A DNA stretch of 64,000 nt from Methylonatrum kenyense (GTDB taxonomy: Bacteria > Pseudomonadota > Gammaproteobacteria > Nitrococcales > Aquisalimonadaceae). The position numbers and the translations under genes are program-made. Location: NCBI RefSeq assembly GCF_023195885.1, contig NZ_JALPKO010000003.1, forward strand, positions 62,001 to 126,000. Reading direction: 5' to 3'. The notes under the pieces are model-generated. The model made no database searches and was not told where the DNA came from. It saw only the letters and a list, made by a program, of their open reading frames with translations. Positions 1 through 64,000 of the stretch are shown piece after piece (within the stretch, counting starts at the first letter, position 1; every line of letters starts with the position of its first letter).

Positions 1-1
1 T

Positions 2-841
<840 letters not shown>

Positions 842-959
842 TGGGCCGGCGTGCGCCGTTGACAGCGACGCCGTGCCAGGCTGAGATCGTTGCTCCCATG
901 CCGCGTCGGCCCCGGGCGTGAACCCGGGACGGCGTTCCCGTTACAGACACTGGATTCCC

Positions 960-2537
960 ATGCCTGATTCTATTCACGCCGAACGCCTGTTGATCCTGGA
1001 TTTCGGATCCCAGTACACCCAGCTGATTGCCCGCCGCGTTCGAGAGGCTCGGGTGTATTGCGAGATCTATGCCTGTGATGTGGCCGATGCGGCGATCCGT
1101 GACTTCGCGCCGAGCGGCATCCTCCTGTCCGGAGGGCCGGAGTCGGTAACCTTCGGCGAGACGCCGCGGATCCCCGCCGCGGTACTGGAATTGGGCGTGC
1201 CGGTACTGGGTATCTGCTACGGCATGCAGGCCATGGCCAGCCAGCTCGGCGGTCAGGTTGAAGCCTCCGATCACAAGGAGTTCGGTTACGCCAGCGTGCG
1301 GGCCCGCGGCCACTCGCGCTTGCTGCGTGACATCGAGGATCACACCACGCCGGAAGGCTTCGGCATGCTTGATGTCTGGATGAGTCACGGTGATCGGGTC
1401 AGTGACCTGCCGCCGGGGTTCAAGGTGATTGCCAGTTCCGATGCGGCGCCGATTGCCGGAATCGGTGATGACGAACGGGGCTGGTACGGCCTGCAGTTCC
1501 ATCCCGAGGTCACCCACACTGTGCAGGGCGCGCGAATCATTTCGCGTTTCGTGCACGAAATCTGCGGCTGCTCCGGCGCCTGGACATCGGGCAACATCAT
1601 CGAAGACAGCATCCAGCGGATCCGCGCTCAGGTAGGCGATGGTCAGGTCCTGCTCGGACTCTCCGGTGGTGTCGATTCGTCGGTGGTGGCTGCCCTGTTG
1701 CACCGGGCAATCGGCGAGCAGCTGGTCTGCGTGTTCGTGGATAACGGTCTGCTGCGGCTCGACGAGGGCGATCAGGTGATGGCGACCTTCGCCCGCCACA
1801 TGGGTGTGCGCGTGATCCGGGTCGATGCCGAGGATCGCTTCCTGGCGGCGCTGGGCGGGGTCGATGACCCGGAACAGAAGCGCAAGATCATCGGCCGGAC
1901 TTTCATTGAGGTGTTCGACGAGGAGGCTGCCCGGCTGGATGACGTGGAATGGCTCGCTCAGGGCACGATATACCCCGATGTGATTGAATCCGCCGGTGCG
2001 GCCACCGGCAAGGCCCATGTGATCAAGTCTCATCACAATGTCGGTGGTTTGCCGGAGACCATGAGCCTGCGCCTGATCGAGCCGCTGCGCGAGTTGTTCA
2101 AGGACGAGGTTCGGCAGATTGGCCTGGAGCTGGGTCTACCATCGGAAATGGTGCAACGGCACCCGTTTCCCGGCCCGGGGCTTGGCGTGCGGATCCTGGG
2201 CGAGGTGCGCAAGGTGTACGCCGATTCCCTGCGCCGGGCCGATGCCATTTTCATCGACGAGCTTCGCCGGAACGGTCTCTATGATCAGGTCAGCCAGGCT
2301 TTCGCGGTGTTTCTGCCGGTGAAGTCCGTTGGGGTGACCGGTGATGGTCGGCGCTATGACTATGTTGTTGCCCTGCGTGCAGTCGAGACGGTGGATTTCA
2401 TGACTGCGCGCTGGGCCCATCTGCCCTATGAATTTCTCGATCATGTCTCCCGTCGTATAATTAACGAAATCAGTACGATATCGCGCGTTGTTTATGATAT
2501 TTCTGGCAAGCCGCCGGCAACTATCGAATGGGAATAA
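960..2537 (+). CDS. guaA: GMP synthase (glutamine-hydrolysing)
   Basis: GuaA aminates XMP to GMP using glutamine and ATP. The 525-residue product has the same length as the E. coli enzyme when started at the ATG at 960; an in-frame GTG at 918 would add 14 unlikely residues. The class I glutamine amidotransferase domain has its nucleophile in GICYGM (Cys86) and the His/Glu pair in FHPEV. The ATP pyrophosphatase domain has the P-loop LSGGVDSS near residue 235. The end PPATIEWE is the conserved family C-terminus. The stop codon TAA sits in a sequence matching one tip of the dispersed repeat described elsewhere. It forms the purine pair with guaB. Confidence 0.97.
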
Positions 2538-2548
2538 ATCAGTGTTCC
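2530..2548 (-). repeat. Tip of the dispersed inverted-repeat element (19-bp remnant)
   Basis: The bases match the reversed left tip of the MITE-like family (GGGAATAAATCAG-GTT-CC pattern). Only the tip is visible; the sequence to its left is conserved guaA coding sequence. The guaA TAA stop lies inside it. It is a short match, so chance similarity is possible. Confidence 0.4.
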
Positions 2549-2575
2549 GCTTTGGGCTTGATGCGGGAGAGTGCC

Positions 2576-3022
2576 ATGAGTGCTGAGGAAGTCGGCGATA
2601 TCAATCCGCTGGGTGTGTCGGATGCCCTGGAGCTGGTGCTGGAGCTGGCGCGCCGGCGATTCCGCCACTTGCGACGCCAGCCCACACGCAGGGAAGCCTC
2701 CCGTCTGTACGACCAGGCGGCGCTTGAGCAACTCGATTACCTGCTGATGGAGCACTGGGAGGTCATCGACGCGATCGCCCGGCGGCGTGCCGCCGCCGAT
2801 GCGGTTGGCGGCCGGCTGGTCTGGCGGGTTCGCAGTGGCGTTCTCGTCGAGCAGCGACCTGCCGAGGCTGTCGGCCGATGCCTGGACCTGGCCGACCAAC
2901 AGCTGCGTGACGCCGGTCCCGGACGGGATGGCTCGGCTGCCGATGCGATCAGTCTCGGGCGCCGGTTTCTTGCCCGGCATGGCAATGAACTGGATGCCCG
3001 ATTCGGTCGCAGCAGCGCCTGA
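2576..3022 (+). CDS. Uncharacterised protein between guaA and tadA
   Basis: I do not recognise this 148-residue product. It is arginine- and alanine-rich, has no signal peptide or membrane segment, and looks largely helical. The ATG at 2576 is preferred because a GGAG-type ribosome site lies about 7 bases upstream; an in-frame ATG at 2528 would overlap guaA. The tadA ATG lies 7 bp beyond its stop, so the three genes are probably cotranscribed. A cytoplasmic role linked to nucleotides or tRNA is only a guess from position. Confidence 0.7.
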   Translation: MSAEEVGDINPLGVSDALELVLELARRRFRHLRRQPTRREASRLYDQAALEQLDYLLMEHWEVIDAIARRRAAADAVGGRLVWRVRSGVLVEQRPAEAVGRCLDLADQQLRDAGPGRDGSAADAISLGRRFLARHGNELDARFGRSSA

Positions 3023-3029
3023 ACACCCG

Positions 3030-3509
3030 ATGACCGAAAACGATCGGCGCGATCAGGACGTTCGCTGGATGCAACAGGCCCTGGAGCTGGCGCGCCAGGC
3101 GGCGGCAGAGGACGAGGTGCCTGTCGGTGCGGTGCTGGTAAGGGGCGGCGAGCTGCTGGCCAGTGGCTACAATCATCCGATCGCGGCGAGCGATCCGTCT
3201 GCCCATGCGGAAATGGCCTGCCTGCGCGACGCGGCCCGCCGCACGGGCAATTATCGGCTAACCGGAACCACGCTTTACGTGACGCTTGAACCCTGTGTGA
3301 TGTGCGTCGGTGCGCTGGTGCACGCCCGTGTCCAGCGCCTGGTCTATGCGGCGCCGGAGCCGCGCACCGGTGCGGTGGAGAGCCGCTTCCAGCTGCTTGC
3401 CGATGGGCTGCACAACCATTTGGTTGAGGTCGAGAGTGGATTGCTGGCTGACGAGAGCGCCCGCCTGCTACGGGAGTTTTTTCGTGCCCGGCGGCAGGCG
3501 TCGTCATAG
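3030..3509 (+). CDS. tadA: tRNA-specific adenosine deaminase
   Basis: TadA converts adenosine 34 to inosine in the anticodon of tRNA-Arg(ACG), an essential wobble modification. The 159-residue protein carries the cytidine/deoxycytidylate deaminase zinc site: HAE at residues 59-61 (zinc ligand and proton-shuttle Glu) and PCVMC at 88-92 (two cysteine ligands). The ATG at 3030 gives the usual family length; upstream in-frame starts would overlap the preceding gene. There is no strong ribosome site, consistent with translational coupling. The 3' end runs toward a degenerate copy of the dispersed repeat. Confidence 0.93.
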   Translation: MTENDRRDQDVRWMQQALELARQAAAEDEVPVGAVLVRGGELLASGYNHPIAASDPSAHAEMACLRDAARRTGNYRLTGTTLYVTLEPCVMCVGALVHARVQRLVYAAPEPRTGAVESRFQLLADGLHNHLVEVESGLLADESARLLREFFRARRQASS

Positions 3510-3534
3510 GCCAGGACTGCTTGACTTCAGAGCG

Positions 3535-3611
3535 ACTGCGGCGTTGGGCAGCGCGCCTTGCGCGGAAAAAAGCGGCCTCCAACGCTGCCGTGTGAATAAT
3601 CCGATGTTTCC
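3535..3611 (+). repeat. Dispersed inverted-repeat element, right half
   Basis: The stretch GCGGAAAAAAGCGG, CTCCAACGC and the tip GTGTGAATAATCCGATGTTTCC parallels the right half of the intact copy at 55803-55946. The tip is followed directly by CTAA (3612-3615), and mltF's stop codon on the minus strand is the reverse complement of CTA at 3612-3614. The left half is missing or too diverged to recognise. Confidence 0.7.
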
Positions 3612-5081
3612 CTAATAAATTGCGTTGCCGGTCCAGTCCAGACGCGGCCCAGGGCGGGTTTTGCCGTTGAACGGGACAATCTCCGGCTGCTCCAGCCCGA
3701 CGGCCGGATCCTGCAGATCGGCATCGGTGATGCGGGTCAGCAAATCATGGTAGGCGCGCACCCTCGAGACATAGATGACCGGCTCGCGGCCGCGCGCCTG
3801 GCCATGCCGGGTCTGCGGGTACCATTCAGGATCCGACAGCAGCGGCAACGTCTCCTTGATATCCTGCCATGCGTTGGGATCGCCGCCGATCTGGGCGGTC
3901 AGCCGGCGGGCGTCGTGCACATGGCCCAGGCCGACGTTGTACGACGCGAGGGCCAGCCAGGTGCGCACCGGATCCGGGATCTCCTCGGGGATGCGGTCGA
4001 TCAAACTCCGCAAGTACCTCGCTCCCCCTTCAATGCTCTCGGCCGGATCCAGTCGATCGACACCCAGTTGGGACGCGGTGGCGGTGGTCAGCATCATCAG
4101 GCCGCGGACACCGGTGTGGGAGACCGCGGATGGGTCCCAGAGCGATTCCTGGTAGCCAATCGCTGCCAGCAGGCGCCAGTCCAGGTCGTACGTTTCCGCC
4201 GCGCTCTGGAACATGCCGCGATATTCTGGCAGGCGGCCGGTGACATGGCGCAGGAAAGTGCGTGAATTGACGTAGTCGAAATCCCCGAGATCGCCCAGAT
4301 GGTGCTCGACCATGGCATCCAGCCGGCCATCAGAGGCGATTGCACCGAGGAAGGTCTGGGCCTCGCGAAACAGGCTGACATCGTCCTGATCCAGGACGCT
4401 CCAACTCAGTTTCCGGGGTTCCCCCAGGGCCTTGTCCGCCTGAAGTTCCGGCAGATATCGCTGGTTGCGTTGCAGCATTCCGAGATCGGCAACCGTGTAG
4501 TCGTATTCGCCACGCCAGACCAGGTAGAGCAGATCCCGGACTGGCCTGTCGATTTCGTCCCAGAACGGTGCCTCGTCCCCGAAGCGGCCGCGCAGCAGCT
4601 GGCTTTGCAGGCTGTTCGACGGCACGACCAGCCGGCTGTCGTGATCGGCGAGCAGGGCAAGATCCTCCACAACGGCCCGGTCCTGGCGTCGAACCAAAAC
4701 GGATTCCACCTCCAGGTAGGGGCGGGTATAACGCATGCCGGGCTGTCGCGGCTGGGCTGGAACCAGCACTGTGGCCGCCAGATCGGCCGCGCCCGCTGCC
4801 AGTGCGTCCGGGATCATGGACGGCGATTCCACGGCGACGAAACGCAGCCGGACCTCGAGATGGTCGGCGAATGCCTGCAGCAGCTCGTGTTCAAGTTCCA
4901 CCTCCGAGGCCTGAGCGCCTTCCGTCTCCAGCGATGCGGCAGGCACCGCGACACGTAGTGAACCGCGGTCCCGGACCTGGTCGAGCAGGAACGGCTGGCC
5001 GTTGGCAACCATCATCGTCAGCAGGGCAGCGGCCGCCGTCAGCATCAGAACAGTTATCAATGGACCTCGGAGTGTTCGCAC
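3612..5081 (-). CDS. mltF: Membrane-bound lytic murein transglycosylase F
   Basis: MltF cleaves the glycan strands of peptidoglycan at the outer membrane with formation of anhydro-muramic ends. The 489-residue protein starts with a hydrophobic export segment (residues about 7-25). A periplasmic binding-protein-like domain (SBP_bac_3 type, about 40-270) follows, then an SLT lysozyme-like domain (about 290-440) with the catalytic Glu near residue 311 in YQESLWDP and the later ALASYNVG motif. Length and domain order match MltF. It is transcribed away from the tRNA-Ser gene. The stop codon TAG coincides with the CTAA junction of a dispersed repeat. Confidence 0.93.
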   Translation of the reverse strand: MRTLRGPLITVLMLTAAAALLTMMVANGQPFLLDQVRDRGSLRVAVPAASLETEGAQASEVELEHELLQAFADHLEVRLRFVAVESPSMIPDALAAGAADLAATVLVPAQPRQPGMRYTRPYLEVESVLVRRQDRAVVEDLALLADHDSRLVVPSNSLQSQLLRGRFGDEAPFWDEIDRPVRDLLYLVWRGEYDYTVADLGMLQRNQRYLPELQADKALGEPRKLSWSVLDQDDVSLFREAQTFLGAIASDGRLDAMVEHHLGDLGDFDYVNSRTFLRHVTGRLPEYRGMFQSAAETYDLDWRLLAAIGYQESLWDPSAVSHTGVRGLMMLTTATASQLGVDRLDPAESIEGGARYLRSLIDRIPEEIPDPVRTWLALASYNVGLGHVHDARRLTAQIGGDPNAWQDIKETLPLLSDPEWYPQTRHGQARGREPVIYVSRVRAYHDLLTRITDADLQDPAVGLEQPEIVPFNGKTRPGPRLDWTGNAIY

Positions 5082-5130
5082 GCGGATCTCTTCGTTCGAC
5101 CGTCGACTTCAGGTAGACTACGCCGCCCAT

Positions 5131-5220
5131 GGAGAGGTGCCAGAGCGGTCGAATGGGCTCGACTCGAAATCGAGTGGCTCCTAACGGGGCCCGGGGGTTC
5201 GAATCCCTCCCTCTCCGCCA
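5131..5220 (+). tRNA. tRNA-Ser (anticodon CGA)
   Basis: A 90-base class II tRNA. The acceptor GGAGAGG pairs with CCTCTCC, followed by encoded GCCA. The anticodon stem CTCGA/TCGAG encloses the loop CTCGAAA, giving anticodon CGA, which reads UCG serine codons. A long variable arm (about 5173-5192) and the T arm GGGGGTTCGAATCCC are present. A rho-independent terminator follows immediately. Confidence 0.96.
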
Positions 5221-5376
5221 GTTCATTGAAAAAGGGGGTGTCCCGCAAGGGCATCCCCTTTTTCATTGAAACAGAGCAGGGGTTCGAACCCCCGGACAGA
5301 CACGTTGGTTCGACTCCCGGAGCGCAGCGGAGGGAGCCCGCAGCCGCGGAGCGGCAAGCAATCCCTCCCTCTCCGC
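5202..5376 (+). repeat. Direct repeat of tRNA-Ser 3' end; candidate att scar
   Basis: The 17 bases AATCCCTCCCTCTCCGC at 5202-5218, inside the tRNA, recur exactly at 5360-5376. Between them are the terminator and two further T-arm-like pieces (GGGGTTCGAACCCCC near 5279 and GGTTCGACTCCCGG near 5307). Tyrosine integrases commonly use tRNA 3' ends and leave such repeats, so this looks like the scar of a lost element or of a decayed neighbouring tRNA. I see no gene in 5221-5560. Confidence 0.5.
5228..5265 (+). terminator. Rho-independent terminator of tRNA-Ser
   Basis: AAAAAGGGGGTGTCCC, a GCAA loop and GGGCATCCCCTTTTT form a strong hairpin with a T tract directly after the tRNA. It is nearly symmetrical, so it could also act on the minus strand. 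Confidence 0.85.
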
Positions 5377-5560
5377 GAATTTGCCGAAGCACAATCCGCC
5401 CCGGCACTCGGTGCAAACCGGTATCTCGCAACCCTACCGGGCGGTGGATCTGTGGCGGCCCCCGTTGAGCTGAAGCGTCGTCAGATCAGACGGATAGCCG
5501 CATGGCTCCAGATGCAACCGGGACGGTGTCCGGGTAAAACGCGCCGGATCTGCCGGGCTC

Positions 5561-5734
5561 CTACTTTCCGGCGCATCCGCAGCCGCTGTGCCCGCATCCG
5601 GCGCCGTTATCGTGCCCCCGGGCGCAGCTCTCACCGCAGTACAGGCGTCCCTGGCGCTCGACGGCCTTGTCGCGGGGCATGGTGCAGACGCAGTCGCTGC
5701 AGGCACATTCAACACGTTCGGTCGCGGCATTCAT
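5561..5734 (-). CDS. bmtA: Bacterial metallothionein (SmtA/BmtA type)
   Basis: A 57-residue cysteine-rich protein that should bind zinc, cadmium or copper ions in the cytoplasm. The pattern CACSDCVC, then YCGESCARGH, then GCGHSGCGC is that of prokaryotic metallothioneins (SmtA/BmtA): about ten cysteines and two histidines with the zinc-finger-like core. The ATG at 5734 follows the ribosome site AGGAGG; the longer open frame upstream is not needed. It diverges from the aldehyde oxidoreductase operon and shares a 250-bp intergenic region. I did not find a convincing SmtB or Zur operator. Confidence 0.9.
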   Translation of the reverse strand: MNAATERVECACSDCVCTMPRDKAVERQGRLYCGESCARGHDNGAGCGHSGCGCAGK

Positions 5735-5985
5735 GGCCTTGCCTCCTGGTTGCTCAGGTGAGGCCCCGGGCCGGCACAGAGCCGGGTTCGGGTCCCGCTG
5801 TCTGCTTTTCATCGACAGCCCGGACCGGTGCCTCGCAGTTTCACCGTTGTGATTGCTTTCCCGGGTTAGTGCTTGCGAGTACTATGTTCAGTGTAGCGGC
5901 TCAGAAGAAGACGCCAGGCGCCATTGACCGAAAGGACCGTTCAGAGTCCCGGCAGGCGCAACGACTTAATGAGGGAGGAAGTTTC

Positions 5986-6522
5986 ATGCTCAAGGCGCTC
6001 AAGCTTGAGCCGGAGAAGTGTACCGGTTGTCTCCAGTGCGAGATGGCCTGTTCCTTCGAAAATACCGGCGCATTCAACCCCGCAAAGTCCCGCATCAAGG
6101 TCTTCACTTTCCACGATGAAGGGCGCTTCGCCCCCTACACGTGCACCCAATGTGACGAGGCCTGGTGCATGCACGCCTGTCCGGTCGAAGCGATCGTGCT
6201 CAACATGGCGACCGGCTCCAAGGACGTGCTTTCCGACGTCTGTGTCGGCTGCAAGGTCTGCACGATTGCCTGCCCGTTCGGCACGGTGAATTACGAGGCC
6301 GACAGCGGCAAGGTCGTGAAATGCGATCTTTGCGGTGGTGACCCGTGGTGCGCCAAGGCGTGCCCCACCGGCGCCATTACCTATGTGGCTGCCGATGACA
6401 CCGGCATGGAACGGATGCGTGCCTGGGCGCAGCAGGCGCCGCGCGAGGCCGGTGCCCATGCGAACCCGCCGAAAGCGAAGGAAGTGCAGGTGTTCAACGT
6501 TCCCCAGCAGGGAGGACTCTGA
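5986..6522 (+). CDS. aorA: Polyferredoxin subunit of aldehyde oxidoreductase (AorA-like)
   Basis: A 178-residue electron-transfer protein with four [4Fe-4S] cluster motifs: CTGCLQCEMAC near the N-terminus, CTQCDEAWCMHACP, CVGCKVCTIACP, and CDLCGGDPWCAKACP. This is the four-cluster (HycB/DmsB-like) layout. ATG 5986 follows a GGGAGGAAG ribosome site. It lies 2 bp upstream of the tungsten aldehyde oxidoreductase gene, and an FAD-dependent reductase follows, the same order as the AorABC enzyme of Aromatoleum, in which this subunit wires the tungsten site to the flavin. The role is inferred from that context; its ferredoxin nature is certain. Confidence 0.9.
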   Translation: MLKALKLEPEKCTGCLQCEMACSFENTGAFNPAKSRIKVFTFHDEGRFAPYTCTQCDEAWCMHACPVEAIVLNMATGSKDVLSDVCVGCKVCTIACPFGTVNYEADSGKVVKCDLCGGDPWCAKACPTGAITYVAADDTGMERMRAWAQQAPREAGAHANPPKAKEVQVFNVPQQGGL

Positions 6523-6524
6523 TC

Positions 6525-8375
6525 ATGTCCTGGACTGGAAAAGTACTTCGCGTGAATTTGACCGAGGGGACCTGCAAGGCCGAGCCCCTGAACATGGAGT
6601 GGGCCCAGCAGTATCTTGGGCAGCGCGGTCTGGCGACCAAGTATCTGGTGGAAGAGACCGACCCGAAGGTCGATCCCCTGTCGCCGGAAAACAAGATGAT
6701 CATGACCACCGGGCCGCTGACTGGTACGATGGCCTCCACCGGTGGTCGCTACTCCGTGGTCACCAAGAGCCCGCTGACCAACTGCATTGCCTGTTCCAAC
6801 TCCGGTGGTTTCATCGGTGCCGAGATCAAGACGGCCGGCTGGGACATGATAATCTACGAGGGCAAGTCGCCAAAGCCGGTGTACCTGTATCTGGAGGATG
6901 ACACCGCCGAACTCCGTCCGGCGGATCACCTGTGGGGCAAGTCGGTCTGGGACACCCACGAAATCCTGCACAAGGAGAATCAGGATCCCGAACTGAAGAT
7001 TGCCTGTGTCGGCCGTGCGGCCGAGAAGGGCAACCTGTATGCGGCCATCGTCAACGATATGCACCGTGCCGCCGGTCGCTCCGGCGTCGGCACCGTGATG
7101 GCATCGAAGAACCTCAAGGCGCTGGCCTGCCGCGGTACCCGCGGCGTGGGCAACTTCAAGGATCCGATGCGCTTCATGCAGGCCACCGAGGAGGCCAAGA
7201 AGGTGCTGGCGGATCACGCCGTCACCGGCCAGGGCCTGCCCACCTACGGTACCCAGGTGTTGATGAACGTGATCAACGAAATGGGGGCGATGCCAACGCG
7301 CAACATGCGTGAGGTGCAGTTCGAGGGGGCGCACAAGATCTCCGGCGAGGCGATGCACGAGCCGCGTGCATCCGACCACCAGCCCAATCTCAGCACCAAC
7401 GGCGCCTGCTTCGGCTGCACCATTGCCTGCGGCCGGATCTCCACCATCGATCCGCAGCATTTCACGGTCAAGGATCGGCCGGAATACCAGAAGGCCTCGG
7501 GTGGCCTGGAATACGAAGCCGCCTGGGCGCTGGGGTCCAATACCGGTGTCGATGACATGGATGCCCTGACCTATGCCAACTTCCTCTGCAACGAGGACGG
7601 CATGGACCCGATCTCCTTCGGCGCCACGGTCTCTGCGGCCATGGAGCTGTATGAGATGGGGGTCATTACCACCGAGCATACCGGCGGTCTGGAAATCCCG
7701 TTCGGTTCTGCCGAAGCGCTGGTGAAGCTGGCTGAATTGACTGCCAAGGGCGAAGGCTTTGGTCAGGAAATCGGCCTGGGTTCGCGTCGGCTGGCCGAGA
7801 AGTACGGCCATCCGGACATCTCGATGACAGTCAAGAGCCAGGAGTTCCCGGCCTACGATCCGCGTGGCATCCAGGGTATGGGTCTGGCCTATGCCACCTC
7901 GAACCGGGGCGCCTGCCACCTGCGCGGCTACACGGTATCCTCCGAAGTGCTGGGAATCCCCGAGAAGACCGATCCGCTGAGCACCGATGGCAAGGCCGAA
8001 CTGGTCAAGGCCTTCCAGGATGCGACGGCCGCGGTCGATTCCGCCGGCCTCTGCGTGTTCACCACCTTTGCCTGGGGCATGGACGACATCGCACCGCAGA
8101 TCGATGCCGCCTGCGAGGGTGACTGGACCACGGAAAAGCTGCTGGAAGTCGGTGAACGCATCTGGAACATGGAGCGCGACTACAACCTCAAGGCCGGCAT
8201 GACCGCCGCCGACGACACGCTGCCCAAGCGTCTGCGCAAGGATGCGGCCAAGGTCGGTCCGGCGGAAGGTCGGGTCAACGACCTGGACGTAATGCTGCCC
8301 AAGTATTACGAAGTCCGGGGCTGGACGCCGACCGGTGAGCTGACGCCTGAAACCCGCGCGCGGCTGGGGCTCTGA
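6525..8375 (+). CDS. aorB: Aldehyde:ferredoxin oxidoreductase-type tungstoenzyme, catalytic subunit
   Basis: This 616-residue protein belongs to the AOR family, which oxidises aldehydes to acids at a tungsten bis-pyranopterin centre next to one [4Fe-4S] cluster. The N-terminal AOR domain begins SWTGKVLRVNL. The cluster ligands are the CFGCTIAC motif at about residues 295-302 and a distal cysteine near 508 (GLCVFTT). Segments MIMTTGPLTGT and ATSNRGACHLRG are family hallmarks. Length is normal. Together with the polyferredoxin before it and the FAD protein after it, it resembles the NAD-linked AorABC type rather than the simple archaeal enzyme. The substrate cannot be read from sequence. Confidence 0.95.
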   Translation: MSWTGKVLRVNLTEGTCKAEPLNMEWAQQYLGQRGLATKYLVEETDPKVDPLSPENKMIMTTGPLTGTMASTGGRYSVVTKSPLTNCIACSNSGGFIGAEIKTAGWDMIIYEGKSPKPVYLYLEDDTAELRPADHLWGKSVWDTHEILHKENQDPELKIACVGRAAEKGNLYAAIVNDMHRAAGRSGVGTVMASKNLKALACRGTRGVGNFKDPMRFMQATEEAKKVLADHAVTGQGLPTYGTQVLMNVINEMGAMPTRNMREVQFEGAHKISGEAMHEPRASDHQPNLSTNGACFGCTIACGRISTIDPQHFTVKDRPEYQKASGGLEYEAAWALGSNTGVDDMDALTYANFLCNEDGMDPISFGATVSAAMELYEMGVITTEHTGGLEIPFGSAEALVKLAELTAKGEGFGQEIGLGSRRLAEKYGHPDISMTVKSQEFPAYDPRGIQGMGLAYATSNRGACHLRGYTVSSEVLGIPEKTDPLSTDGKAELVKAFQDATAAVDSAGLCVFTTFAWGMDDIAPQIDAACEGDWTTEKLLEVGERIWNMERDYNLKAGMTAADDTLPKRLRKDAAKVGPAEGRVNDLDVMLPKYYEVRGWTPTGELTPETRARLGL

Positions 8376-8409
8376 GCCCCGCCGCCGCGGCTAGCGGAGA
8401 GGTTGAATC

Positions 8410-9687
8410 ATGCGACATGTGATCATTGGCGCAGGTCCGGCCGGCGTTGTTGCCGCCGAAACCCTGCGCAAGCTCGATCCCGACAGCAACGTCACCATGC
8501 TCAGTCACGAGCCGGAGCCGCCGTACTCACGGATGGCGATTCCATATTATCTGGTGGAGCAGGTCGGTGAGCAGGGAACCTGGCTGCGCAAGGGCGACGG
8601 CTATTTCGAAAACAACGGCATCACCGTTCGGACAGGCGTCAAGGCCGAGGGGCTGGACACCCAGGCCAAGCAGGTAAAACTGGCTGGCGGGGACACGGTT
8701 CCCTACGACAAGCTGCTGATTGCCACCGGTTCTCATCCGATTGTGCCGCCCCTGCCGGGAGTCGACCGGGAGGGCGTGCATACCTGCTGGACCCTGGAGG
8801 ACAGCCGACACATCATCGAGCGGGCAAAGGAAGGTTCGCGGGTGGTGCTGATCGGTGCCGGCTTCATTGGCTGCATCATTCTGGAATCCCTGGTCATGCG
8901 AAAGACGCGGCTCACGGTCATCGAGCAGCAGAACCGCATGGTGCCGCGGATGATGGATGATCGTGCCGGTGGCTTGATCAAGAAGTGGTGTCAGGACAAG
9001 GGCGTTACCGTGCATACCTCGACCACCGTTGAGAGCATCGACGAGGGTGGTGACGGGCATCCCCTGGCCGTGCGCATGGATAACGGCGAGTCTGCCCAGG
9101 CGGATCTGGTCATCGTCTGCGTCGGAGTGAAGGCGAATACGGCGTTTCTCGAAGGCTCCGGGGTCAAGGCTGATCAGGGAATCCTGGTCGATCGCCACTT
9201 GCAGACCTCGGTGGAGGACGTCTACGCGGCCGGCGACGTGGCCCAGGGACTGGATTTCAACACCGGGGAGTACACGGTGCAGGCCATCCAGCCGACGGCA
9301 GCGGATCACGGCCGGCTTGCAGCCAACAACATGGCCGGTTACCCGCTCAAGCACCAGGGCAGCGTCAACATGAACGTGCTCGATACCCTGGGGCTGATTT
9401 CGACGTCATTCGGCATGTGGATGGGCGTCGACGGCGGTGACTCCGCCGAGCTCTATGACGGCGACCGGTTCCGCTACATCAATCTGCAGTTCAAGGATGA
9501 CGTGCTGGTCGGTGGCAGCAGTCTGGGCATGACCGACCATGTCGGTGTCATGCGCGGCCTGATTCAGAGCAAGGTGCGGCTGGGTAAATGGAAGGAGAGG
9601 CTGAAAAACGATCCGACCCGGATCATGGAAGCTTATATCGCCTGTACCCAGGCCATCGGCCACAACGCCCGCGTCCTGTCGGCCTGA
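8410..9687 (+). CDS. aorC: FAD/NAD-dependent oxidoreductase subunit (AorC-like)
   Basis: A 425-residue pyridine nucleotide-disulfide oxidoreductase-fold protein. The first FAD dinucleotide site is IIGAGPAG at residues 5-12, a second nucleotide site VVLIGAGFIG is near 140, and the C-terminal FAD motif YAAGDVAQG is near 275. A GCGGAGAGG ribosome site lies upstream of ATG 8410. The close spacing after aorB indicates the same operon. In the AorABC enzyme of Aromatoleum the third subunit passes electrons to NAD+. A strong terminator follows, so it probably ends the primary transcript. It could instead be a separate NADH-dependent reductase, but context favours AorC. Confidence 0.88.
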   Translation: MRHVIIGAGPAGVVAAETLRKLDPDSNVTMLSHEPEPPYSRMAIPYYLVEQVGEQGTWLRKGDGYFENNGITVRTGVKAEGLDTQAKQVKLAGGDTVPYDKLLIATGSHPIVPPLPGVDREGVHTCWTLEDSRHIIERAKEGSRVVLIGAGFIGCIILESLVMRKTRLTVIEQQNRMVPRMMDDRAGGLIKKWCQDKGVTVHTSTTVESIDEGGDGHPLAVRMDNGESAQADLVIVCVGVKANTAFLEGSGVKADQGILVDRHLQTSVEDVYAAGDVAQGLDFNTGEYTVQAIQPTAADHGRLAANNMAGYPLKHQGSVNMNVLDTLGLISTSFGMWMGVDGGDSAELYDGDRFRYINLQFKDDVLVGGSSLGMTDHVGVMRGLIQSKVRLGKWKERLKNDPTRIMEAYIACTQAIGHNARVLSA

Positions 9688-9699
9688 GGCGTACTCGTG

Positions 9700-9744
9700 A
9701 ACCGGGCGGTGGCCCCGCGCGCGCGGCCGCTGCCCGGTTTTTTT
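9700..9744 (+). terminator. Rho-independent terminator after aorC
   Basis: AACCGGGC at 9700-9707 pairs with GCCCGGTT at 9732-9739, with an internal GGCC/GGCC stem, and a run of seven T ends at 9744. It separates aorABC from the MoaD-like gene. Confidence 0.85.
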
Positions 9745-9774
9745 GTCAGCAGAAAAGCTTACGGGCATATTCCG

Positions 9775-10029
9775 ATGCAGATTCGAATCAAGCTTTATGC
9801 CAGCCTGAGCAAGCTGTTACCCGAGGGCGTCAAGCCGCATGAAGGTTTCCTTTTGGACATTGATGATGCCATGACGCCAAACCAGTTGATTGACCTGCTC
9901 AAGATCCCGCGGCCGATGGCCCATCTGATTCTCTGCAATGGCACCTACATCAAGCCTGCGGATCGGGATAGCGCCGTATTCGAGCCGGACGATGTGTTTG
10001 CCGTCTGGCCGCCGGTAGCCGGCGGCTGA
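9775..10029 (+). CDS. aorD: MoaD/ThiS-family sulfur carrier protein (AorD-like)
   Basis: An 84-residue ubiquitin-fold protein ending in Gly-Gly, the thiocarboxylate-forming tail of MoaD and ThiS proteins. Starting at ATG 9775 gives the usual length; the upstream open frame runs through the aorC terminator and is unlikely to be coding. MoaD-like proteins donate sulfur for the dithiolene of molybdopterin, and a dedicated copy beside a tungsten AOR is known from other AOR operons. Its stop overlaps the next start (TGATG). A role in making or loading the tungsten cofactor is inference from position. Confidence 0.85.
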   Translation: MQIRIKLYASLSKLLPEGVKPHEGFLLDIDDAMTPNQLIDLLKIPRPMAHLILCNGTYIKPADRDSAVFEPDDVFAVWPPVAGG

Positions 10030-10334
10030 TGGCGGTGACTGCCGAGCGGCATCGAATCAGCAAGACCATGGGCTTGGATCACGCGGATTTCTGGCGCGTG
10101 GCGCCGGCAGTGATGGAAGGTTTCGACTGGCGTCGACTGGGTGCTGACCGCCTGGTTGGGGAGCAGGGGAAAGGTCGGATCGAGATCCACCTGGCGCCGG
10201 AAACACGGCGCCGGATCGCCATGTTCGAGCTGCCGACGACCGAACTGACCATCGAATTTTTCAACCTGGATGCGACCGAGCGTCGCGCCTTTTTGGAGAA
10301 TTTCGATCGCCGGTTCCGCCGCGGTGGCGGCTAG
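10029..10334 (+). CDS. Uncharacterised protein coupled to the MoaD-like gene
   Basis: A 101-residue protein I do not recognise. It has no signal peptide or membrane segment. The N-terminal half has several aromatic residues (FWRVAP, FDWRRLG); the C-terminal half contains RRIAMFELPTTELTIEFFNLD and a basic helix. Its ATG overlaps the stop of the MoaD-like gene, so translation is coupled and a role in AOR cofactor handling or enzyme maturation is plausible. Its stop TAG lies inside a CTAG that abuts a remnant of the dispersed repeat. Confidence 0.75.
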   Translation: MAVTAERHRISKTMGLDHADFWRVAPAVMEGFDWRRLGADRLVGEQGKGRIEIHLAPETRRRIAMFELPTTELTIEFFNLDATERRAFLENFDRRFRRGGG

Positions 10335-10353
10335 GGACTACATCAGTGTTTTC
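10335..10353 (+). repeat. Internally deleted remnant of the dispersed repeat
   Basis: Nineteen bases (GGACTACATCAGTGTTTTC) flanked on both sides by CTAG (10331-10334 and 10354-10357). They resemble the fused tips of the MITE-like family. The left CTAG contains the stop codon of the preceding gene. Similarity is imperfect. Confidence 0.4.
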
Positions 10354-10379
10354 CTAGATCTCCCGCCCTCGCGAGCCCA

Positions 10380-11240
10380 CTACTCCAGCGTGGCATTCTC
10401 CAGTCGGTAGAAAAGCCCCATCTCGCTGTCTTCCAGCAATGCCAGCCGACCTTTCAGGACCACCGGGTCAAAGCTGAATTCCAGTGGTTTCTCGGCCTTG
10501 ATCTCGACGACGCTCTCCGGACCGCCCGGTAGACAGAAAAAACAGCTGGGCGGGCTGCGGGTGACGATGAAGTGACTGTGCTTGTCGTCATTCTCCAGCG
10601 GAAGCATGAACCCCTGGACTTTGACCTCGGTGCCATGCAGGGCGCGCAGATCGTCGTCAAACAGCGGCTTCAGCAGTCCGTAATCGCCTTCCTCGGTCGC
10701 GACCGCAGTGAGCCGATCCCAGGCAATCACGCCGTCCACCTCCGGCAGTTCCGTGGCCCGCTCCTCCATGTGTTCCATCGGATGGCCGTAGGCATCATCG
10801 GTGATGTAGAGCGTGACCTGACGGCTGACGCCATCGGCAAGGAAGGTCAGGACATCATCGCCGGGGAGTTGTGGCTTGATCCGCAGTTCGGCATTGCCAT
10901 CCGCGTCGGTGGCAACCACGCTTTCGCTGAGCTCGTTGCCGACCAGCGAGCTGATTTCGATATCCGTTGCCGCCAGGGGCGTACCGTCGGCGGCTTCCAT
11001 GCGCAGCGTCAGATCGACGAACTCGTCGGATGCCGCAGTGATACCCGCCACTTCGCCGTAATCCCGCAGGCGCGTGATGTAGACGCGCAGCGCCGGTTTG
11101 TCCGATTCCGCGGCAGCGGCTTCCGTCGGCTCCTGCGCCATTGCCGGCTCTGAATCCCTGACGGAGCTGCCGTATTCCGCATCGTCACTGCAGGCAACCA
11201 GGAGTCCGGCAAGCAAGATGACCATCAGGACCAGACGCAT
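10380..11240 (-). CDS. DUF3299 lipoprotein of zinc-linked ABC locus
   Basis: A predicted outer- or inner-membrane lipoprotein: the hydrophobic segment LVLMVILLAGLLVAC ends in a lipobox cysteine (residue 17 from ATG 11240; ATG 11282 is an alternative start). The N-terminal half (about residues 50-160) looks like an Ig-like, immunoglobulin-type beta domain. The C-terminal half matches DUF3299 with a CFFC motif (SPPSCFFCLPGG) that could bind metal. It lies downstream of an ABC permease and ATPase under a Zur-like site. DUF3299 proteins occur in the Zur-regulated zrgABCDE locus of Vibrio, which supports a role in zinc acquisition. Confidence 0.85.
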   Translation of the reverse strand: MRLVLMVILLAGLLVACSDDAEYGSSVRDSEPAMAQEPTEAAAAESDKPALRVYITRLRDYGEVAGITAASDEFVDLTLRMEAADGTPLAATDIEISSLVGNELSESVVATDADGNAELRIKPQLPGDDVLTFLADGVSRQVTLYITDDAYGHPMEHMEERATELPEVDGVIAWDRLTAVATEEGDYGLLKPLFDDDLRALHGTEVKVQGFMLPLENDDKHSHFIVTRSPPSCFFCLPGGPESVVEIKAEKPLEFSFDPVVLKGRLALLEDSEMGLFYRLENATLE

Positions 11241-11291
11241 GCGCGACGGCAGGTGTGCAGAAAGCGGGCTGGAGCGAATCATCGTGCGATA

Positions 11292-12542
11292 TTACCGTTT
11301 CGTCAGGGCGTTCGCGACCGGGATGCGATAGGCCTGCCAGGCCGGTATCAGCGCCGCCACGAGGCCGATCCCGAGGACCCCTAACAGCAGGTACAACTCC
11401 TCGATCAGGAGCAGACGCCCGGTCAGCGCCATCTGGCGCGCCTGCGCAAAGCCGTCAGCCAGCAGTTCCATTGCCAGGTGGCCGAGAGCCAGGCCGAGCA
11501 GGGCGCCGAGCAGACTGATCAGCAGTGCTTCCAGCAGGACTTGCCCAACCAGCACCCGTTTCGGCGCACCCATGGCACGTAGGAGCATCATGTCATGCCG
11601 TCGCTGGCGCAGTGCCGTGTAGAGGCCGACAAACAGGCCCAGCACCGCGGCCCCCAGCAGGACGCCGCCGAACAGTCGCAGGGCATCCAGCCCGACCCCG
11701 AGCAGCCCGATCAGGCGACTGGTCTCCTGCGCCGGGGAGGCCGCCTGCAGGCCGGGCCGGCTGTTGACCATCCGCGGTAGTGTCACCGCCGCCAGTGGCG
11801 AGCGATAGCTGATCAGCAGGGCGGTGATTTCCCGCGTTTTTCCGTCGTCGTCGGCAGCTTCGTCATGGCCGTGGCCATGATCATGGTCATGGTTGGCGTC
11901 TGACTCATGCAGGTGACCATGCACGTGCCAGACGCTTTCCACACTGCCCAGAATCAGGCGGTCCACGACCCGCCCGCGACGTTCCAGAATCCCGGCAACC
12001 TCGTAGTCATGGTCGTCGTGCAGCTCGCCGCGGACCGGGCCGTCGCCGCTGGCGATGCCATGCACGCCATGGAAGGTGTCACCGACCGCCAGCCCCGTCG
12101 CTGCCGCAACCTCGGCACCGATGGTGACCTGGTGATTACCTTCCCAAAGCTCTCCTTCGCGCAGTTCGGCGGCATAGTGTTCCACCAGTGAATGCTCGGT
12201 ACCGATGATGCGAAAACCCTGGTAGCTGTCACCCATGGACAGCGGAATGGTGCCGGCCACGAGCGGGTGTTCGCGCAGCCAATCCACATCCCGGTCGCCG
12301 ATGTTGCCGGTCGGCGCATCGACATGAAACACGCTGGACAGGATGATCTGCAGCGGACTGCCGTTGGCGCCGACCACCAGATCAATGCCCCGGGTCTCCG
12401 AGCGGCCGCGATCATCCAGTTGCTGGCCAAGCAGGAGCAGCACGGTGATCGTGGCGACCCCCAGTGCCAGTAATGCGACCTGCAGCGCCGTGCCGAGCGC
12501 GTTGCGTGCCAGGTAGGCGAGGGTCAGGCGCCAGATGTTCAT
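11292..12542 (-). CDS. ABC transporter permease, FtsX/MacB type with His-rich loop
   Basis: A 416-residue inner-membrane protein with the MacB/FtsX layout: an N-terminal membrane segment (about 12-38), a large periplasmic domain, then three C-terminal membrane segments (about 295-410) with the family motif LRAMGAPKRVLVGQ. The periplasmic domain contains a histidine/aspartate cluster near residues 203-220 (HDHDHGHGHDE), which suggests metal binding. It overlaps the upstream ATPase gene by ATGA and precedes the DUF3299 lipoprotein. This matches a ZrgC-like permease of a zinc-regulated system. MacB-type proteins act as mechanotransmission devices, so the direction of transport is uncertain. Confidence 0.9.
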   Translation of the reverse strand: MNIWRLTLAYLARNALGTALQVALLALGVATITVLLLLGQQLDDRGRSETRGIDLVVGANGSPLQIILSSVFHVDAPTGNIGDRDVDWLREHPLVAGTIPLSMGDSYQGFRIIGTEHSLVEHYAAELREGELWEGNHQVTIGAEVAAATGLAVGDTFHGVHGIASGDGPVRGELHDDHDYEVAGILERRGRVVDRLILGSVESVWHVHGHLHESDANHDHDHGHGHDEAADDDGKTREITALLISYRSPLAAVTLPRMVNSRPGLQAASPAQETSRLIGLLGVGLDALRLFGGVLLGAAVLGLFVGLYTALRQRRHDMMLLRAMGAPKRVLVGQVLLEALLISLLGALLGLALGHLAMELLADGFAQARQMALTGRLLLIEELYLLLGVLGIGLVAALIPAWQAYRIPVANALTKR

Positions 12543-13189
12543 GCCGGCTCCGGCTCAAGTTCCAGCACGGTTGGAAAGATACCGCGCAGGCGATGGTCAT
12601 GCGTGGCAATGAGCAGGCTCGCGCCGCAGGTCCCCGCCTGCTCCAGCAGCAGCGATGCGGTCCGCTTGGCGCTTGCGTCGTCAAGGGCAGAGGTCGGCTC
12701 GTCCGCGAGGATCAGTTTCGGTCGCGTGACCAGCGCGCGGGCGATGGCGATGCGCTGTGCCTGTCCCTGGGACAGGGTTTCCGGCATGCGGTTGGTCATT
12801 GACTCCAGACCCATTGCTGCCAGCAGGTGTCGGATGCGTTGGCGGTCGATGGGCTGCCCTGCGGTGTACTGCGCCAGTGCAAGGTTGTTGGCGATGCTGA
12901 GGGCCGAGACCAGATGCAGTGTCTGGAACACCAGGCCAACCAGGCGGGCGCGACGTCGATCACGCTCCCCCTCGGTCAGGCCGGAGATGGTTTCACCGTT
13001 TAGGTCTATCGTGCCCCTTTCCGGGGTCAGCAGACCGCCGGCAAGCGCGAGAAGCGTGGACTTGCCGCAGCCGGACGGGCCCAGGACCAGGCCGTGGTTT
13101 CCCGCCGCAAGCCGCCAGTCCGGGAATCGGATGACTGGCCGGTCCGGGTACTGTTTTTGAACGCCATGGAAGGCGAGGATTTCAGACAT
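12539..13189 (-). CDS. ABC transporter ATP-binding protein (LolD/ZrgB-like)
   Basis: A 216-residue ATPase of the LolD/MacB class. Walker A is GPSGCGKST, the signature segment is LSQGQAQRIAIARAL (Q replaces the second G), and Walker B is LILADEPTSALD. ATG 13189 is preceded by an AGGAT ribosome site; the longer frame upstream overlaps the control region. It is the first gene of a three-gene minus-strand operon with the permease and DUF3299 lipoprotein. A Zur-like palindrome lies about 115 bp upstream, so expression should rise under zinc shortage. Confidence 0.92.
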   Translation of the reverse strand: MSEILAFHGVQKQYPDRPVIRFPDWRLAAGNHGLVLGPSGCGKSTLLALAGGLLTPERGTIDLNGETISGLTEGERDRRRARLVGLVFQTLHLVSALSIANNLALAQYTAGQPIDRQRIRHLLAAMGLESMTNRMPETLSQGQAQRIAIARALVTRPKLILADEPTSALDDASAKRTASLLLEQAGTCGASLLIATHDHRLRGIFPTVLELEPEPA

Positions 13190-13302
13190 GCCACTATCCT
13201 GGTGTCGGCGAGTTCCGGATGCGTCGCCGCTGGACGGATTCGCCCGATCCGCATGGTCCTGCACCTAAGGTCTGGTACATCGGTACCAGCCCGTTTGTGT
13301 GA

Positions 13303-13317
13303 TGTTATAGAATAACA
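13303..13317 (-). promoter_or_regulatory. Candidate Zur operator
   Basis: TGTTATAGAATAACA differs from the gammaproteobacterial Zur core (TGTTATAnTATAACA type) at about one position of the dyad and lies upstream of the ABC ATPase operon. It overlaps a possible -10 region (TATTCT or TATAAC on the minus strand). The rest of 13320-13544 shows no gene. Confidence 0.75.
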
Positions 13318-13544
13318 CTCGCAGTTGTCCCGGTCGTTCCAGGAATTCATTGCGGCAGGCACCGTGGAAACTCCCGCCAACACCGCGCGAAGCAAGAGGT
13401 CATACTCGTCCTGATCGCTGCCGGTGTTGCGCCGCCGGCCCGGTCGCGTAGGCTACCGGAAGCTGCGGAGACACTGATTTGTCAGAGTTTCCGGAAGGTA
13501 GCCTGTGCATCGACATGGCAGGCAATCGCTTCAAGGGGGAGAAG

Positions 13545-13742
13545 ATGCGTATCTTGGGATTCGTTCTGCTGGCTGTTGGCGTGGTCTTGCTCCTGTTCGG
13601 CTACAACGCCAGCGAATCAGTGGCCGACCAGGTCAGTGAAACCTTCACCGGCCGTTTTACCCAGGAAACCATGAATTACATCATCGCCGGCGTTGCATGC
13701 GTTGCGGCCGGGGCGGCAATGCTGCTTTTCGGTCGGCGCTGA
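13545..13742 (+). CDS. DUF3185 small membrane protein
   Basis: A 65-residue protein with two membrane segments (about residues 2-19 and 44-62) separated by a short polar stretch containing SVADQVSETFTGRFT. This matches the DUF3185 family of small inner-membrane proteins of unknown function. ATG 13545 follows GGGGAGAAG, a clear ribosome site; the earlier in-frame ATG lacks one. It stands alone between the Zur-controlled operon and the LOV gene. Confidence 0.85.
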   Translation: MRILGFVLLAVGVVLLLFGYNASESVADQVSETFTGRFTQETMNYIIAGVACVAAGAAMLLFGRR

Positions 13743-13902
13743 TGCGGGCTGCCGCGCTGTCGGGTGGCGGCCCATCTGGCCGCATGGTGTGCTCCGGCGG
13801 CATTGATGATTTCGGTTGGGGGAAGAGCTCGCGAATCCGGGGAATGGGCGCGCCGCAGCTTGTCGGATACAATGTGTGCTGGGGGAAACAGCAGATTACG
13901 TC

Positions 13903-14340
13903 ATGAATGACCTGAACAATATCCCGCCACACCTGCTCCGCCTGTTGGTCGATTCGTCCAACGACGGCATCGTGATTGCCGAGCAGGAGGGTGATGACAA
14001 TGTGCTCATCTACGTCAATCCCGCCTTCGAACGGCTGACGGGCTATGCGGCAGAGGAAATCCTCTACCAGGATTGCCGGTTTCTGCAGACCGGCGATAGG
14101 GACCAGGAAGGCCTGGGGGAGATCCGCAAGGCGATCCGCGAAGGGCGGGCCACTCGCCAGACGATCCGGAACTATCGCAAGGACGGTTCCATGTTCTGGA
14201 ACGAGTTGAGCATTACGCCGGTCTACAACGACGAAGATCAGCTGACCTACTACATTGGCATCCAGAAGGATGTCACGGTGCAGAAGGAACTGGAGCTGCG
14301 CCTGCAGGATGTGCGCGGCCCCGACGTGCGCCCGCGCTGA
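13903..14340 (+). CDS. Short LOV blue-light photoreceptor
   Basis: A 145-residue single-domain protein. The motif YQDCRFLQTGDRDQ carries the photoactive cysteine (Cys58), which forms the covalent flavin adduct in blue light. Asn90 and Asn100 (RNYRKDG, FWNEL) and Gln121 (YIGIQKDV) match the flavin-contacting residues of LOV domains. No effector domain is fused; short helical caps flank the core. Sequence and size resemble the short LOV proteins of Pseudomonas putida (SB1-LOV type), which share the Asp in place of the usual Asn before the Cys. It is likely a FMN-binding light or redox sensor that signals by dimer rearrangement. The partner is not evident nearby. Confidence 0.92.
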   Translation: MNDLNNIPPHLLRLLVDSSNDGIVIAEQEGDDNVLIYVNPAFERLTGYAAEEILYQDCRFLQTGDRDQEGLGEIRKAIREGRATRQTIRNYRKDGSMFWNELSITPVYNDEDQLTYYIGIQKDVTVQKELELRLQDVRGPDVRPR

Positions 14341-14514
14341 AGGTAATTGCGGCGTATCCTGACTGCATCATCCGGATTACGGCTTCCGTATCCCGGCCGG
14401 CACCGGGTTCAAAGCTCGGCTGTCGCAGTGTCCAGCGACACTTCATGTCATTGAAACCCTGACGTCCCGACCACGTTCGGCCGCATGCCTCGGCCGCGCC
14501 ATGACTGGATATTG

Positions 14515-14658
14515 ATGCAATTCATGAATCTGAAAAAACTGAGCACGCAGCAGTTGCAGGATCTGCTGCTGCAGATTGAACGAGAACTCGAGAACAGGCA
14601 GTTCGAAGAACGACTCCGCTGGGAGATCCGGCGGCGCAGCCAACAGCCTTCGGCTTAA
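14515..14658 (+). CDS. Small uncharacterised protein (47 aa)
   Basis: A short frame encoding a basic helical peptide (NLKKLSTQQLQDLLLQIERE, then a charged tail and RRRSQQPSA). The regular heptad-like leucines and charged pattern suggest a real small coiled-coil protein. Start choice is open: ATG 14515 or 14524, and an in-frame ATG at 14485 would extend it. I do not recognise a family. The stop TAA lies in TTAA, immediately followed by a fragment of the dispersed repeat. Confidence 0.5.
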   Translation: MQFMNLKKLSTQQLQDLLLQIERELENRQFEERLRWEIRRRSQQPSA

Positions 14659-14696
14659 GGAAATGCTGATTTATTCGTACGTCTGCGCCCGGGGTT
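14659..14696 (+). repeat. Dispersed inverted-repeat element, left-end fragment
   Basis: GGAAATGCTGATTTATTC followed by GTACGTCTGCGCCCGGGG matches the left end of the intact copies. It follows TTAA (14655-14658), a YTAR-type site that contains the stop codon of the small gene before it. It ends at or just before the crcB stop codon. Confidence 0.75.
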
Positions 14697-14698
14697 CC

Positions 14699-15079
14699 TC
14701 AAAACCATCGGCGTTCCTGCCCGGCCCAGGCACCCGCAATGGCGGCTGTCAGGCTCAGGGCGATGTAGGACAGCGCTGCGAGCAGGCGGCCATCCTCGAG
14801 CATGACAATGGTTTCCAGGCTGAAAATCGAGAAAGTGGTCAGGCCGCCACAGAACCCGGTGAGCACAAATGGGGCCAGCAGGGCCTTCTTGCCCGAGGCC
14901 GATTGCGATAAGCGACCGGCCAGATGCCCCATGAGGAAGGATCCCACCAGGTTCGCAACCAGGGTTGGCCACGGAAAGGCCGTGGACTGAAGCAGCGGCC
15001 AGGAGGAGAGCGCGAGCCGAAGACCGCCACCGAGGATGCTGCCGATCGCGACCGCGAGCATTTCCTGTGCCGTCTTCAT
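14699..15079 (-). CDS. crcB: Fluoride channel CrcB/Fluc, second copy
   Basis: A 126-residue membrane protein with four hydrophobic segments. The motifs GGGLRLAL, NLVGSFLMG and TGFCGGLTTFSIFSLE match the Fluc/CrcB fluoride channel, which exports fluoride ion as a dual-topology dimer. ATG 15079 overlaps the stop of the preceding crcB paralogue by ATGA. Two adjacent genes suggest a heterodimeric channel. The dispersed repeat abuts its 3' end. I saw no convincing fluoride riboswitch upstream. Confidence 0.92.
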   Translation of the reverse strand: MKTAQEMLAVAIGSILGGGLRLALSSWPLLQSTAFPWPTLVANLVGSFLMGHLAGRLSQSASGKKALLAPFVLTGFCGGLTTFSIFSLETIVMLEDGRLLAALSYIALSLTAAIAGAWAGQERRWF

Positions 15080-15447
15080 GGCAGAGCCTGGCCCAGATTC
15101 ATGCCCAGCACCACGGCCAACAGGGAGCCGAACAGGGACAGGCCCACATTCAGGGCGGCTGACTGTGGGGCGCCCAGTCGTGCCAGCCGCACTGTTTCCA
15201 GCGCGAACGTAGACACAGTCGTGTAACAGCCACAAAAGCCGATCAGCAGGAGCAGCCGTGCGGCGTCACCCGCGACGCCGGTGTAGAACAGCCCGGCGAG
15301 GAATGCCCCGCTCAGGTTGACAATCAGGGTCGGCAGGGGAAACGTGGCTTGACCCCGTTGCGCAACCAGTCGGGTCACCAGGAAGCGCGCGCTGCCGCCG
15401 ACAGCGCAGGCGACGGCGAATCCAGCCAGGTTGCCGATCGTGATCAA
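15076..15447 (-). CDS. crcB: Fluoride channel CrcB/Fluc, first copy
   Basis: A 123-residue Fluc-family protein with four membrane segments and motifs GGSARFLVTR, NLSGAFLAGL and GFCGCYTTVSTFALE. I prefer the TTG at 15447, which gives the usual family length and has an AAGG ribosome site; an upstream TTG at 15504 would add an unlikely proline-rich lead. It forms a tandem pair with the next crcB, overlapping by four bases. Such pairs commonly assemble as a two-gene fluoride exporter in the inner membrane. Confidence 0.9.
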   Translation of the reverse strand: MITIGNLAGFAVACAVGGSARFLVTRLVAQRGQATFPLPTLIVNLSGAFLAGLFYTGVAGDAARLLLLIGFCGCYTTVSTFALETVRLARLGAPQSAALNVGLSLFGSLLAVVLGMNLGQALP

Positions 15448-15717
15448 AGTACCTTGTCCATCAGGTTTTCTGCTGGTCGCCGGCGCGGGCGAAACGTTGG
15501 GCAAACAAGCATTTCATGCCGACGCATCATGGCAGGCCCGTCTCCCTGAAGCTACAGCTTGAAATTCACTCAGGCGGCGGTGATAGTCATGCGGGAATGC
15601 GCTGAGTCAGCGCAGCAGCTGCGGACTTTGTGTGCAAACTCGAATTCCGGGCGTCCGTGCGTCATGCTCAGTGCCATATCTGAAAACCACACAACAACTG
15701 CCAAGGAGAAGCTGCAA

Positions 15718-16128
15718 ATGTCCTTATCGAACCGGTTTCGTCAGACCATTGCCCTGGTTCTGGGCTGCGTGTTCCTGCTGACGTCCATCGCGGTGCCGGC
15801 GGCGCAGGCGACGATGATCGATACCCAGAGTTTCGCGGCCTCCGAGGAGGTTGAAACGCAACGCCAGGAAATCGCCGAGTTCCTCGCCCGGGACGGTATC
15901 CAGAGTCAGCTGGTTGCCTGGGGTGTTGATCCCGCCGACGCGGAGCAGCGTGTTTCCACGATGACTCCGGCCGAAGTGCAGGCGACCCATGAACGCATGA
16001 ACGAGTTGCCCGCCGGCGCCGGACTGGGCACGGTTGTCGGTGCGGTCGTGCTGGTCTTCCTGATCCTGCTGATCACGGATCTGCTGGGTGCCACCAACGT
16101 CTTTCCGTTTACCAACCCGCAGCGCTAA
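15718..16128 (+). CDS. PA2779-family exported protein
   Basis: A 136-residue exported protein of the PA2779 family. The signal-like segment (about 11-30) ends at AQA; the mature part holds a helical region (AASEEVETQRQEIAEFLARDG, WGVDPADAEQRVSTMTPAEV) and a C-terminal membrane segment rich in L, V and I (about residues 104-124). The ribosome site AAGGAG precedes ATG 15718. In many genomes this family sits beside a PA2778-type cysteine peptidase, but none is here. A terminator follows. Function is unknown. Confidence 0.85.
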   Translation: MSLSNRFRQTIALVLGCVFLLTSIAVPAAQATMIDTQSFAASEEVETQRQEIAEFLARDGIQSQLVAWGVDPADAEQRVSTMTPAEVQATHERMNELPAGAGLGTVVGAVVLVFLILLITDLLGATNVFPFTNPQR

Positions 16129-16158
16129 TTCCGGGAGCCGCACAGCGGCTTTCGGTTA

Positions 16159-16812
16159 TCACTGGCCGGCGGTCCTCGGAAGAAGGCCGCCGGCTTTTTT
16201 TCGTAAACAGCTGTTCCGAGGTGCCTGACATGACCGGCCGTGTCCCTGCAAGGTCCGAATGACCAGCCCTTCGACCTCGGTTTGAGCGGTTTGCTCGAAG
16301 CCGGCATGCGTGAACAGCGCATGGCTTTCGGGATGGTCGACATGCGCTACCCAGGCGAGCGCCGGGTACTGCTCACGCAGCGCCCGCACCAGACTCATAC
16401 CGATCCGTTGGCCTCGCCAGCGCGGATCAACCGCCAGCGCGGAAACGTAACCCTGGCGGCCAGGCGGGCGCGCGTAAGCCGGCGAGTCCAGTAGTCGCCG
16501 CAGTGAGGCGGGGAGGCGCGCTGGCGGCAGCCACAGCGACCGCCACAGCCTGGCAAGGCCGACCTTCGGCGCAGGGTCTGTCTCAGCCAGTAAAAGACCG
16601 ATAAGGCGTGATTCGCTCCAGGCGGTCAGTCTGACGTCCGCCGTCCGCGGCAACGGCGACAGGATTCTTGACAGGCTGCGCATTGGTTGCCGCGCAGGCA
16701 GCAAGCTGGGCCAGCCCGGCGCATCGGTGTGGGCGATGACCAACAACTCCTGTTGTTCCCGGAACGATGGCGTGGTGCTGGAGCTGATGCAGATCCCGGT
16801 CCTGTTATCCAT
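16159..16812 (-). CDS. GNAT-family N-acetyltransferase
   Basis: A 217-residue protein with the acetyl-CoA binding motif of the GNAT fold (SALAVDPRWRGQRIGMSLV, motif A with the RGQRIG loop) and the later ESHALFTHAGF segment. These enzymes move an acetyl group onto amines; the substrate is unknown. ATG 16812 overlaps the end of the upstream transglycosylase gene by 8 bases, so the two are probably coupled. Its own C-terminus runs through the bidirectional terminator. Confidence 0.85.
   Translation of the reverse strand: MDNRTGICISSSTTPSFREQQELLVIAHTDAPGWPSLLPARQPMRSLSRILSPLPRTADVRLTAWSESRLIGLLLAETDPAPKVGLARLWRSLWLPPARLPASLRRLLDSPAYARPPGRQGYVSALAVDPRWRGQRIGMSLVRALREQYPALAWVAHVDHPESHALFTHAGFEQTAQTEVEGLVIRTLQGHGRSCQAPRNSCLRKKAGGLLPRTAGQ
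16165..16202 (+). terminator. Rho-independent terminator after the PA2779-family gene
   Basis: GCCGGCGG at 16165-16172 pairs with CCGCCGGC at 16187-16194, followed by a run of T. The minus-strand acetyltransferase gene ends inside this hairpin, so it lies between convergent genes. Confidence 0.85.
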
Positions 16813-18004
16813 CGCGTGCCTGACGGCGCATGCGATCAAGCAGCGCCCGGTTGGGATGGCCATCAGTCGGCAACTCGGCCTGCCGCTGGTAGGCACGTAC
16901 CGCATTGCGGGTCATGCGACCCGCAATACCGTCCGGCTGCCCACTGTCGTGTCCCAGGGCATTCAGCCGCCCCTGCAGTTCCCGCACCTCGTCACGTGAC
17001 AGCGGTTGCTCATCGGGTGGCTGCCTCAGCAAGCCCTCGCCACCGGCGATCTGGTCGGCGAGCAGGCCGACCGACAGGGCATAGGCGGTGGAGGGGTTCC
17101 AGCGCATGATGATGCGGAAGTTCGGATACACCAGAAACGCCGGTCCGCGGTAGCCGGAGGGCAGCAGCAGCGCCGCCTGGATATCGGCCTCCGGCAGCGG
17201 GCCGCCATCCGCGCGACGAACGCCGAGGGCGGCCCAGTCCCGCAACGGTTTACGGGTGTCAATGCCGCTTTCCTGCAGCGGAAAGTCATCCGGCAGCCGG
17301 ACCTCGCGGCCCCAGCGTTCACCTTCGTTCCAGCCCATCGCGCGCAGGTAGTTGGCTGCCGATGCCATTGCGTCGGGCAGGCTGTTCCAAAGGTCGATGC
17401 GGCCGTCGCCATCATAGTCAATGCCATGGCGGCGGGCGGTTTCGGGCAGAAACTGGGTATGGCCCATGGCGCCGGCCCAGGAGCCGCGCATTTGTTCGGG
17501 ACGCATCTGATCACGGTCAATCAATGCCAGGGCTTCGACGAACTGGGCCGAGAAGAACTCGGAGCGCCGGGTGTCGCAGGCCAGGGTTGCCAGCGCGTCT
17601 AGGACCGGGAAATCGCCGAAGTAGCCGCCAAAGTTGGTTTCCAGGCCCCAGAACGCAACCAGATACTGTGCCGGTATGCCGAAATCCCGCTGAACTGAAT
17701 GCAACAGCTCGGCATGTTCCTCCAACAGTTCACGACCACGTCGTACCCTCTGGCTGGTGAGCCGTGTCTCCAGGTAGCGGCCGAACGTCTGCAGGAACTC
17801 GGGCTGCTGGCGGTCCAGTTCCAGTACCCGGGCATTCTGGTTGACCGAGGCGGTGGTGCTGCTGATGGTGCTTTGGGATACGCCGGCCGCATTGGCCTCG
17901 GCAGCGAGACGATCCAGGCAGGCATCGAACTCGGCCGCGGCGTGGGGCGCCGCAATCAGGGCCAGGAAGGGCAGGCTAGCTGCCAGATGGCGGGTACGGT
18001 GCAT
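16805..18004 (-). CDS. Lytic murein transglycosylase, MltB family with PG-binding domain
   Basis: A 399-residue periplasmic enzyme with a signal peptide (cleavage near AAA/EF). The SLT_2/MltB catalytic domain occupies about residues 30-320; the catalytic Glu is near residue 122 in FWGLETNFGGY, and GAMGHTQFLPET is the substrate-groove motif. A C-terminal peptidoglycan-binding_1 domain (about 330-395, LQGRLNALGHDSGQPDG) follows. It has no lipobox, so it is soluble rather than the MltB lipoprotein. It cleaves peptidoglycan strands during cell-wall turnover. The coupled acetyltransferase may be incidental. Confidence 0.92.
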   Translation of the reverse strand: MHRTRHLAASLPFLALIAAPHAAAEFDACLDRLAAEANAAGVSQSTISSTTASVNQNARVLELDRQQPEFLQTFGRYLETRLTSQRVRRGRELLEEHAELLHSVQRDFGIPAQYLVAFWGLETNFGGYFGDFPVLDALATLACDTRRSEFFSAQFVEALALIDRDQMRPEQMRGSWAGAMGHTQFLPETARRHGIDYDGDGRIDLWNSLPDAMASAANYLRAMGWNEGERWGREVRLPDDFPLQESGIDTRKPLRDWAALGVRRADGGPLPEADIQAALLLPSGYRGPAFLVYPNFRIIMRWNPSTAYALSVGLLADQIAGGEGLLRQPPDEQPLSRDEVRELQGRLNALGHDSGQPDGIAGRMTRNAVRAYQRQAELPTDGHPNRALLDRMRRQARDG

Positions 18005-18350
18005 GGGGCGGTTCTCCTCGGCGCGCCGGACATGGTGCGCTTAATGCTTTGGTTTTCCCGCGTACCCCGTCGGTACCCCGGGTATTGCTCGGCGATTTCG
18101 CCGAGACTCGATCTTTGACCGTTTGCGGTCGCAGGACAAGGGGTTGCCGGGCGACGTCAACGGCAAGCCCTGAGCCGCCGGTGCGCGTTTCCGGTGCAAC
18201 CGTGCGTTGCCGGAATCCATCCTGGTGCATCACGGGTTGCGGTGTCCAGGTGGCCTGATTTCCACGCCGGCAGCGTTGGCGGTGACCGGCCCTGATCGGT
18301 GATCATGCGACAGGCAGCAGCCAGCGGCTGCCTGCAGGAGGCAAACGGCA
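18005..18350. other. Intergenic region with a perfect 8-bp hairpin
   Basis: This 346-bp space between divergent genes holds no convincing gene. It contains the inverted repeat CTCGGCGA-TT-TCGCCGAG near 18089-18106, without a T tract, and an AGGAG ribosome site for the next gene. Confidence 0.5.
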
Positions 18351-18683
18351 ATGAGCGAGGCGATGCACCTTTCCATGCGCACGCGCATGCAGGCTGCCAG
18401 ATTGGCCCATCTGTACCGGAAATACGATCACCAGCGGACTGACCTCAAGGACGAGGGCGCAATTCTCGTATTGCTGCGACAGGCCTCGGCAGATGACCGG
18501 CTGGACATTGTTGCGCGCTACCAGGAGTTATTGGCCGGTCTGGAGCCCGGCGAGAGAACCTGGTTGCGAAATCATGGGCTGGGGGACGCCGGGAGTTCAG
18601 CGGCGGCTGATACCGACGATGCCGCGGAAAATCAGACGCGGAAGCCACTGATGGTGTATCGCGGCCAGGTCATTCGCAACTGA
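18351..18683 (+). CDS. Uncharacterised 110-residue protein
   Basis: I do not recognise this product. It is hydrophilic, with basic helices (MRTRMQAARLAHLYRKYDHQ) followed by an acidic stretch (AAADTDDAAEN) and the tail KPLMVYRGQVIRN. The AGGAG ribosome site and ATG 18351 are well placed, which supports a real gene. It lies upstream of the Irr-like regulator on the same strand but has a separate promoter region. Confidence 0.65.
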   Translation: MSEAMHLSMRTRMQAARLAHLYRKYDHQRTDLKDEGAILVLLRQASADDRLDIVARYQELLAGLEPGERTWLRNHGLGDAGSSAAADTDDAAENQTRKPLMVYRGQVIRN

Positions 18684-18805
18684 TGGCGGGTAAGCGATTG
18701 CCGCGCGGCGGGAAAATCGGTTTGCCTCTGTAAAATCGGGCGTCGGCGTTGTATCCTTCTTGCAATCATTCAAATTTGCGATCGTCATAATAGGGACGAG
18801 CAATC

Positions 18806-19246
18806 ATGGCATCGACCAGCGCGCGTGATGACGATGGTATGAAGGAGCGGCTTCGGCAACTCGGACTGCGGCCGACGCGGCAACGCGTTGCGCTGGCAAA
18901 GCTGCTGGCGTCGGGCGGACATCGCCACCTCAGTGCGGAGGACGTCTATGCCGAAGCGCGCCGGGCCGGCATCCAACTCGCATACACCACGGTTTACAAC
19001 ATCCTGCACCAGTTCACCGCGGCCGGGCTGTTGCGTGAAGTGGTGGTTGAATCCGGACGGACCTGGTTCGATACCAACACCGGGCCGCATCTGCATGTGC
19101 TGGACGAGGAGTCCGGCCATCTGCAGGATGTCGCGATCGACCCGAAAGCGTTACCGCTGCTCAACCATCTGCCGCTGGGCGACGATGTCGAGATCGCCGA
19201 TGTGGAAGTCGTCGTGCGCGTGCGTCGACGCAACGATTCTGCCTGA
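18806..19246 (+). CDS. Fur-family regulator, Irr-like
   Basis: A 146-residue metalloregulator. The winged-helix part contains LRPTRQRVALAKLL and TTVYNILHQFTAAGLL; the C-terminal part holds the GPHLHVLDEE segment. The spacing and the sequence around FDTNTG resemble Irr, the heme-responsive iron regulator best known from alphaproteobacteria, more than Fur, Zur or PerR; the cysteine pairs of structural zinc in Fur are absent. It probably controls iron or peroxide genes. Candidate targets in the window are not obvious. It lies just upstream of a TRAP transporter on the same strand, perhaps by chance. Confidence 0.88.
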   Translation: MASTSARDDDGMKERLRQLGLRPTRQRVALAKLLASGGHRHLSAEDVYAEARRAGIQLAYTTVYNILHQFTAAGLLREVVVESGRTWFDTNTGPHLHVLDEESGHLQDVAIDPKALPLLNHLPLGDDVEIADVEVVVRVRRRNDSA

Positions 19247-19261
19247 GGAAACCCTGGTTCA

Positions 19262-19816
19262 TTGACTGTCCTGCTGCGGCTTGGCGAACGCATCGACGCG
19301 CTGAGTGACTGCCTGGGGCGTCTGCTTGCCTGGCTCGCGGTGATTCTGGTCCTGGTTGGCGTGCTCAACGTCCTGGCCCGGTTCCTCGGCGCGCAGCTTG
19401 GTGTTGCCCTCGCCAGTAATGGCATGCTCGAGTTCCAGAGCATGCTGTTCAATCTGTTGATCCTGTTCGGTGCCGTCTGGGTGCTGCGTCTGGATGGGCA
19501 CCTGCGGGTTGATGTGCTGCGCAGCCGCTGGTCGCCGCGCTGTCGGGCCTGGATTGACATCGTCGGCATCCTGTTTCTGCTGGCGCCGTTCTGCCTGTTC
19601 GTCGTGTTCTACAGCCTCGATTTTGTGGTCCGGTCATGGGCCCACCTGGAGCTCAGCGCCAATCCTGGCGGCTTGCCCCGCTACCCGGTCAAGACGCTGA
19701 TCCCCGTTGCCTTCTCCCTGCTCTTGCTGCAGGGCGCCAGTGAGTTGATCAAGCGTTTGGCCTGGCTCAGGGGGCATACAGGCGCCTGGTCGGAGAGCAA
19801 CCGGGGCCGCGCATGA
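19262..19816 (+). CDS. dctQ: TRAP transporter small permease (DctQ)
   Basis: A 184-residue inner-membrane protein with four hydrophobic segments and the DctQ-type central motif (LEFQSMLFNLLILFGAVWVL, followed by HLRVDVL). The start is a TTG at 19262 with GAGGAAA upstream. It overlaps the large permease by four bases (ATGA). DctQ and DctM form the sodium-driven membrane unit that receives organic acids from a periplasmic binding protein. The nearest DctP-like gene is the convergent one at 21241-22317. Confidence 0.92.
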   Translation: MTVLLRLGERIDALSDCLGRLLAWLAVILVLVGVLNVLARFLGAQLGVALASNGMLEFQSMLFNLLILFGAVWVLRLDGHLRVDVLRSRWSPRCRAWIDIVGILFLLAPFCLFVVFYSLDFVVRSWAHLELSANPGGLPRYPVKTLIPVAFSLLLLQGASELIKRLAWLRGHTGAWSESNRGRA

Positions 19817-21171
19817 CGCTTTGGCCGGTCGCGATGCTGCCGGTTCTGCTGCTGTTAATGCTCAGCGGCTATCCGGCCGCCTTCGCGCTGGGTGCCACCG
19901 CCGTGCTGTTTACCCTGCTTGCCAGTGATCTGCTGCCGGGGATCGGCCTCGGCCTGCCCTGGCAGCCGGTGTTTCATGCGGCGGAGATGCATGCGGTGCC
20001 GCAGCGGCTTTACGGTTCGATCATGGAGAATTACACCCTGGTCGCGGTGCCGTTCTTCGTGTTCATGGGTGTCATGCTGGAACGCTCCGGCCTCGCCGAG
20101 GCGTTGCTGCGGACCATGGGCAGGCTGTTCGGCCGGTTGCGCGGCGGGCTTGCGATTTCGGTGGTGCTGGTGGGCGTGTTGCTCGGGGCATCCACCGGCG
20201 TGGTCGGTGCCTCGGTGGTGACGATGGCGGTACTCGCGCTGCCGGTGATGTTGCGTCAGGGCTACGATCCACGCCTTGCCGGCGGGACGATTGCCGCCAG
20301 TGGCACCATGGGCCAGTTGATTCCTCCCAGCCTGGTGCTGATCATCCTCGGTGACCAGATGGGCGTGAACGTGGGCCAGTTGTTCGTCGGTGCAATCGTG
20401 CCTGGTCTGTTACTGGCCGCGCTCTACGCCTGCTGGATCGCGCTGCTGGCTTGGCGGCGCCCGGCACTTGCTCCGGCAACGGATCATGCCGAAGGGTCGC
20501 CCTCCGGCGGCTCGTTCTACCTGGCCCTGGTGGTCAGCCTGGCGCCGCCGCTGCTACTGATGATCCTGGTGCTGGGCAGCATTCTGGCCGGGATCGCCAG
20601 TCCCACCGAGGCGGGAGCACTGGGCGCCATTGGCGCGACGCTGCTGGCGCTGGCCAATGGTCGGCTGACGCTCGAGACGCTGCGACAGGTGGGTGCCAGC
20701 ACGGTCCGGCTGAGCAGCATCGTGTTCATGGTGCTGATTGGTGCTACGGCGTTTGCCGCGGTGTTCGGTGCACTCGATGGCCAGGCCCTGGTTACCGAGT
20801 CGCTGAGCGGGCTCCCTGGTGGCCAGTGGACCTTCATCCTGCTGGTTACGCTGATCGTCTTCCTGCTCGGCTTCTTCCTCGATTTCATCGAGATCAGTTT
20901 TATCGTCGTGCCGCTGATTGTGCCGGCGGCCCTGGCCCTGGGCGTGGATCCGCTCTGGCTGGGCATACTGATTGCTCTGAACCTGCAGGCCTCGTTTCTG
21001 ACCCCGCCACTGGGGTTCTCGCTGTTCTATCTGCGCGGTGCCGCGGGTGATCTGCTGACGACGCTGGATATCTACCGCGGCGTGATGCCATTCATCGGAT
21101 TGCAGTTGCTGTTGATCGTCCTGGTGATGGTCTTCCCCGGGCTGGTGTTGTGGCTACCGGAGCGGGTTTGA
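19813..21171 (+). CDS. dctM: TRAP transporter large permease (DctM)
   Basis: A 452-residue membrane protein with about twelve hydrophobic segments, the transporting unit of a TRAP system. Segments MGVMLERSGLAEALLRTMG, GASTGVVGASVVTM and ASFLTPPLGFSLFYLRG are DctM hallmarks. It is coupled to dctQ. A convergent dctP gene begins 70 bp beyond its stop, so the full transporter is encoded in one locus but from two transcripts. Substrate is probably a carboxylate or 2-oxo acid, judged from the binding protein. Confidence 0.94.
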   Translation: MTLWPVAMLPVLLLLMLSGYPAAFALGATAVLFTLLASDLLPGIGLGLPWQPVFHAAEMHAVPQRLYGSIMENYTLVAVPFFVFMGVMLERSGLAEALLRTMGRLFGRLRGGLAISVVLVGVLLGASTGVVGASVVTMAVLALPVMLRQGYDPRLAGGTIAASGTMGQLIPPSLVLIILGDQMGVNVGQLFVGAIVPGLLLAALYACWIALLAWRRPALAPATDHAEGSPSGGSFYLALVVSLAPPLLLMILVLGSILAGIASPTEAGALGAIGATLLALANGRLTLETLRQVGASTVRLSSIVFMVLIGATAFAAVFGALDGQALVTESLSGLPGGQWTFILLVTLIVFLLGFFLDFIEISFIVVPLIVPAALALGVDPLWLGILIALNLQASFLTPPLGFSLFYLRGAAGDLLTTLDIYRGVMPFIGLQLLLIVLVMVFPGLVLWLPERV

Positions 21172-21240
21172 CCGGTCAGCCGTGCTGCGGGCGCTAAGCG
21201 GTGAACGGGTGGCGGAGGTTGGGCTGCAATCCTGCCGCAG

Positions 21241-22317
21241 TCAGTTGTTGCCGCGCTGCCGGTAGGCCGCGAAACGCAGGCTTGTCTGCCGGTCCCAGCT
21301 GTCCATCTTTTCGCGGAATGCCTGCCAGTCGGCATGGATTTCCCGGTACAGGCCATCGCGGCGGGCATCCTCCTGGTGCACTGCGGCGGCGGCGTCGCGA
21401 AACGCGTCCAGCACCGCGTCAGGGAACTGGCGAATTCTGACCGCAGGGTCCTCTTCCAGCTCGCGCAAGGCCGGCGGATTCAGTGCCTGATAACGTGCCG
21501 ACATCCGGGCATCGGCTTCGGCACAAAGGGCGGGAATGGCCGCACGCAGTGCCTCTGGCAGTGCCCGCAGCCGCTGTTTGTTGAAGTAAAAGCCAAGCAT
21601 GGCACTGGGTTCGGCCCAGCTCGGCAGATACAGATAGCGGGACACCCGATGCATGCCGAGAATCCGGTCGTCGTGGGGTCCAACCCATTCGGCGGCGTCC
21701 AGCAGGCCCCTTGCCATTGCCGTATAGACCTCGCCCGCCGGGAGTTGCTGGATGGTCACGCCGGTCTTCGCCATGACACGGCCGCCATGGCCTGGAAAGC
21801 GCATGCGCAGGCCGCGTAGATCGGCCGGCGTGGCGATTTCCCTGTTGAACCAGCCGCCTGTCTGGGGGCCGGTGTTGCCGCCCGGGTAGGCGACCAGCCC
21901 GTCACGGTCATTCAGCGCATCCCAGAATGCCTGTCCATTGCCATGACGCAACCAGGCATTCTGCTGGTGCAGGTCGAGACCAAAGGGCAGGGCGGTGAAG
22001 AACCCGTGGGCCGGTGATTTGCCGATCTGGTAGTAGGGCGCGGTATGGCCGATCGGGTAGGCCCCGGAGGCCACCGCGTCGTACACCTCCATCGGACCGA
22101 CTCGTGCCCCGGCCGGATGCACACGGCAGCGGACGGTGCCATCGCTGACAGCCTCAAGCCGCTCCGCGAAATGGCGAGCCGTGCCGAACAGGTTGTCCAG
22201 GGCTGCCGGCCAGGCCGTGACCAGTTCAAGCTGCAGCGGTCGACCGGCGGTGCGGCCAATCATCGGTGCGGCCAGCGGCGCTGCCGCTGCAGCGCCCAGT
22301 AGATGACGACGTTTCAT
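21241..22317 (-). CDS. dctP: TRAP transporter substrate-binding protein (DctP)
   Basis: A 358-residue periplasmic binding protein. The N-terminus MKRRHLLGAAAAA carries a twin-arginine-like export signal. The body matches the TakP/DctP family: ELVTAWP, PIGHTAPYYQIGK, and AEWVGPHDDRILG in the ligand pocket, which in TakP-type proteins binds 2-oxo acids with a cation. It is transcribed toward dctQM, an unusual arrangement; most systems place all three in one operon. Substrate identity cannot be fixed from sequence. Confidence 0.92.
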   Translation of the reverse strand: MKRRHLLGAAAAAPLAAPMIGRTAGRPLQLELVTAWPAALDNLFGTARHFAERLEAVSDGTVRCRVHPAGARVGPMEVYDAVASGAYPIGHTAPYYQIGKSPAHGFFTALPFGLDLHQQNAWLRHGNGQAFWDALNDRDGLVAYPGGNTGPQTGGWFNREIATPADLRGLRMRFPGHGGRVMAKTGVTIQQLPAGEVYTAMARGLLDAAEWVGPHDDRILGMHRVSRYLYLPSWAEPSAMLGFYFNKQRLRALPEALRAAIPALCAEADARMSARYQALNPPALRELEEDPAVRIRQFPDAVLDAFRDAAAAVHQEDARRDGLYREIHADWQAFREKMDSWDRQTSLRFAAYRQRGNN

Positions 22318-22426
22318 GCACGGACTCTTTCAGGATAATTCTGGCGCGGCATGGACCGCCTCCGACGCCGACGCGGGATTCGCTCCCGTACGCCGCGAGT
22401 CTTGCATCAGCGGTTGCGGGCGTCCA

Positions 22427-23827
22427 TCAGCTGGCCTGTTCGGCCTGCAGCTGGTCCTGCGCCTCTCTCAGCGCGGTGCGCAGTCCTTCCTCGATTACCG
22501 GGTGGTAGAACGGCATCGCCAGCATTTGCGGAATGGTCAATGCCTGTTGATGGGACCAGGCCAGCAAATGCGCCAGGTGTTCGGCTCGCGGCCCGATCAT
22601 CTCCGCCCCCAGGAACCGTTGACTGGCACGATCCGCATAGACATGCAGCAGGCCCCGATTCTGCGCCATGACCCGGCTGCGGCCCTGGCCACCGAAATCG
22701 ACGCTGCCGATCGCGATATTCCGCTCCTGCAGGGATTGCCAGCTTTCGCCCACGGTGGCGATCTGCGGTTCACTGAACAGTACCGTGATCCGTGAACGCC
22801 GCTGACCGGCCTGCGCGTCCGGCAGGCAGGCCGCGTTGCGACCGGCAATCCGGCCCTCATCGGATGCCTCGTGCAGCAACTGCAGATCATTGCTGACGTC
22901 ACCGGCGATGAAGATCGGACTGTCGCCACACTGCATGCTGTTCCGGTCGAACAACGGAACGCCTCGGTCGTCCAGTTGCAGGCTGGTGGTGCCCAGGTCC
23001 AGTCGTTCGAGATTCGGGCTGCGCCCGGTCGCGGCAACCAGCAGCGAAAACCGTTCGTCCCGGGGACCTCCGTCACTGTCCTCGAAGTTGACGCATAGGC
23101 CGTCGCCGTCACGGCGCACGGCATGGATCCGGGCGCGGGCGCTGAGTGGCACCTCGGCGGCGATAATGGCTCGTGCGCTGTCGCTGACAGCCGGGTCGGT
23201 CAGCGGGCCCATTCGGCCGCTGCGACCGAACAGCCGCACCCGCACGCCCAGGCGATGCAGGGCCTGTCCCAGCTCCAGGGCGATGACTCCGGTGCCCAGA
23301 ACCGCAGCGGAATCAGGAAGCCCCTGCCAGGAGAAAATGTCGTCATTGACCACTACCCGATCCATGACGTCGGCAGCGAGATCCGGAATCGACGGCCGTG
23401 ATCCGGTGGCGATTACCGTCGCCGCGGCCTCGACCCGGGTGTGTTCATCCACTTGCAGCGTGTGGTCGTCGAGAAAGCGCGCGTATCCGTGCAGGCGGTC
23501 CTGCGCATCGATGGATTCGGTGGACGCGACCACGAACCCGACGAAGCGGTCCCGTTCCCGGCGCACCCGGGCCATGACCTCGGCACCGTCGACCCGCACC
23601 CGGTCCGCATGAACGCCGAAGACGGCCGCCTGGCGTGCATGATGCGCGGCCTCGGCGGCCGCAATCAGCAGCTTGCTCGGCATGCAGCCGACCCGTGCGC
23701 AGGTCGTACCGTAGGGGCCGCCCTCGATCAGCACCGCGGACTTGCCCTGGGCACGGGCCGCGCGATAGGCGCTGAGGCCGGCGGAGCCGGCGCCGATCAC
23801 CGCAACATCGGTCGTTCGTGTCTGCAT
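22427..23827 (-). CDS. Dihydrolipoyl dehydrogenase-like flavoprotein
   Basis: A 466-residue class I pyridine nucleotide-disulfide oxidoreductase. FAD site: VIGAGSAGLSA; redox pair: CARVGCMPSK; NAD site: AVLGTGVIALELGQ; second FAD motif: IFIAGDVSND; dimerisation end with the His-Glu pair HPVIEE. It fits E3-like enzymes that reoxidise dihydrolipoamide, but no 2-oxo acid dehydrogenase subunits are nearby, so the partner or even another disulfide substrate is open. ATG 23827 gives the correct length; the frame upstream is noncoding. It faces away from a peroxiredoxin-glutaredoxin gene upstream on the same strand, which suggests a thiol-redox theme. Confidence 0.9.
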   Translation of the reverse strand: MQTRTTDVAVIGAGSAGLSAYRAARAQGKSAVLIEGGPYGTTCARVGCMPSKLLIAAAEAAHHARQAAVFGVHADRVRVDGAEVMARVRRERDRFVGFVVASTESIDAQDRLHGYARFLDDHTLQVDEHTRVEAAATVIATGSRPSIPDLAADVMDRVVVNDDIFSWQGLPDSAAVLGTGVIALELGQALHRLGVRVRLFGRSGRMGPLTDPAVSDSARAIIAAEVPLSARARIHAVRRDGDGLCVNFEDSDGGPRDERFSLLVAATGRSPNLERLDLGTTSLQLDDRGVPLFDRNSMQCGDSPIFIAGDVSNDLQLLHEASDEGRIAGRNAACLPDAQAGQRRSRITVLFSEPQIATVGESWQSLQERNIAIGSVDFGGQGRSRVMAQNRGLLHVYADRASQRFLGAEMIGPRAEHLAHLLAWSHQQALTIPQMLAMPFYHPVIEEGLRTALREAQDQLQAEQAS

Positions 23828-23975
23828 GCCTGGTACTCCGAATCGGACGGGATATGGAACGACAGCCCGAGCCGGCCGCGATGCGCGGCCTGGCGCGGGG
23901 CGTGGCTTGCATTGTGCACAGGTTGGCGGGCCCCTGCAGCGCACCGGCTGCGGTCTCGGCCCCCGGGGTGAGAGC

Positions 23976-24719
23976 TCAGGCGGCCCGGGACTGCCTCAGG
24001 TGTGCTTCCAGGGCGTCGGCACCGCCGATGTGGCGGCCGCCGATGAAGACCTGGGGCACCGTGGTGGCACCGGTGACGCCGCGCAGGGCCCGGGCGGTGA
24101 TCCCCCGGCCCAGGGGTACTTCGTCGTAGACCATGCCGTTGGCGTCCAGCAGCTGCTTCGCCCGGGTGCAGAACGGGCAGCCCGCCTTGGTGAAAATGGT
24201 CACCGGCTCCGGCGCCACGGCGCGGGCATTGATGTAGCGCAACATGGTGTCGGCATCGGACACTTCGAACGGATCACCGGGTACATCGGGTTCGATGAAC
24301 ATCTTCTCGATGATGCCGTCGCGAACCAGCATAGAATACCGCCAGGAGCGCTTGCCGAATCCCAGCTCGTTCTTGTCGACCAGCATGCCCATGGCGGCGG
24401 TGAATTCACCATTGCCATCCGGCAGCAGGCGCACCTGATCGGCATTCTGCTGCAGGCCCCATTCACGCATGACGAAGGCGTCGTTCACCGACAGGCAGAC
24501 GATCTCGTCGACGCCATTGGCGTGGAACACCGGTGCCAGCTCGTTGTACCGGGGCAGGTGGGTATCGGAGCAGGTGGGCGTGTAGGCACCAGGCAGGGCG
24601 AACAGCACCACGGTCCTGCCGCGGAAGATGTCCTCGCTGCTGACGTCCAGCCAGTCACTGTCAGTGCGGGTGCGGAAGGTCACGTTCGGGACCCGTTGTC
24701 CCTCGCAGTTTTCGGGCAT
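23976..24719 (-). CDS. Peroxiredoxin-glutaredoxin fusion (glutathione peroxidase)
   Basis: A 247-residue hybrid. The N-terminal Prx5-type domain (about 1-165) has the peroxidatic cysteine in TPTCSDTH (Cys50) and a second cysteine at Cys75 (DEIVCLS); the C-terminal glutaredoxin domain (about 170-245) has CPFC at 181-184 and TVPQVFIGG. Such fusions, known from Haemophilus and Chromatium-like bacteria, reduce hydrogen and alkyl peroxides with glutathione. GGAGGG lies just upstream of ATG 24719. A dispersed repeat fragment starts about 20 bp upstream, so the promoter must lie in or beyond it. Confidence 0.94.
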   Translation of the reverse strand: MPENCEGQRVPNVTFRTRTDSDWLDVSSEDIFRGRTVVLFALPGAYTPTCSDTHLPRYNELAPVFHANGVDEIVCLSVNDAFVMREWGLQQNADQVRLLPDGNGEFTAAMGMLVDKNELGFGKRSWRYSMLVRDGIIEKMFIEPDVPGDPFEVSDADTMLRYINARAVAPEPVTIFTKAGCPFCTRAKQLLDANGMVYDEVPLGRGITARALRGVTGATTVPQVFIGGRHIGGADALEAHLRQSRAA

Positions 24720-24739
24720 GGAACCACCCTCCGATCAGA

Positions 24740-24796
24740 GTGCCAGATGACCAAATGGGTCTCGGGCGCAGGCGCGGGAATAAATCAGTGTTTCCT
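24740..24796 (-). repeat. Dispersed inverted-repeat element, left-end fragment
   Basis: Read on the minus strand, the bases run GGAAACACTGATTTATTC, then CGCGCCTGCGCCCGAGACC and on to TGGTCATCTGGCA, matching the left end of the intact copies. The plus strand shows TTAA (24797-24800) at the tip, a YTAR-type site. A short imperfect duplication (GTTTCCTTAAAGGA, GTTTCCTAAAGGA) follows. The other end is missing. The rest of 24800-24962 is AT-rich and without a gene. Confidence 0.75.
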
Positions 24797-24962
24797 TAAA
24801 GGAGCGTTTCCTAAAGGATCCCCGGAACCGGCGGCATTGTATAATTGACGATTCAACCGCGATAAATAGACCATAATAAATGTTTTTCTCGGTGTGCGCG
24901 ACAATCAGCAATAAAAGCCTGCCGCGCGCAGTCCCCTTGCCGACTCCGGAGCGGGGCCGCTG

Positions 24963-25778
24963 ATGGATGCGCTTGGCCCCCGACAACTTGAACCGAATGC
25001 CTGGCGGCGGTGGATCACGGAAGCCCTTGCCCTGTTGGTCCGGCGGCCGCTGCGGTGGATTCTGTGGACGGCCGGGATCCTGCTGCTGGCATGGATCGCC
25101 CAGCAAAGCCACTGGGACTGGTTCCGGCAGGGTGCGCTGCTGTTCATTGCGCCGCTGAGTCTGACCATCTACGTCCGGCTTGCGTTGTTCGCTGACTACA
25201 GCCAGCCGGCGCAGAGCGGCGATTTCCTGCCGGACAATCGTGACTGCATGCTGGCTGTGGGCCTGGCCGCGGTGGTGTTTGCCCTGCTGGGGCTGTTTGC
25301 CGCCAGCTGGCAGCCGGCGGTGGCCGCATTCCAGGGCATGATGGTGGAGTTCGGCCTGTACGAGCCGATATCGCCTGAAGGACTGCCTGCCTCGCCGTTA
25401 CTGGCCCATGCCCGCCTGGGCCCCGTTTTGCTCCTGGGTGGCCTGCTGGGCCTGGCGCTGCTCGCCGTGATGAGCCTGATGCTGCTTTTCGGTCAGTGGT
25501 TCCTGCTGCCCATGCTGGTGCTGCACCGGCCGCCGGTACCCCCCGCCTTTGCCGCGAGCATCCAGGGCTGCCGGCTGAACCCGGTGCCGCTGAGCGGCAT
25601 GCTCGGTGTCATGCTGCTCGGCCTGGCCGCCGTGCTGCTCAGTCTCGGTTGGCTTGCGCCATTGCTGCTGCCGTATTTCGGCGCGCTGCTGTATGTCGCC
25701 TATCGCGATGTTTTCCTGGGGCGTTCCGAAAATCAGCCGGTGCGGGTCGAGGAGCCGGCGCCGGCCGGACTTGCCTGA
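24963..25778 (+). CDS. Uncharacterised integral membrane protein (BPSS1780-like)
   Basis: A 271-residue inner-membrane protein with about six hydrophobic segments. The pattern RRPLRWILWTAGILLLAW, LFGQWFLLPMLVLHRPPVPPAF and the final PYFGALLYVAYRDVF recalls the BPSS1780 group, often a multi-helix protein of unknown function. It carries no enzyme motif I can name. ATG 24963 is assumed because the earlier bases are AT-rich promoter-like sequence. It is convergent with uup. Confidence 0.75.
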   Translation: MDALGPRQLEPNAWRRWITEALALLVRRPLRWILWTAGILLLAWIAQQSHWDWFRQGALLFIAPLSLTIYVRLALFADYSQPAQSGDFLPDNRDCMLAVGLAAVVFALLGLFAASWQPAVAAFQGMMVEFGLYEPISPEGLPASPLLAHARLGPVLLLGGLLGLALLAVMSLMLLFGQWFLLPMLVLHRPPVPPAFAASIQGCRLNPVPLSGMLGVMLLGLAAVLLSLGWLAPLLLPYFGALLYVAYRDVFLGRSENQPVRVEEPAPAGLA

Positions 25779-25809
25779 GGTGTCCCTCCGGTCTCCGGGG
25801 CACCGCGGT

Positions 25810-27702
25810 TCAATCGCTGCTCAATGTCTCCCAGCGATCGAAGGCCGCGTCCAGTTCCCGCTCCAGATCCGCCAGTCGCCCGGTCACCGCGTTGATCTCC
25901 GCGACATCCTGCTGGTAGAAGGCTGGATCCGCCAGCTGTTCGCTGAGCTTTTGCTGCTCTGCCTCCAGCGCCTCGATCCGATCCGGCAGCCCGTCAAGCT
26001 CGCGCTGGTCCTTGTAGCTGAGCTTGCGGGTCGTTCGTCCCCCGCCCGTGGCAGCGCCCTTTTCCGGTGGCGCGGCAGGCTTCGCCGGCACCGTTGCCGG
26101 CGGGGTCGGCTCCGGGCGCTGCCGCAACCAGTCGCTGTAACCACCGACATACTCCCGCAAGCGGCCCTGACCCTCGAACACCAGGGAACTGGTCACCACG
26201 TTGTCGAGAAACTCGCGGTCATGGCTGACCAGCAGCACCGTACCGCTGTACTCCACCAGCCGGGCCTCCAGCAGTTCCAGCGTCTCCATGTCCAGGTCAT
26301 TGGTTGGTTCGTCCAGCACCAGCAGGTTCGCTGGACGGCAGAACAGCGCCGCGAGGACCAGGCGGTTGCGTTCGCCGCCGGACAGTGCGGTGACTGGGCC
26401 GCGGCACTGGGCGGGACTGAACAGGAAGTCCTGCAGATAGCTGATCACGTGGCGGCTGACGCCATCCACGGTGACGTTTTCCGAGCCGCCGCTGACGTTG
26501 TCCATGACGCTGAGCGAGGGGTCCAGCGCACTGCGCAACTGATCGGCGTAGGCGATCTCCAGTCTGGTGCCATGACGCACCTCGCCGCTTTGCGGGGCGA
26601 GACGACCCAGCAGGATGCGCAGCAGCGTGGTCTTGCCGCAGCCGTTGGGGCCGATGATGCCGACCTTGTCGCCGCGCAGGACCACGGTGCTGAAACGGTC
26701 GAACAGTGGCTTGCCGTCATAACGCTGGCCGATGTCACGGGCCTCGATGACGAGCCGGCCGCTGCGTGCGGCCGCCTGCATCGTGAAATCGGCACGACCC
26801 TCCACCTGACGGCGTTCGCGGTAGGCCTGGCGCATGGCCTTGAGCGCCCGCACACGCCCCTCGTTCCGGGTCCGCCGGGCCTTGATGCCCTGGCGAATCC
26901 AGGCCTCTTCCTGCTGCAGTTTCTTGTCGAACCGTGCCTGCTGTTCCGATTCGGCATGCAGCGCCTGCTCCTTGCCGCGGAGGTAGGCGGCATAGTTACC
27001 TGGCCAGCTGCTGAGCTTGCCCCGGTCCAGATCCAGGATGCGTGTCGCCAGATGCCGGATCAGTGCGCGGTCATGGGTGATGAACAGTACGGTTCCGGCG
27101 TAGCCGGACAGAAAATCCTCCAGCCAGCCGATGGTCTCGATGTCCAGGTGGTTGGTGGGTTCATCGAGCAGCAGCAGATCAGGTTCGGTGACCAGGGCCT
27201 GGGCCAGCATGACGCGCCGTTTCATGCCGCCGGAGAGATTGCCGAACTCGAGATCCGGCTCCAGCCCCATGCGCGAGAGCACGGTGTCGACCCGCTGCTG
27301 CATGGACCAGCCGTCGCGAGCCTCCAGCTCCTGCTGCACTGTCTCCAGGCGCGACCAGTCCTCGGTATCACCCGATGCCATGGCCGCGGTCAGCGCATGG
27401 TAACGGCTGATCAGCGCGCCGATTTCGCCCAGGCCGTCAGCCACCACCTCCAGAATCCGGCGTCCGCTGGCATCCGGCACCGCCTGCACCAGACGCGCCA
27501 CGCGCAGTCCGTCACGACGCACGATCTGGCCGTCGTCCGGCTGCAGGTCTCCGTTCAGGATCTTGAACAGGGTGGATTTTCCGGCCCCGTTGCGACCGAC
27601 CAGGCAGACGCGTTCACCGGCCTCGATGGCAAAACTGGCCTGGTCAAGGATCGCGTGGCCGCCGTAACTGACAGTTATGTTGTCGCCGCGTAACAGGGCC
27701 AT
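25810..27702 (-). CDS. uup: ABC-F family ATPase Uup
   Basis: A 630-residue soluble ATPase with two ABC domains. Walker A motifs: GRNGAGKST (about residue 38) and GPNGCGKTT (near 345); signatures LSGGMKRRV and LSGGERNRLV; both Walker B sites end in DEPTNDLD or DEPTNHLD. A long charged C-terminal coiled coil (about 545-630) identifies Uup among ABC-F proteins. Uup acts on ribosomes and limits precise excision of transposons in E. coli. ATG 27702 lies 1 bp from the slyX stop, so slyX and uup are cotranscribed. Confidence 0.93.
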   Translation of the reverse strand: MALLRGDNITVSYGGHAILDQASFAIEAGERVCLVGRNGAGKSTLFKILNGDLQPDDGQIVRRDGLRVARLVQAVPDASGRRILEVVADGLGEIGALISRYHALTAAMASGDTEDWSRLETVQQELEARDGWSMQQRVDTVLSRMGLEPDLEFGNLSGGMKRRVMLAQALVTEPDLLLLDEPTNHLDIETIGWLEDFLSGYAGTVLFITHDRALIRHLATRILDLDRGKLSSWPGNYAAYLRGKEQALHAESEQQARFDKKLQQEEAWIRQGIKARRTRNEGRVRALKAMRQAYRERRQVEGRADFTMQAAARSGRLVIEARDIGQRYDGKPLFDRFSTVVLRGDKVGIIGPNGCGKTTLLRILLGRLAPQSGEVRHGTRLEIAYADQLRSALDPSLSVMDNVSGGSENVTVDGVSRHVISYLQDFLFSPAQCRGPVTALSGGERNRLVLAALFCRPANLLVLDEPTNDLDMETLELLEARLVEYSGTVLLVSHDREFLDNVVTSSLVFEGQGRLREYVGGYSDWLRQRPEPTPPATVPAKPAAPPEKGAATGGGRTTRKLSYKDQRELDGLPDRIEALEAEQQKLSEQLADPAFYQQDVAEINAVTGRLADLERELDAAFDRWETLSSD

Positions 27703-27703
27703 G

Positions 27704-27916
27704 TCAGTAGTGGGGCGGCGGTTCGTGGGCCATGGCATCGGCGCCGCCGCTACTGCGTTCCATGTCACGCAGGCGTTTCCGCAACTGCGTGTGCTCCCGC
27801 CGCAGGACCTCGAAGGCGCGGTCCCGTTCCAGCAACACACGGGTGATCTCGTCGAGTCCGGATTCCAGATGGGTCAGACGGATTTCGAGTTCGGTCACGC
27901 GTTCCTCGGTCTTCAT
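27704..27916 (-). CDS. slyX: SlyX-family protein
   Basis: A 70-residue coiled-coil protein: a heptad-rich N-terminal part (RVTELEIRLTHLESGLDEI) and the family-typical C-terminus PPPHY. Function is unknown. It sits between the two ABC-F genes, overlapping the start of the upstream yheS stop region by four bases, so all three form one operon. Confidence 0.92.
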   Translation of the reverse strand: MKTEERVTELEIRLTHLESGLDEITRVLLERDRAFEVLRREHTQLRKRLRDMERSSGGADAMAHEPPPHY

Positions 27917-29826
27917 ATTTCGCCCTCAGCCTGTTCCAGGTGCTGCATGCGCTCCATCCACGCCTGTTCGATCTGCTCCAGGCGTTGCTGGAGCTCGCCC
28001 TGCTGTCGCAGCAGATCCTGCAGCTCCTCAGCGCGCTCGGCATCATACAGGGCGGTGTCGGCGAGTCGCGTATTCAACGCATTCTGCTGTTCGCTGAGTT
28101 TTTGCTGCTCCCGCTCCAGCTTCTGCACCGCCTGCCGCAGTGGTGCCAGCTCCTTGCGACGCTGCGCGGCCTGCTTGCGGCGCTCGCGCCGCTCGCCTGC
28201 GCTTGCCGTTGCCGGAACCTTGCCGGCGTTGGCATTGGCATTGGTCGAGGCGCCGCGGCGCGCATCCGCCAGCCAGCGGGCATAATCGTCGAGATCACCC
28301 TCGAACTCGGTCAGACGGCCCTCGCTGACCAGCAACAGGCGATCGGTAGTAGTCCGCAGCAGGTGGCGGTCATGGGCAATGACCACCAGTGCGCCGTCGA
28401 ACTCCTGCAGGGCGACACTCAGGGCCTGGCGCATGTCCAGATCCAGGTGGTTGGTCGGCTCGTCGAGGAGCAGCAGATTGGGTCGCCGATAGACCAGTAT
28501 GGCCAGCACCAGGCGCGCCTTCTCGCCGCCGGAGAATGGCGCGCAGGCCGTGGTCGCCATATCCCCCTGAAAACCGAAGCCGCCAAGGAAATTCCGTAAC
28601 TCCTGGTCCCGCGCCCTCGGATCCAGCCGTTGCAAATGCAACAGGGGGCTGGCGGCCGGATCCAGTTGCTCGAGCTGATGCTGGGCGAAATAGCCCATCG
28701 CCAGTTGCTGGGCCGGGGTTCGCTCGCCGCCCAGCAGGGGCTGCTCACCGGCCAGCAATCGCATCAAGGTGGTCTTGCCGGCGCCGTTGCGTCCGAGCAG
28801 GCCGATGCGTTCACCCGGCTGCAGGTTCATGTTAAGACCACGCAACAGCGGTTTTTCGCCATAGCCGACGGCCGCATCACGCAGCACCATCAGCGGGCGC
28901 GGCAGGGCCGCCGGTGTGCGGAAGCCGAAGCGGAACGGCGAGTCGATGTGCGCGGCGGCGATGGTTTCCATGCGCTCCAGGGCCTTCAGTCGGCTCTGCG
29001 CCTGACGCGCCTTGGTTGCCTTGGCGCGGAAGCGGCGCACGAAATCCTGCATATGCGCCATCTCGCGCTGCTGCTTCTCGTGCGCGGCCTGCTGCTGGCG
29101 AAGCTGTTCGCCGCGCTGGCGTTCGAACTCGCTGTAATTGCCGCTGTAATCATGCAGGCGCTGGTGTTCAAGATGCAGGATTCGATCGCAGACCGCATCC
29201 AGCACATCCCGGTCGTGGGAGATCAGCAGCAGGGTGCCGGGGTAACCGCGCAGCCAGTCCTGCAGCCAGAGCACCGCATCCAGGTCCAGATGGTTGGTGG
29301 GTTCATCCAGCAGCAGGATATCGGAGCGGCACATCAGCGCCTGGCCCAGGTTGAGGCGCATGCGCCAGCCGCCGGAGAAGTCGGTGACCGGGCGGAACTC
29401 GTCCCCAGGTTCGAAGCCGAGACCATGAATCAACTGCGCGGCCCGCGCCCGGGCACTGTAGCCGCCGATCTGTTCCAGCCGCCCGTGCAGTTCACCGAGC
29501 CGGTTGCCGTCACCGTTCGCCTCGGCATCGGCGATCTGCTGCTCGATCCGGCGCAGCTCGGCATCACCGTCCAGAACGTAGTCCAGCGCGGGTCGGTCAT
29601 CAGCCGGGGTGTGCTGGGCGACATGGGCGAGGACCAGCGAGTCCGGCAGGCTGCAATGGCCCTGATCGGCACTCAGTTCGCCACGGATCAGGGCGAACAG
29701 GCTTGATTTGCCGGTGCCATTGGCGCCCACAAGGCCGACCCGTTCGCCGGCATGGATGGTCACCGTGGCTTCGGCCAGCAGCAATTCGCGTCCGCGACGC
29801 AGTGACAGATCGACCAGATTGAGCAT
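27913..29826 (-). CDS. yheS: ABC-F family ATPase YheS
   Basis: A 637-residue ribosome-associated ATPase with two ABC domains. Walker [10 protein letters not shown] (near residue 36) and GRNGAGKTT; signatures [11 protein letters not shown] and [11 protein letters not shown]; Walker [11 protein letters not shown] twice; the inter-domain arm and a C-terminal coiled coil (about 545-637) fit YheS. ABC-F proteins of this type resolve stalled ribosomes. ATG 29826 is the internal start that gives a normal N-terminus ([11 protein letters not shown]). It is the first gene of the yheS-slyX-uup operon and diverges from recQ. Confidence 0.93.
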
Positions 29827-29894
29827 GGCGCGGAGTCTACCAGTGGCGGGCCGACGGTGGGACGGTTGACGTGCAAGCGGTATCCTCTGGCGGC

Positions 29895-32090
29895 ATGAGT
29901 GATCAACCTGGATATCCGCCGTCGGAGGTTGCCACCGCACGCGGGGCTGCAAGCCCGTTGTCGGTCGCCGAGGGGCCGGACCCGCGGGAGGTGCTGCACC
30001 GGGTATTCGGCTATCGGGATTTCCGGCCGCTGCAGGGTGAGATAGTGGCCAGCCTGCTGCAGGGACGAGACGCCCTGGTGGTCATGCCTACCGGTGGCGG
30101 CAAGTCGCTCTGTTATCAGATACCGGCGCTGGTCCGGGACGGCACCACTATCGTGGTCTCGCCGCTGATCGCGCTGATGCAGGATCAGGTGGATGGCCTG
30201 GTGCAGGCCGGCGTTCGTGCCGCAGCGCTGAACTCGAGCATGCCGCCGGAGACCCAGCGGGGCATCGAGTCGGCCCTGCGCGCCGGCGAACTGGATCTGT
30301 TGTACATGGCACCGGAACGGCTCCTGACCGGACGGACCCTGGAGTTGCTTGGCGGGGTGCCGCTGTCACTGATTGCCATTGACGAGGCCCATTGCGTCTC
30401 GCAATGGGGCCACGATTTCCGGCCCGAGTACCTGAAGCTGGCGACGTTGGCGGAGAGGTTTCCCGGTGTGCCGAGGGTGGCACTCACGGCGACCGCGGAC
30501 AGGCGTACCCGCGACGAGATCGCGCAGCGGCTCGCGCTGCGTGAGCCGGCCTGGTTTCTCGCCGGCTTCGACCGGCCGAACATCCATTACGCGGTGCAGG
30601 AGAAGAACAACCCCCGCGAGCAGTTGCTGCGCTTCATCCGCAGCCGGCATGCCGGCAACGCCGGCATCGTCTATTGCATGAGCCGCAAACGCGTCGACGA
30701 GACCGCGGCAGCGCTGGATGCCGCCGGCATTCAGGCGCTGCCCTATCATGCAGGGCTGGCTGCGGAGACCCGAGAGCATCATCAACAACGCTTCCTGGCC
30801 GAGGAAGGGCTGGTCATGGTCGCAACCATCGCCTTCGGCATGGGGATCGACAAGCCCAACGTCCGCTTCGTTGCCCATCTGGATCTGCCGCGCAGCCTGG
30901 AAGCCTATTATCAGGAAACCGGCCGCGCCGGCCGTGACGGTCTGCCGGCTGACGCCTGGATGGTCTATGGCTTCCAGGACGTGATCATGCTGCGGCAGAT
31001 GCTGCAAGGCTCTACCGCCGAGGAAAACCAGAAACGCATCGAGGCCGGCAAACTGGAGGCCATGCTCGGTTTTTGTGAAATCACCGCCTGCCGGCGGCAG
31101 CACCTGCTGGCCTATTTCGGTGATTCCCTGGCCGAGCCCTGCGGCAACTGCGATACCTGCCTCGACCCGCCCAGGACCTGGGATGCCACCGAGGCCGCAC
31201 GCAAGGCCCTGTCCTGCGCCTATCGCACGGGTCAGCGGTACGGCGTGAACTACCTGATCGACGTGCTCACCGGCAAGACCACCGAGCGCATCCGCGACCA
31301 GCGGCACGATCGGCTCAGCACCTTCGGTATCGGACGCGAACTGGACGCGCGCGGCTGGCGCTCGGTGTTCCGGCAGCTCGTGGCGCGCGGTCTGCTCACC
31401 GTCGATGCCGAAGGCCATGGCTCGCTGCGCCTGACCGACCAGTGCCGGCCGGTGTTGCGCGGTGAGCAGCCGCTGGAGTTGCGCGAGGATCGACGTTGGC
31501 GGGGTGGACGCCGCGACCGTGAGCGCGGCGTGGTCGATGCCCGCAGCCAGCAACTCTGGGATGCGCTGCGGGCCTGCCGGAAGCAACTGGCGGACACACA
31601 GGGCGTGCCCCCATACCGCATTTTCCACGATGCCACCCTGATGGAAATGCTCGCTGCCAGGCCCCGCAACGAAACCGAGCTGGCTGCGATCAGTGGTGTC
31701 GGCGAGACCAAGCTCGCCCACTACGGTGCCGCATTTCTGGAAGTGCTCGCAGCGCATGACGGTGAACGCGGCGGAAACTCGGCGACGATCGAGCAGACCC
31801 GGCAGTTGTTTTCGGTTGGTATGGACGCGACGGCAATCGCCCGCCGGCGCGGCTTGGCGACCGCGACCATCTACCAGCATCTGGCGACGCTGGTTCGGCG
31901 CGGCGAGATTACCGTGACGGATGCCACTGGACTCAGTGCGCAGCGGCTTGATCCGATCCGCGATCAGCTGCTGGCGGATGATGGCGAGACCAGGGGGCGT
32001 CTGAAGCGGGCCTATGAGGCCCTGGGTGGCGAGGTCGACTACGGCATTCTGCGTTGTGTTTCGGCCGATCTGGAGCGTCTGTCGGACTGA
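29895..32090 (+). CDS. recQ: ATP-dependent DNA helicase RecQ with HTH C-terminus
   Basis: A 731-residue helicase for recombination and repair. Helicase motifs are complete: GGGKSLCYQ (Walker A, near residue 66), [14 protein letters not shown] (motif II), and [15 protein letters not shown] (motif V region). The zinc-binding RQC part contains CRRQHLL and CGNCDTC. An HRDC domain follows ([14 protein letters not shown] to LEVLAAH, about 540-620) and then a helix-turn-helix domain (about 625-730) found in some RecQ proteins. ATG 29895 is the start; its 3' end overlaps the convergent lipoprotein gene by 52 bp. Confidence 0.96.
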
Positions 32091-32722
32091 TCCCGTTCCC
32101 TCATGTCGACATCGTCCAGGGTTGCCGTGAGTCGCTCGGAAAGCTGACGAACCACTGCCTCCAGTGCCCTGTTGGCCGCGGCTACGCCGCCTTTTGGGTC
32201 GTCTGATTCGGCGGGCTCGGTATGCACGATGCGCTCGCTGAGCAGGATGTCCCGCCCGCGGCGATCCAGCAGCCGCACACGCAGATCCAGACGGATCTCG
32301 CTGGGTTGCTGACGGAAATCCTGCTCCAGTCTCGCCAGTTCAACGTCCAGGCGGAAGCGCGTGGCGATACCGGCGGTGGCGTCGACCACATGCTCGAATG
32401 GACCCAGCGCCTGCAGGCCGTCGATCAGGGCCGGGTGCATCATGCGTGCAGGGCGGTCGGTCCAGCGGTTGAGCGCGAAATATTCCAGTTCGTGATCTGA
32501 ACGGCGATAGGCCATGGCACTGGTGTCATAGCCCGGTTGCACGTCCAGCCGGGACACGCTGAGACTGCCCTGGCGGGAATCGCGCTGCGTCGTCTGCAGA
32601 TCGTCCAGCACCAGCTGGTAGGTGCGTTGATGTTCGTCGCTGCGCTGCATCAGCGTGCAGCCGCCGAGGGCCAGACTGCCGATCAGCAGCAGAACAATGC
32701 TCAGGCGTCGATCCATCCTCAT
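32039..32722 (-). CDS. ABC-type transport auxiliary lipoprotein (MCE system)
   Basis: A 227-residue outer-membrane-type lipoprotein with signal [11 protein letters not shown] and a cysteine at about residue 22. The rest matches the auxiliary lipoproteins of MCE transporters (PqiC type), with the conserved [15 protein letters not shown] segment. It is the last gene of the minus-strand operon permease-ATPase-MCE-lipoprotein, and its start overlaps the MCE stop by four bases. Its C-terminus lies inside the end of recQ, giving 52 bp of shared sequence read on both strands. Confidence 0.88.
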
Positions 32723-33657
32723 TCCTCGCCGGGTCCGGCCGGCCGCCGCGGTCGGCCGTACAACAGCACGCTCGGGTTTTCTGCCAGTTCCTCGGTCAGC
32801 GAACCCATGCCGTCGGCCAGGCTTTCCAGCTCCCGCAGCAACGCAGCGAGCTGGGGCAGGGTGGTCGCGGTAATGTCCTGCAGGCTGTCCGAGCCCTCCC
32901 GGGTTGCCAGGCCAATGTCCTCGCCGGCTCGAGCGATGACCTGGGCGGTCTCCTCGACCCCGGCCAGGGTGCGATTGAACTGCTGCATTGTCTTGGGCAA
33001 TTCGGTGCTGATTTCGCGACTGAGTCGGCTGCCGTCCTCCATCATCACGGCGCCGCGTTCCATCATGCGGTCAATCTTCTCGGTGCTGTCCGCCAGTTGA
33101 CGGCTCATGCGCTCCACATGGCTCAAAGTCGCGGTGAGTTGCTCGAGGTTGTCGTCCTCCAGCAGCTTCTCCACCTGGCTGCTGATCCGGTCCAGCGAGC
33201 CCAGGCCCTCCTGCAGGGCGGCTTCCAGTTGCACCATCAGCGACGGTGTGGTGTCGAGCACCGGATAGGGCTCACCCTCCGGCGTGTATGGAGGGGGCGC
33301 ATCGGGCGAGCCCCCGGTCAGCTCCAGATGGGCAACGCCGGTCAGGCCCTGGCTGTTGAGCCGCGCCTTGGTGTCCGCACGCAACGGCGTGTCGGTGGCG
33401 ATGTCGACGGTGACTCGGACGCGGTCCGGTCGTTCCTCGTCAAGACTGATGCGACGCACCTGGCCCACATTGACACCCCGGTAACGGACCGTCGCGTTGG
33501 GACTCAGACCGGTGACGGATTCGGTGGCGAATACCGTATAGCGGGCGTATTCCCGGCCGCTGATGTCGGCGCTCAGCCAGAGCCCGGCGGCCAGCACCGC
33601 GGCAGACAGGATAATGACGAAAAGGCCGACAACGGCGTAACCGACGCGGGTTTGCAT
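32719..33657 (-). CDS. MlaD/MCE-domain periplasmic protein
   Basis: A 312-residue protein with one N-terminal membrane anchor (about 8-30) and one MlaD/MCE domain (about 38-115: VTGLSPNATVRYRGVNVGQVRRI). The rest is a long helical region (about 150-300), typical of needle-like or PqiB-type extended MCE proteins. It should form a hexameric ring that passes lipids across the periplasm. It is coupled to the ATPase gene by TGATG. Operon layout fits an outer-membrane lipid-asymmetry or lipid-import system. Confidence 0.93.
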   Translation of the reverse strand: MQTRVGYAVVGLFVIILSAAVLAAGLWLSADISGREYARYTVFATESVTGLSPNATVRYRGVNVGQVRRISLDEERPDRVRVTVDIATDTPLRADTKARLNSQGLTGVAHLELTGGSPDAPPPYTPEGEPYPVLDTTPSLMVQLEAALQEGLGSLDRISSQVEKLLEDDNLEQLTATLSHVERMSRQLADSTEKIDRMMERGAVMMEDGSRLSREISTELPKTMQQFNRTLAGVEETAQVIARAGEDIGLATREGSDSLQDITATTLPQLAALLRELESLADGMGSLTEELAENPSVLLYGRPRRPAGPGEE

Positions 33658-34421
33658 CAGTGTGCTCTCCTGTCCTGGGTACGGGCACTGCTGAAGTAGC
33701 GCTGAATGTCAGTCTGCGGAGACTTGACCAGTTCGGCAACCGGTGCCACGGCAACAACCCGTTTCTCGGCCAGGAACGCAACGCGGTCGGTGGCCTGCCA
33801 CAGGGTATCCGGATCATGCGTGATCATCACCACGGTCAGACCCAGCAATTCCTTCAATTCCATCACCAGTTCGTCGAATGCGGCGGCACCCACCGGGTCG
33901 AGCCCGGAGGTGGGCTCGTCAAGGAAAACGATTTCCGGATCCAGTGCCAGCGCGCGCGCCAGGGCAGCGCGTTTGACCATGCCGCCACTGAGTTCGTTCG
34001 GGTATTTGCCGGCCGCCGCCGAAGGCAGTCCGGCCATGCGAATACGCAACATGGCCAGTTCCTGAATCGTCGCCCGGGCCAGTCGGCTGTGCTCCAGCAA
34101 CGGCAGCATGACGTTCTCCAGCACGGTCATGGCCGTGAACAGGGCCCCGTGCTGGAACAGCACACCGACTCGCTCCCGGATCCAGCGCAGGTCCCTTGCC
34201 CTCGGTCGCGTGCAATCCCGGCCCAGCAGTTCGATGCGCCCCACCCGCGGCGCATCGAGCAGGATCATCTGTCGCAGCAGCACGGTCTTGCCGGTACCGC
34301 TGCCGCCGACAATCGCCAGGATCTCGCCCCGATGGACGTCGAGGTCCAGCTGATCGTGCACCACAGTGTCGCCGAACTGGGTGCGCAGACCCTGGACCCG
34401 AATGATTGGCGGCTCAGACAT
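33657..34421 (-). CDS. MCE-type ABC transporter ATP-binding protein (MlaF-like)
   Basis: A 254-residue ATPase. Walker A is GGSGTGKTV, signature LSGGMVKRAALARAL, Walker B EIVFLDEPTSGLDP; the final extension NSARTQDRR after RYFSS is typical of MlaF-like proteins. It follows the permease gene by five bases in the operon permease, ATPase, MCE, lipoprotein. It powers lipid movement through the MCE ring. Confidence 0.94.
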   Translation of the reverse strand: MSEPPIIRVQGLRTQFGDTVVHDQLDLDVHRGEILAIVGGSGTGKTVLLRQMILLDAPRVGRIELLGRDCTRPRARDLRWIRERVGVLFQHGALFTAMTVLENVMLPLLEHSRLARATIQELAMLRIRMAGLPSAAAGKYPNELSGGMVKRAALARALALDPEIVFLDEPTSGLDPVGAAAFDELVMELKELLGLTVVMITHDPDTLWQATDRVAFLAEKRVVAVAPVAELVKSPQTDIQRYFSSARTQDRRAH

Positions 34422-34426
34422 GGCGG

Positions 34427-35536
34427 CTACAACCCCAGCAGGTTGAAGATGACCGAGAACGCGGCGTCGGCAACGATCACCAGGAAGATGCTCTGCACCA
34501 CGCTCCGTGTCGTGGCCTTGCCCACCGCCTCGGTGCTGCCCTGGACCGCGAAGCCGTGGTGGCAGCTCACCGCCACGATGATGGCAGCAAACACCGGCGC
34601 CTTGATAATGCCGACCCAGAAGCTGCTGGGCGCGATCGCCTCCGGCATGCGGTTCAGGAAATCGGTGAAGCTGACATCGAACATGGTATGCGCCACCACC
34701 ATGCCGCCGAGGATGCCGAGGACATCGGCAAACATGGTCAGCAGCGGCATCGCGATCAGCAGGGCCAGGAGTTTCGGCAGCGCCAGGATCTCCAGCGGAC
34801 CGATTCCCAGGGTCCGCAGGGCATCGGTTTCCTCGGTGATCCGCATCGTGCCGATCTGCGCCGCGTAGGCGGAGCCGGTGCGGCCGGCGACGATGATCGC
34901 GGTCATCAGCGGTGCCATCTCGCGCAGCATGGTGATGGTCAGCAGGTCCACGATCAGGATGTTGGCGCCGTACTGCTCCAGCGGCGTGCCGCCCTGATAG
35001 GCGATCACGACGCCGGTCAGAAAGGAGAGCAGGCCGAGGATGGGAAGCGCATGCACCCCGGCCTGCTGGACTTCGCCCACCACCTGCTTCCAGCGGACGC
35101 CGAACGGCCGCAGTAGGCGGGGCAGGGCATCGCTGGCGAATTCGCCAAGAAAGGCAAGGAAAGCGACTGTCTGGGCCAGCACGTCCATCGTGGCCTTGCC
35201 CAGGGATGCCAGCGGACCGTAGCGTACCGGCCGCGGCGGTGGTTCCGGTTCACGGTGCTCCTCGACCAGCTTCAATAGCGCCGCGTGCCGCGCTTGCAGG
35301 CCGTCGAACGCGGGCTTGCCCGGCAGCTGGTCCTGCAGTTCCAGCAGCAGCATGGCGCCGGCCGTGTCCAGGCGGCGGATTGAGGACACGTCCAGCGTCC
35401 ACTGCCGTCGTTGGTCACGGCGGCCGAGACGGGCCAGTCCACGGCGCAGGTGTTCCAGGCTCCAGTCGCCCTCGCAGCGTATGATCGACGCGTCGCTGTC
35501 TCTGGTTATCCGGGCAGGCAGAACGGGTTCGGGCAC
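34427..35536 (-). CDS. MCE-type ABC permease with N-terminal STAS domain (MlaE-like)
   Basis: A 369-residue protein. The first about 100 residues form a STAS-like domain (LDVSSIRRLDTAGAMLLLEL), and the rest is an MlaE-type permease with five membrane segments and the motif GGTPLEQYGANILIVDLLTI. The start is GTG 35536, with GAGAGG upstream. STAS domains regulate MlaE-like permeases (MlaB is a separate STAS protein in E. coli), so the fusion saves an mlaB gene. It heads the minus-strand operon. Confidence 0.93.
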   Translation of the reverse strand: MPEPVLPARITRDSDASIIRCEGDWSLEHLRRGLARLGRRDQRRQWTLDVSSIRRLDTAGAMLLLELQDQLPGKPAFDGLQARHAALLKLVEEHREPEPPPRPVRYGPLASLGKATMDVLAQTVAFLAFLGEFASDALPRLLRPFGVRWKQVVGEVQQAGVHALPILGLLSFLTGVVIAYQGGTPLEQYGANILIVDLLTITMLREMAPLMTAIIVAGRTGSAYAAQIGTMRITEETDALRTLGIGPLEILALPKLLALLIAMPLLTMFADVLGILGGMVVAHTMFDVSFTDFLNRMPEAIAPSSFWVGIIKAPVFAAIIVAVSCHHGFAVQGSTEAVGKATTRSVVQSIFLVIVADAAFSVIFNLLGL

Positions 35537-35626
35537 TGCTATCCTCTCGGGCTGGAGTAACGCCAGATTGGCAAACTAGCACACCGCAGGTGCAGCAAGC
35601 GTGCGGCACGGTGCGGCCCGGGAAGC

Positions 35627-36481
35627 ATGCAAGGACCTCATTCAAAAATCGATCTGCATTGCCATTCGCGCGCCTCGGACGGACAGCTTACGCCGGCCGA
35701 GGTGGTTGCGCGCGCGGCTGCCAACGGCGTGCGCGTGCTCGCGCTGACGGATCATGACACCCTTGCCGGTGTTGCCGAGGCCGCGGCCGAAGCCGATCGG
35801 CGGGGAATGCACCTGGTTCCTGCGGTGGAGTGCTCCTGTGCCTGGCAGGGCCGCGAGTTGCATATCGTCGGCCTGGGGGTGAACCCGGCGGCGGCGGGGC
35901 TGCAGGCGCAACTGTGGCAGGCGCGTGACGCCCGCTGGCGGCGTATGCGGCGCATTGCGGACAAGCTGGAGGCCAGGCGGATAAACGAGGTTTTCGACAA
36001 GGTCTGCGCCGCGGTTGGGGACGGCATGCCGACCCGGGCCCATGTTGCCCGGGTCCTGCATGCGGCGGGCCATGTGCAGTCGGTGCAGCAGGCGTTCGAT
36101 CGATATCTCGGACGCGGCAAACCGGCCTGGACCCGCGTGGAATGGCCGACCATGGAGGACTGCGTCGCTGCCATCCGTGATGCAGGTGGTCAGGCGGTGC
36201 TGGCGCATCCGCTGGCCTACGGGATGACCGGTGCCTGGTTGCGACGGACATTGGCGGCATTCCGGGACGCCGGCGGCGAGGCCGTGGAGGTGGTCTGCGG
36301 CAGCAGCGACAAGCAGGCCGTGCTGACCGCGACCGGCCAGGCATTGCGTGCGGGCCTGAAGGGGTCGGTCGGCTCGGACTTCCACAGTCCGGAGAATCCG
36401 TGGATCGAACTGGGTCGGTTGCGGTCCTTACCGCCGGCCGTGCCCCCCGTCTGGCAGGACTGGCCGCTGCCGCTCGAGTGA
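35627..36481 (+). CDS. rnm: PHP-domain 5'-3' RNase AM (TrpH family)
   Basis: A 284-residue metal-dependent phosphoesterase. PHP motifs are complete: IDLHCHSRASDG, ALTDHDTLAG, VPAVECSCAW and GSDFHSP. The family (YciV/TrpH, RNase AM) trims 5' ends of rRNA and degrades short RNA and 3',5'-bisphosphates. It diverges from the MCE operon. The downstream DUF2750 gene follows after about 55 bp and may be cotranscribed. Confidence 0.93.
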   Translation: MQGPHSKIDLHCHSRASDGQLTPAEVVARAAANGVRVLALTDHDTLAGVAEAAAEADRRGMHLVPAVECSCAWQGRELHIVGLGVNPAAAGLQAQLWQARDARWRRMRRIADKLEARRINEVFDKVCAAVGDGMPTRAHVARVLHAAGHVQSVQQAFDRYLGRGKPAWTRVEWPTMEDCVAAIRDAGGQAVLAHPLAYGMTGAWLRRTLAAFRDAGGEAVEVVCGSSDKQAVLTATGQALRAGLKGSVGSDFHSPENPWIELGRLRSLPPAVPPVWQDWPLPLE

Positions 36482-36537
36482 CGGAGCCATCGGCCTTCGG
36501 CCCGATGTGCCTTCCGGTTTCGATGGAGGATGCAGAC

Positions 36538-36918
36538 ATGCAGCAACAGGATGACCTTGATCCGGCCGTGCGCCGTTTCATCGAGTCGGCGGTCGACCGC
36601 GGCCAGGTCTGGGGCCTGCTGGACGAGGAGGGCTGGGCACTGACACCGGCCGCCGATGACGAGACGGTGATGGTTCTGCCGCTCTGGTCCGACGAGGACG
36701 ATGCCAGCGCAGCGGCGACGGATGCCTGGTCGGACTACCGCACCGAGTCGATCGCGGTGGATGAGCTGCTGGAGCACTGGTTGCCCGGCCTGGAAGCCGA
36801 CGGGCATCGCGTCGGGCTGGACTGGACGCCGGACCTGGAGGGGGTCGAGGTGCCGCCGCTGGAGCTGCAACTCGATCTGGAGACTGCGATCAGCGCCCTC
36901 GATCCGGATCCCGACTGA
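36538..36918 (+). CDS. DUF2750 family protein
   Basis: A 126-residue acidic cytoplasmic protein matching DUF2750, with FIESAVDRGQVWGLLDEEGWALTPA near the N-terminus and repeated WxD motifs. Function is unknown. ATG 36538 is chosen because GGAGGA lies 7 bases upstream. It ends 1 bp before the convergent small membrane protein gene. Confidence 0.85.
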   Translation: MQQQDDLDPAVRRFIESAVDRGQVWGLLDEEGWALTPAADDETVMVLPLWSDEDDASAAATDAWSDYRTESIAVDELLEHWLPGLEADGHRVGLDWTPDLEGVEVPPLELQLDLETAISALDPDPD

Positions 36919-36919
36919 A

Positions 36920-37195
36920 TCACGGCTGTTCCCTCCCCTTGAGGAACAACACGCAGGCCGCCGGCACATGCACCAGGGCAACGCCGCTGATGAAGATCAG
37001 CACCGGATTGAGTTCCGTTGCCAGACCGTAAATTCGGGCCATGATCCAGCCGAAGCCGGCACCGGTGGCAAGCAGCACGATGCGCGCGACCCGCAAATGG
37101 CGCCTGTCCGGCGTATGGAACGGTAATCGCAGATGGGCATAGGCCATGGCCGGCACGGTGACCAGACAGACCAGCAACAGCCAGAGGTTGTACAT
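36920..37195 (-). CDS. Small uncharacterised membrane protein
   Basis: A 91-residue protein with three hydrophobic segments (about 3-19, 36-57 and 63-84) and a basic loop between them. I do not recognise a family. It is divergent from the TAXI binding-protein gene with a 44-bp gap and convergent with the DUF2750 gene. Coding status is supported by ATG 37195 and hydrophobic periodicity. Confidence 0.6.
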   Translation of the reverse strand: MYNLWLLLVCLVTVPAMAYAHLRLPFHTPDRRHLRVARIVLLATGAGFGWIMARIYGLATELNPVLIFISGVALVHVPAACVLFLKGREQP

Positions 37196-37239
37196 ATGAC
37201 GGACTCCGTTCAGTCAGTGTTTCGGTCGAGGCAGGCGCA

Positions 37240-38250
37240 GTGACCCTGCGCGGTCATGGGCGCCGGTTGCTTGCTCTGGCAGCGATGGTGCTGCTGGTCC
37301 TGCCTGCCGCCTGGTACGTGCTGACCACGGAACCGCAAACCCGTTTCACCGCCCTGGGCACCGGTGGCGTCACCGGGGTCTACTATCCCACCGGCGGTGC
37401 CATCTGCCGCCTGCTCAACCAACAGCGTGAGCGCCACGGCATCCGTTGCTCGGTGGAATCCACAGCCGGCTCCATCTTCAATCTCAATGCCCTGCGCCGT
37501 GGCGACCTGGAATTCGGCATCGTGCAGTCGGACTGGCAGCACCATGCCTGGTCGGGCAGCAGTGTGTTCGCCTCACAGGGCGAGGATCGCGATCTGCGCG
37601 CGGTGTTCGCGCTGCATCCCGAACCGTTCACCGTCATGGCCCGTGCCGATGCAGAAGTCGCCGAGTTCCTGGACAGCCGTGGCAAGCGGGTCAATGTCGG
37701 CAACCCCGGTTCCGGGCAACGCGGCACTGTTGAACGCTTGATGCAGGAACTGGACTGGAGCATGGACGACTTTGCCCTGGCTTCCGAACTGCCGTCCAGG
37801 GAGCAGGGCTCCGCCCTGTGCGACAACCGCATCGACGTGATCCTGTTCACCGTCGGCCACCCCTCCGGCTCCATCCAGGAGCCCATTGCGACCTGCGATG
37901 CGCGCCTGGTTCCGGTGCGGGGCGAAGCGGTGGATCGCCTGATCGACGCCAGTCCCTACTACAGCCATGCAACTCTGCCGGCCGGCCTGTATCCGGGGCA
38001 GGAACAGGACATCGAGACCTTTGGCGTGCGCGCCACCCTGGTCACCCGGGCGGGTGTGCCGGACGAGGTGGTCTACGCACTGGTGCAGGCGGTGTTCGAG
38101 AATTTCGAGACCTTTCAGCGACTGCATCCGGCACTGCGCCTGCTGACACCGGAGGAAATGGCAACCACCGGCCTGACCGCGCCGCTGCACCCCGGGGCGA
38201 AGCGGTATTTCGCGGAGCACGGCCTGCTGGATAACGGGGACGGACAATGA
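37240..38250 (+). CDS. TAXI-family TRAP substrate-binding protein
   Basis: A 336-residue periplasmic receptor with an N-terminal membrane anchor or uncleaved signal (about 8-26). The hallmark segment TGGVTGVYYPTGGAICRLLN and the later FTVGHPSGSIQEPI place it in the TAXI family, whose members pair with fused TRAP permeases and often bind glutamate or related dicarboxylates. The start is GTG 37240. It overlaps the next gene by four bases. Ligand is unknown. Confidence 0.92.
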   Translation: MTLRGHGRRLLALAAMVLLVLPAAWYVLTTEPQTRFTALGTGGVTGVYYPTGGAICRLLNQQRERHGIRCSVESTAGSIFNLNALRRGDLEFGIVQSDWQHHAWSGSSVFASQGEDRDLRAVFALHPEPFTVMARADAEVAEFLDSRGKRVNVGNPGSGQRGTVERLMQELDWSMDDFALASELPSREQGSALCDNRIDVILFTVGHPSGSIQEPIATCDARLVPVRGEAVDRLIDASPYYSHATLPAGLYPGQEQDIETFGVRATLVTRAGVPDEVVYALVQAVFENFETFQRLHPALRLLTPEEMATTGLTAPLHPGAKRYFAEHGLLDNGDGQ

Positions 38251-40979
38251 CGGACGCGGTCGGCGCGGGTCAGGCCTGGCGCGGCAATCCACTGAGCGTG
38301 CGATTGCTGACCCTGATTGCCCTGTGCTGGTCGCTGTTCCAGCTCTGGATCGCGAGCCCGCTGCCCTACGCCCTCGGCTGGGGAGTGGTGTCGGAAACCG
38401 AGGCCCGCTCGGTGCATCTGGCCTTTGCCCTGTTGCTGGCGTTCGCGCTGTACCCCGGCCGCCGCGGCCGTTCCGGACCCGCCACCGGCATGCCGCTGCT
38501 GTCGCTGCTGCTACTGGGTTCCGCACTGGTCCTGCTGCTTTTCAGCGCTTGGGCGTTGTTCGCCGGAACTGCCTGGATGCCCTGGCTGGCCCTGTCCGCC
38601 ACATGCCTGCTGATCGGCTGTAGCCAGCTCACCTCGGGCGCCTCGCGTCTGCCACGGTTGGACGTGTTGCTGGGGCTGGTGGCCGCGCTGACCGCCCTGT
38701 ATCTGTTCTGGCAGCATGCCGCGCTGGCCGACCGCCCGGGCCGCCCGCTGACCATGGATCTGGTGGTCTCGGTGGTGGGTCTGGCGCTGTTGCTGGAAGC
38801 CACCCGCCGCTCGCTCGGCCCGGCCCTCAGCCTGATCGCGGGCCTGTTTCTCGCATTCGCCTTCCTCGGTCCCTGGTTGCCCGACCTGCTGGCCCATCGT
38901 GGTGCCTCGCTGAGCCGCGCGGCGTCCCAGTACTGGTTGTCGGGCGAGGGCGTGTTCGGCATCGCGCTGGGCGTTTCCACCAGTTTCGTCTTCCTGTTCG
39001 TGCTGTTCGGCGCGCTGCTTGAACGCGCCGGCGCAGGGCGTTACTTCATCCAGGTTTCGTTTGCCTTGCTTGGCCACCTGCGGGGCGGCCCGGCCAAGGC
39101 CGCGGTGGTTGCCTCCGGTCTGACCGGGATGATTTCCGGGTCGTCGATTGCCAATACCGTGACCACCGGAACCTTCACCATTCCCCTGATGAAACGTGTC
39201 GGCCTGTCGGGCAACCGTGCCGGAGCGGTGGAGGTTGCCAGCTCGGTCAATGGCCAGTTGATGCCCCCGGTGATGGGCGCCGCCGCATTCCTGATGGTGG
39301 AATACGTGGGTATTCCCTACATCGAAGTGATTCGCCACGCCTTCCTGCCGGCAGCCATCGCCTACATCGCCTTGCTCTATATCGTCCATCTGGAAGCACT
39401 GAAGACTGGCGTTCGCGGCCTTCCCGCCAGACCGGAAGCCGACTGGCGCGGCCGCCTGATCGGCACCGGCCTGGTGGTCAGCGGGCTGATCGTGGTGGCG
39501 GGATTGTTGACCCTTTTATTGCGCTGGCTGGAGCCGATGGCGGCGGCGGTATCCACTCTGGTGCTTGCCGGCGGGCTGCTGCTGCTTTATCTCGGCCTGT
39601 TGTGGCTGGCGGCGAGGCAGCCGATGGTCGAATTCGACGAGGACAGGGAACTGCCGCCGCTGGGGCCAACAATCAAGCGCGGCCTGCATTTCCTGTTGCC
39701 GATCCTGGTGCTGGTCTGGGCGCTGGTGATCGAGCGCCTGTCACCGGCGGTATCCGCATTCTGGGCGGTGATGCTGCTGGTGCTGATCTGTCTCAGCCAG
39801 CGGCCGTTACTCGCCTTGATGGGGCGACAGCGCCAGCGCCTTGCAGCGTTGTCCCGTGCCGGGATGTGCGATCTGCATGACGGGCTGGTGCTCGGTGCGC
39901 GAAACATGGTCGGTATCGGGGTCGCGACCGCTACCGCCGGGATCATCGTCGGCACCGTGTCGATGACCGGTCTGGGACTCGGCCTCAGTCAGGTGGTGGA
40001 GGCCCTGTCCGGTGGCAATCTGTTCCTGATGCTGGTGCTGGTGGCGCTGCTCAGCCTGGTGCTGGGCCTTGGCCTGCCCACCACGGCAAACTACATCATC
40101 GTAGCCAGCCTGATGGCGCCGATCGTGGTCGAGTTGGGTGCCGACGCCGGTTTGATCGTGCCCCTGATCGCGGTCCATCTGTTCGTGTTCTATTTCGGCA
40201 TCATGGCGGACCTGACTCCGCCTGTTGGTCTGGCGACCTTTGCCGCGGCCGGCATTTCCCGCGGTGATCCGGTCATGACCGGTGTTCACGCCTTGCGCTA
40301 CAGCCTGCGCATGATCGTGTTGCCGTTCATCTTCATCTTCAATACCCAGTTGCTGCTGATCGGCATCGATTCGGGCCTCCAGTTGGCCCTCGTCGTGGTC
40401 TCGGCGACGGCAGCGATGCTGCTGTTTGCAGCCGCCTCACAGGGCTACTGGCTAGTGGCCAACCGATGGTACGAAACGCCCGCGCTGTTGCTTGTGGCCT
40501 TCACCTTGCTCTATCCCGGATTCTGGATGGATCGGCTGACGGAGCCCTGGGAGCAGCGGCCGGTCAGCGAGCTGACAGAGCAAATCGAACGCACCGCGGA
40601 CGGTGATCACCTGCGGCTGCGGTTTCGCGGTCTCGATGCCGACGGCCGCGAGGTCGTTCGGCCGGCGATGTTGCCGCTGGGGGCCGGCGACGATGCTGCC
40701 GCCCGACTGCAAGGCGCGGGTCTAACCCTGGACCGCGAAAACGGCCCACTGGAGGTGATTGACGTCGAGCATGGCAGCGTCGCCGAGCGTGCCGGCATCG
40801 ATTACGGCTGGCAGGTGGAGGCCGTTCTGGTGCCATCGGCGCGACCGTCGGAGAACTGGTTCCTGTTGCCCGCCATTGCCCTGCTGTCTGTCATCGGCTT
40901 CGCTCAGTGGCGCCGCCGACGGCAGGAGGCCGTCAGCGACCCGCAGAGCCGCCGGCGGCTTGATCCGGAGAGACGCTGA
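38247..40979 (+). CDS. Fused TRAP transporter permease (DctQM) with DUF3394 tail
   Basis: A 910-residue membrane protein that joins the small and large TRAP permease subunits in one chain: about four helices in residues 1-140, then the 12-helix DctM-like part (about 180-740). The C-terminal about 160 residues match the DUF3394 extension that some TAXI-associated permeases carry, a soluble PDZ-like domain between two helices. Conserved segments include SGMISGSSIANTVTTGTFTI and LPTTANYIIVASLMAP. It is coupled to the TAXI binding protein. Its last 47 bases overlap the convergent GGDEF gene. Confidence 0.94.
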   Translation: MTDAVGAGQAWRGNPLSVRLLTLIALCWSLFQLWIASPLPYALGWGVVSETEARSVHLAFALLLAFALYPGRRGRSGPATGMPLLSLLLLGSALVLLLFSAWALFAGTAWMPWLALSATCLLIGCSQLTSGASRLPRLDVLLGLVAALTALYLFWQHAALADRPGRPLTMDLVVSVVGLALLLEATRRSLGPALSLIAGLFLAFAFLGPWLPDLLAHRGASLSRAASQYWLSGEGVFGIALGVSTSFVFLFVLFGALLERAGAGRYFIQVSFALLGHLRGGPAKAAVVASGLTGMISGSSIANTVTTGTFTIPLMKRVGLSGNRAGAVEVASSVNGQLMPPVMGAAAFLMVEYVGIPYIEVIRHAFLPAAIAYIALLYIVHLEALKTGVRGLPARPEADWRGRLIGTGLVVSGLIVVAGLLTLLLRWLEPMAAAVSTLVLAGGLLLLYLGLLWLAARQPMVEFDEDRELPPLGPTIKRGLHFLLPILVLVWALVIERLSPAVSAFWAVMLLVLICLSQRPLLALMGRQRQRLAALSRAGMCDLHDGLVLGARNMVGIGVATATAGIIVGTVSMTGLGLGLSQVVEALSGGNLFLMLVLVALLSLVLGLGLPTTANYIIVASLMAPIVVELGADAGLIVPLIAVHLFVFYFGIMADLTPPVGLATFAAAGISRGDPVMTGVHALRYSLRMIVLPFIFIFNTQLLLIGIDSGLQLALVVVSATAAMLLFAAASQGYWLVANRWYETPALLLVAFTLLYPGFWMDRLTEPWEQRPVSELTEQIERTADGDHLRLRFRGLDADGREVVRPAMLPLGAGDDAAARLQGAGLTLDRENGPLEVIDVEHGSVAERAGIDYGWQVEAVLVPSARPSENWFLLPAIALLSVIGFAQWRRRRQEAVSDPQSRRRLDPERR

Positions 40980-42744
40980 ACTGGTCCCGGCCCTCGGCCT
41001 TGGCGGCATACATGGCGTCGTCGGCGGCGCGTTGCAACGCGTCCGGCGTACAGCCGTGGTCCGGATACAGGCTGATGCCAATGCTCACGCCGAGCCTGAA
41101 GCTCCTGCCGTTCGCCTCGATGGGGAGGGTCAGGGCTTGCAGTGTCTTCTCGGCCACCGCGGTTGCACCCCGGATGCCGTCGACCTTGCTGAGCAGAATC
41201 ACGAATTCGTCGCCACCGTGACGAGCCACGGTGTCAGAGTCCCGCACCACGGTTTTCAGCCGTGCCGCGATTTCCTGCAGCACGAGATCTCCGCTGTCAT
41301 GGCCATGGGCGTCATTGATGGCCTTGAAATGATCCAGATCGAGAAACAGCAGTCCCACCTGATGATTGTCCCGCTGGGCCATGTTCAGTGCTTTCTGCAT
41401 CTGTTCCAGAAGGTAGGCGCGGTTGGCCAGGCCGGTGAGGTGGTCGTGCATGGCCAGATAACGGATCTGTTCTTCGTTGATCCGTGCCTGCTCTTCCACT
41501 CGCCTGCGTTCGGTAATGTTGTAGGCCAGCCATAGCGCCGAAGGCCGCCTTTCCAGGTTTGTCGGCAATGGATAGATGCGGGCTTGGAACCATTGGGTGC
41601 CGGAGGGGCCACCGATGGCGTTGAGCAGCGCGTTGTCCTCGGTCCGCAGGGGATACTCCAGGGTCACCAGCCGCTTCTCACTGATCGCCCGGCGAACCCC
41701 GGACAGCGCATGACGGCTCGTGTCGTCATCCATCACGTCCCGTAGATGGCGCCCCTTGAGCGCCGCGCCATCGTGGTACAGACGACGTTCCTGGCCGCCG
41801 AAGCTTTCCAGATACCGGCCTTGATCATCGATCACGAAGCCGCTGTCGGGGATCGCCGCGACCATGGCTTCCAGTTGGCGGGAAACCCGCCTGATGCGCT
41901 GTGACTGGGCGGTGAGAACGCCACCGACCAGGCCACCGGTCAGGGCGAGTGCCAGTCCCAGCGCCCGGTGTGATTGTGGCGTTGCGGCATGGGCCGCCCA
42001 ACCCGCAGCTGGTGCCACCGCGAGCTGCCAGGACTGATCTTCGAAGCGGACATTCTTGAGGATCGGATCGGCGTCGAATACGGATGCATCACCGAAAAAG
42101 GTGTCACCGTCGGCTCCGAGACCGTCATGCCCGCGAATTGCGATGCTCAGTCCGTTGAACTGCGGTGCGTCGAGTCCGGCTGCCGCAAGCACGCTGTTGG
42201 AGTCAACCGGAACGCTTGCCGTTCCCCAGTAGCTGCCATCATCGAGATACACCGGGCTGCGGAAGATCAGCGCATTGCCGCCCTGGACCAGGTCAACCGG
42301 GCCTGTGACCACCGGTCGGCCGCTATCGATCATCCGGCGCAGGCTGTCGCCCTGCTGCGGGTGTTCAAGGATGCGCAAACCCAGGGCGTCTTCATTGCCC
42401 TCGCGTGGATAATTCCAGCGAATGATATTGTTCGGCGCCAACGTGATGTTGATGATATGGCTGCTGGCGTGGACCATCCGTTTAGCCACCGGTTTGTAGG
42501 CATCCCAGCCCAGGCCGGGGTTGGCTCCCACGAAATGGGTGAATCCGCTGACCACGAAAATCGTGCGGTTCATCTCGCTTTCCAGCCGCGACCGGAACGC
42601 GGCGGCCCGGTTTTCCAGCTGGGAGCGTGCTTCCTGTTCTGCGAACTCCTGGTTCATCCGTTCCAGCGCGAACAGCGCCAGCGCAATCAGCAGGAAGACA
42701 ACCGAGCCTGCCAGGGCGGGAAGCGTTCGCGTTGAATGCGGCAT
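40933..42744 (-). CDS. CHASE-PAS-GGDEF diguanylate cyclase
   Basis: A 603-residue membrane sensor. A membrane anchor (about 10-28) is followed by a periplasmic CHASE domain (about 60-250: FVVSGFTHFV, RSPVYLDD), a second membrane segment (about 255-280), a PAS-like region (about 295-420) and a GGDEF domain (about 435-595) with an intact GGDEF active site (RHGGDEFVIL) that should make cyclic-di-GMP. ATG 42744 has the better ribosome site (GGAG); ATG 42762 would add six residues. It overlaps the TRAP permease gene by 47 bp and diverges from another cyclic-di-GMP gene. Confidence 0.92.
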   Translation of the reverse strand: MPHSTRTLPALAGSVVFLLIALALFALERMNQEFAEQEARSQLENRAAAFRSRLESEMNRTIFVVSGFTHFVGANPGLGWDAYKPVAKRMVHASSHIINITLAPNNIIRWNYPREGNEDALGLRILEHPQQGDSLRRMIDSGRPVVTGPVDLVQGGNALIFRSPVYLDDGSYWGTASVPVDSNSVLAAAGLDAPQFNGLSIAIRGHDGLGADGDTFFGDASVFDADPILKNVRFEDQSWQLAVAPAAGWAAHAATPQSHRALGLALALTGGLVGGVLTAQSQRIRRVSRQLEAMVAAIPDSGFVIDDQGRYLESFGGQERRLYHDGAALKGRHLRDVMDDDTSRHALSGVRRAISEKRLVTLEYPLRTEDNALLNAIGGPSGTQWFQARIYPLPTNLERRPSALWLAYNITERRRVEEQARINEEQIRYLAMHDHLTGLANRAYLLEQMQKALNMAQRDNHQVGLLFLDLDHFKAINDAHGHDSGDLVLQEIAARLKTVVRDSDTVARHGGDEFVILLSKVDGIRGATAVAEKTLQALTLPIEANGRSFRLGVSIGISLYPDHGCTPDALQRAADDAMYAAKAEGRDQFSVSPDQAAGGSAGR

Positions 42745-42991
42745 GCAGCGACTCCATCCCATGCGGTCAGAGGATTGCGATCTGGAAACCGGTCGCCGCC
42801 ATATCCGTTCCGTGGAATCGGCACCGGGCGGCGGTGGGTCCTGGAATTACGCGTTATTCTACGTTTCCTGATCTGGAAAACAGTAGAATACCTCACACGT
42901 CTCGTGCCGACGGTGGGTTCTGGTCGTGGCCTCGTGCCAACCTTTTCCACTGGGGGCAGAATATCTCTCGACAGCATCGTTAGGGCAGGCC

Positions 42992-45900
42992 TTGTCTCAG
43001 TCATTGAATGAGCCCCACGCGACGGCGCAACGTTCCCTGTCAGCGTTGCGTGACCTGGTCGCCGGCATCCCGGTTCCCGCGGTCATAACCCGTGGTGCTG
43101 AACAGGATCTGGTGTTTGCCAATGGCGCGTTCGTTGATCTGACCGGGTACTCGCTGGGCGACGTGGCGACGCTGGACCAGTGGTGGGCGAAGGCTTATCC
43201 GGATTCCCGCTATCGCCGTCGCGTCCGGGCCGAGTGGAATCGGCGCATCGCCAGGGCGAATGCCTATCGAACCCCGATCAGACCGATCGAGGCAAGGATT
43301 TCCGTTGCCTCGGGTGAGGAGCGTTACTGCCGGTTTCACGCGACCGCGTTCGGCGACTGCAACCTGGTGATCCTGACCGACCTGACCGCGTTGCGAAAGA
43401 CCGAAGCCACCTTGATACAGCGCGAGCGCTACCTCTCCAGCCTGGTGGCTTCGATGCAGGACGTGCTGTTCGTGCTCGATGCGGAAGGCCGGTTCGTGGA
43501 ATGTCATGCTGCCGACGAGGATGATCTGGCGGTGCCGCCGGATGTGCTGCGGGGGCGCCATTTCGCCGAGTACCTTCCCGAGGACTTGAGCCGGGAAATG
43601 CTGCGAGGGGTCGAACGGGTGCGAGGCGACGGGCTACCGTTCCGGCATAGCTTTGCGCTGGACGTGCCCAACGGGGAAAAGCATTTCATCGCAACAGTCA
43701 GCAGCCTCGACCCGGCAGGACCGGCGGCTGCGGGTTTTCTTGTGGTGGTCCAGGACATCACCGACCAGAAAACCAAGGAAGAGGCATTGCGCCAATCCGA
43801 GCAGCGGTTCCGCGATATCGTCGATACCGCGAACGGCATTGTCTGGGAGGCGGACGCGGGCTTCCAGTTCACGTTTATCAGCCGCCAGGCGGAAACCATG
43901 CTCGGCTATCCAAGGGAAGCCTGGAAGAGCAAGGATTTCTGGGTCGAGCACATGCATCCGGAGGACCGTCTCTGGGCGCCGGCCTACTGCGCCAGCGAGA
44001 GCAGGGCCCTGCGTCCACACGATTTCGAATACCGGTTTATCGCTGCGGATGGCGCCGTGCGCTGGTTGCGCGATCTGGTGACGGTGGTTGCGGAGGACGG
44101 CCAGCCCAAATGGTTGCGCGGCATCATGGTGGACATCACCGAACAGCGCGAGGCGCAGGACGTGTTGGCATTCCAGCAGCGCTTCCAGGGTCTGGTGGCA
44201 CAGATCTCCACCCAGTTGATCAATGCCGGAGACACCAGCTTCGAGGCCACGCTGCAGGACGTGCTTCGCCAGCTTGGCGAGTTCTTCGCCGTCGACCGCT
44301 GTTACATCGCCGAATACGATGATGAAGCCGGGACCACCGCCTTGTTGTGCGAATGGTGTGCGCCCGGGGTGGCGGTGCAGGCCACCGAACTCCAGCAGTT
44401 CCGGACCGACGACTTTCCATGGTGGGAGGCGCGGGTTCGGGCTTTCGAACCGATCTCCATTGCCGACGTGCGGGCCCTGCCGGAGGAGGCCTACCCGGAA
44501 CGGGCGGCGCTTCTGTCGCGTAACGTTCGCGCCCTGGTGTCGCTGCCGCTGATTTCGCGGGAGCGGGTGTTTGGCTACATGAACCTGGATATCCTGCGTT
44601 CCGACGAGCCCTTGCCGGAGCACCAGATCACATTGCTGCGGGTGGTGGCCAGCGCGATTGCCGGTGCCATCGAACGGAATGCCGCGGAACAGACACTGCG
44701 CATTGCCGCCACCGCGTTCGAATCCCAGGAAGGGATGTTCGTCATGGATTCCGCGCGCCGGATCCTGCAGGCCAACCGGGCCTTCACCCAGCTTACCGGG
44801 TATTCCGCCGATGATCTGGTCGGCAACCATGCGGAAGCCTTGCGATCACCCCGCCAGTCACGCCGGTTCTATGATGCCGTCTGGGCAAAAATTCGCCGGG
44901 ACGGTGCCTGGCAGGGCGAAATGTGGTTTCGGCGCCAGAGCGGCGAGGAGTTCCTGGCCTGGGTCACGATGACCGCCGTGAACGGAGCCGATGCGCTAAA
45001 CACCCATTACGTCGGCACCCTGAACGACATCACCCAGCGCAAGGCGGCCGAGGAGGAGATCGAGTATCTGGCCTTCTTCGACTCCCTGACCCAGTTGCCC
45101 AATCGCAGCCTGCTGCTGGATCGGATGCGCAAGGCCCTGTCTGTCAGTGCCCGCACTGGTCGGGGTGGGGCACTGCTGTTCATCGATCTCGACAACTTCA
45201 AGTTGCTGAACGACACCCTGGGCCATCCGATGGGGGACCTGTTCCTGCAGCATGTGGCGCGGCGCCTGCGGCGCTGCATTCGGGCCAACGACACCCTGGC
45301 TCGATTGGGTGGTGACGAGTTTGTCGTCATGCTGGAAAACCTGTCGGAGGAGCCCGGCGAGGCCGTGGAGGAGGCGCTCGGGGTGGCACGCGGTATTCGT
45401 GAGTCGCTGAGCCGGCCCTACGACCTGATCGGCCGGGAACAGAATGCCACGTCCAGCATCGGTGTGGCGATGTTCGAGCATCCCGCGGCCGGTATCGAGG
45501 AGTTGATGAAACGCGCCGACCTGGCCATGTACCAGGCGAAGGCAGAAGGGCGGGATACGATACGTTTCTTCGATCCAAAGCTGCAGGCCTCGGTGATGGA
45601 GCGGGCGGATCTGGAGACGGAGATGCATCAGGCGCTGCGCGAACAGCAGTACCTGTTGCACTATCAGCCCAAGGTGGATCATCAAGGCCGAGTGACCGGT
45701 GCCGAGGCCCTGGTCCGCTGGCAGCATCCGAGCCGCGGCCTTGTCGGACCCGGCGCCTTTGTGCCGGTTGCCGAGGAAATCGGGCTTATTCTGCCCATCG
45801 GCACGTGGGTGATTCGCGAGGCCTGTCTCCAACTCAGCTTGTGGCAGAAGGATCCGCAGATGGCGCCGTTGGACATCTCGGTGAACATCAGCGCAAGGCA

Positions 45901-46378
45901 GTTCAAGCAGCCCGGTTTCGTCGATGATGTGCTGGAGGCGTTGAAAGAGACCGGCGCGGATCCGCGGCGGCTGGTGCTGGAAATAACCGAGAGCCTGTTG
46001 CTTGAGGACCTGGGCGATATCGTGCGCAAGATGGAGCGTTTGAAACGCCATGGCGTCGGCTTCTCGCTTGACGATTTCGGCACCGGTTATTCCTCGCTGG
46101 TCTACTTGAAACGCCTGCCGCTGGACCAGCTGAAAATCGATTATTCCTTTGTTCGCGATGCACTGGTGGATCCCAATGATGCCGCCATCATCCATACCAT
46201 CATGTCCCTGGGCGAGAGTCTGGAAATTGCGGTGATTGCCGAGGGCGTCGAGACCGAAGAGCAGCATGCCTGGCTCGCGGGACTCGGTTGCCAGGCCTTC
46301 CAGGGTTACCTGTTCGGTGCGCCGGTGCCTGCCGATGAGCTGTTTCCGTTCGCCGCCAAGCGGATCGAAAACGAATGA
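42992..46378 (+). CDS. Multi-PAS GAF GGDEF-EAL protein
   Basis: A 1128-residue cytoplasmic signalling protein. Order: PAS (about 1-110), PAS (about 120-240), PAS with PAC (about 250-375), GAF (about 385-550), PAS (about 555-670), GGDEF (about 680-840) with intact GGDEF (RLGGDEFVVM), and EAL (about 850-1110) with intact EAL (AEALVRWQHP) and DDFGTGYSS. Both cyclase and phosphodiesterase sites look active, so net activity depends on sensing. The start is uncertain: I prefer TTG 42992 (AGGGCAGG upstream); GTG 42926 would add 22 residues. The next gene overlaps its stop by four bases. Confidence 0.9.
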   Translation: MSQSLNEPHATAQRSLSALRDLVAGIPVPAVITRGAEQDLVFANGAFVDLTGYSLGDVATLDQWWAKAYPDSRYRRRVRAEWNRRIARANAYRTPIRPIEARISVASGEERYCRFHATAFGDCNLVILTDLTALRKTEATLIQRERYLSSLVASMQDVLFVLDAEGRFVECHAADEDDLAVPPDVLRGRHFAEYLPEDLSREMLRGVERVRGDGLPFRHSFALDVPNGEKHFIATVSSLDPAGPAAAGFLVVVQDITDQKTKEEALRQSEQRFRDIVDTANGIVWEADAGFQFTFISRQAETMLGYPREAWKSKDFWVEHMHPEDRLWAPAYCASESRALRPHDFEYRFIAADGAVRWLRDLVTVVAEDGQPKWLRGIMVDITEQREAQDVLAFQQRFQGLVAQISTQLINAGDTSFEATLQDVLRQLGEFFAVDRCYIAEYDDEAGTTALLCEWCAPGVAVQATELQQFRTDDFPWWEARVRAFEPISIADVRALPEEAYPERAALLSRNVRALVSLPLISRERVFGYMNLDILRSDEPLPEHQITLLRVVASAIAGAIERNAAEQTLRIAATAFESQEGMFVMDSARRILQANRAFTQLTGYSADDLVGNHAEALRSPRQSRRFYDAVWAKIRRDGAWQGEMWFRRQSGEEFLAWVTMTAVNGADALNTHYVGTLNDITQRKAAEEEIEYLAFFDSLTQLPNRSLLLDRMRKALSVSARTGRGGALLFIDLDNFKLLNDTLGHPMGDLFLQHVARRLRRCIRANDTLARLGGDEFVVMLENLSEEPGEAVEEALGVARGIRESLSRPYDLIGREQNATSSIGVAMFEHPAAGIEELMKRADLAMYQAKAEGRDTIRFFDPKLQASVMERADLETEMHQALREQQYLLHYQPKVDHQGRVTGAEALVRWQHPSRGLVGPGAFVPVAEEIGLILPIGTWVIREACLQLSLWQKDPQMAPLDISVNISARQFKQPGFVDDVLEALKETGADPRRLVLEITESLLLEDLGDIVRKMERLKRHGVGFSLDDFGTGYSSLVYLKRLPLDQLKIDYSFVRDALVDPNDAAIIHTIMSLGESLEIAVIAEGVETEEQHAWLAGLGCQAFQGYLFGAPVPADELFPFAAKRIENE

Positions 46379-47169
46379 CCGTGATGGAGCTTTCCCGGCT
46401 GCGGCAGCAGGTCCGGCGCGTGTCCGAAGAGGTCCTGCTGCCCCGTTTCAACCGTGTTGAACGCAGTTTCAAGGCTGACGGCAGCATTGTCACTGCCGCG
46501 GACCTGGCGATGCAGTCCGGATTGCAGGATGTACTCCGGCAGTATTGGCCGGATATCCCTCTGCTCGGCGAGGAGATGGCGCCGGAAGATCAGGCTGCCC
46601 TGCTGGCCGCGACCGGCCAGCCCGTCTGGGTACTTGATCCACTGGATGGCACCAGCAATTTCAGCGCCGGTATCCCGTTTTTTGCTGTGTCGCTGGCATT
46701 GATCCAGGGTGGTCGTCCGCTCATCGGGCTGGTGTACGATCCGGTTCGCGACGAGTGTTTCATGGCTGCCGAGGGACAGGGGGCCTGGTTGAACGAGCAG
46801 TCGCTGATGCCGGTGGAGGAAACGCTGCCTCTGGCACGGTGTACCGCCTGCGTCGATTTCAAGCGCCTGCAACCCCGTCTGGCGCGACGCCTGGCGGCAG
46901 AACCGCCGTACAGCTCGCAGCGCAGTTTCGGATCAGTGGCGCTGGACTGGTGCTGGACCGCCGCTGGCCGGGTACACCTGTACCTGCATGGCCGGCAGAA
47001 GCTCTGGGACTATGCCGCCGGCTGTCTGATTCTCTCGGAGGCCGGCGGCCGCAGCGCGACACTTTCCGGTGAGCCGGTGTTTCGGCCAAGCCTCGAACCC
47101 CGTTCCGCTGTCGCCGCCCTGTCGCCCGATCTGTTCAGGCAATGGCAAGGCTATCTGGCCGGTGATTGA
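46375..47169 (+). CDS. Inositol monophosphatase-family phosphatase
   Basis: A 264-residue Mg-dependent phosphatase of the IMPase superfamily. Metal sites: GEEM (about residue 65), DPLDGTSNF (about 86-94) and WDYAAGCLILSEAGG. In proteobacteria such proteins include HisN-like histidinol phosphatases, SuhB and CysQ-like nucleotidases; the exact substrate cannot be fixed. ATG 46375 overlaps the stop of the multi-PAS gene, so the two are translationally coupled. Its 3' end overlaps the convergent binding-protein gene by 19 bp. Confidence 0.9.
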   Translation: MTVMELSRLRQQVRRVSEEVLLPRFNRVERSFKADGSIVTAADLAMQSGLQDVLRQYWPDIPLLGEEMAPEDQAALLAATGQPVWVLDPLDGTSNFSAGIPFFAVSLALIQGGRPLIGLVYDPVRDECFMAAEGQGAWLNEQSLMPVEETLPLARCTACVDFKRLQPRLARRLAAEPPYSSQRSFGSVALDWCWTAAGRVHLYLHGRQKLWDYAAGCLILSEAGGRSATLSGEPVFRPSLEPRSAVAALSPDLFRQWQGYLAGD

Positions 47170-48104
47170 TCGTCCCGCGTCGGGCTGGTCGGGTGACCCT
47201 CGAACAACGGTTGGTGCCACAGTTCCTCGCGCTCCAGCGGCGTCTCGCCGGTGAGGTCTGGATTGCTCAGACGGATGATCCGCAGATTCTCCGTTGCCAG
47301 GAGGGCGAGGGCGGGCGCCGTCGCCGGGTGAGTCTGGAACAGTCTCTCGAAGCTGCCATCGGCGATCGCACGTTCCAGACCCATGCTGATACGTTGCTGC
47401 AGATCGGGACGTTCGGGCGACACAAAGAAGTAGTTGGGAGCGCGATAGAGCAGTAGCAGGTCCGGTTCCACGGTCAGCTGGAATCGCTCATGGAGGTCCT
47501 GCTCGGCCCAGATTTCCGTAATGCTCCGGGGCACGGCGGCAACGCGGCCCCTGGCCAGCATTCGGAACAGGCTGTGGAAATCCGAGCTGGTTTCCACATG
47601 CAGCGCATTGGCGCGCAGGATCGCCGAATCCGGCCAGTCATGGCCCTGTGCCAGCGGGTAACCGCGCAGGGCCATCAGGGACTCAACCTCGGCCATCCGC
47701 CCGCGCCTGTCCTTGGTCACCACCAGCACGCGGGCACCCATCAGCCCTCGCATCAGCGGAATCCTGACGGGCAGCAGCACCGCTTCGCGATCCCTGGATG
47801 TCATCGCCCAGAGGACATCGAGATAATCACCATCCCGGATCAGGCGTTCGGCACGCGCCTGACTCACGCGAAACGGGGCTGCCTCGAGCCGCGCCGGACC
47901 ATGGTCCTCGGTGGTTTTTTCCAGCGCCAATTGCAGCAGCGCCAGCGCGTAGTCATCGCGTCGGTCGAAGCTGGTGTCCGACGGCATGTGACGAACCGTC
48001 ACCGGCTCATCGGCCGGACTCGCGAGGCTGAAGCAAAGGCCAAGCAGGCCGAGGGCGACGGTGACAGGGCAGAGACGGGACCGACGGTGCGGACGCCTAT
48101 ACAT
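47151..48104 (-). CDS. Periplasmic solute-binding-type protein
   Basis: A 317-residue exported protein: signal (about 12-30, cleavage near SPA) and a body with the family 3 solute-binding fold (DYALALLQLALEK, MRGLMGARVLVV, RGRVAAVPRSITEIW). No transporter genes lie beside it. It overlaps the stop of the membrane-anchored GGDEF-EAL gene (ATGTATAG), so it is coupled to that gene. A role as the periplasmic ligand receptor for that cyclic-di-GMP enzyme is plausible and similar to other binding-protein-linked sensors, but this is inference. Confidence 0.8.
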   Translation of the reverse strand: MYRRPHRRSRLCPVTVALGLLGLCFSLASPADEPVTVRHMPSDTSFDRRDDYALALLQLALEKTTEDHGPARLEAAPFRVSQARAERLIRDGDYLDVLWAMTSRDREAVLLPVRIPLMRGLMGARVLVVTKDRRGRMAEVESLMALRGYPLAQGHDWPDSAILRANALHVETSSDFHSLFRMLARGRVAAVPRSITEIWAEQDLHERFQLTVEPDLLLLYRAPNYFFVSPERPDLQQRISMGLERAIADGSFERLFQTHPATAPALALLATENLRIIRLSNPDLTGETPLEREELWHQPLFEGHPTSPTRDDQSPAR

Positions 48105-50499
48105 CGGCCCTGCGCCCTTTCAGGAACGGCGTCAGTTCATCCACCGGCATCGGTCGTGCCAGCAGGAAACCCTGTAGGTACTCGCAGCCGATGAGTTGCA
48201 GATGGGCACGCTGTTCCTCGGTCTCCACACCTTCCGCCACAACCGCCATGCCGAGTCCGTGGGCAAGCGAGACCACCGCGCCGACCAGTTGCAGGTCGCG
48301 GTCCCGGAGGAACATGTCCCGAATGAAGGACTGGTCGATCTTCATGCAATCGATGGGCATGCGCTTGAAGTAGGACAAGGCCGAATACCCCGTACCGAAA
48401 TCGTCCACGGCAAGCCTGATGCCCAGTGCGTGCAGTTCGGTCAGGGTGTCGCGGCTGGTGGCCAGGTCCTGCAGGAACACCTCCTCCGTGATTTCCAGCT
48501 GTAATGCAGAGGCTGCAAGGCCATGGTCATTCAGTGCCTGCCGGACCGTTTCGATGAACCCCGGATGCATGACCTGTTGCGCCGACACGTTCACCGACAG
48601 GCGCAGATCGGGTCGTTCGGTCCACCGACGCAGATCGACCAGGTCGACGAGGCCTTTGCGCAGGACCCATTCTCCGAGCGGGATGATCAATCCGGTTTCC
48701 TCGGCCAGCGGAATGAACGCAGCCGGGGAGACCAGGCCCAGTTTCGGATGATGCCAGCGGACCAGTGCCTCCACCGAGGCAATGGTTTCCCGCTGGCTGG
48801 TGAATATCGGCTGATAGAAGTTGTCGAGCTGACCCTCCGCCAGCGCCTTGCGCAGGTCCGACTCCATTGTCAATCGACGAAAGCTGAGTTGCGAGAACGC
48901 CGGTTCGAAGCTGCGAAGCCCGCCCCGGTTACCCTGTTTCGCCGAGTGCAGCGCCGCGTCCGCCGCACGGAACAGATCCTCGGCTTTGTTACCGGCCACG
49001 GTATTGATCGCAACGCCGGCCGAGGCGGAGACGAACAGTTCGCGATCAGCATGTTGAATGGGTTCGCGTATCCGCTCGAGCAATTCTCCGAGCTGGGCTT
49101 CGATGGTCGCAGGGCTCAGCCCGGCCGACGACACCAGGATGAATTCGTCCCCACTGAAGTGACCAAGCTTCCAGTGGTCCGGCAGCCACTGCGCGAGCCG
49201 GGCTGCCATTTCCCTGATCACCGTATCGCCGGCCTCATGGCCAAGCCCGTCGTTAACCAGCTTGAAGTTGTCGATGTCGAGAAAGGCGACTGCGATGGGA
49301 CGGTCCGGATGCTGCCGTAAGGCATGGGACAGTTTCTCGAACATCGCGAGGCGATTCGGCAACTCGGTCAGCGGATGGAAGTAGGTCTGTACATCCAGTT
49401 GCGCCTGCGTCTGGTGCAGACGGGTCGTGTCCTCGAACAGACCGACAAATTGTTCACTGTTCTGCAAGGTAATTCGGCGCAGCGACAAATGCGCCCATCG
49501 AAATTGTCCGTCACGCCGGCGGAGCCGGATATCGCCATGCCACTCCCCGGTCTGCTGCAATTCCTGCCAGGGCTCGCGACTGCCGTGTAGCACGTGGATG
49601 CGGCTTTCCATGCTGTCTGCGCGACCGAATAGATGGCGTCCGTTCAGAGCTGCGGCGGAATCTCCGCTGATCTGTTCAAAGCGAGGGTTCGCGTACATCA
49701 TGCGTCCGTGCGCGTCCATGAGTACGATGCCGGACGGGCATTGTTCCAGCGCCTCGGCGAGCAGCCGGCGTTGCCCCTCGATCTGCTCCCGTTCCACCAG
49801 GTCCTGCCCGATGCGTTCGCTCGCGAAATTGAGCGCCGCGGCCAGTTCATCCAACTCATCCGGCCGCAGCGGACCAGTGGCTGCCGGTCTGTTCAAGGCC
49901 ACCCGGCGATCCAGATGGTGCAGCCGCAGACCCGAGGCAAATCCCGCAAGGGTCTGCAGGTGGCGGGTGACGAGGTAGAAGAACAGCGTCAGGAGGGCGG
50001 CCGAGACGAGGAAGGTCTTTATCGCCTGGGTGCCGACGATTACCAGCAGCCGGTCGATCAGGCGACGGTGAATCTGTTCCAGGCTGACATCCAGGCGAAG
50101 TGTGCCCAGCTCGTGGTGACGGCCATCGTAGGTCCGGTGCCGGATCGGAAAGGAAAAACTGCGGCGATGGTTGTATCGACTGCGTTCGCCAAGCCGCATG
50201 TTCAGGTCACCGGCAAGCTCTACCCGATCAACATGGGGCAACTCCAGCAAGCCCCTGAGCTGCAACCTGACCTGTTCCTGGTCAAGTCCCCACAGGCTCG
50301 CACCGAGGGTTCGGGCAAAGCTCTCCTCTGCGCTTTCGATACGTTGTTGCAGCAGGTCCACATCCCGACGGTAGTCGAGCATCAACTGCCAGGCGGTAAT
50401 GACGATCGTGATTGCGGAGCTCACCAGCAGGATCGCCAGCACCAGGCGAACCGTCAGCCGACGGCTGTGCAGTCGATGACGCAGGGAATGACTCGCCAT
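48097..50499 (-). CDS. Membrane sensor GGDEF-EAL protein
   Basis: An 800-residue protein with two membrane segments (about residues 20-42 and 160-180) around a periplasmic sensing domain, then a HAMP-like linker, a PAS domain (about 250-365), GGDEF (about 375-530) with SGDEF (HFSGDEFILV), and EAL (about 540-790) with EAL (VEALVRWHHP) and DDFGTGYSA. Ser in the first GGDEF position is common in active cyclases. ATG 50499 follows CACAGGA; GTG 50523 is the alternative. It is coupled to the binding protein downstream. Confidence 0.9.
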   Translation of the reverse strand: MASHSLRHRLHSRRLTVRLVLAILLVSSAITIVITAWQLMLDYRRDVDLLQQRIESAEESFARTLGASLWGLDQEQVRLQLRGLLELPHVDRVELAGDLNMRLGERSRYNHRRSFSFPIRHRTYDGRHHELGTLRLDVSLEQIHRRLIDRLLVIVGTQAIKTFLVSAALLTLFFYLVTRHLQTLAGFASGLRLHHLDRRVALNRPAATGPLRPDELDELAAALNFASERIGQDLVEREQIEGQRRLLAEALEQCPSGIVLMDAHGRMMYANPRFEQISGDSAAALNGRHLFGRADSMESRIHVLHGSREPWQELQQTGEWHGDIRLRRRDGQFRWAHLSLRRITLQNSEQFVGLFEDTTRLHQTQAQLDVQTYFHPLTELPNRLAMFEKLSHALRQHPDRPIAVAFLDIDNFKLVNDGLGHEAGDTVIREMAARLAQWLPDHWKLGHFSGDEFILVSSAGLSPATIEAQLGELLERIREPIQHADRELFVSASAGVAINTVAGNKAEDLFRAADAALHSAKQGNRGGLRSFEPAFSQLSFRRLTMESDLRKALAEGQLDNFYQPIFTSQRETIASVEALVRWHHPKLGLVSPAAFIPLAEETGLIIPLGEWVLRKGLVDLVDLRRWTERPDLRLSVNVSAQQVMHPGFIETVRQALNDHGLAASALQLEITEEVFLQDLATSRDTLTELHALGIRLAVDDFGTGYSALSYFKRMPIDCMKIDQSFIRDMFLRDRDLQLVGAVVSLAHGLGMAVVAEGVETEEQRAHLQLIGCEYLQGFLLARPMPVDELTPFLKGRRADV

Positions 50500-50605
50500 T
50501 ACACGTCCTGTGCGGAGGTTCACCCCGGTGCCGAATCGGACGCGGGGATCGGTCAGCGTCTTGCTTCAAGGCCGACTTAAACCTTAGCAGAGGTTGCGTA
50601 AGCCG

Positions 50606-51310
50606 TTATGTGACGCGGTCTGCGCAAACCCGCACTGCAAGCCCGGCGGTCACGCCCGTTGTTGATCGCCCAGGTCGGCGTCGGGGGCGCAGGGACGAGT
50701 TGTCCGGCATGGGGTTGACGGTCAGGTAGCGCCCATCTGCAAGGAAGGAAAAAAGGTCGTTCAGCACCGACTGGGCCTGCCGGCAGGTGGTCTCGGACAG
50801 TGAGCCGGCAAACGGGCGCCAGCGGTGATCGCCGAGGGCATAGGTTCGATGATCGCAGGTGATCCACCGATCTGCCGGCATCGGCTGGCGCAGGAAAGTC
50901 AGGAATTCGATGAGTTCTTCAGGGCCCAGGTCACTGGGCGCCATCTGCTTTTCGGCGGCGGCCCAGAGCAGGGGGCGCCGCACGTGCCGCTGGTAGACGT
51001 CCCGCGAGGTGCTGGGTTGTCGACCCTTGTCGGCGAACCAGACCAGCAAGGCATCGCGATCAGTCTCGGCAACGATCCGCTGCGCCTTCTGGGTCCGCAT
51101 GCGACCGCAGCGACCGTCGGGAATCAGCGGCCAGTGCCCGGGATGGCCCCAGGGTACCGGATAGATACCGGCAGCCAGCGGCGCAAACCGGGGCGGGCTG
51201 TCAGGGGCCCCGTTGTTGGGTCCGTTCGCATCCACATCACCTCCCCCCTCTCCAGGCAGACCTTTGGTCAACCCTTGGACGTAAAGGGTTCCGGTTGTTG
51301 CCGGTGTCAT
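50606..51310 (-). pseudogene. Truncated tyrosine-recombinase (integrase) N-terminal domain
   Basis: A frame with an integrase core-binding (SAM-like) domain: TSRDVYQRHVRRPLLWAA, DLGPEELIEFLTFLRQ, and a final turn around FSFLADGRYLTVNPM. The catalytic domain with its Arg-His-x-x-Arg and Tyr residues is missing; the frame runs on 25 more residues into unrelated arginine-rich sequence and stops. ATG 51310 is one possible start. An upstream extension of this frame would run into the dispersed repeat (51370-51501) and is not real coding. It is probably a relic of a mobile element or of a lost genomic island. Confidence 0.7.
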
Positions 51311-51369
51311 GGCGGGGACCACGGTGGCGCCCCCTGCGGAGGAACCGGCTGCAGAAACTTGTATGCTAG

Positions 51370-51501
51370 GAATCACTGATTTATTCCCGCGTCTGCGCCC
51401 GAGACCGGTTTTGATCATCCGGCAAGGCACGGTGCCGGTTCGGTCGCCATTATCTACTGGGTAGGTGGTGCAACGCAGCACTGCGAATAAATCAGGGTTT
51501 C
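51370..51501 (+). mobile_element. MITE-like element, intact copy (132 bp)
   Basis: Inverted tips GAATCACTGATTTATTC and GAATAAATCAGGGTTTC at either end, with CTAG on both sides (51366-51369 and 51502-51505) as a target-site duplication. Internal bases share CGCGTCTGCGCCCGAGACC and CGGCAAGGCACGGTGCCGG with the copy at 55803. No coding capacity for a transposase. Confidence 0.8.
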
Positions 51502-51535
51502 CTAGAGCAGCGGCTCATCCGAAGGAGGGGAACAG

Positions 51536-52636
51536 GTGATTGGAGAGCGGTCGGTCGCGGTCTTCTATGACGAGCGTGTGCTGGAGCATCGTCCCGATGC
51601 AGAGTCACCCTTCCTGCCCGGGCGGCTGGATCGCCGCGTTCGCGAGATCCTGTCCGGGCTGACGATCAAGTGGGCCTACCCCGAGCACCCGGGGCGCATT
51701 ACCGCGATTTGCGATCGACTGCAGCAGCATCCGATTGCCGGACTGGAATTCCGGTCCGGCGCGGTGGCCAGCCGTGAGCAGTTGGCGCGGGTCCATGGCA
51801 CAAGTTACCTGAACCGGATTGATCGCCTTCGTGGACAGTCCGCCTGGCTTGATACTGACACCACGGCAGTTTCCCCGGGCAGCATCGAGGCGGCCGAAGT
51901 TGCGGCCGGCACCGCGGTTGCCGCGGTTGATGCGGTTTGTAATGGTGAGGCGCGGAGTTCCTTCGCCCTGACACGGCCACCCGGGCACCACGCCGAGCCG
52001 GTCCGCGCCCGCGGGTTCTGTCTGTTCAACAATGCGGCCATCGCCGCAACCCATGCCCAGGCCGTTCATGGCCTCGAGCGGGTGTTGATCATCGACTGGG
52101 ATGCGCATCATGGTAACGGCACCCAGGATATCTTCTGGGCCGACCCGAGCGTCCTGTTTTTCGATATCCACCGCGGGGCGCCATTCTACCCTGGCTCCGG
52201 CGCACTTGAAGACGTGGGTGCCGGGCTCGGCGAGGGCTATACGGTGAACGTGCCGATGCCGGCCGGGAGTGGCAACCTCGCCTATATCAAGGCGTTCAAC
52301 GAGATTCTCGTGCCGGCGGTGGATGCGTTTCGCCCGGAATTGATCCTGGTGTCGGCCGGTTTCGATGCCCACCGGCTGGACCTCGCGCTGAACGTCAGTT
52401 ACGAGGGTTTTGCAGCCCTGACCGGGATCGTGCAGGGCCTGGCCGATCAGCATTGCCCGGGCCGTCTCGCATGCATCCTGGAGGGCGGTTATCACCTGGA
52501 GTCGCTTTCCGGAGGCGTGCATGCGGTGCTGGAGGTGCTGGCTGGTGGCGTGCCGCCAGAGCCTGGCGTCACCGGCCTCCGCGAGGTCGAAGCGGCAGCC
52601 GAATTCCACCGCAGTGCCTTTCGCGACGATCCCTGA
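51536..52636 (+). CDS. Histone-deacetylase-family amidohydrolase
   Basis: A 366-residue protein of the arginase/deacetylase superfamily, class II HDAC-like (acetoin-utilisation/acetylpolyamine amidohydrolase group). Motifs: TRPPGHHAEP (catalytic His pair), IDWDAHHGNGTQ and SAGFDAHRLD (zinc and charge-relay Asp). It removes acetyl groups from polyamines or protein lysines in such families. GTG 51536 follows AAGGAGGGG. It lies 30 bp beyond an intact MITE-like element, so the promoter may lie in the element. Confidence 0.92.
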   Translation: MIGERSVAVFYDERVLEHRPDAESPFLPGRLDRRVREILSGLTIKWAYPEHPGRITAICDRLQQHPIAGLEFRSGAVASREQLARVHGTSYLNRIDRLRGQSAWLDTDTTAVSPGSIEAAEVAAGTAVAAVDAVCNGEARSSFALTRPPGHHAEPVRARGFCLFNNAAIAATHAQAVHGLERVLIIDWDAHHGNGTQDIFWADPSVLFFDIHRGAPFYPGSGALEDVGAGLGEGYTVNVPMPAGSGNLAYIKAFNEILVPAVDAFRPELILVSAGFDAHRLDLALNVSYEGFAALTGIVQGLADQHCPGRLACILEGGYHLESLSGGVHAVLEVLAGGVPPEPGVTGLREVEAAAEFHRSAFRDDP

Positions 52637-52734
52637 CAGGGCCTCGGCACATGATTTACCGGCTGTCGGTTGCGAATCCGCGCCAGTCGGCAGGGTGGTG
52701 TGGCGTCACTCAATGGCCGGCGGAGTTGCCGGCG

Positions 52735-53367
52735 TCAGTCTTCGGGCAGGAAGCGAATCCCACCGTACCAGGCCTCGGCAGTCTGCCCGGTGTCATCGCA
52801 GTCGGTCATGATGGCGATGGCATTGATCCGTTCCGGGCTGCGCCCGTGTAAGCGCTCAAAATCGTCACGAATGTGCCGCCGTTCTATCTGCCAGCCGTCA
52901 CCGGCGTGCTCCGGTCCGCGGCTTGCAACCATCCGTGCCTGTGAGGCGTAGGCGTTCTCCCAGTCGCTGCCGGCCTCCTGGGTGCTGCTCCAGACGTAGT
53001 TCAGGGCGCGTGTGCGCCAGCGCAGCACACGATGTTCATCGACCACATAGATGCGGGCCGGGTAGTCGTCGCCAGCGCGTGTGGTTTCGTCGATGTCATC
53101 AAAGGTGTTGTCCACCCGCCAGCGCCACTCCATGACGGGCGTCTCGCGCAGATCGATGTCTTCCCGGTAGAAAAGCCCGGACGCCGAGGCCTGGTCGCAG
53201 ACCGCATGGATCGCGGTCCGGCCGTCCAGGTCCACCAGCTCATAACGGGTCTCGCCCTCAAAGGAATGACGATCCCACTGCCGCATGATGTCCTGAGGCG
53301 AGAACTCCAGCGCCATTGCAAGCGGCGCCATGAGGAGGCACAACAGCGGAACCGAGAGAATGCGCAT
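52735..53367 (-). CDS. DUF3047 exported protein
   Basis: A 210-residue exported protein with signal (about 1-19, cleavage near LAMA/LEF). The body (WRWRVDNTFDDIDETTRAGDDYPARIYVV, NYVWSSTQ) matches DUF3047, a periplasmic family of unknown function with a likely beta-sandwich fold. Start ATG 53367 has only a weak ribosome site. It is divergent from hemN across the FNR-like region, so it may also respond to oxygen. Confidence 0.85.
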   Translation of the reverse strand: MRILSVPLLCLLMAPLAMALEFSPQDIMRQWDRHSFEGETRYELVDLDGRTAIHAVCDQASASGLFYREDIDLRETPVMEWRWRVDNTFDDIDETTRAGDDYPARIYVVDEHRVLRWRTRALNYVWSSTQEAGSDWENAYASQARMVASRGPEHAGDGWQIERRHIRDDFERLHGRSPERINAIAIMTDCDDTGQTAEAWYGGIRFLPED

Positions 53368-53466
53368 GGTACGGGCTCGACAGAGCCTGGATTGTTTACA
53401 TGACCATCTGCGGCGGGCTTCGTTCGCTGGCGGCTCGCCGCGCGGTTACCCCTGTCCCTGCGGTTG

Positions 53467-53480
53467 TTGACTTGCGTCAA
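53467..53480 (+). promoter_or_regulatory. FNR/ANR box upstream of hemN
   Basis: TTGACTTGCGTCAA matches the FNR site TTGATnnnnATCAA with one change in each half. It lies 59 bp before the hemN start; centred at -41.5 it would place a promoter start near 53515. A nearby dyad GTGTGAT-TG-ATCACAC (53505-53520) overlaps that start. Confidence 0.8.
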
Positions 53481-53538
53481 TATGCCGGGCGTCCGCTTGC
53501 GTATCGTGTGATTGATCACACAGCACCGGGTTACACTG

Positions 53539-54927
53539 ATGCCTGCACTACCGTTCGACGCTGCGCTTTACCGGAAATACGATATGCCCGGGCCGCGGTA
53601 TACCTCCTATCCCACGGCGCCACATTTTCGTCCGGATTTCGATGAGGCGGCCTATCGGGAAGAGGCGCGGGCCAGCAACGAACGGCTGATCCCACGGCCG
53701 CTGTCCGTATACGTACACATCCCGTTCTGTCACAGCCTTTGTTATTACTGCGCCTGCAGCAAGATCATCACACGCCGGCCGGAGAAGGCGGGCATCTACC
53801 TGGATTATCTGGAACGGGAACTGGCCTTGCAGGGCGCGCTGTTCGATACCGACCGCCTGGTGACCCAGTTGCATCTCGGGGGCGGAACCCCAACCTATCT
53901 GGACGACCGGCAGCTACGCCGCCTGATGCACGCCATCGGCCACCATTTCCCGATCGCACCGGACAGGGCCCGTGAATTCTCGGTGGAACTGGATCCGCGG
54001 GCGCTGGGGCCGGAAACCGTCAGCGTGCTGCGCGATCTCGGCATGAACCGGGTCAGCCTTGGCGTGCAGGATGTCGATCCAGTGGTGCAACGCGCCATCA
54101 ACCGGATTCAGCCGGAAGAGCAGGTCGAAGCGACCATCCATCAGGCGCGTGACGCGGGATTCCGTTCGATCAATCTGGATCTCATCTACGGTCTGCCGCA
54201 CCAAACCCTGGCCGGTTTCGACGCCACGCTGGATGCGGTGCTGCGCTGGCGTCCGGAACGGCTGTCGGTCTACAACTACGCCCACCTGCCGTCGCGGGTC
54301 AAGGCGCAGAAACTGATTCGGGAGGGGGATCTGCCCTCGCCCGGGGAGAAGCTGGAGATCCTGCAGCATACTGTCGAACGGCTGACCGGGGCCGGATACC
54401 GGTTCATCGGCATGGACCATTTCGCGCTGCCCGAGGATGGCCTCAGCCGGGCCATGGAGGATGGATCCCTGCAACGCAATTTCCAGGGCTATTCAACCCA
54501 TGCGGACTGCGACCTTGTGGCCCTGGGGGTAACCGGGATCGGCATGGTCGGCGACGCCTACAGCCAGAACCACGCCCACCTGAACGCCTATTATCGGGCC
54601 CTGGACGCTGGCCGGCTTCCGGTGGCGCGTGGTTACCGTCTGAGCGCGGATGACCTGCTGCGTCGCGCCGTGATCGAGGCCATAATGTGCCGCAGCAACA
54701 TTGTCTTCGAGCCGTTCGAAGTCGAGTTCGAAATCGATTTCCGGTACTACTTCCGCGACGAGTTATCGATGCTCGAGCCCATGGAGCGCGACGGGTTGCT
54801 ACGGCAACATGCGGACCGCCTGGAAATCCTGCCCACCGGGCGTTTGCTATTGCGCAATATTGCGATGATTTTCGATGCCTATCTCGGGCGAGAGCAGGTG
54901 GTCGTGCAGTATTCGAGAACGGTCTGA
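53539..54927 (+). CDS. hemN: Oxygen-independent coproporphyrinogen III oxidase
   Basis: HemN decarboxylates coproporphyrinogen III without oxygen, a radical SAM step of heme synthesis. The 462-residue protein has the cluster motif CHSLCYYCAC with cysteines 64, 68, 71 (and 73), as in the E. coli enzyme, and LGGGTPTYL plus the typical GMDHFAL segment. ATG 53539 gives the family N-terminus; the open frame reaches 53512. An FNR box upstream links it to low oxygen. It stands beside fnr and the cbb3 assembly genes. Confidence 0.95.
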   Translation: MPALPFDAALYRKYDMPGPRYTSYPTAPHFRPDFDEAAYREEARASNERLIPRPLSVYVHIPFCHSLCYYCACSKIITRRPEKAGIYLDYLERELALQGALFDTDRLVTQLHLGGGTPTYLDDRQLRRLMHAIGHHFPIAPDRAREFSVELDPRALGPETVSVLRDLGMNRVSLGVQDVDPVVQRAINRIQPEEQVEATIHQARDAGFRSINLDLIYGLPHQTLAGFDATLDAVLRWRPERLSVYNYAHLPSRVKAQKLIREGDLPSPGEKLEILQHTVERLTGAGYRFIGMDHFALPEDGLSRAMEDGSLQRNFQGYSTHADCDLVALGVTGIGMVGDAYSQNHAHLNAYYRALDAGRLPVARGYRLSADDLLRRAVIEAIMCRSNIVFEPFEVEFEIDFRYYFRDELSMLEPMERDGLLRQHADRLEILPTGRLLLRNIAMIFDAYLGREQVVVQYSRTV

Positions 54928-54957
54928 TCGCCGACTCACCGTCACGCGGCGACGCAA

Positions 54958-55716
54958 TCAACCATCCCGCCGCAGCGGCTGCTCCCGGTTGTTGGTCAGG
55001 GTTTGCAGTCCGTCGGGATCTTTGAGTGACACTTCGCGTCGGCTCACGGTGATCCAGCCGCTCTCCTGGAAGCGCTTGAAGAGTCGGCTCATCGTCTCCG
55101 GTGCGAGGCCGAGATAGTTGCTCAGGTCCTGTCTGGACATGGGCAACAGGAAACGGGTTGGGGACAGGCCTCGACGTCCGAAGCGGTCGCCCAGGCTCAG
55201 CAGCAGGATGGCCAGCCGCTGCTCAGCGGTTCGGCGTGCCAGGGCCTGAAGCATTTCCTGTTCCTGGAAGATCTCCTTGCTCATGACCCGTAGCAATTGA
55301 CGCTGGAGACCCGGCACCTGTTCAGCCAGGCCCTCAAGTTCGCCGAACGGGATCTCGCAAACGCTGGACGTTTCGAGCGCAACCGCGGTTGACGGGTGGG
55401 TGCCGAAGCTGATGGCGTCCAGCCCGAGCATTTCGCCCGGGAGGTGAAATGCAGTGACTTGTTCCTCGCCATCCTCGGCCAGGACAGAGCTTTTCAGGGC
55501 CCCGGTGCGGACCGCATACACGGCCCCGAAGCTCGAACCCGCCCGATACAGGCGGTGGCCCTTTTCCAGGGGCCGTCGGCGCTCGACAATGCGGTCCAGC
55601 GCCTCCACATCCTCGCGCTCCAGTCCAACCGGCAGGCAAAGTTCATTCAGACTGCAGGTTTCGCAAACCGCCTTGATTTCCCGCAGGCGTAACGGCTGCG
55701 TACTGGATGCTTTCAC
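54958..55716 (-). CDS. fnr: Oxygen-sensing regulator FNR/ANR
   Basis: A 252-residue CRP-FNR regulator. The N-terminal CETCSLNELC gives Cys18, Cys21 and Cys27; Cys120 (SSVCEIPF) completes the [4Fe-4S] ligand set, as in E. coli FNR (20, 23, 29, 122). The recognition helix ETMSRLFKRF matches FNR's E-xx-SR contact residues. GTG 55716 with AAAGGTGG upstream is preferred; the open frame also has GTG 55728. It is convergent with hemN, and its promoter side faces an intact MITE-like element. Confidence 0.95.
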   Translation of the reverse strand: MKASSTQPLRLREIKAVCETCSLNELCLPVGLEREDVEALDRIVERRRPLEKGHRLYRAGSSFGAVYAVRTGALKSSVLAEDGEEQVTAFHLPGEMLGLDAISFGTHPSTAVALETSSVCEIPFGELEGLAEQVPGLQRQLLRVMSKEIFQEQEMLQALARRTAEQRLAILLLSLGDRFGRRGLSPTRFLLPMSRQDLSNYLGLAPETMSRLFKRFQESGWITVSRREVSLKDPDGLQTLTNNREQPLRRDG

Positions 55717-55802
55717 GATTAGGACCACCTTTGCAGTACCCGGCTGGTTATTGTCTATAGGGTACTACGGCATCGGCCCGGCTTCAGTCCGGGAGTGCCT
55801 AG

Positions 55803-55946
55803 GGAAACGCTGATCTATTCCCGCGTCTGCGCCCGAGACCGGTTTTGGTCATCTGGCAAGGCGCGGTGCCGGTTCGGTAGCTTGAGCGACTTGCCTCGGA
55901 AAAAATGCGGACTCCAACGCAGGCGTGCGAATAAATCAACGTTTCC
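55803..55946 (+). mobile_element. MITE-like element, intact copy (144 bp)
   Basis: Inverted tips GGAAACGCTGATCTATTC and GAATAAATCAACGTTTCC, with CTAG on both sides (55799-55802 and 55947-55950). The minus-strand resB stop TAG is the reverse complement of CTA at 55947-55949, that is, of the right-hand target copy. No transposase frame inside. Confidence 0.85.
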
Positions 55947-58001
55947 CTAGACGCCTTTTGTCGCGCCCTGGCGTGCCGTCCGCAGCCTGCTTTCCAGGTG
56001 ACCTGCGAGTGATCGAAAGCGCTGTTCCTGTGCGGGGTTGTCCCGGGCGGAGGTGCTGGCGAGGAGCAATCGGCTGCCGCCGTCGGAATGTGGCTGGATC
56101 AGGCACCAGCTGCGGCGGTAGCTGACGAAAAAGGACAGGAACACACCGATCGTGAGCAGTGCGAATCCTGCATAGACTACCGGCTTGCCCGGCGCGCGCG
56201 TGATTTCCAACGTGCTGGCCTGGCGCAGATCGAAGTCGTCCAGCTGCAGGAAAAGTGGTGCGCCGAAGCGTTCCAGTGCCGGGATCGTGGCCAGGCTGTG
56301 GCTCAGGAATTCGGCGTCATCGGCGTCCAGCGTGCGTTCCGGGTCGTCGCCAGCCATGCCGAGGGCCTGGCGATAGGCCAGATCCAGGGCCTGGTCGACC
56401 GCGCGGTCCAGCAGGACTGCCGGCGGATTTTGCCGGTCCGTGGCCTCGGTTCGCGTCTGTATCAGGCGGTCCATGGCCGGCTGCCCTCCGTCCACCAGGG
56501 CGGTCAGCAATTCCGTGGTTCGCGCCGTCAGATGGCCCGCGCTGATCGGGAATTCCCGTGCCATTTCGCCAAGCACGTCGTGAACGGCACGCGATGCGAT
56601 GCTGCCGCGTTGGTCCGCATCGCCAAGCAGGGCGGCCAGTGCCGAGAAGCGCCCCGGACTTCCGTTGTGGTCGGCGGGGATGTGCAGATAGCGAAAATCC
56701 GCGGTACCCGGGGCACGAACCCCGCTGACGAAGTAGGGCCGACCATCCAGCGTCATGGGCCGCATGTAGCTCTCGAACTCCAGGAGCCGCCCAGCGGCGT
56801 CGCGGAGTTCGTAGCGGACACGCGGCCCCACATCACGTACGGACCGGCGGCCGTGCTCGTCCAGTCCATCCGGCTGCGCGTTGACCGGTTCGAAATCGGT
56901 AACCCGTAACTGGTACTCCCGGTCACCGATCCGCAAGCCCTGCTCGCCGAAGGTTTGCAGATTGATTGCCCGTGCCCGCCCGGTGCCGTCGGCCAATGGC
57001 CAGGCCTTGAGGTTCAGGGCCGAGCCGCCATCGCCGAAGCCCGCCTGGAATATCGTGTAGCCGCCGTGCTGGAGTGGCTCATTGACGCGTATCGTCCGTT
57101 GCAGCGGCTGCTCCAGCCCTGGCGCATGGAGCACGACATCGGATTCGTAGGCCCGTGGTTCGCCGCTGGCGTAGTGCAGCACGCGAAACGCGTCCAGACG
57201 CAGCTCGAACGGCAGCTCCCGGACCACGTAGCCGTCACGCAATTGCAGGAAGGCGACGCTGGCGCGCTCGCCCTCCGGGATGGTGACGATACCGCGAAAC
57301 GCATCCCGGCCGGGCGCCAGGCGGCTTTCAGCTCGCATTTCTGTGATCGGCAAGGCCCGGGTTTCGGTGATCACGTCACCCCGCCACTCGCGGAATTTCA
57401 GTGCCAGATTGCTATCCATCAGGCCGCCGATGGCGATGACCACAATGGCAAGATGCAGCGCAACGTAACCCAGCCGGTTACTGCGCCCGGCGAGCCCTGC
57501 GATCAGCAGGTTGTCGCCCTGGCGCTTGGCTCGCGTGCGGTAGCCGTGGTGCCGCAGGACCTGCTCGGCAATGGCGGCACTCTCGGGCGCTGGCTGCAGG
57601 ACCTGCAATTGCCGATGGTGCCGCAGGCGGCGCAGGGAGCTGGCTTGCTGGTGGGTCTGGTACTGCCGCATCTGACGCAGCATTCCCGGGCTCCGACGCC
57701 ACAGGCAGACGCTGGTCGACAGCAGCATGGCGGACAGAATGGCCAGGAACCAGGCCGCCGAGTAGACGTCGAATAGGCCCATCCGCTGGAAGACCCCGAA
57801 CCAGAAAGGGCCGAACGTTTCCAGGTAATCCGGATAAGGTTGGTTCTGCTGCAGGACAGTGCCGATCACCGATGCAATACCCAGCACCACCAGCAGTGTC
57901 ACGGCCAGCCGCATCGAGCCGAGGAACGACAGAATTGCCCGCAACCGGTGGCTGCGGGTGAGCAGGGCCGGCCCAGGCCATCGGGTCGAAATCCTGTCCA
58001 T
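55947..58001 (-). CDS. resB: ResB-like cytochrome c biogenesis protein
   Basis: A 684-residue protein of the ResB/Ccs1 family (system II cytochrome c maturation, heme delivery across the membrane). About three N-terminal membrane segments (including SMRLAVTLLVVLGIASVIGTV), a large periplasmic part, and a last membrane segment near residues 590-615 (AGFALLTIGVFLSFFVSYRR). The conserved LGYVALHLAIVVIAIGGL carries a histidine. ATG 58001 overlaps the stop of the upstream gene (TAATG). No CcsA/ResC partner is in the window. Its stop codon is part of the MITE-like target site. Confidence 0.88.
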   Translation of the reverse strand: MDRISTRWPGPALLTRSHRLRAILSFLGSMRLAVTLLVVLGIASVIGTVLQQNQPYPDYLETFGPFWFGVFQRMGLFDVYSAAWFLAILSAMLLSTSVCLWRRSPGMLRQMRQYQTHQQASSLRRLRHHRQLQVLQPAPESAAIAEQVLRHHGYRTRAKRQGDNLLIAGLAGRSNRLGYVALHLAIVVIAIGGLMDSNLALKFREWRGDVITETRALPITEMRAESRLAPGRDAFRGIVTIPEGERASVAFLQLRDGYVVRELPFELRLDAFRVLHYASGEPRAYESDVVLHAPGLEQPLQRTIRVNEPLQHGGYTIFQAGFGDGGSALNLKAWPLADGTGRARAINLQTFGEQGLRIGDREYQLRVTDFEPVNAQPDGLDEHGRRSVRDVGPRVRYELRDAAGRLLEFESYMRPMTLDGRPYFVSGVRAPGTADFRYLHIPADHNGSPGRFSALAALLGDADQRGSIASRAVHDVLGEMAREFPISAGHLTARTTELLTALVDGGQPAMDRLIQTRTEATDRQNPPAVLLDRAVDQALDLAYRQALGMAGDDPERTLDADDAEFLSHSLATIPALERFGAPLFLQLDDFDLRQASTLEITRAPGKPVVYAGFALLTIGVFLSFFVSYRRSWCLIQPHSDGGSRLLLASTSARDNPAQEQRFRSLAGHLESRLRTARQGATKGV

Positions 58002-58759
58002 TATCGTGGCGGGGCAGAGGGCTCGTGGGCCGCCGCTGCGTGGTGATGGCCATGATGCCCGTCGCCCGACGGATGCTGCAGCAGGTGCATCAGCGGCGAG
58101 GCCATGGTCCACACGCCAAAAGCGAGCAGCAGTGCTCCGCCCAGCCGGCGGGTCCCTAGCCCGCCGCGCCATTGCACCAGGCGTTGCCCGAGGATGACGA
58201 CGCCGGTCATCGCCGGCAATGTGCCCAGTCCAAACGCAAGCATGATGCCTGCGCCCCGGGCCGGATCACCGGAGGCGGCGGCCGCCAGCAGCGCCGTGTA
58301 GACCAGGCCACAGGGCAGCCAGCCCCAAAGCGCTCCCAGCGCGAGCGCATGCAGTGGCGAGCGTACCGGCAACAGGCGACGGGCCAGCGGTGCAAGATGA
58401 CGCCAGACTCGTCCGCCCAGTGCCTCGATTCGCCGCAGTCCGGACCAGTCGAACAGCAGGTAGGCGGCTACCGCGATCAGCACCGCTCCGGTGGCGATGC
58501 GCAACGCTGCGCTCCAGCCGGTGCCGGGCAGTCCAAGCCCGATCACGGCCACCAGCAGCCCGGCCAGGGCCCCGAGCAGCGTATAGCTGCCGACACGCCC
58601 CAGGTTGTAGGCGATGGTCGTCAGCCATCGCCGGCCGGTGCGGTCCGCGGCCATGCCGGTGCCAAGGCTGCCGGCAATCCCGCCGCACATCCCCAGGCAG
58701 TGCGTACTGCCGGCAAAGCCGATCAGGAAGGCGGCAACAAGCGTGAGTTCGGCCGTCAC
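58001..58759 (-). CDS. SafE/TauE-type membrane protein of cco locus
   Basis: A 252-residue membrane protein of the sulfite exporter/heavy-metal family found next to ccoS (often called CcoX- or YnfA-like). About six hydrophobic segments; FAGSTHCLGMCGGIAGS and GALWGWLPCGLVYTAL are its Cys/His-bearing motifs, which could bind copper. The C-terminal tail is histidine-rich (HHGHHH). It overlaps resB and the ccoS region, so it belongs to the cbb3 assembly operon. Copper supply to the oxidase is likely but inferred. Confidence 0.87.
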   Translation of the reverse strand: MTAELTLVAAFLIGFAGSTHCLGMCGGIAGSLGTGMAADRTGRRWLTTIAYNLGRVGSYTLLGALAGLLVAVIGLGLPGTGWSAALRIATGAVLIAVAAYLLFDWSGLRRIEALGGRVWRHLAPLARRLLPVRSPLHALALGALWGWLPCGLVYTALLAAAASGDPARGAGIMLAFGLGTLPAMTGVVILGQRLVQWRGGLGTRRLGGALLLAFGVWTMASPLMHLLQHPSGDGHHGHHHAAAAHEPSAPPR

Positions 58760-58929
58760 CGGTTGTCCTTCTTGCGCGGGCGTTTCTTATCGTCGTCGTC
58801 GCTGAGCACGGTGTAGGCCGGCGAGTCCAGATCGTCGTATTGACCACTTCGTACCGCCCAGAAGAATGCCCAGACGGCGACACCGACAAGGATCAGGCTG
58901 ATCGGAATGGAGATGAAGATCACGTTCAT
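58756..58929 (-). CDS. ccoS: cbb3 oxidase maturation protein CcoS
   Basis: A 57-residue protein with one membrane segment (about 7-27) and a charged, lysine/aspartate-rich tail. The pattern IPISLILVGVAVWAFFWAVRSGQYDDLD matches CcoS, needed for cofactor insertion into cbb3 oxidase. It overlaps ccoI by four bases. Gene order ccoG-ccoH-ccoI-ccoS is the standard accessory cluster. Confidence 0.94.
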   Translation of the reverse strand: MNVIFISIPISLILVGVAVWAFFWAVRSGQYDDLDSPAYTVLSDDDDKKRPRKKDNR

Positions 58930-61391
58930 GGCTGCAGCACTCCCTGGGAGCGGGTGTTTGCCGGTGGCAATACACAGCGTCCGACCGCATGGTCGCGGCC
59001 ACAAAGCCGGCGGGCGTTCATCACCACGACCACGGAACTCAGGGTCATGCCGATGGCGGCAAGCCAGGGCGGCACCAGGCCCATGGCAGCCAGCGGCAGT
59101 ACGCTGGCATTGTAGCTGGCCGACAACGCCAGGTTCTGGCGGATCACGCGCAGGGTGCGGCGGGCGGTGGCAAGGCCATCGGCCAGGTGGCGCAGGCGTC
59201 CGCCGAGCAGCACCATGGCGGCACTGGTCTGGGCCAGGGCAGTCCCTTCGTTCAGGGCCGCCGATACGTTGGCGCCAGCCAGCACCGGGGCATCGTTGAT
59301 ACCATCCCCGACCATCAGGACCACTGCGCCCTCGGCCTGGATCTGACGCAGCCGCGCCAGCTTTTGCTCGGGGCTCATGCGCGCCTGCCAACGCCGGATC
59401 GACAGCCGTTCCGCAACACCCTCGACCGCGGAAGGTGCATCGCCGCTTGCGATCTCCACATCGATGCCGGCTGCCTGCAGCGCGGCGACAGTTTCCGCGG
59501 CGTCAGATCGCAGCCGGTCGGCCAGGCGGTAGGCAGCGAGAAGGCCGTGTTCGTTGCCGAGCACCACCCAGGCACCGCGGGCAAGTTCGTCGGAGACCCC
59601 GGCGCCGGACAGGTCGGCAACCCAGTCCGGCCGGCCGATGCGGTAGCGCTGGCCGGCAATGCTGCCGTCGACACCGGCGCCCCGCACCACCTCCGCGTTT
59701 TCCGCCGGTGCCCCGGCAGGGTCGCGCGGGAACGCGCGTGCCAGCGGATGCTCCGAGTGATGTTCCAGGGCGCTGGCAATTGCCAGTGCCTGGCGGTCGC
59801 TGCAGTCGGACAGGCGTCTGACCTCGACCACGCCGAGCCGTCCTTCGGTCAGGGTTCCGGTCTTGTCCAGCACGACATGGTTGACCTTGGCCAGGGTTTC
59901 CAGTGCGTCGCCCCGGGTGACCAGCAGGCCATTGGAAGCCATGCGGTTGGTGCCTGCCGCCAATGCCGTGGGAGTGGCCAGCGACAGGGCGCAGGGACAG
60001 GTTGCGACCAGCATGGCCAGGGTTACCGGAAACGCCATGGCGGGGTCGATCCGCCACCAGACAGCGAATACGGTAAGCGCGGCGACCAGTACGACACTGA
60101 CGAAATAACGGGCAACGGTATCCGCCAGTCGGGCAAGTCCCGGCCGTTCCGCCTGGGCCCGGCGCAGCAGCCGACTGATGTGCGAGACCACGGTGTCCTG
60201 GCCCAGCCGGTCGACGCGGATCTCGATGCTGTCGCCCAGGTTCACACTGCCGCCGACAACCGAACTGCCGGCGTAGCGGACCTGCGGATCCGATTCGCCG
60301 GTGAGCATGGATTCATCGACCCTGCCATGGCCCCGGAGCACGGTGCCATCGGCGGGGATCGTCGCGCCGGGGCGCACCAGCAGCCGGTCGCCGAGGCTCA
60401 GGTCACGCAGCGGCACTTCTTCCTCGCCGCCGTCGCCGCCGAGGCGGATGGCGGTGTCGGGAACCAGTCGCGCGAGCGCATCGTTGGTGGCGTTGGCACG
60501 ATGTCTGGCTGCCATTTCCACGTAACGGGCCACCAGCAGGAAAAAGGTGAACATGGAAATCGAGTCGAAGTAGATCTCCGGGCCGCCCATGAAGGTGACC
60601 CAGACGCTGGCGAAATAGCCGGCGCCGATCGCCAGCGATACGGGCACGTCCATCCCCGGTCGCAGATTGCGCAGATCACGGATTGCGCCAAGGAAGATGG
60701 GCAGACCGGCATACAGCACCACCGGGGTCGCCACCAGCATGCTCACCAGCCGCAGGAACTGCATGTGGTCGGGATCCATGCCATGGTACTGGCCGAAGTA
60801 CAGGGCAACGGCGAACATCATGGCCTGCATCATGCCGAGACCGGCGACGATCAGGCGGCGCATGGCGCTGCGACGTTCCCGGTTGGCCTGCGTTGCCATG
60901 GCATCGGCAAGGACGGGGTGCGGCTGATAGCCGAGGCGGCCCATATGTGCCATGAGCTGACTCAGGTGTACCTGGTCCGGATCCCAGCGCAGCATGGCCC
61001 GTCCGGTGGCGGGATTGACCCGGATCTCACGGATCCCCGGGACGCCATCAAGACTGCGTTCGATCAGCCAGCCGCAGGCGGTGCAGTACAGGCCTTCGAT
61101 GAGCAGGGAGGCCTCGCAGATGCCGTCGTTGTCCCGAAACACGAAATCCTGCTGCACCCGGTCCTCGTCGAAGCGCGCGTAGCGATCCACGCGACCGGCG
61201 GAAATATCTTCCGGTCGGCCGGTCGGGGCCGGGCGGAATTTGTAGAAGTCGTCCAGCCCGGCGCCGAAGATCATCGACGCCACCGCATGGCAACCGCTGC
61301 AGCAGATCGGCTGCGGCGCATCGTCGACGGTGATCTCGAGCGTGCAGTCCGCAGGCACCGCATCACCGCAGTGATAACAGGTCGTGGTCAT
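58926..61391 (-). CDS. ccoI: Copper-translocating P-type ATPase CcoI/FixI
   Basis: An 821-residue P1B ATPase that moves copper for assembly of the CuB site of cbb3 oxidase. N-terminal metal-binding features: CYHCGDAVP, CCSGCHAV and CTACGW. P-ATPase core: CPC in ATCPCALSLATP, phosphorylated Asp in DKTGTLTEG, GDGINDAP hinge. About eight membrane segments. It overlaps ccoH and ccoS. Confidence 0.96.
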   Translation of the reverse strand: MTTTCYHCGDAVPADCTLEITVDDAPQPICCSGCHAVASMIFGAGLDDFYKFRPAPTGRPEDISAGRVDRYARFDEDRVQQDFVFRDNDGICEASLLIEGLYCTACGWLIERSLDGVPGIREIRVNPATGRAMLRWDPDQVHLSQLMAHMGRLGYQPHPVLADAMATQANRERRSAMRRLIVAGLGMMQAMMFAVALYFGQYHGMDPDHMQFLRLVSMLVATPVVLYAGLPIFLGAIRDLRNLRPGMDVPVSLAIGAGYFASVWVTFMGGPEIYFDSISMFTFFLLVARYVEMAARHRANATNDALARLVPDTAIRLGGDGGEEEVPLRDLSLGDRLLVRPGATIPADGTVLRGHGRVDESMLTGESDPQVRYAGSSVVGGSVNLGDSIEIRVDRLGQDTVVSHISRLLRRAQAERPGLARLADTVARYFVSVVLVAALTVFAVWWRIDPAMAFPVTLAMLVATCPCALSLATPTALAAGTNRMASNGLLVTRGDALETLAKVNHVVLDKTGTLTEGRLGVVEVRRLSDCSDRQALAIASALEHHSEHPLARAFPRDPAGAPAENAEVVRGAGVDGSIAGQRYRIGRPDWVADLSGAGVSDELARGAWVVLGNEHGLLAAYRLADRLRSDAAETVAALQAAGIDVEIASGDAPSAVEGVAERLSIRRWQARMSPEQKLARLRQIQAEGAVVLMVGDGINDAPVLAGANVSAALNEGTALAQTSAAMVLLGGRLRHLADGLATARRTLRVIRQNLALSASYNASVLPLAAMGLVPPWLAAIGMTLSSVVVVMNARRLCGRDHAVGRCVLPPANTRSQGVLQP

Positions 61392-61894
61392 GCGTCGTGC
61401 TCGCCACCGTTCAGGGACAGTTCCCGGTCTTCCGGATCCATGTCACGGATGATGAGCCAGCCGTCCGTCTCGGAAGTCAGTCTCAGGTAATAGCGTCCGT
61501 GGATCGGCCGCTGGGCGTCCGCGCGATACAGGCCGCTGCTGTCCCGCTGCAGGTCCAGTTCCAGGTCCCGCGATGCGTGGGTGGCGTGCGACAGGGCCAG
61601 ATGCAGTGTCTCCGGTAGTTCCTGCTTCCCTTCGAGACGCAGCGTGATGGCGCCATGCTCCCGGTCCATGACCAGTTGCCCACGGAGCCCCAGCTCCTCG
61701 GCGCGCACCTCCTTTTCCTGGACACGGTGCAGGGCCCGACCGACCTGATAGTAGTCATCCACGACCACGCTGTCGGCATTGATCACGGCGGTCGCCAGCA
61801 GGCTCAGTCCCAGCACGATGGAGGCCATCGGCGGCGCCAGCACGAACCAGAGCCAGAATTCACGATACCAGGGGCGTTTTTCGGCATCAGCCAT
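61388..61894 (-). CDS. ccoH: cbb3 assembly protein CcoH/FixH
   Basis: A 168-residue protein with an N-terminal membrane segment (about 12-36) and a periplasmic domain with an immunoglobulin-like pattern (VVDDYYQVGRAL near residue 50, then LSHATHASRDLELDL). It fits FixH/CcoH, a stable component linked to cbb3 assembly. It overlaps ccoI and lies 32 bp from ccoG. Confidence 0.92.
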   Translation of the reverse strand: MADAEKRPWYREFWLWFVLAPPMASIVLGLSLLATAVINADSVVVDDYYQVGRALHRVQEKEVRAEELGLRGQLVMDREHGAITLRLEGKQELPETLHLALSHATHASRDLELDLQRDSSGLYRADAQRPIHGRYYLRLTSETDGWLIIRDMDPEDRELSLNGGEHDA

Positions 61895-61926
61895 GGCAGG
61901 GCTCCTTGATCCACCGCAGCTGCGGC

Positions 61927-63303
61927 TTAGTCACGCGGTCCATTGAACCGCGCCGTGTTGGTGACATGCACATCCGGGTCCTGCAGCGATTCCAGTCGAA
62001 GCTGGAAGGGCTGGCCCGGTCCGTCGATCTTGTCGCGCGGGACCTGAACACGGACCACCACCGAGTCGGTGCTGCCGGCACCCACCCGGATGCGATCGTC
62101 TTGGACGAAGGCCTCGATGCCCTCCAGTCCGTCGACGCGCAGGGCGTAGTCGTGGGCGATCCGATCCTTGTTCAGGATGCGCACGGTGAAGACATTCTCG
62201 ATGGTGGCCCAGTCCACTTCGCGGTAAACCACGTTGCGATCCGCCAGCACCTCGATCGACAGGGGAACGCGCTGACTGATGCTGTAGCCCATGCCGGCGA
62301 GGACCGCCAGGAGAAGCACTGCGTAGACCACCACCCTGGGTCTGAGTACCCGAGCCGGTTTGCCGGCGATTGCGTTCTCGGTGGAGTAACGGATCAGGCC
62401 GCGGGGGTAATTCATCTTGTCCATGACACCGTTGCAGGCATCAATGCACGCGGCGCAGGCAATGCACTCGTATTGCAGCCCCTCGCGGATGTCGATGCCG
62501 GTGGGGCAGGCCTGCACGCAGAGGTTGCAATCAATGCAGTCGCCGAGCCCCTGGGCTTTCGGGTCTGCCTTGCGCGCGCGGCCGCCGCGTGGCTCGCCGC
62601 GTTCCTCGTCGTAGGAAATGATCAGGGTGTTGCGGTCGAACATGGCGCTCTGAAAGCGCGCGTAGGGACACATGTAGATGCAGACCTGCTCACGCAGGAA
62701 GCCGGCATTGCCCCAGGTGGCAACGCTGTAGAACAGCAGCCAGAACCACTCCCAGAAGCCCAGCGACAGCTGCATGACCCCCTGGCCCAGTTCAAGGATC
62801 GGCGTGAAGTAGCCGACAAACGTGAAACCGGTGAACAGGGCGAACACGATCCATAACAGATGCTTGCCGCCGCGACGCAGGATCTTCTTCCGTGTCCAGG
62901 GAGCCTTGTCCAGGCGCAGCCGTTTCTGCCGGTTGCCCTCGGTCAGACGCTCCATCCAGATGAAGGCCTCGGTCCAGACCGTTTGCGGACAGGCATAGCC
63001 GCACCACAGGCGGCCGGCCAGCGCGGTGAAGAAGAACAGTGACAGGGCGGCGACAATCAGCAGCAGCGCCAGATAGACGAAATCCTGGGGCCAGAATGTC
63101 AGTGCGAACAGATGGAACTGACGTGATGGCAGGTCGAACAGCACGGCCTGCCGATCATCCCATTGCAGCCACGGCAGGCCGTAGTAGATGCCGAGCAGCA
63201 CCACCACCGCCAGATTGCGCAGGTGCTGGAACGGTCCCTTGACCTCGCGCGGATGGATCTTTTCCCGCGCGACGTACATTTCTGACTGCTGTTGCTCGCT
63301 CAT
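61927..63303 (-). CDS. ccoG: Cytochrome c oxidase accessory protein CcoG/FixG
   Basis: A 458-residue membrane protein with about five hydrophobic segments. It has FixG/CcoG motifs: LWCGYACPQTVW near residue 90, DCIDCNLCVQACP and CIACAACIDAC (two [4Fe-4S] sites) and a C-terminal Ig-like domain (about 350-455). CcoG is a cupric reductase that aids copper delivery to cbb3 oxidase. ATG 63303 overlaps the preceding small gene (TGATG). Confidence 0.95.
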   Translation of the reverse strand: MSEQQQSEMYVAREKIHPREVKGPFQHLRNLAVVVLLGIYYGLPWLQWDDRQAVLFDLPSRQFHLFALTFWPQDFVYLALLLIVAALSLFFFTALAGRLWCGYACPQTVWTEAFIWMERLTEGNRQKRLRLDKAPWTRKKILRRGGKHLLWIVFALFTGFTFVGYFTPILELGQGVMQLSLGFWEWFWLLFYSVATWGNAGFLREQVCIYMCPYARFQSAMFDRNTLIISYDEERGEPRGGRARKADPKAQGLGDCIDCNLCVQACPTGIDIREGLQYECIACAACIDACNGVMDKMNYPRGLIRYSTENAIAGKPARVLRPRVVVYAVLLLAVLAGMGYSISQRVPLSIEVLADRNVVYREVDWATIENVFTVRILNKDRIAHDYALRVDGLEGIEAFVQDDRIRVGAGSTDSVVVRVQVPRDKIDGPGQPFQLRLESLQDPDVHVTNTARFNGPRD

Positions 63304-63578
63304 CAGGTCGGCCTGTTGCCCATCTTTTGAAGGATCAGACACAGGATGCTGGAGGCCAGGCCGACTCCCCAGAACATGAAGAAGCCGATGGTGTAGCCGC
63401 CCAGGCGACTGATGTTCCATTCGGGCAGTGTTTGCACCTGCAGGGTTTCCGGATCGATGTTGCCGAAGAACACGACGCTGGCGACCGCGGCGACCAGGAA
63501 TGACGGCCAGACCGTGGTGCCGTAGCGCTGCAGCAGCCGGCGCTTGCGTTCATCCTGCCCATTGCTGAGGCTTGCCAT
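63303..63578 (-). CDS. Small membrane protein of the cco cluster
   Basis: A 91-residue protein with two membrane segments (about 22-40 and 62-84). I do not recognise a named family. It lies between ccoP and ccoG, its stop overlapping ccoG's start, so it is coupled to the cbb3 assembly genes. The N-terminal part is charged (DERKRRLLQRYGTTVWP). A helper role in cbb3 assembly or stability is inferred from position. Confidence 0.75.
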   Translation of the reverse strand: MASLSNGQDERKRRLLQRYGTTVWPSFLVAAVASVVFFGNIDPETLQVQTLPEWNISRLGGYTIGFFMFWGVGLASSILCLILQKMGNRPT

Positions 63579-63598
63579 GCGTTGACTGCGGACGGCGC

Positions 63599-64000
63599 CT
63601 ACTCGGCGTCGCCCGCATCCTCCCGTTCGTCCGCCGACAGGCTGTAGACATAGGCAGCGAGCACATGCACCCGGTCCTCGCCAAGCAGGTCCTTCTGCGC
63701 CGGCATGCGGCCGCGCCGACCATCACGGATGGTGGTCATGATGGAGTCCATGCCGCCCCCGTAGGTCCACTCGTCGCGGGTCAGCTTGGGCGCCCCCATG
63801 GCCTTGTTTCCCTCGCCGCCTGGTCCGTGGCAGGCTGCGCAGAAGTTGCCGAACGTCTCCTCTCCCCGCTGGATCAGGTCCTCCGGTGCGTCCCGGCCGC
63901 TCAGGTGGAACACGAAGGCCGCGGTCGCTTCCACGTCCTCGTCGTCCATGGCGCCGCCAAAGCCGGGCATGACGGCCTCGCGCCCGTTGAGGATGCTGGC
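63599..64000 (-). CDS. ccoP: cbb3 oxidase diheme subunit CcoP, C-terminal part (5' end outside window)
   Basis: The 3' end of CcoP, the membrane-bound diheme cytochrome c subunit of cbb3 oxidase. The second heme site CAACHG is present with the distal Met region near MDSIMTTIRDGRRGRMP. The frame continues to base 64000 without a start. ccoNOQ should lie beyond the window. It precedes the small coupled gene and ccoG on the minus strand. Confidence 0.93.
   Translation of the reverse strand, partial: ASILNGREAVMPGFGGAMDDEDVEATAAFVFHLSGRDAPEDLIQRGEETFGNFCAACHGPGGEGNKAMGAPKLTRDEWTYGGGMDSIMTTIRDGRRGRMPAQKDLLGEDRVHVLAAYVYSLSADEREDAGDAE

Follow-up and report, generated by a model that had tools for sequence, protein, structure and literature searches.

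The aor locus

The window analysed is a 64,000 nucleotide stretch of Methylonatrum kenyense DNA. Five open reading frames lie on one strand (+) at 5986-10334, in the order aorA-aorB-aorC-aorD-aorE. The aorA frame (5986..6522) was called as a polyferredoxin subunit of 178 aa by its matches to the Pfam Fer4 families, and 16 cysteines in four groups were counted in its translation. The tungsten-cofactor subunit of 616 aa is encoded by aorB (6525..8375), which contains the AFOR_N and AFOR_C domains and aligns over its whole length with the structure of the Aromatoleum aldehyde oxidoreductase (AOR), 8c0z_A (E 7.6e-302). The residues named for the Aromatoleum AOR (PMC10413684), Glu331, Tyr443 and His464, counted on the 8c0z alignment, are all kept. 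The third frame, aorC (8410..9687), gives a FAD/NAD reductase subunit of 425 aa with a Pyr_redox_2 domain; its best NCBIfam model was the phenylglyoxylate dehydrogenase PadH at 305 bits, under the cut-off of 475. The AorABC order of polyferredoxin, AOR and FAD reductase proposed in the first-pass annotation is borne out by the Pfam domains, the structural match and the catalytic residues. AorA and AorC adjoin AorB as a four-cluster polyferredoxin and a FAD/NAD subunit, as in the Class III tungsten AORs, and the genes support the assignment of aorABC to this class. In the published accounts, the Aromatoleum enzyme is described as binding tungsten, reducing NAD+, using H2 and forming filaments.

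The remaining two genes overlap. The aorD frame (9775..10029) encodes a putative MoaD/ThiS-like sulfur carrier of 84 aa ending in Gly-Gly, and the start of aorE (10029..10334) overlaps the aorD stop as TGATG. This coupling had been noticed previously and the overlap at 10029 is real. The same type of gene pair recurs across many genera in the scan of homologous loci, thus its pairing is not due to chance. AorE is a protein of 101 aa with a C-terminal Arg-Gly-Gly-Gly.

A terminator-like hairpin, with an outer stem of 16 pairs followed by a T run, lies between aorC and aorD (9699..9744, +); the hairpin proper occupies 9699-9740. The 65-base stretch containing it gave an MFE of -38.8 kcal/mol (z -3.75). 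Loci L044 and L045 also have terminator-like hairpins, and L055 has a shorter one; their letters differ. The hairpin means that the five genes may not form one simple transcript. In the lineage of the window it stands between aorABC and aorDE. The score of a promoter-like site at 9743-9771 was within chance.

Identification of AorD and AorE

The ThiS score of AorD, 22.3 bits against a Pfam cut-off of 22.5, was marginal. The AorD family profile matched solved MoaD proteins with a best E of 1.1e-4, and among the 126 distinct MoaD-matching frames that have a stop, 119 terminate in Gly-Gly. By these comparisons AorD is a MoaD/ThiS homolog ending in Gly-Gly. A ThiS-like protein, WorX, for which a role in pterin synthesis is predicted, is likewise a sulfur-carrier-like protein adjoining WOR genes in other operons (PMC13328260). 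As described, WorX is the counterpart of AorD and not of AorE, and no AorE-like gene is named in the relevant part of that account.

The 101-residue protein had been regarded as an unknown companion of the carrier. It was already in the literature as AorE of aorABCDE, in papers of 2019 and 2022. The gene set of Aromatoleum aromaticum EbN1, a Class III WOR, has, in the published account, the five genes of the window in identical order. The window differs from the Aromatoleum-type system in having the terminator-like hairpin between aorC and aorD, and its AorE is divergent in sequence. An HMM built from the window AorE and 65 relatives found the gene after moaD in L149 (E 2.7e-13), a locus whose source is very closely related to, but not necessarily identical with, EbN1. 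The AorB of genome G561 shares 98.5% identity with 8c0z across 204 compared residues; this genome has a MoaD and an AorE homolog with a terminal GGG, and tup-like genes lie ~1.4 kb after its aorE. On sequence and position after aorD, the window protein is identified as AorE.

Searched alone, the window AorE matched no significant family in Pfam or NCBIfam. The 66 members of the AorE alignment gave scattered weak matches only against Pfam, and no cofactor domain was recognisable by either approach. A Pfam Bse634I match (E 0.048) was taken as chance. Two AorE alignments compared with the PDB by sequence gave nothing above chance level, and the viral fold library yielded nothing at E ≤0.001. The C-terminus is Gly-Gly-Gly in most AorE copies. 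In the 65 named loci the tail columns are biased, the scan pattern itself having contained GGG; among 68 further homolog frames, 5 end otherwise.

The 2019 paper describes AorE as a putative maturation factor that is MoaD-like. Comparison of the AorE profile with that of the neighbouring MoaD family gave a probability of 0.3%, and the strands and helices predicted for AorE follow an order other than that listed, in the source used, for MoaD-type domains. These comparisons point to a protein that is not MoaD-like, contrary to the 2019 description, and this distinction is new here.

Probable relationship to DUF1952

By HMM, alignment and fold rank, AorE probably belongs with the Pfam family DUF1952 (PF09189), a link not made previously. 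DUF1952 is the second domain of a MoaD-related protein of Thermus thermophilus with a solved structure, 1v8c. This domain resembles AorE in following a MoaD domain and in its C-terminal Arg-Gly-Gly-Gly. In Thermus, unlike in the window, a single chain holds both domains, and the diglycine of MoaD therefore lies inside it. A MoaD-AorE fusion also occurs in L100.

The Pfam DUF1952 model does not reach the window AorE. Its two best places in 339 genomes were aorE genes, in G115 (25 bits; cut-off 22) and G114 (20.8 bits). The 1v8c domain scored 24.5, whereas 300 same-tail shuffles reached at most 22.1; without the tail the two values were 20.3 and 20.0. In Foldseek, the AorE models gave no match at E ≤0.001; with the second model 1v8c came at rank 32 (E 0.063, TM 0.61), and it was absent from the best 50 matches of the first. 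It was also absent from the best 50 VIA-align matches of either model. The VIA matches, which bear on a possible KA1-like fold of AorE, included 4yom_A (SAD kinase) with Z 11.1 (rmsd 3.5, 90 aligned) and 10.8 (3.3, 89), 5wi2_A (KA1 of Chk1) with Z 10.0 (rmsd 2.4, 83 aligned), and Bet v 1-type and other chains with Z 8-9. No AorE homolog was found on plasmids; the 1v8c query matched there through its MoaD half only, and a Thermus plasmid match lies in a gene annotated as protoglobin.

Distribution and gene neighbourhoods

Among 369 genomes of the class, AorE was found in 40 (E ≤0.01), AorB in 48 (E ≤1e-50) and both in 36, giving a Fisher p of 4.6e-35 uncorrected for kinship. AorB was present with AorE absent, despite room on the contig, in G305, G336 and G383, while G423, the genome of L102, contains an AorE-like frame and gave no AorB match. 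Matches in G335, G183 (C65) and G061 (C160) were short, broken or oddly placed and were left out of the support.

The first-pass annotation suggested a factor for AOR maturation or cofactor supply and named, as the finding that would count against this, homologs lying mostly outside AOR loci. In fact AOR and/or MoaD genes lay beside AorE in 62 of 65 named loci, and two of the exceptions adjoin moaA. Together with the presence of AorB in 36 of the 40 AorE genomes, this makes the suggestion the best-supported reading. Co-occurrence with MoaD-like genes, a check also called for, was found within 1.2 kb in 60 of the 65.

Many of these loci are truncated, a limit on all the neighbour counts: moaA was downstream of AorE within 2.5 kb in 30, tupB-like genes were within 8 kb in 10, and moeB (9), mogA/moaB (8), moeA (8) and moaE (7) were also nearby. 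Loci L047 and L056 have clusters with moeB, aorABC, moaD, aorE, moaA, mogA, tupCB, moaE and moeA. AorE adjoins moeB and moaA in L060 and moaA in L061, both away from AOR, and both genomes have AorB elsewhere.

A TupC/WtpC-like gene precedes AorE in L033, and tupB-tupC-like genes follow it in L075 and in 9 of 18 loci in the family that includes Methyloversatilis. In L150 the permease after aorE was TupB-like below cut-off and the ATPase was not named TupC by the models. No tup-like genes lie next to the window aorE. Elsewhere in its genome a TupB model matched below cut-off; since this model also gave matches in 12 of 14 control genomes, the match proves little on its own. Given that a TupA match (186.6 bits; cut-off 400) neighbours the TupB match, the genome likely has tupBCA, the ATPase carrying no specific name.

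Proposed role of AorE

How tungsten as opposed to molybdenum pterin cofactors are made in cells, and how AOR is loaded, is poorly known. The present results connect AorE with an uncharacterised domain family whose structure has been solved, link DUF1952 to genes for tungsten uptake and pterin synthesis, and single out a three-residue tail as the candidate functional end. Hydrogen-driven reduction of acids and of NAD+ is possible with AOR (PMC9295118), thus better maturation of the enzyme would be of practical use.

The locus probably encodes an AorABC-type tungsten aldehyde oxidoreductase linked to NAD, together with two dedicated cofactor-maturation proteins, AorD and AorE. Our main reading, to which we give a probability of roughly 0.7, is that AorE is the dedicated partner of an AOR-specific MoaD when the tungsten cofactor is built or loaded, and that it acts through its tail. 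Tungstate would enter through TupABC, MoeB would activate AorD, and AorD with AorE would transfer sulfur to, or help to load, the bis-pyranopterin tungsten cofactor of AorB. AorE would be a folded, non-MoaD-like (DUF1952) protein that lacks any invariant residue of catalytic type and whose near-invariant Gly-Gly-Gly is the working end, reaching into the tunnel of a partner which may be MoeB, MoaE, MoeA or AorB. The observations behind this reading are the gene content, the co-occurrence of AorE with AorB, the neighbouring genes, the broken aorE copies in a genus without an AorB match (G137 and G260), the conserved tail and the MoaD-AorE fusions, to which the published gain from aorDE is added; the step, the partner and the role of the tail we infer. 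Weighing against it are the three genomes with AorB and no AorE, the AorE-like frame of G423, the shared genus of the two broken copies, and the published fall in W content described below.

In the 2022 work AorE was expressed together with AorD. In the part of its table considered here, which has no ABC+W row and gives the effect of aorDE for both genes jointly, activity of the purified enzyme was 4.5 U/mg for ABC, 16 for ABCDE and 85 for ABCDE+W. Adding aorDE without extra tungstate took the W content from 1.06 to 0.39 while activity rose. This failure of W content to rise argues against AorE being a tungstate chaperone between TupABC and MoeA, with the tail or a conserved Arg-Arg stretch holding the oxyanion. 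The tup-like genes beside aorE in the Methyloversatilis family, L075 and L033 favour such a role, as does the conservation of Arg61 (56 of 66 rows) and Arg62 (41 of 66). However, apart from the pattern-fixed columns, none of the 66-row alignment positions holds an invariant Cys, His, Asp or Glu, and the tightest partner of AorE is MoaD, to which it is fused in 1v8c and L100. We consider this role improbable. An AorB-specific insertion chaperone acting after cofactor assembly, without sulfur chemistry and with the MoaD link reflecting co-regulation, is easier to envisage and still rather unlikely. It would fit the two genomes without an AorB match, G137 and G260 (99 and 96% complete), which keep a broken aorE between moeB and moaA, both still matched. 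Since they share a genus, this breakage is likely one event. AorE is also described as absent from the purified enzyme, as expected of a chaperone. On the other hand, the partner fused to AorE in 1v8c and L100 is MoaD and not AorB, and the MoaD-AorE pair is separate from aorABC in G113, while in G300 a distance of 7 kb lies between them.

Gene order could also suggest that AorE serves the AOR complex as an accessory subunit or in electron transfer. The lack of a recognisable cofactor domain in AorE, the reported absence of both AorD and AorE from the purified enzyme and the occurrence of aorE in moa or tup-like clusters that contain no AOR genes make this very improbable.

A more speculative proposal, which we think unlikely, is that AorE is a second tail carrier with a non-ubiquitin fold. 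Its GGG would be activated by MoeB, as an adenylate and then a thiocarboxylate, beside the AorD tail, so that two different sulfur carriers would make the tungsten cofactor of AOR. On this view the Thermus protein would be a polyprotein of two carriers, cleaved behind its first Gly-Gly.

Among known systems, the MoaX protein of Mycobacterium tuberculosis is described as a fused MoaD-MoaE whose activity needs cleavage after Gly-Gly (PMC4326299). As in the 1v8c-type fusion, MoaD is joined at its Gly-Gly to a partner, which in MoaX is MoaE and not AorE. For E1-type activation of the AorE tail, the features observed are the GGG tail itself and the moeB neighbourhoods of some aorE genes.

Operon structure and identity of the fifth gene

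Five open reading frames on the forward strand at 5986-10334 encode, in that order, a polyferredoxin, the AOR large subunit, an FAD/NAD reductase, a MoaD-like protein and a 101-residue protein. The first three were clearly supported by Pfam, the MoaD-like AorD gave a marginal ThiS match (22.3 bits, cut-off 22.5) and no significant family was found for the 101-residue protein among the Pfam and NCBIfam models. The last two genes overlap by one base in the sequence TGATG. The reading frames and, with ThiS marginal, Pfam agree with the gene content and coupling described in the first-pass annotation. The full length of AorB aligned with 8c0z, the AOR structure from Aromatoleum, and by positions counted on this alignment AorB contains the residues numbered Glu331, Tyr443 and His464 in PMC10413684. 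The operon is of a known kind; what is added here is an assignment for AorE.

Divergently upstream of aorA, at 5564-5812 on the reverse strand, lies a gene for a prokaryotic metallothionein (Pfam Metallothio_Pro, 60.5 bits). A homolog stands upstream of aorA at L044 and L045 and, save for copies of the window's own, at no other locus compared. Two neighbouring short reading frames at 14699-15504, reverse strand, may be a CrcB/Fluc-type fluoride channel gene pair, which their translations resemble.

An AorB-like gene was present in 67 of 150 genomes of the Methyloversatilis family, presumably the Rhodocyclaceae. The AorB of one of these, G561, is 98.5% identical to 8c0z across the 204 residues compared, and 3' of its aorC lie a MoaD ending AGG and then a protein matched by the AorE profile at E 2.7e-13 and ending QRGGG. 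Judged by sequence, the 101-residue protein of the window is AorE. Downstream of aorC an AorE match was found in 14 of the 18 genomes of this family examined there, weakly in L157, and was absent on that side in L158, L161, L162 and L163.

Published data on aorDE

The aorABCDE genes of Aromatoleum aromaticum have been described and, in PMC6365974, AorD and AorE are termed putative maturation factors, both are likened to MoaD, and neither is present in the purified enzyme. According to a table in PMC9295118, with a single value each, specific activity was 4.5 U/mg for aorABC, 16 for aorABCDE and 85 for aorABCDE with tungstate, and W content was 1.06, 0.39 and 1.52, respectively. Activity per W computed from this table rises about tenfold with aorDE, from 4.2 to 41; W dropped while P increased (5.22 to 8.93). 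The table lacks a row for aorABC with tungstate and always has D and E together. A link between AOR operons and MoaD was described in 2006 (PMC1779556). A literature search found no paper on DUF1952 and, among the papers listed for aorD, aorE and AOR loci, none on AorE function.

Distribution of AorE and its neighbours

Among the nearest relatives AorE was found in 14 of 59 genomes, and these include 13 of the 14 genomes from the window's own family; in a phylum-wide sample it was found in 7 of 299, two of which had been counted already. Among 369 genomes of the class, AorE was found in 40 by profile (E 0.01; 29 by single-sequence search), AorB in 48 (E 1e-50) and both in 36, giving a Fisher p of 4.6e-35, uncorrected for kinship. 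Four genomes had AorE without AorB: G137, G260, G335, where the match is short and weak, and G363, which is 78% complete and where the frames on a contig of 3.2 kb look like moeB, MoaD, AorE and moaA. Twelve had AorB without AorE; in nine the contig runs out at aorC or moaD or shortly beyond (less clearly in G324, G351 and G368), and in G305, G336 and G383 no AorE match was found with room enough on the contig. Nine class genomes (G113, G143, G145, G242, G265, G309, G316, G396, G412) carry a second AorB-like gene, 54-63% identical to that of the window.

In 62 of 65 named loci AorE has an AOR subunit gene, a MoaD gene or both nearby, L060, L061 and L102 having neither, so homologs do not lie mostly outside AOR loci. 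The proposed co-occurrence with MoaD-like genes was also seen, with MoaD within 1.2 kb in 60/65; AorC was within 3 kb in 61/65 and AorB within 5.5 kb in 56/65. In smaller loci of relatives and the class, AorB, AorC or MoaD lay within 1.5 kb in 40 of 43, the exceptions being L033, where a TupC/WtpC-like ATPase gene precedes AorE, L038 and L043. Unusual arrangements were a tandem pair of aorE matches 3' of a single MoaD (L229, G396), a tandem pair of MoaD genes (L240, G316) and aorE (forward) upstream of aorA (reverse) on opposite strands (L254, G825).

Pterin cofactor or tungstate importer-like markers were found at 40 of the 65 loci: moaA downstream within 2.5 kb (30), a tupB-like gene within 8 kb (10), moeB within 6.5 kb (9), mogA/moaB within 4 kb (8), moeA within 8 kb (8) and moaE within 6 kb (7). 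The query genes for MoaA, MoeB, MoaB and MoeA exceeded NCBIfam cut-offs and that for MoaE its Pfam cut-off; the transporter queries were TupB- or TupC/WtpC-like and below NCBIfam cut-offs, the L150 ATPase having no specific name. In L047 and L056, moeB, aorABC, moaD, aorE, moaA, mogA, tupCB, moaE and moeA are clustered on both strands. TupB-tupC-like genes lie 3' of aorE in 9 of 18 Methyloversatilis-family loci (L149-L151, L155, L157, L159, L160, L165, L166), about 1.4 kb away in L149. The window genome has a single AorE and a tupBCA-like set on a different contig.

The guess that the protein is an AOR maturation or cofactor factor gains support from the co-occurrence with AorB and from these neighbours. 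It is likely, at a probability of about 0.70, that AorE is a dedicated tungsten-cofactor maturation partner of the AOR-specific MoaD, and we infer that it would act by way of its tail.

Three arrangements of these genes serve as natural experiments. In the L060 and L061 genomes aorE lies beside moeB and moaA, or beside moaA, with aorABC and moaD elsewhere and no AorE match at those separate loci; G113 has its moaD-aorE pair away from aorABC, and in G300 a distance of 7 kb separates the pair from aorABC. G137 (99% complete) and G260 (96%) have no AorB match and a broken aorE between moeB and moaA, both still matched, which fits a gene required for AOR and not for molybdenum cofactor generally. 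As members of one genus, the two genomes may reflect a single loss. L102 is a counter-case, with an odd AorE frame and no AorB found in the same genome.

The glycine tail and fold of AorE

A C-terminal GGG was present in 117 of 122 distinct AorE homolog frames with a stop. A pattern scan contributed 54 of 54, a figure not free of selection since its pattern contained GGG (but not the stop), and the remaining frames contributed 63 of 68, the broken G137 copy being one of these 63. Among the five that end otherwise are the broken copy in G260 and the doubtful matches in G335 and G061. Each of the four glycine codons occurs at each of the three tail places, so the constraint acts on the protein. 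Outside alignment columns 92-101, which the scan pattern fixed, no Cys, His, Asp, Glu, Lys or Arg was invariant in 66 rows, the best kept being Arg23 (58) and Arg61 (56). Cleavage of a MoaD fusion behind its Gly-Gly has a precedent in MoaX, whose activity requires it (PMC4326299). A Deinococcus JAMM protein has been reported to cleave MoaD-MoaE.

The likeness of AorE to MoaD was rejected, a comparison with the MoaD-neighbour profile giving 0.3%. AorE was modelled twice with AlphaFold2 (mean pLDDT 79.6 and 84.9); both models run from a strand and a helix through four or five strands to a long helix, and their tail is of low confidence. The structures ranked highest against the models were a fragment of SAD kinase (Z 11.1 and 10.8) and the Chk1 KA1 domain (10.0); chains of the Bet v 1 type and others scored just below. 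Foldseek gave no match to the models at E 0.001; 1v8c, a Thermus MoaD-related protein, ranked 32 for the second model. Its sequence, confirmed in the PDB, has a MoaD domain ending VAGG, then a Pfam DUF1952 domain with C-terminal RGGG. The AorE profile matched this end at E 0.0012 with a low probability of 19%. With GGG kept, the domain scored 24.5 against a shuffle maximum of 22.1 (0 of 300 reaching the score); without GGG the margin was thin, 20.3 against 20.0. The two best places of the DUF1952 model in 339 genomes were the aorE of G115 (25 bits, above cut-off) and G114 (20.8 bits); in all, 110 of these genomes gave a match at E 1 or better, most of these matches lying outside aorE and being regarded as chance. 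Among control genomes, 4 of 14 were matched too, including Thermus composti, and the model gave no match to the window AorE. AorE is not a MoaD and probably goes with DUF1952. One MoaD-AorE fusion (L100), in frame through the MoaD Gly-Gly, was the sole case in 204 MoaD-matching frames, duplicates counted, and is possibly a sequencing error in a draft genome.

A hairpin between aorC and aorD

A terminator-like hairpin, a 16-pair stem followed by a T run, lies between aorC and aorD at 9699-9740. The aorC-moaD gap was compared in 61 sequences, the window and 60 loci, and the 19 with at least 30 bases were scanned; a stem of at least 8 pairs followed by at least four T in eight bases was found only in the window, in L044 and L045, which have the same form in unlike letters, and in L055, where it is shorter. 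In a dozen other loci aorC and moaD overlap by four bases. The hairpin suggests that in the window's lineage aorDE may be less strongly expressed than aorABC, and it may fix how much enzyme is made relative to maturation factor.
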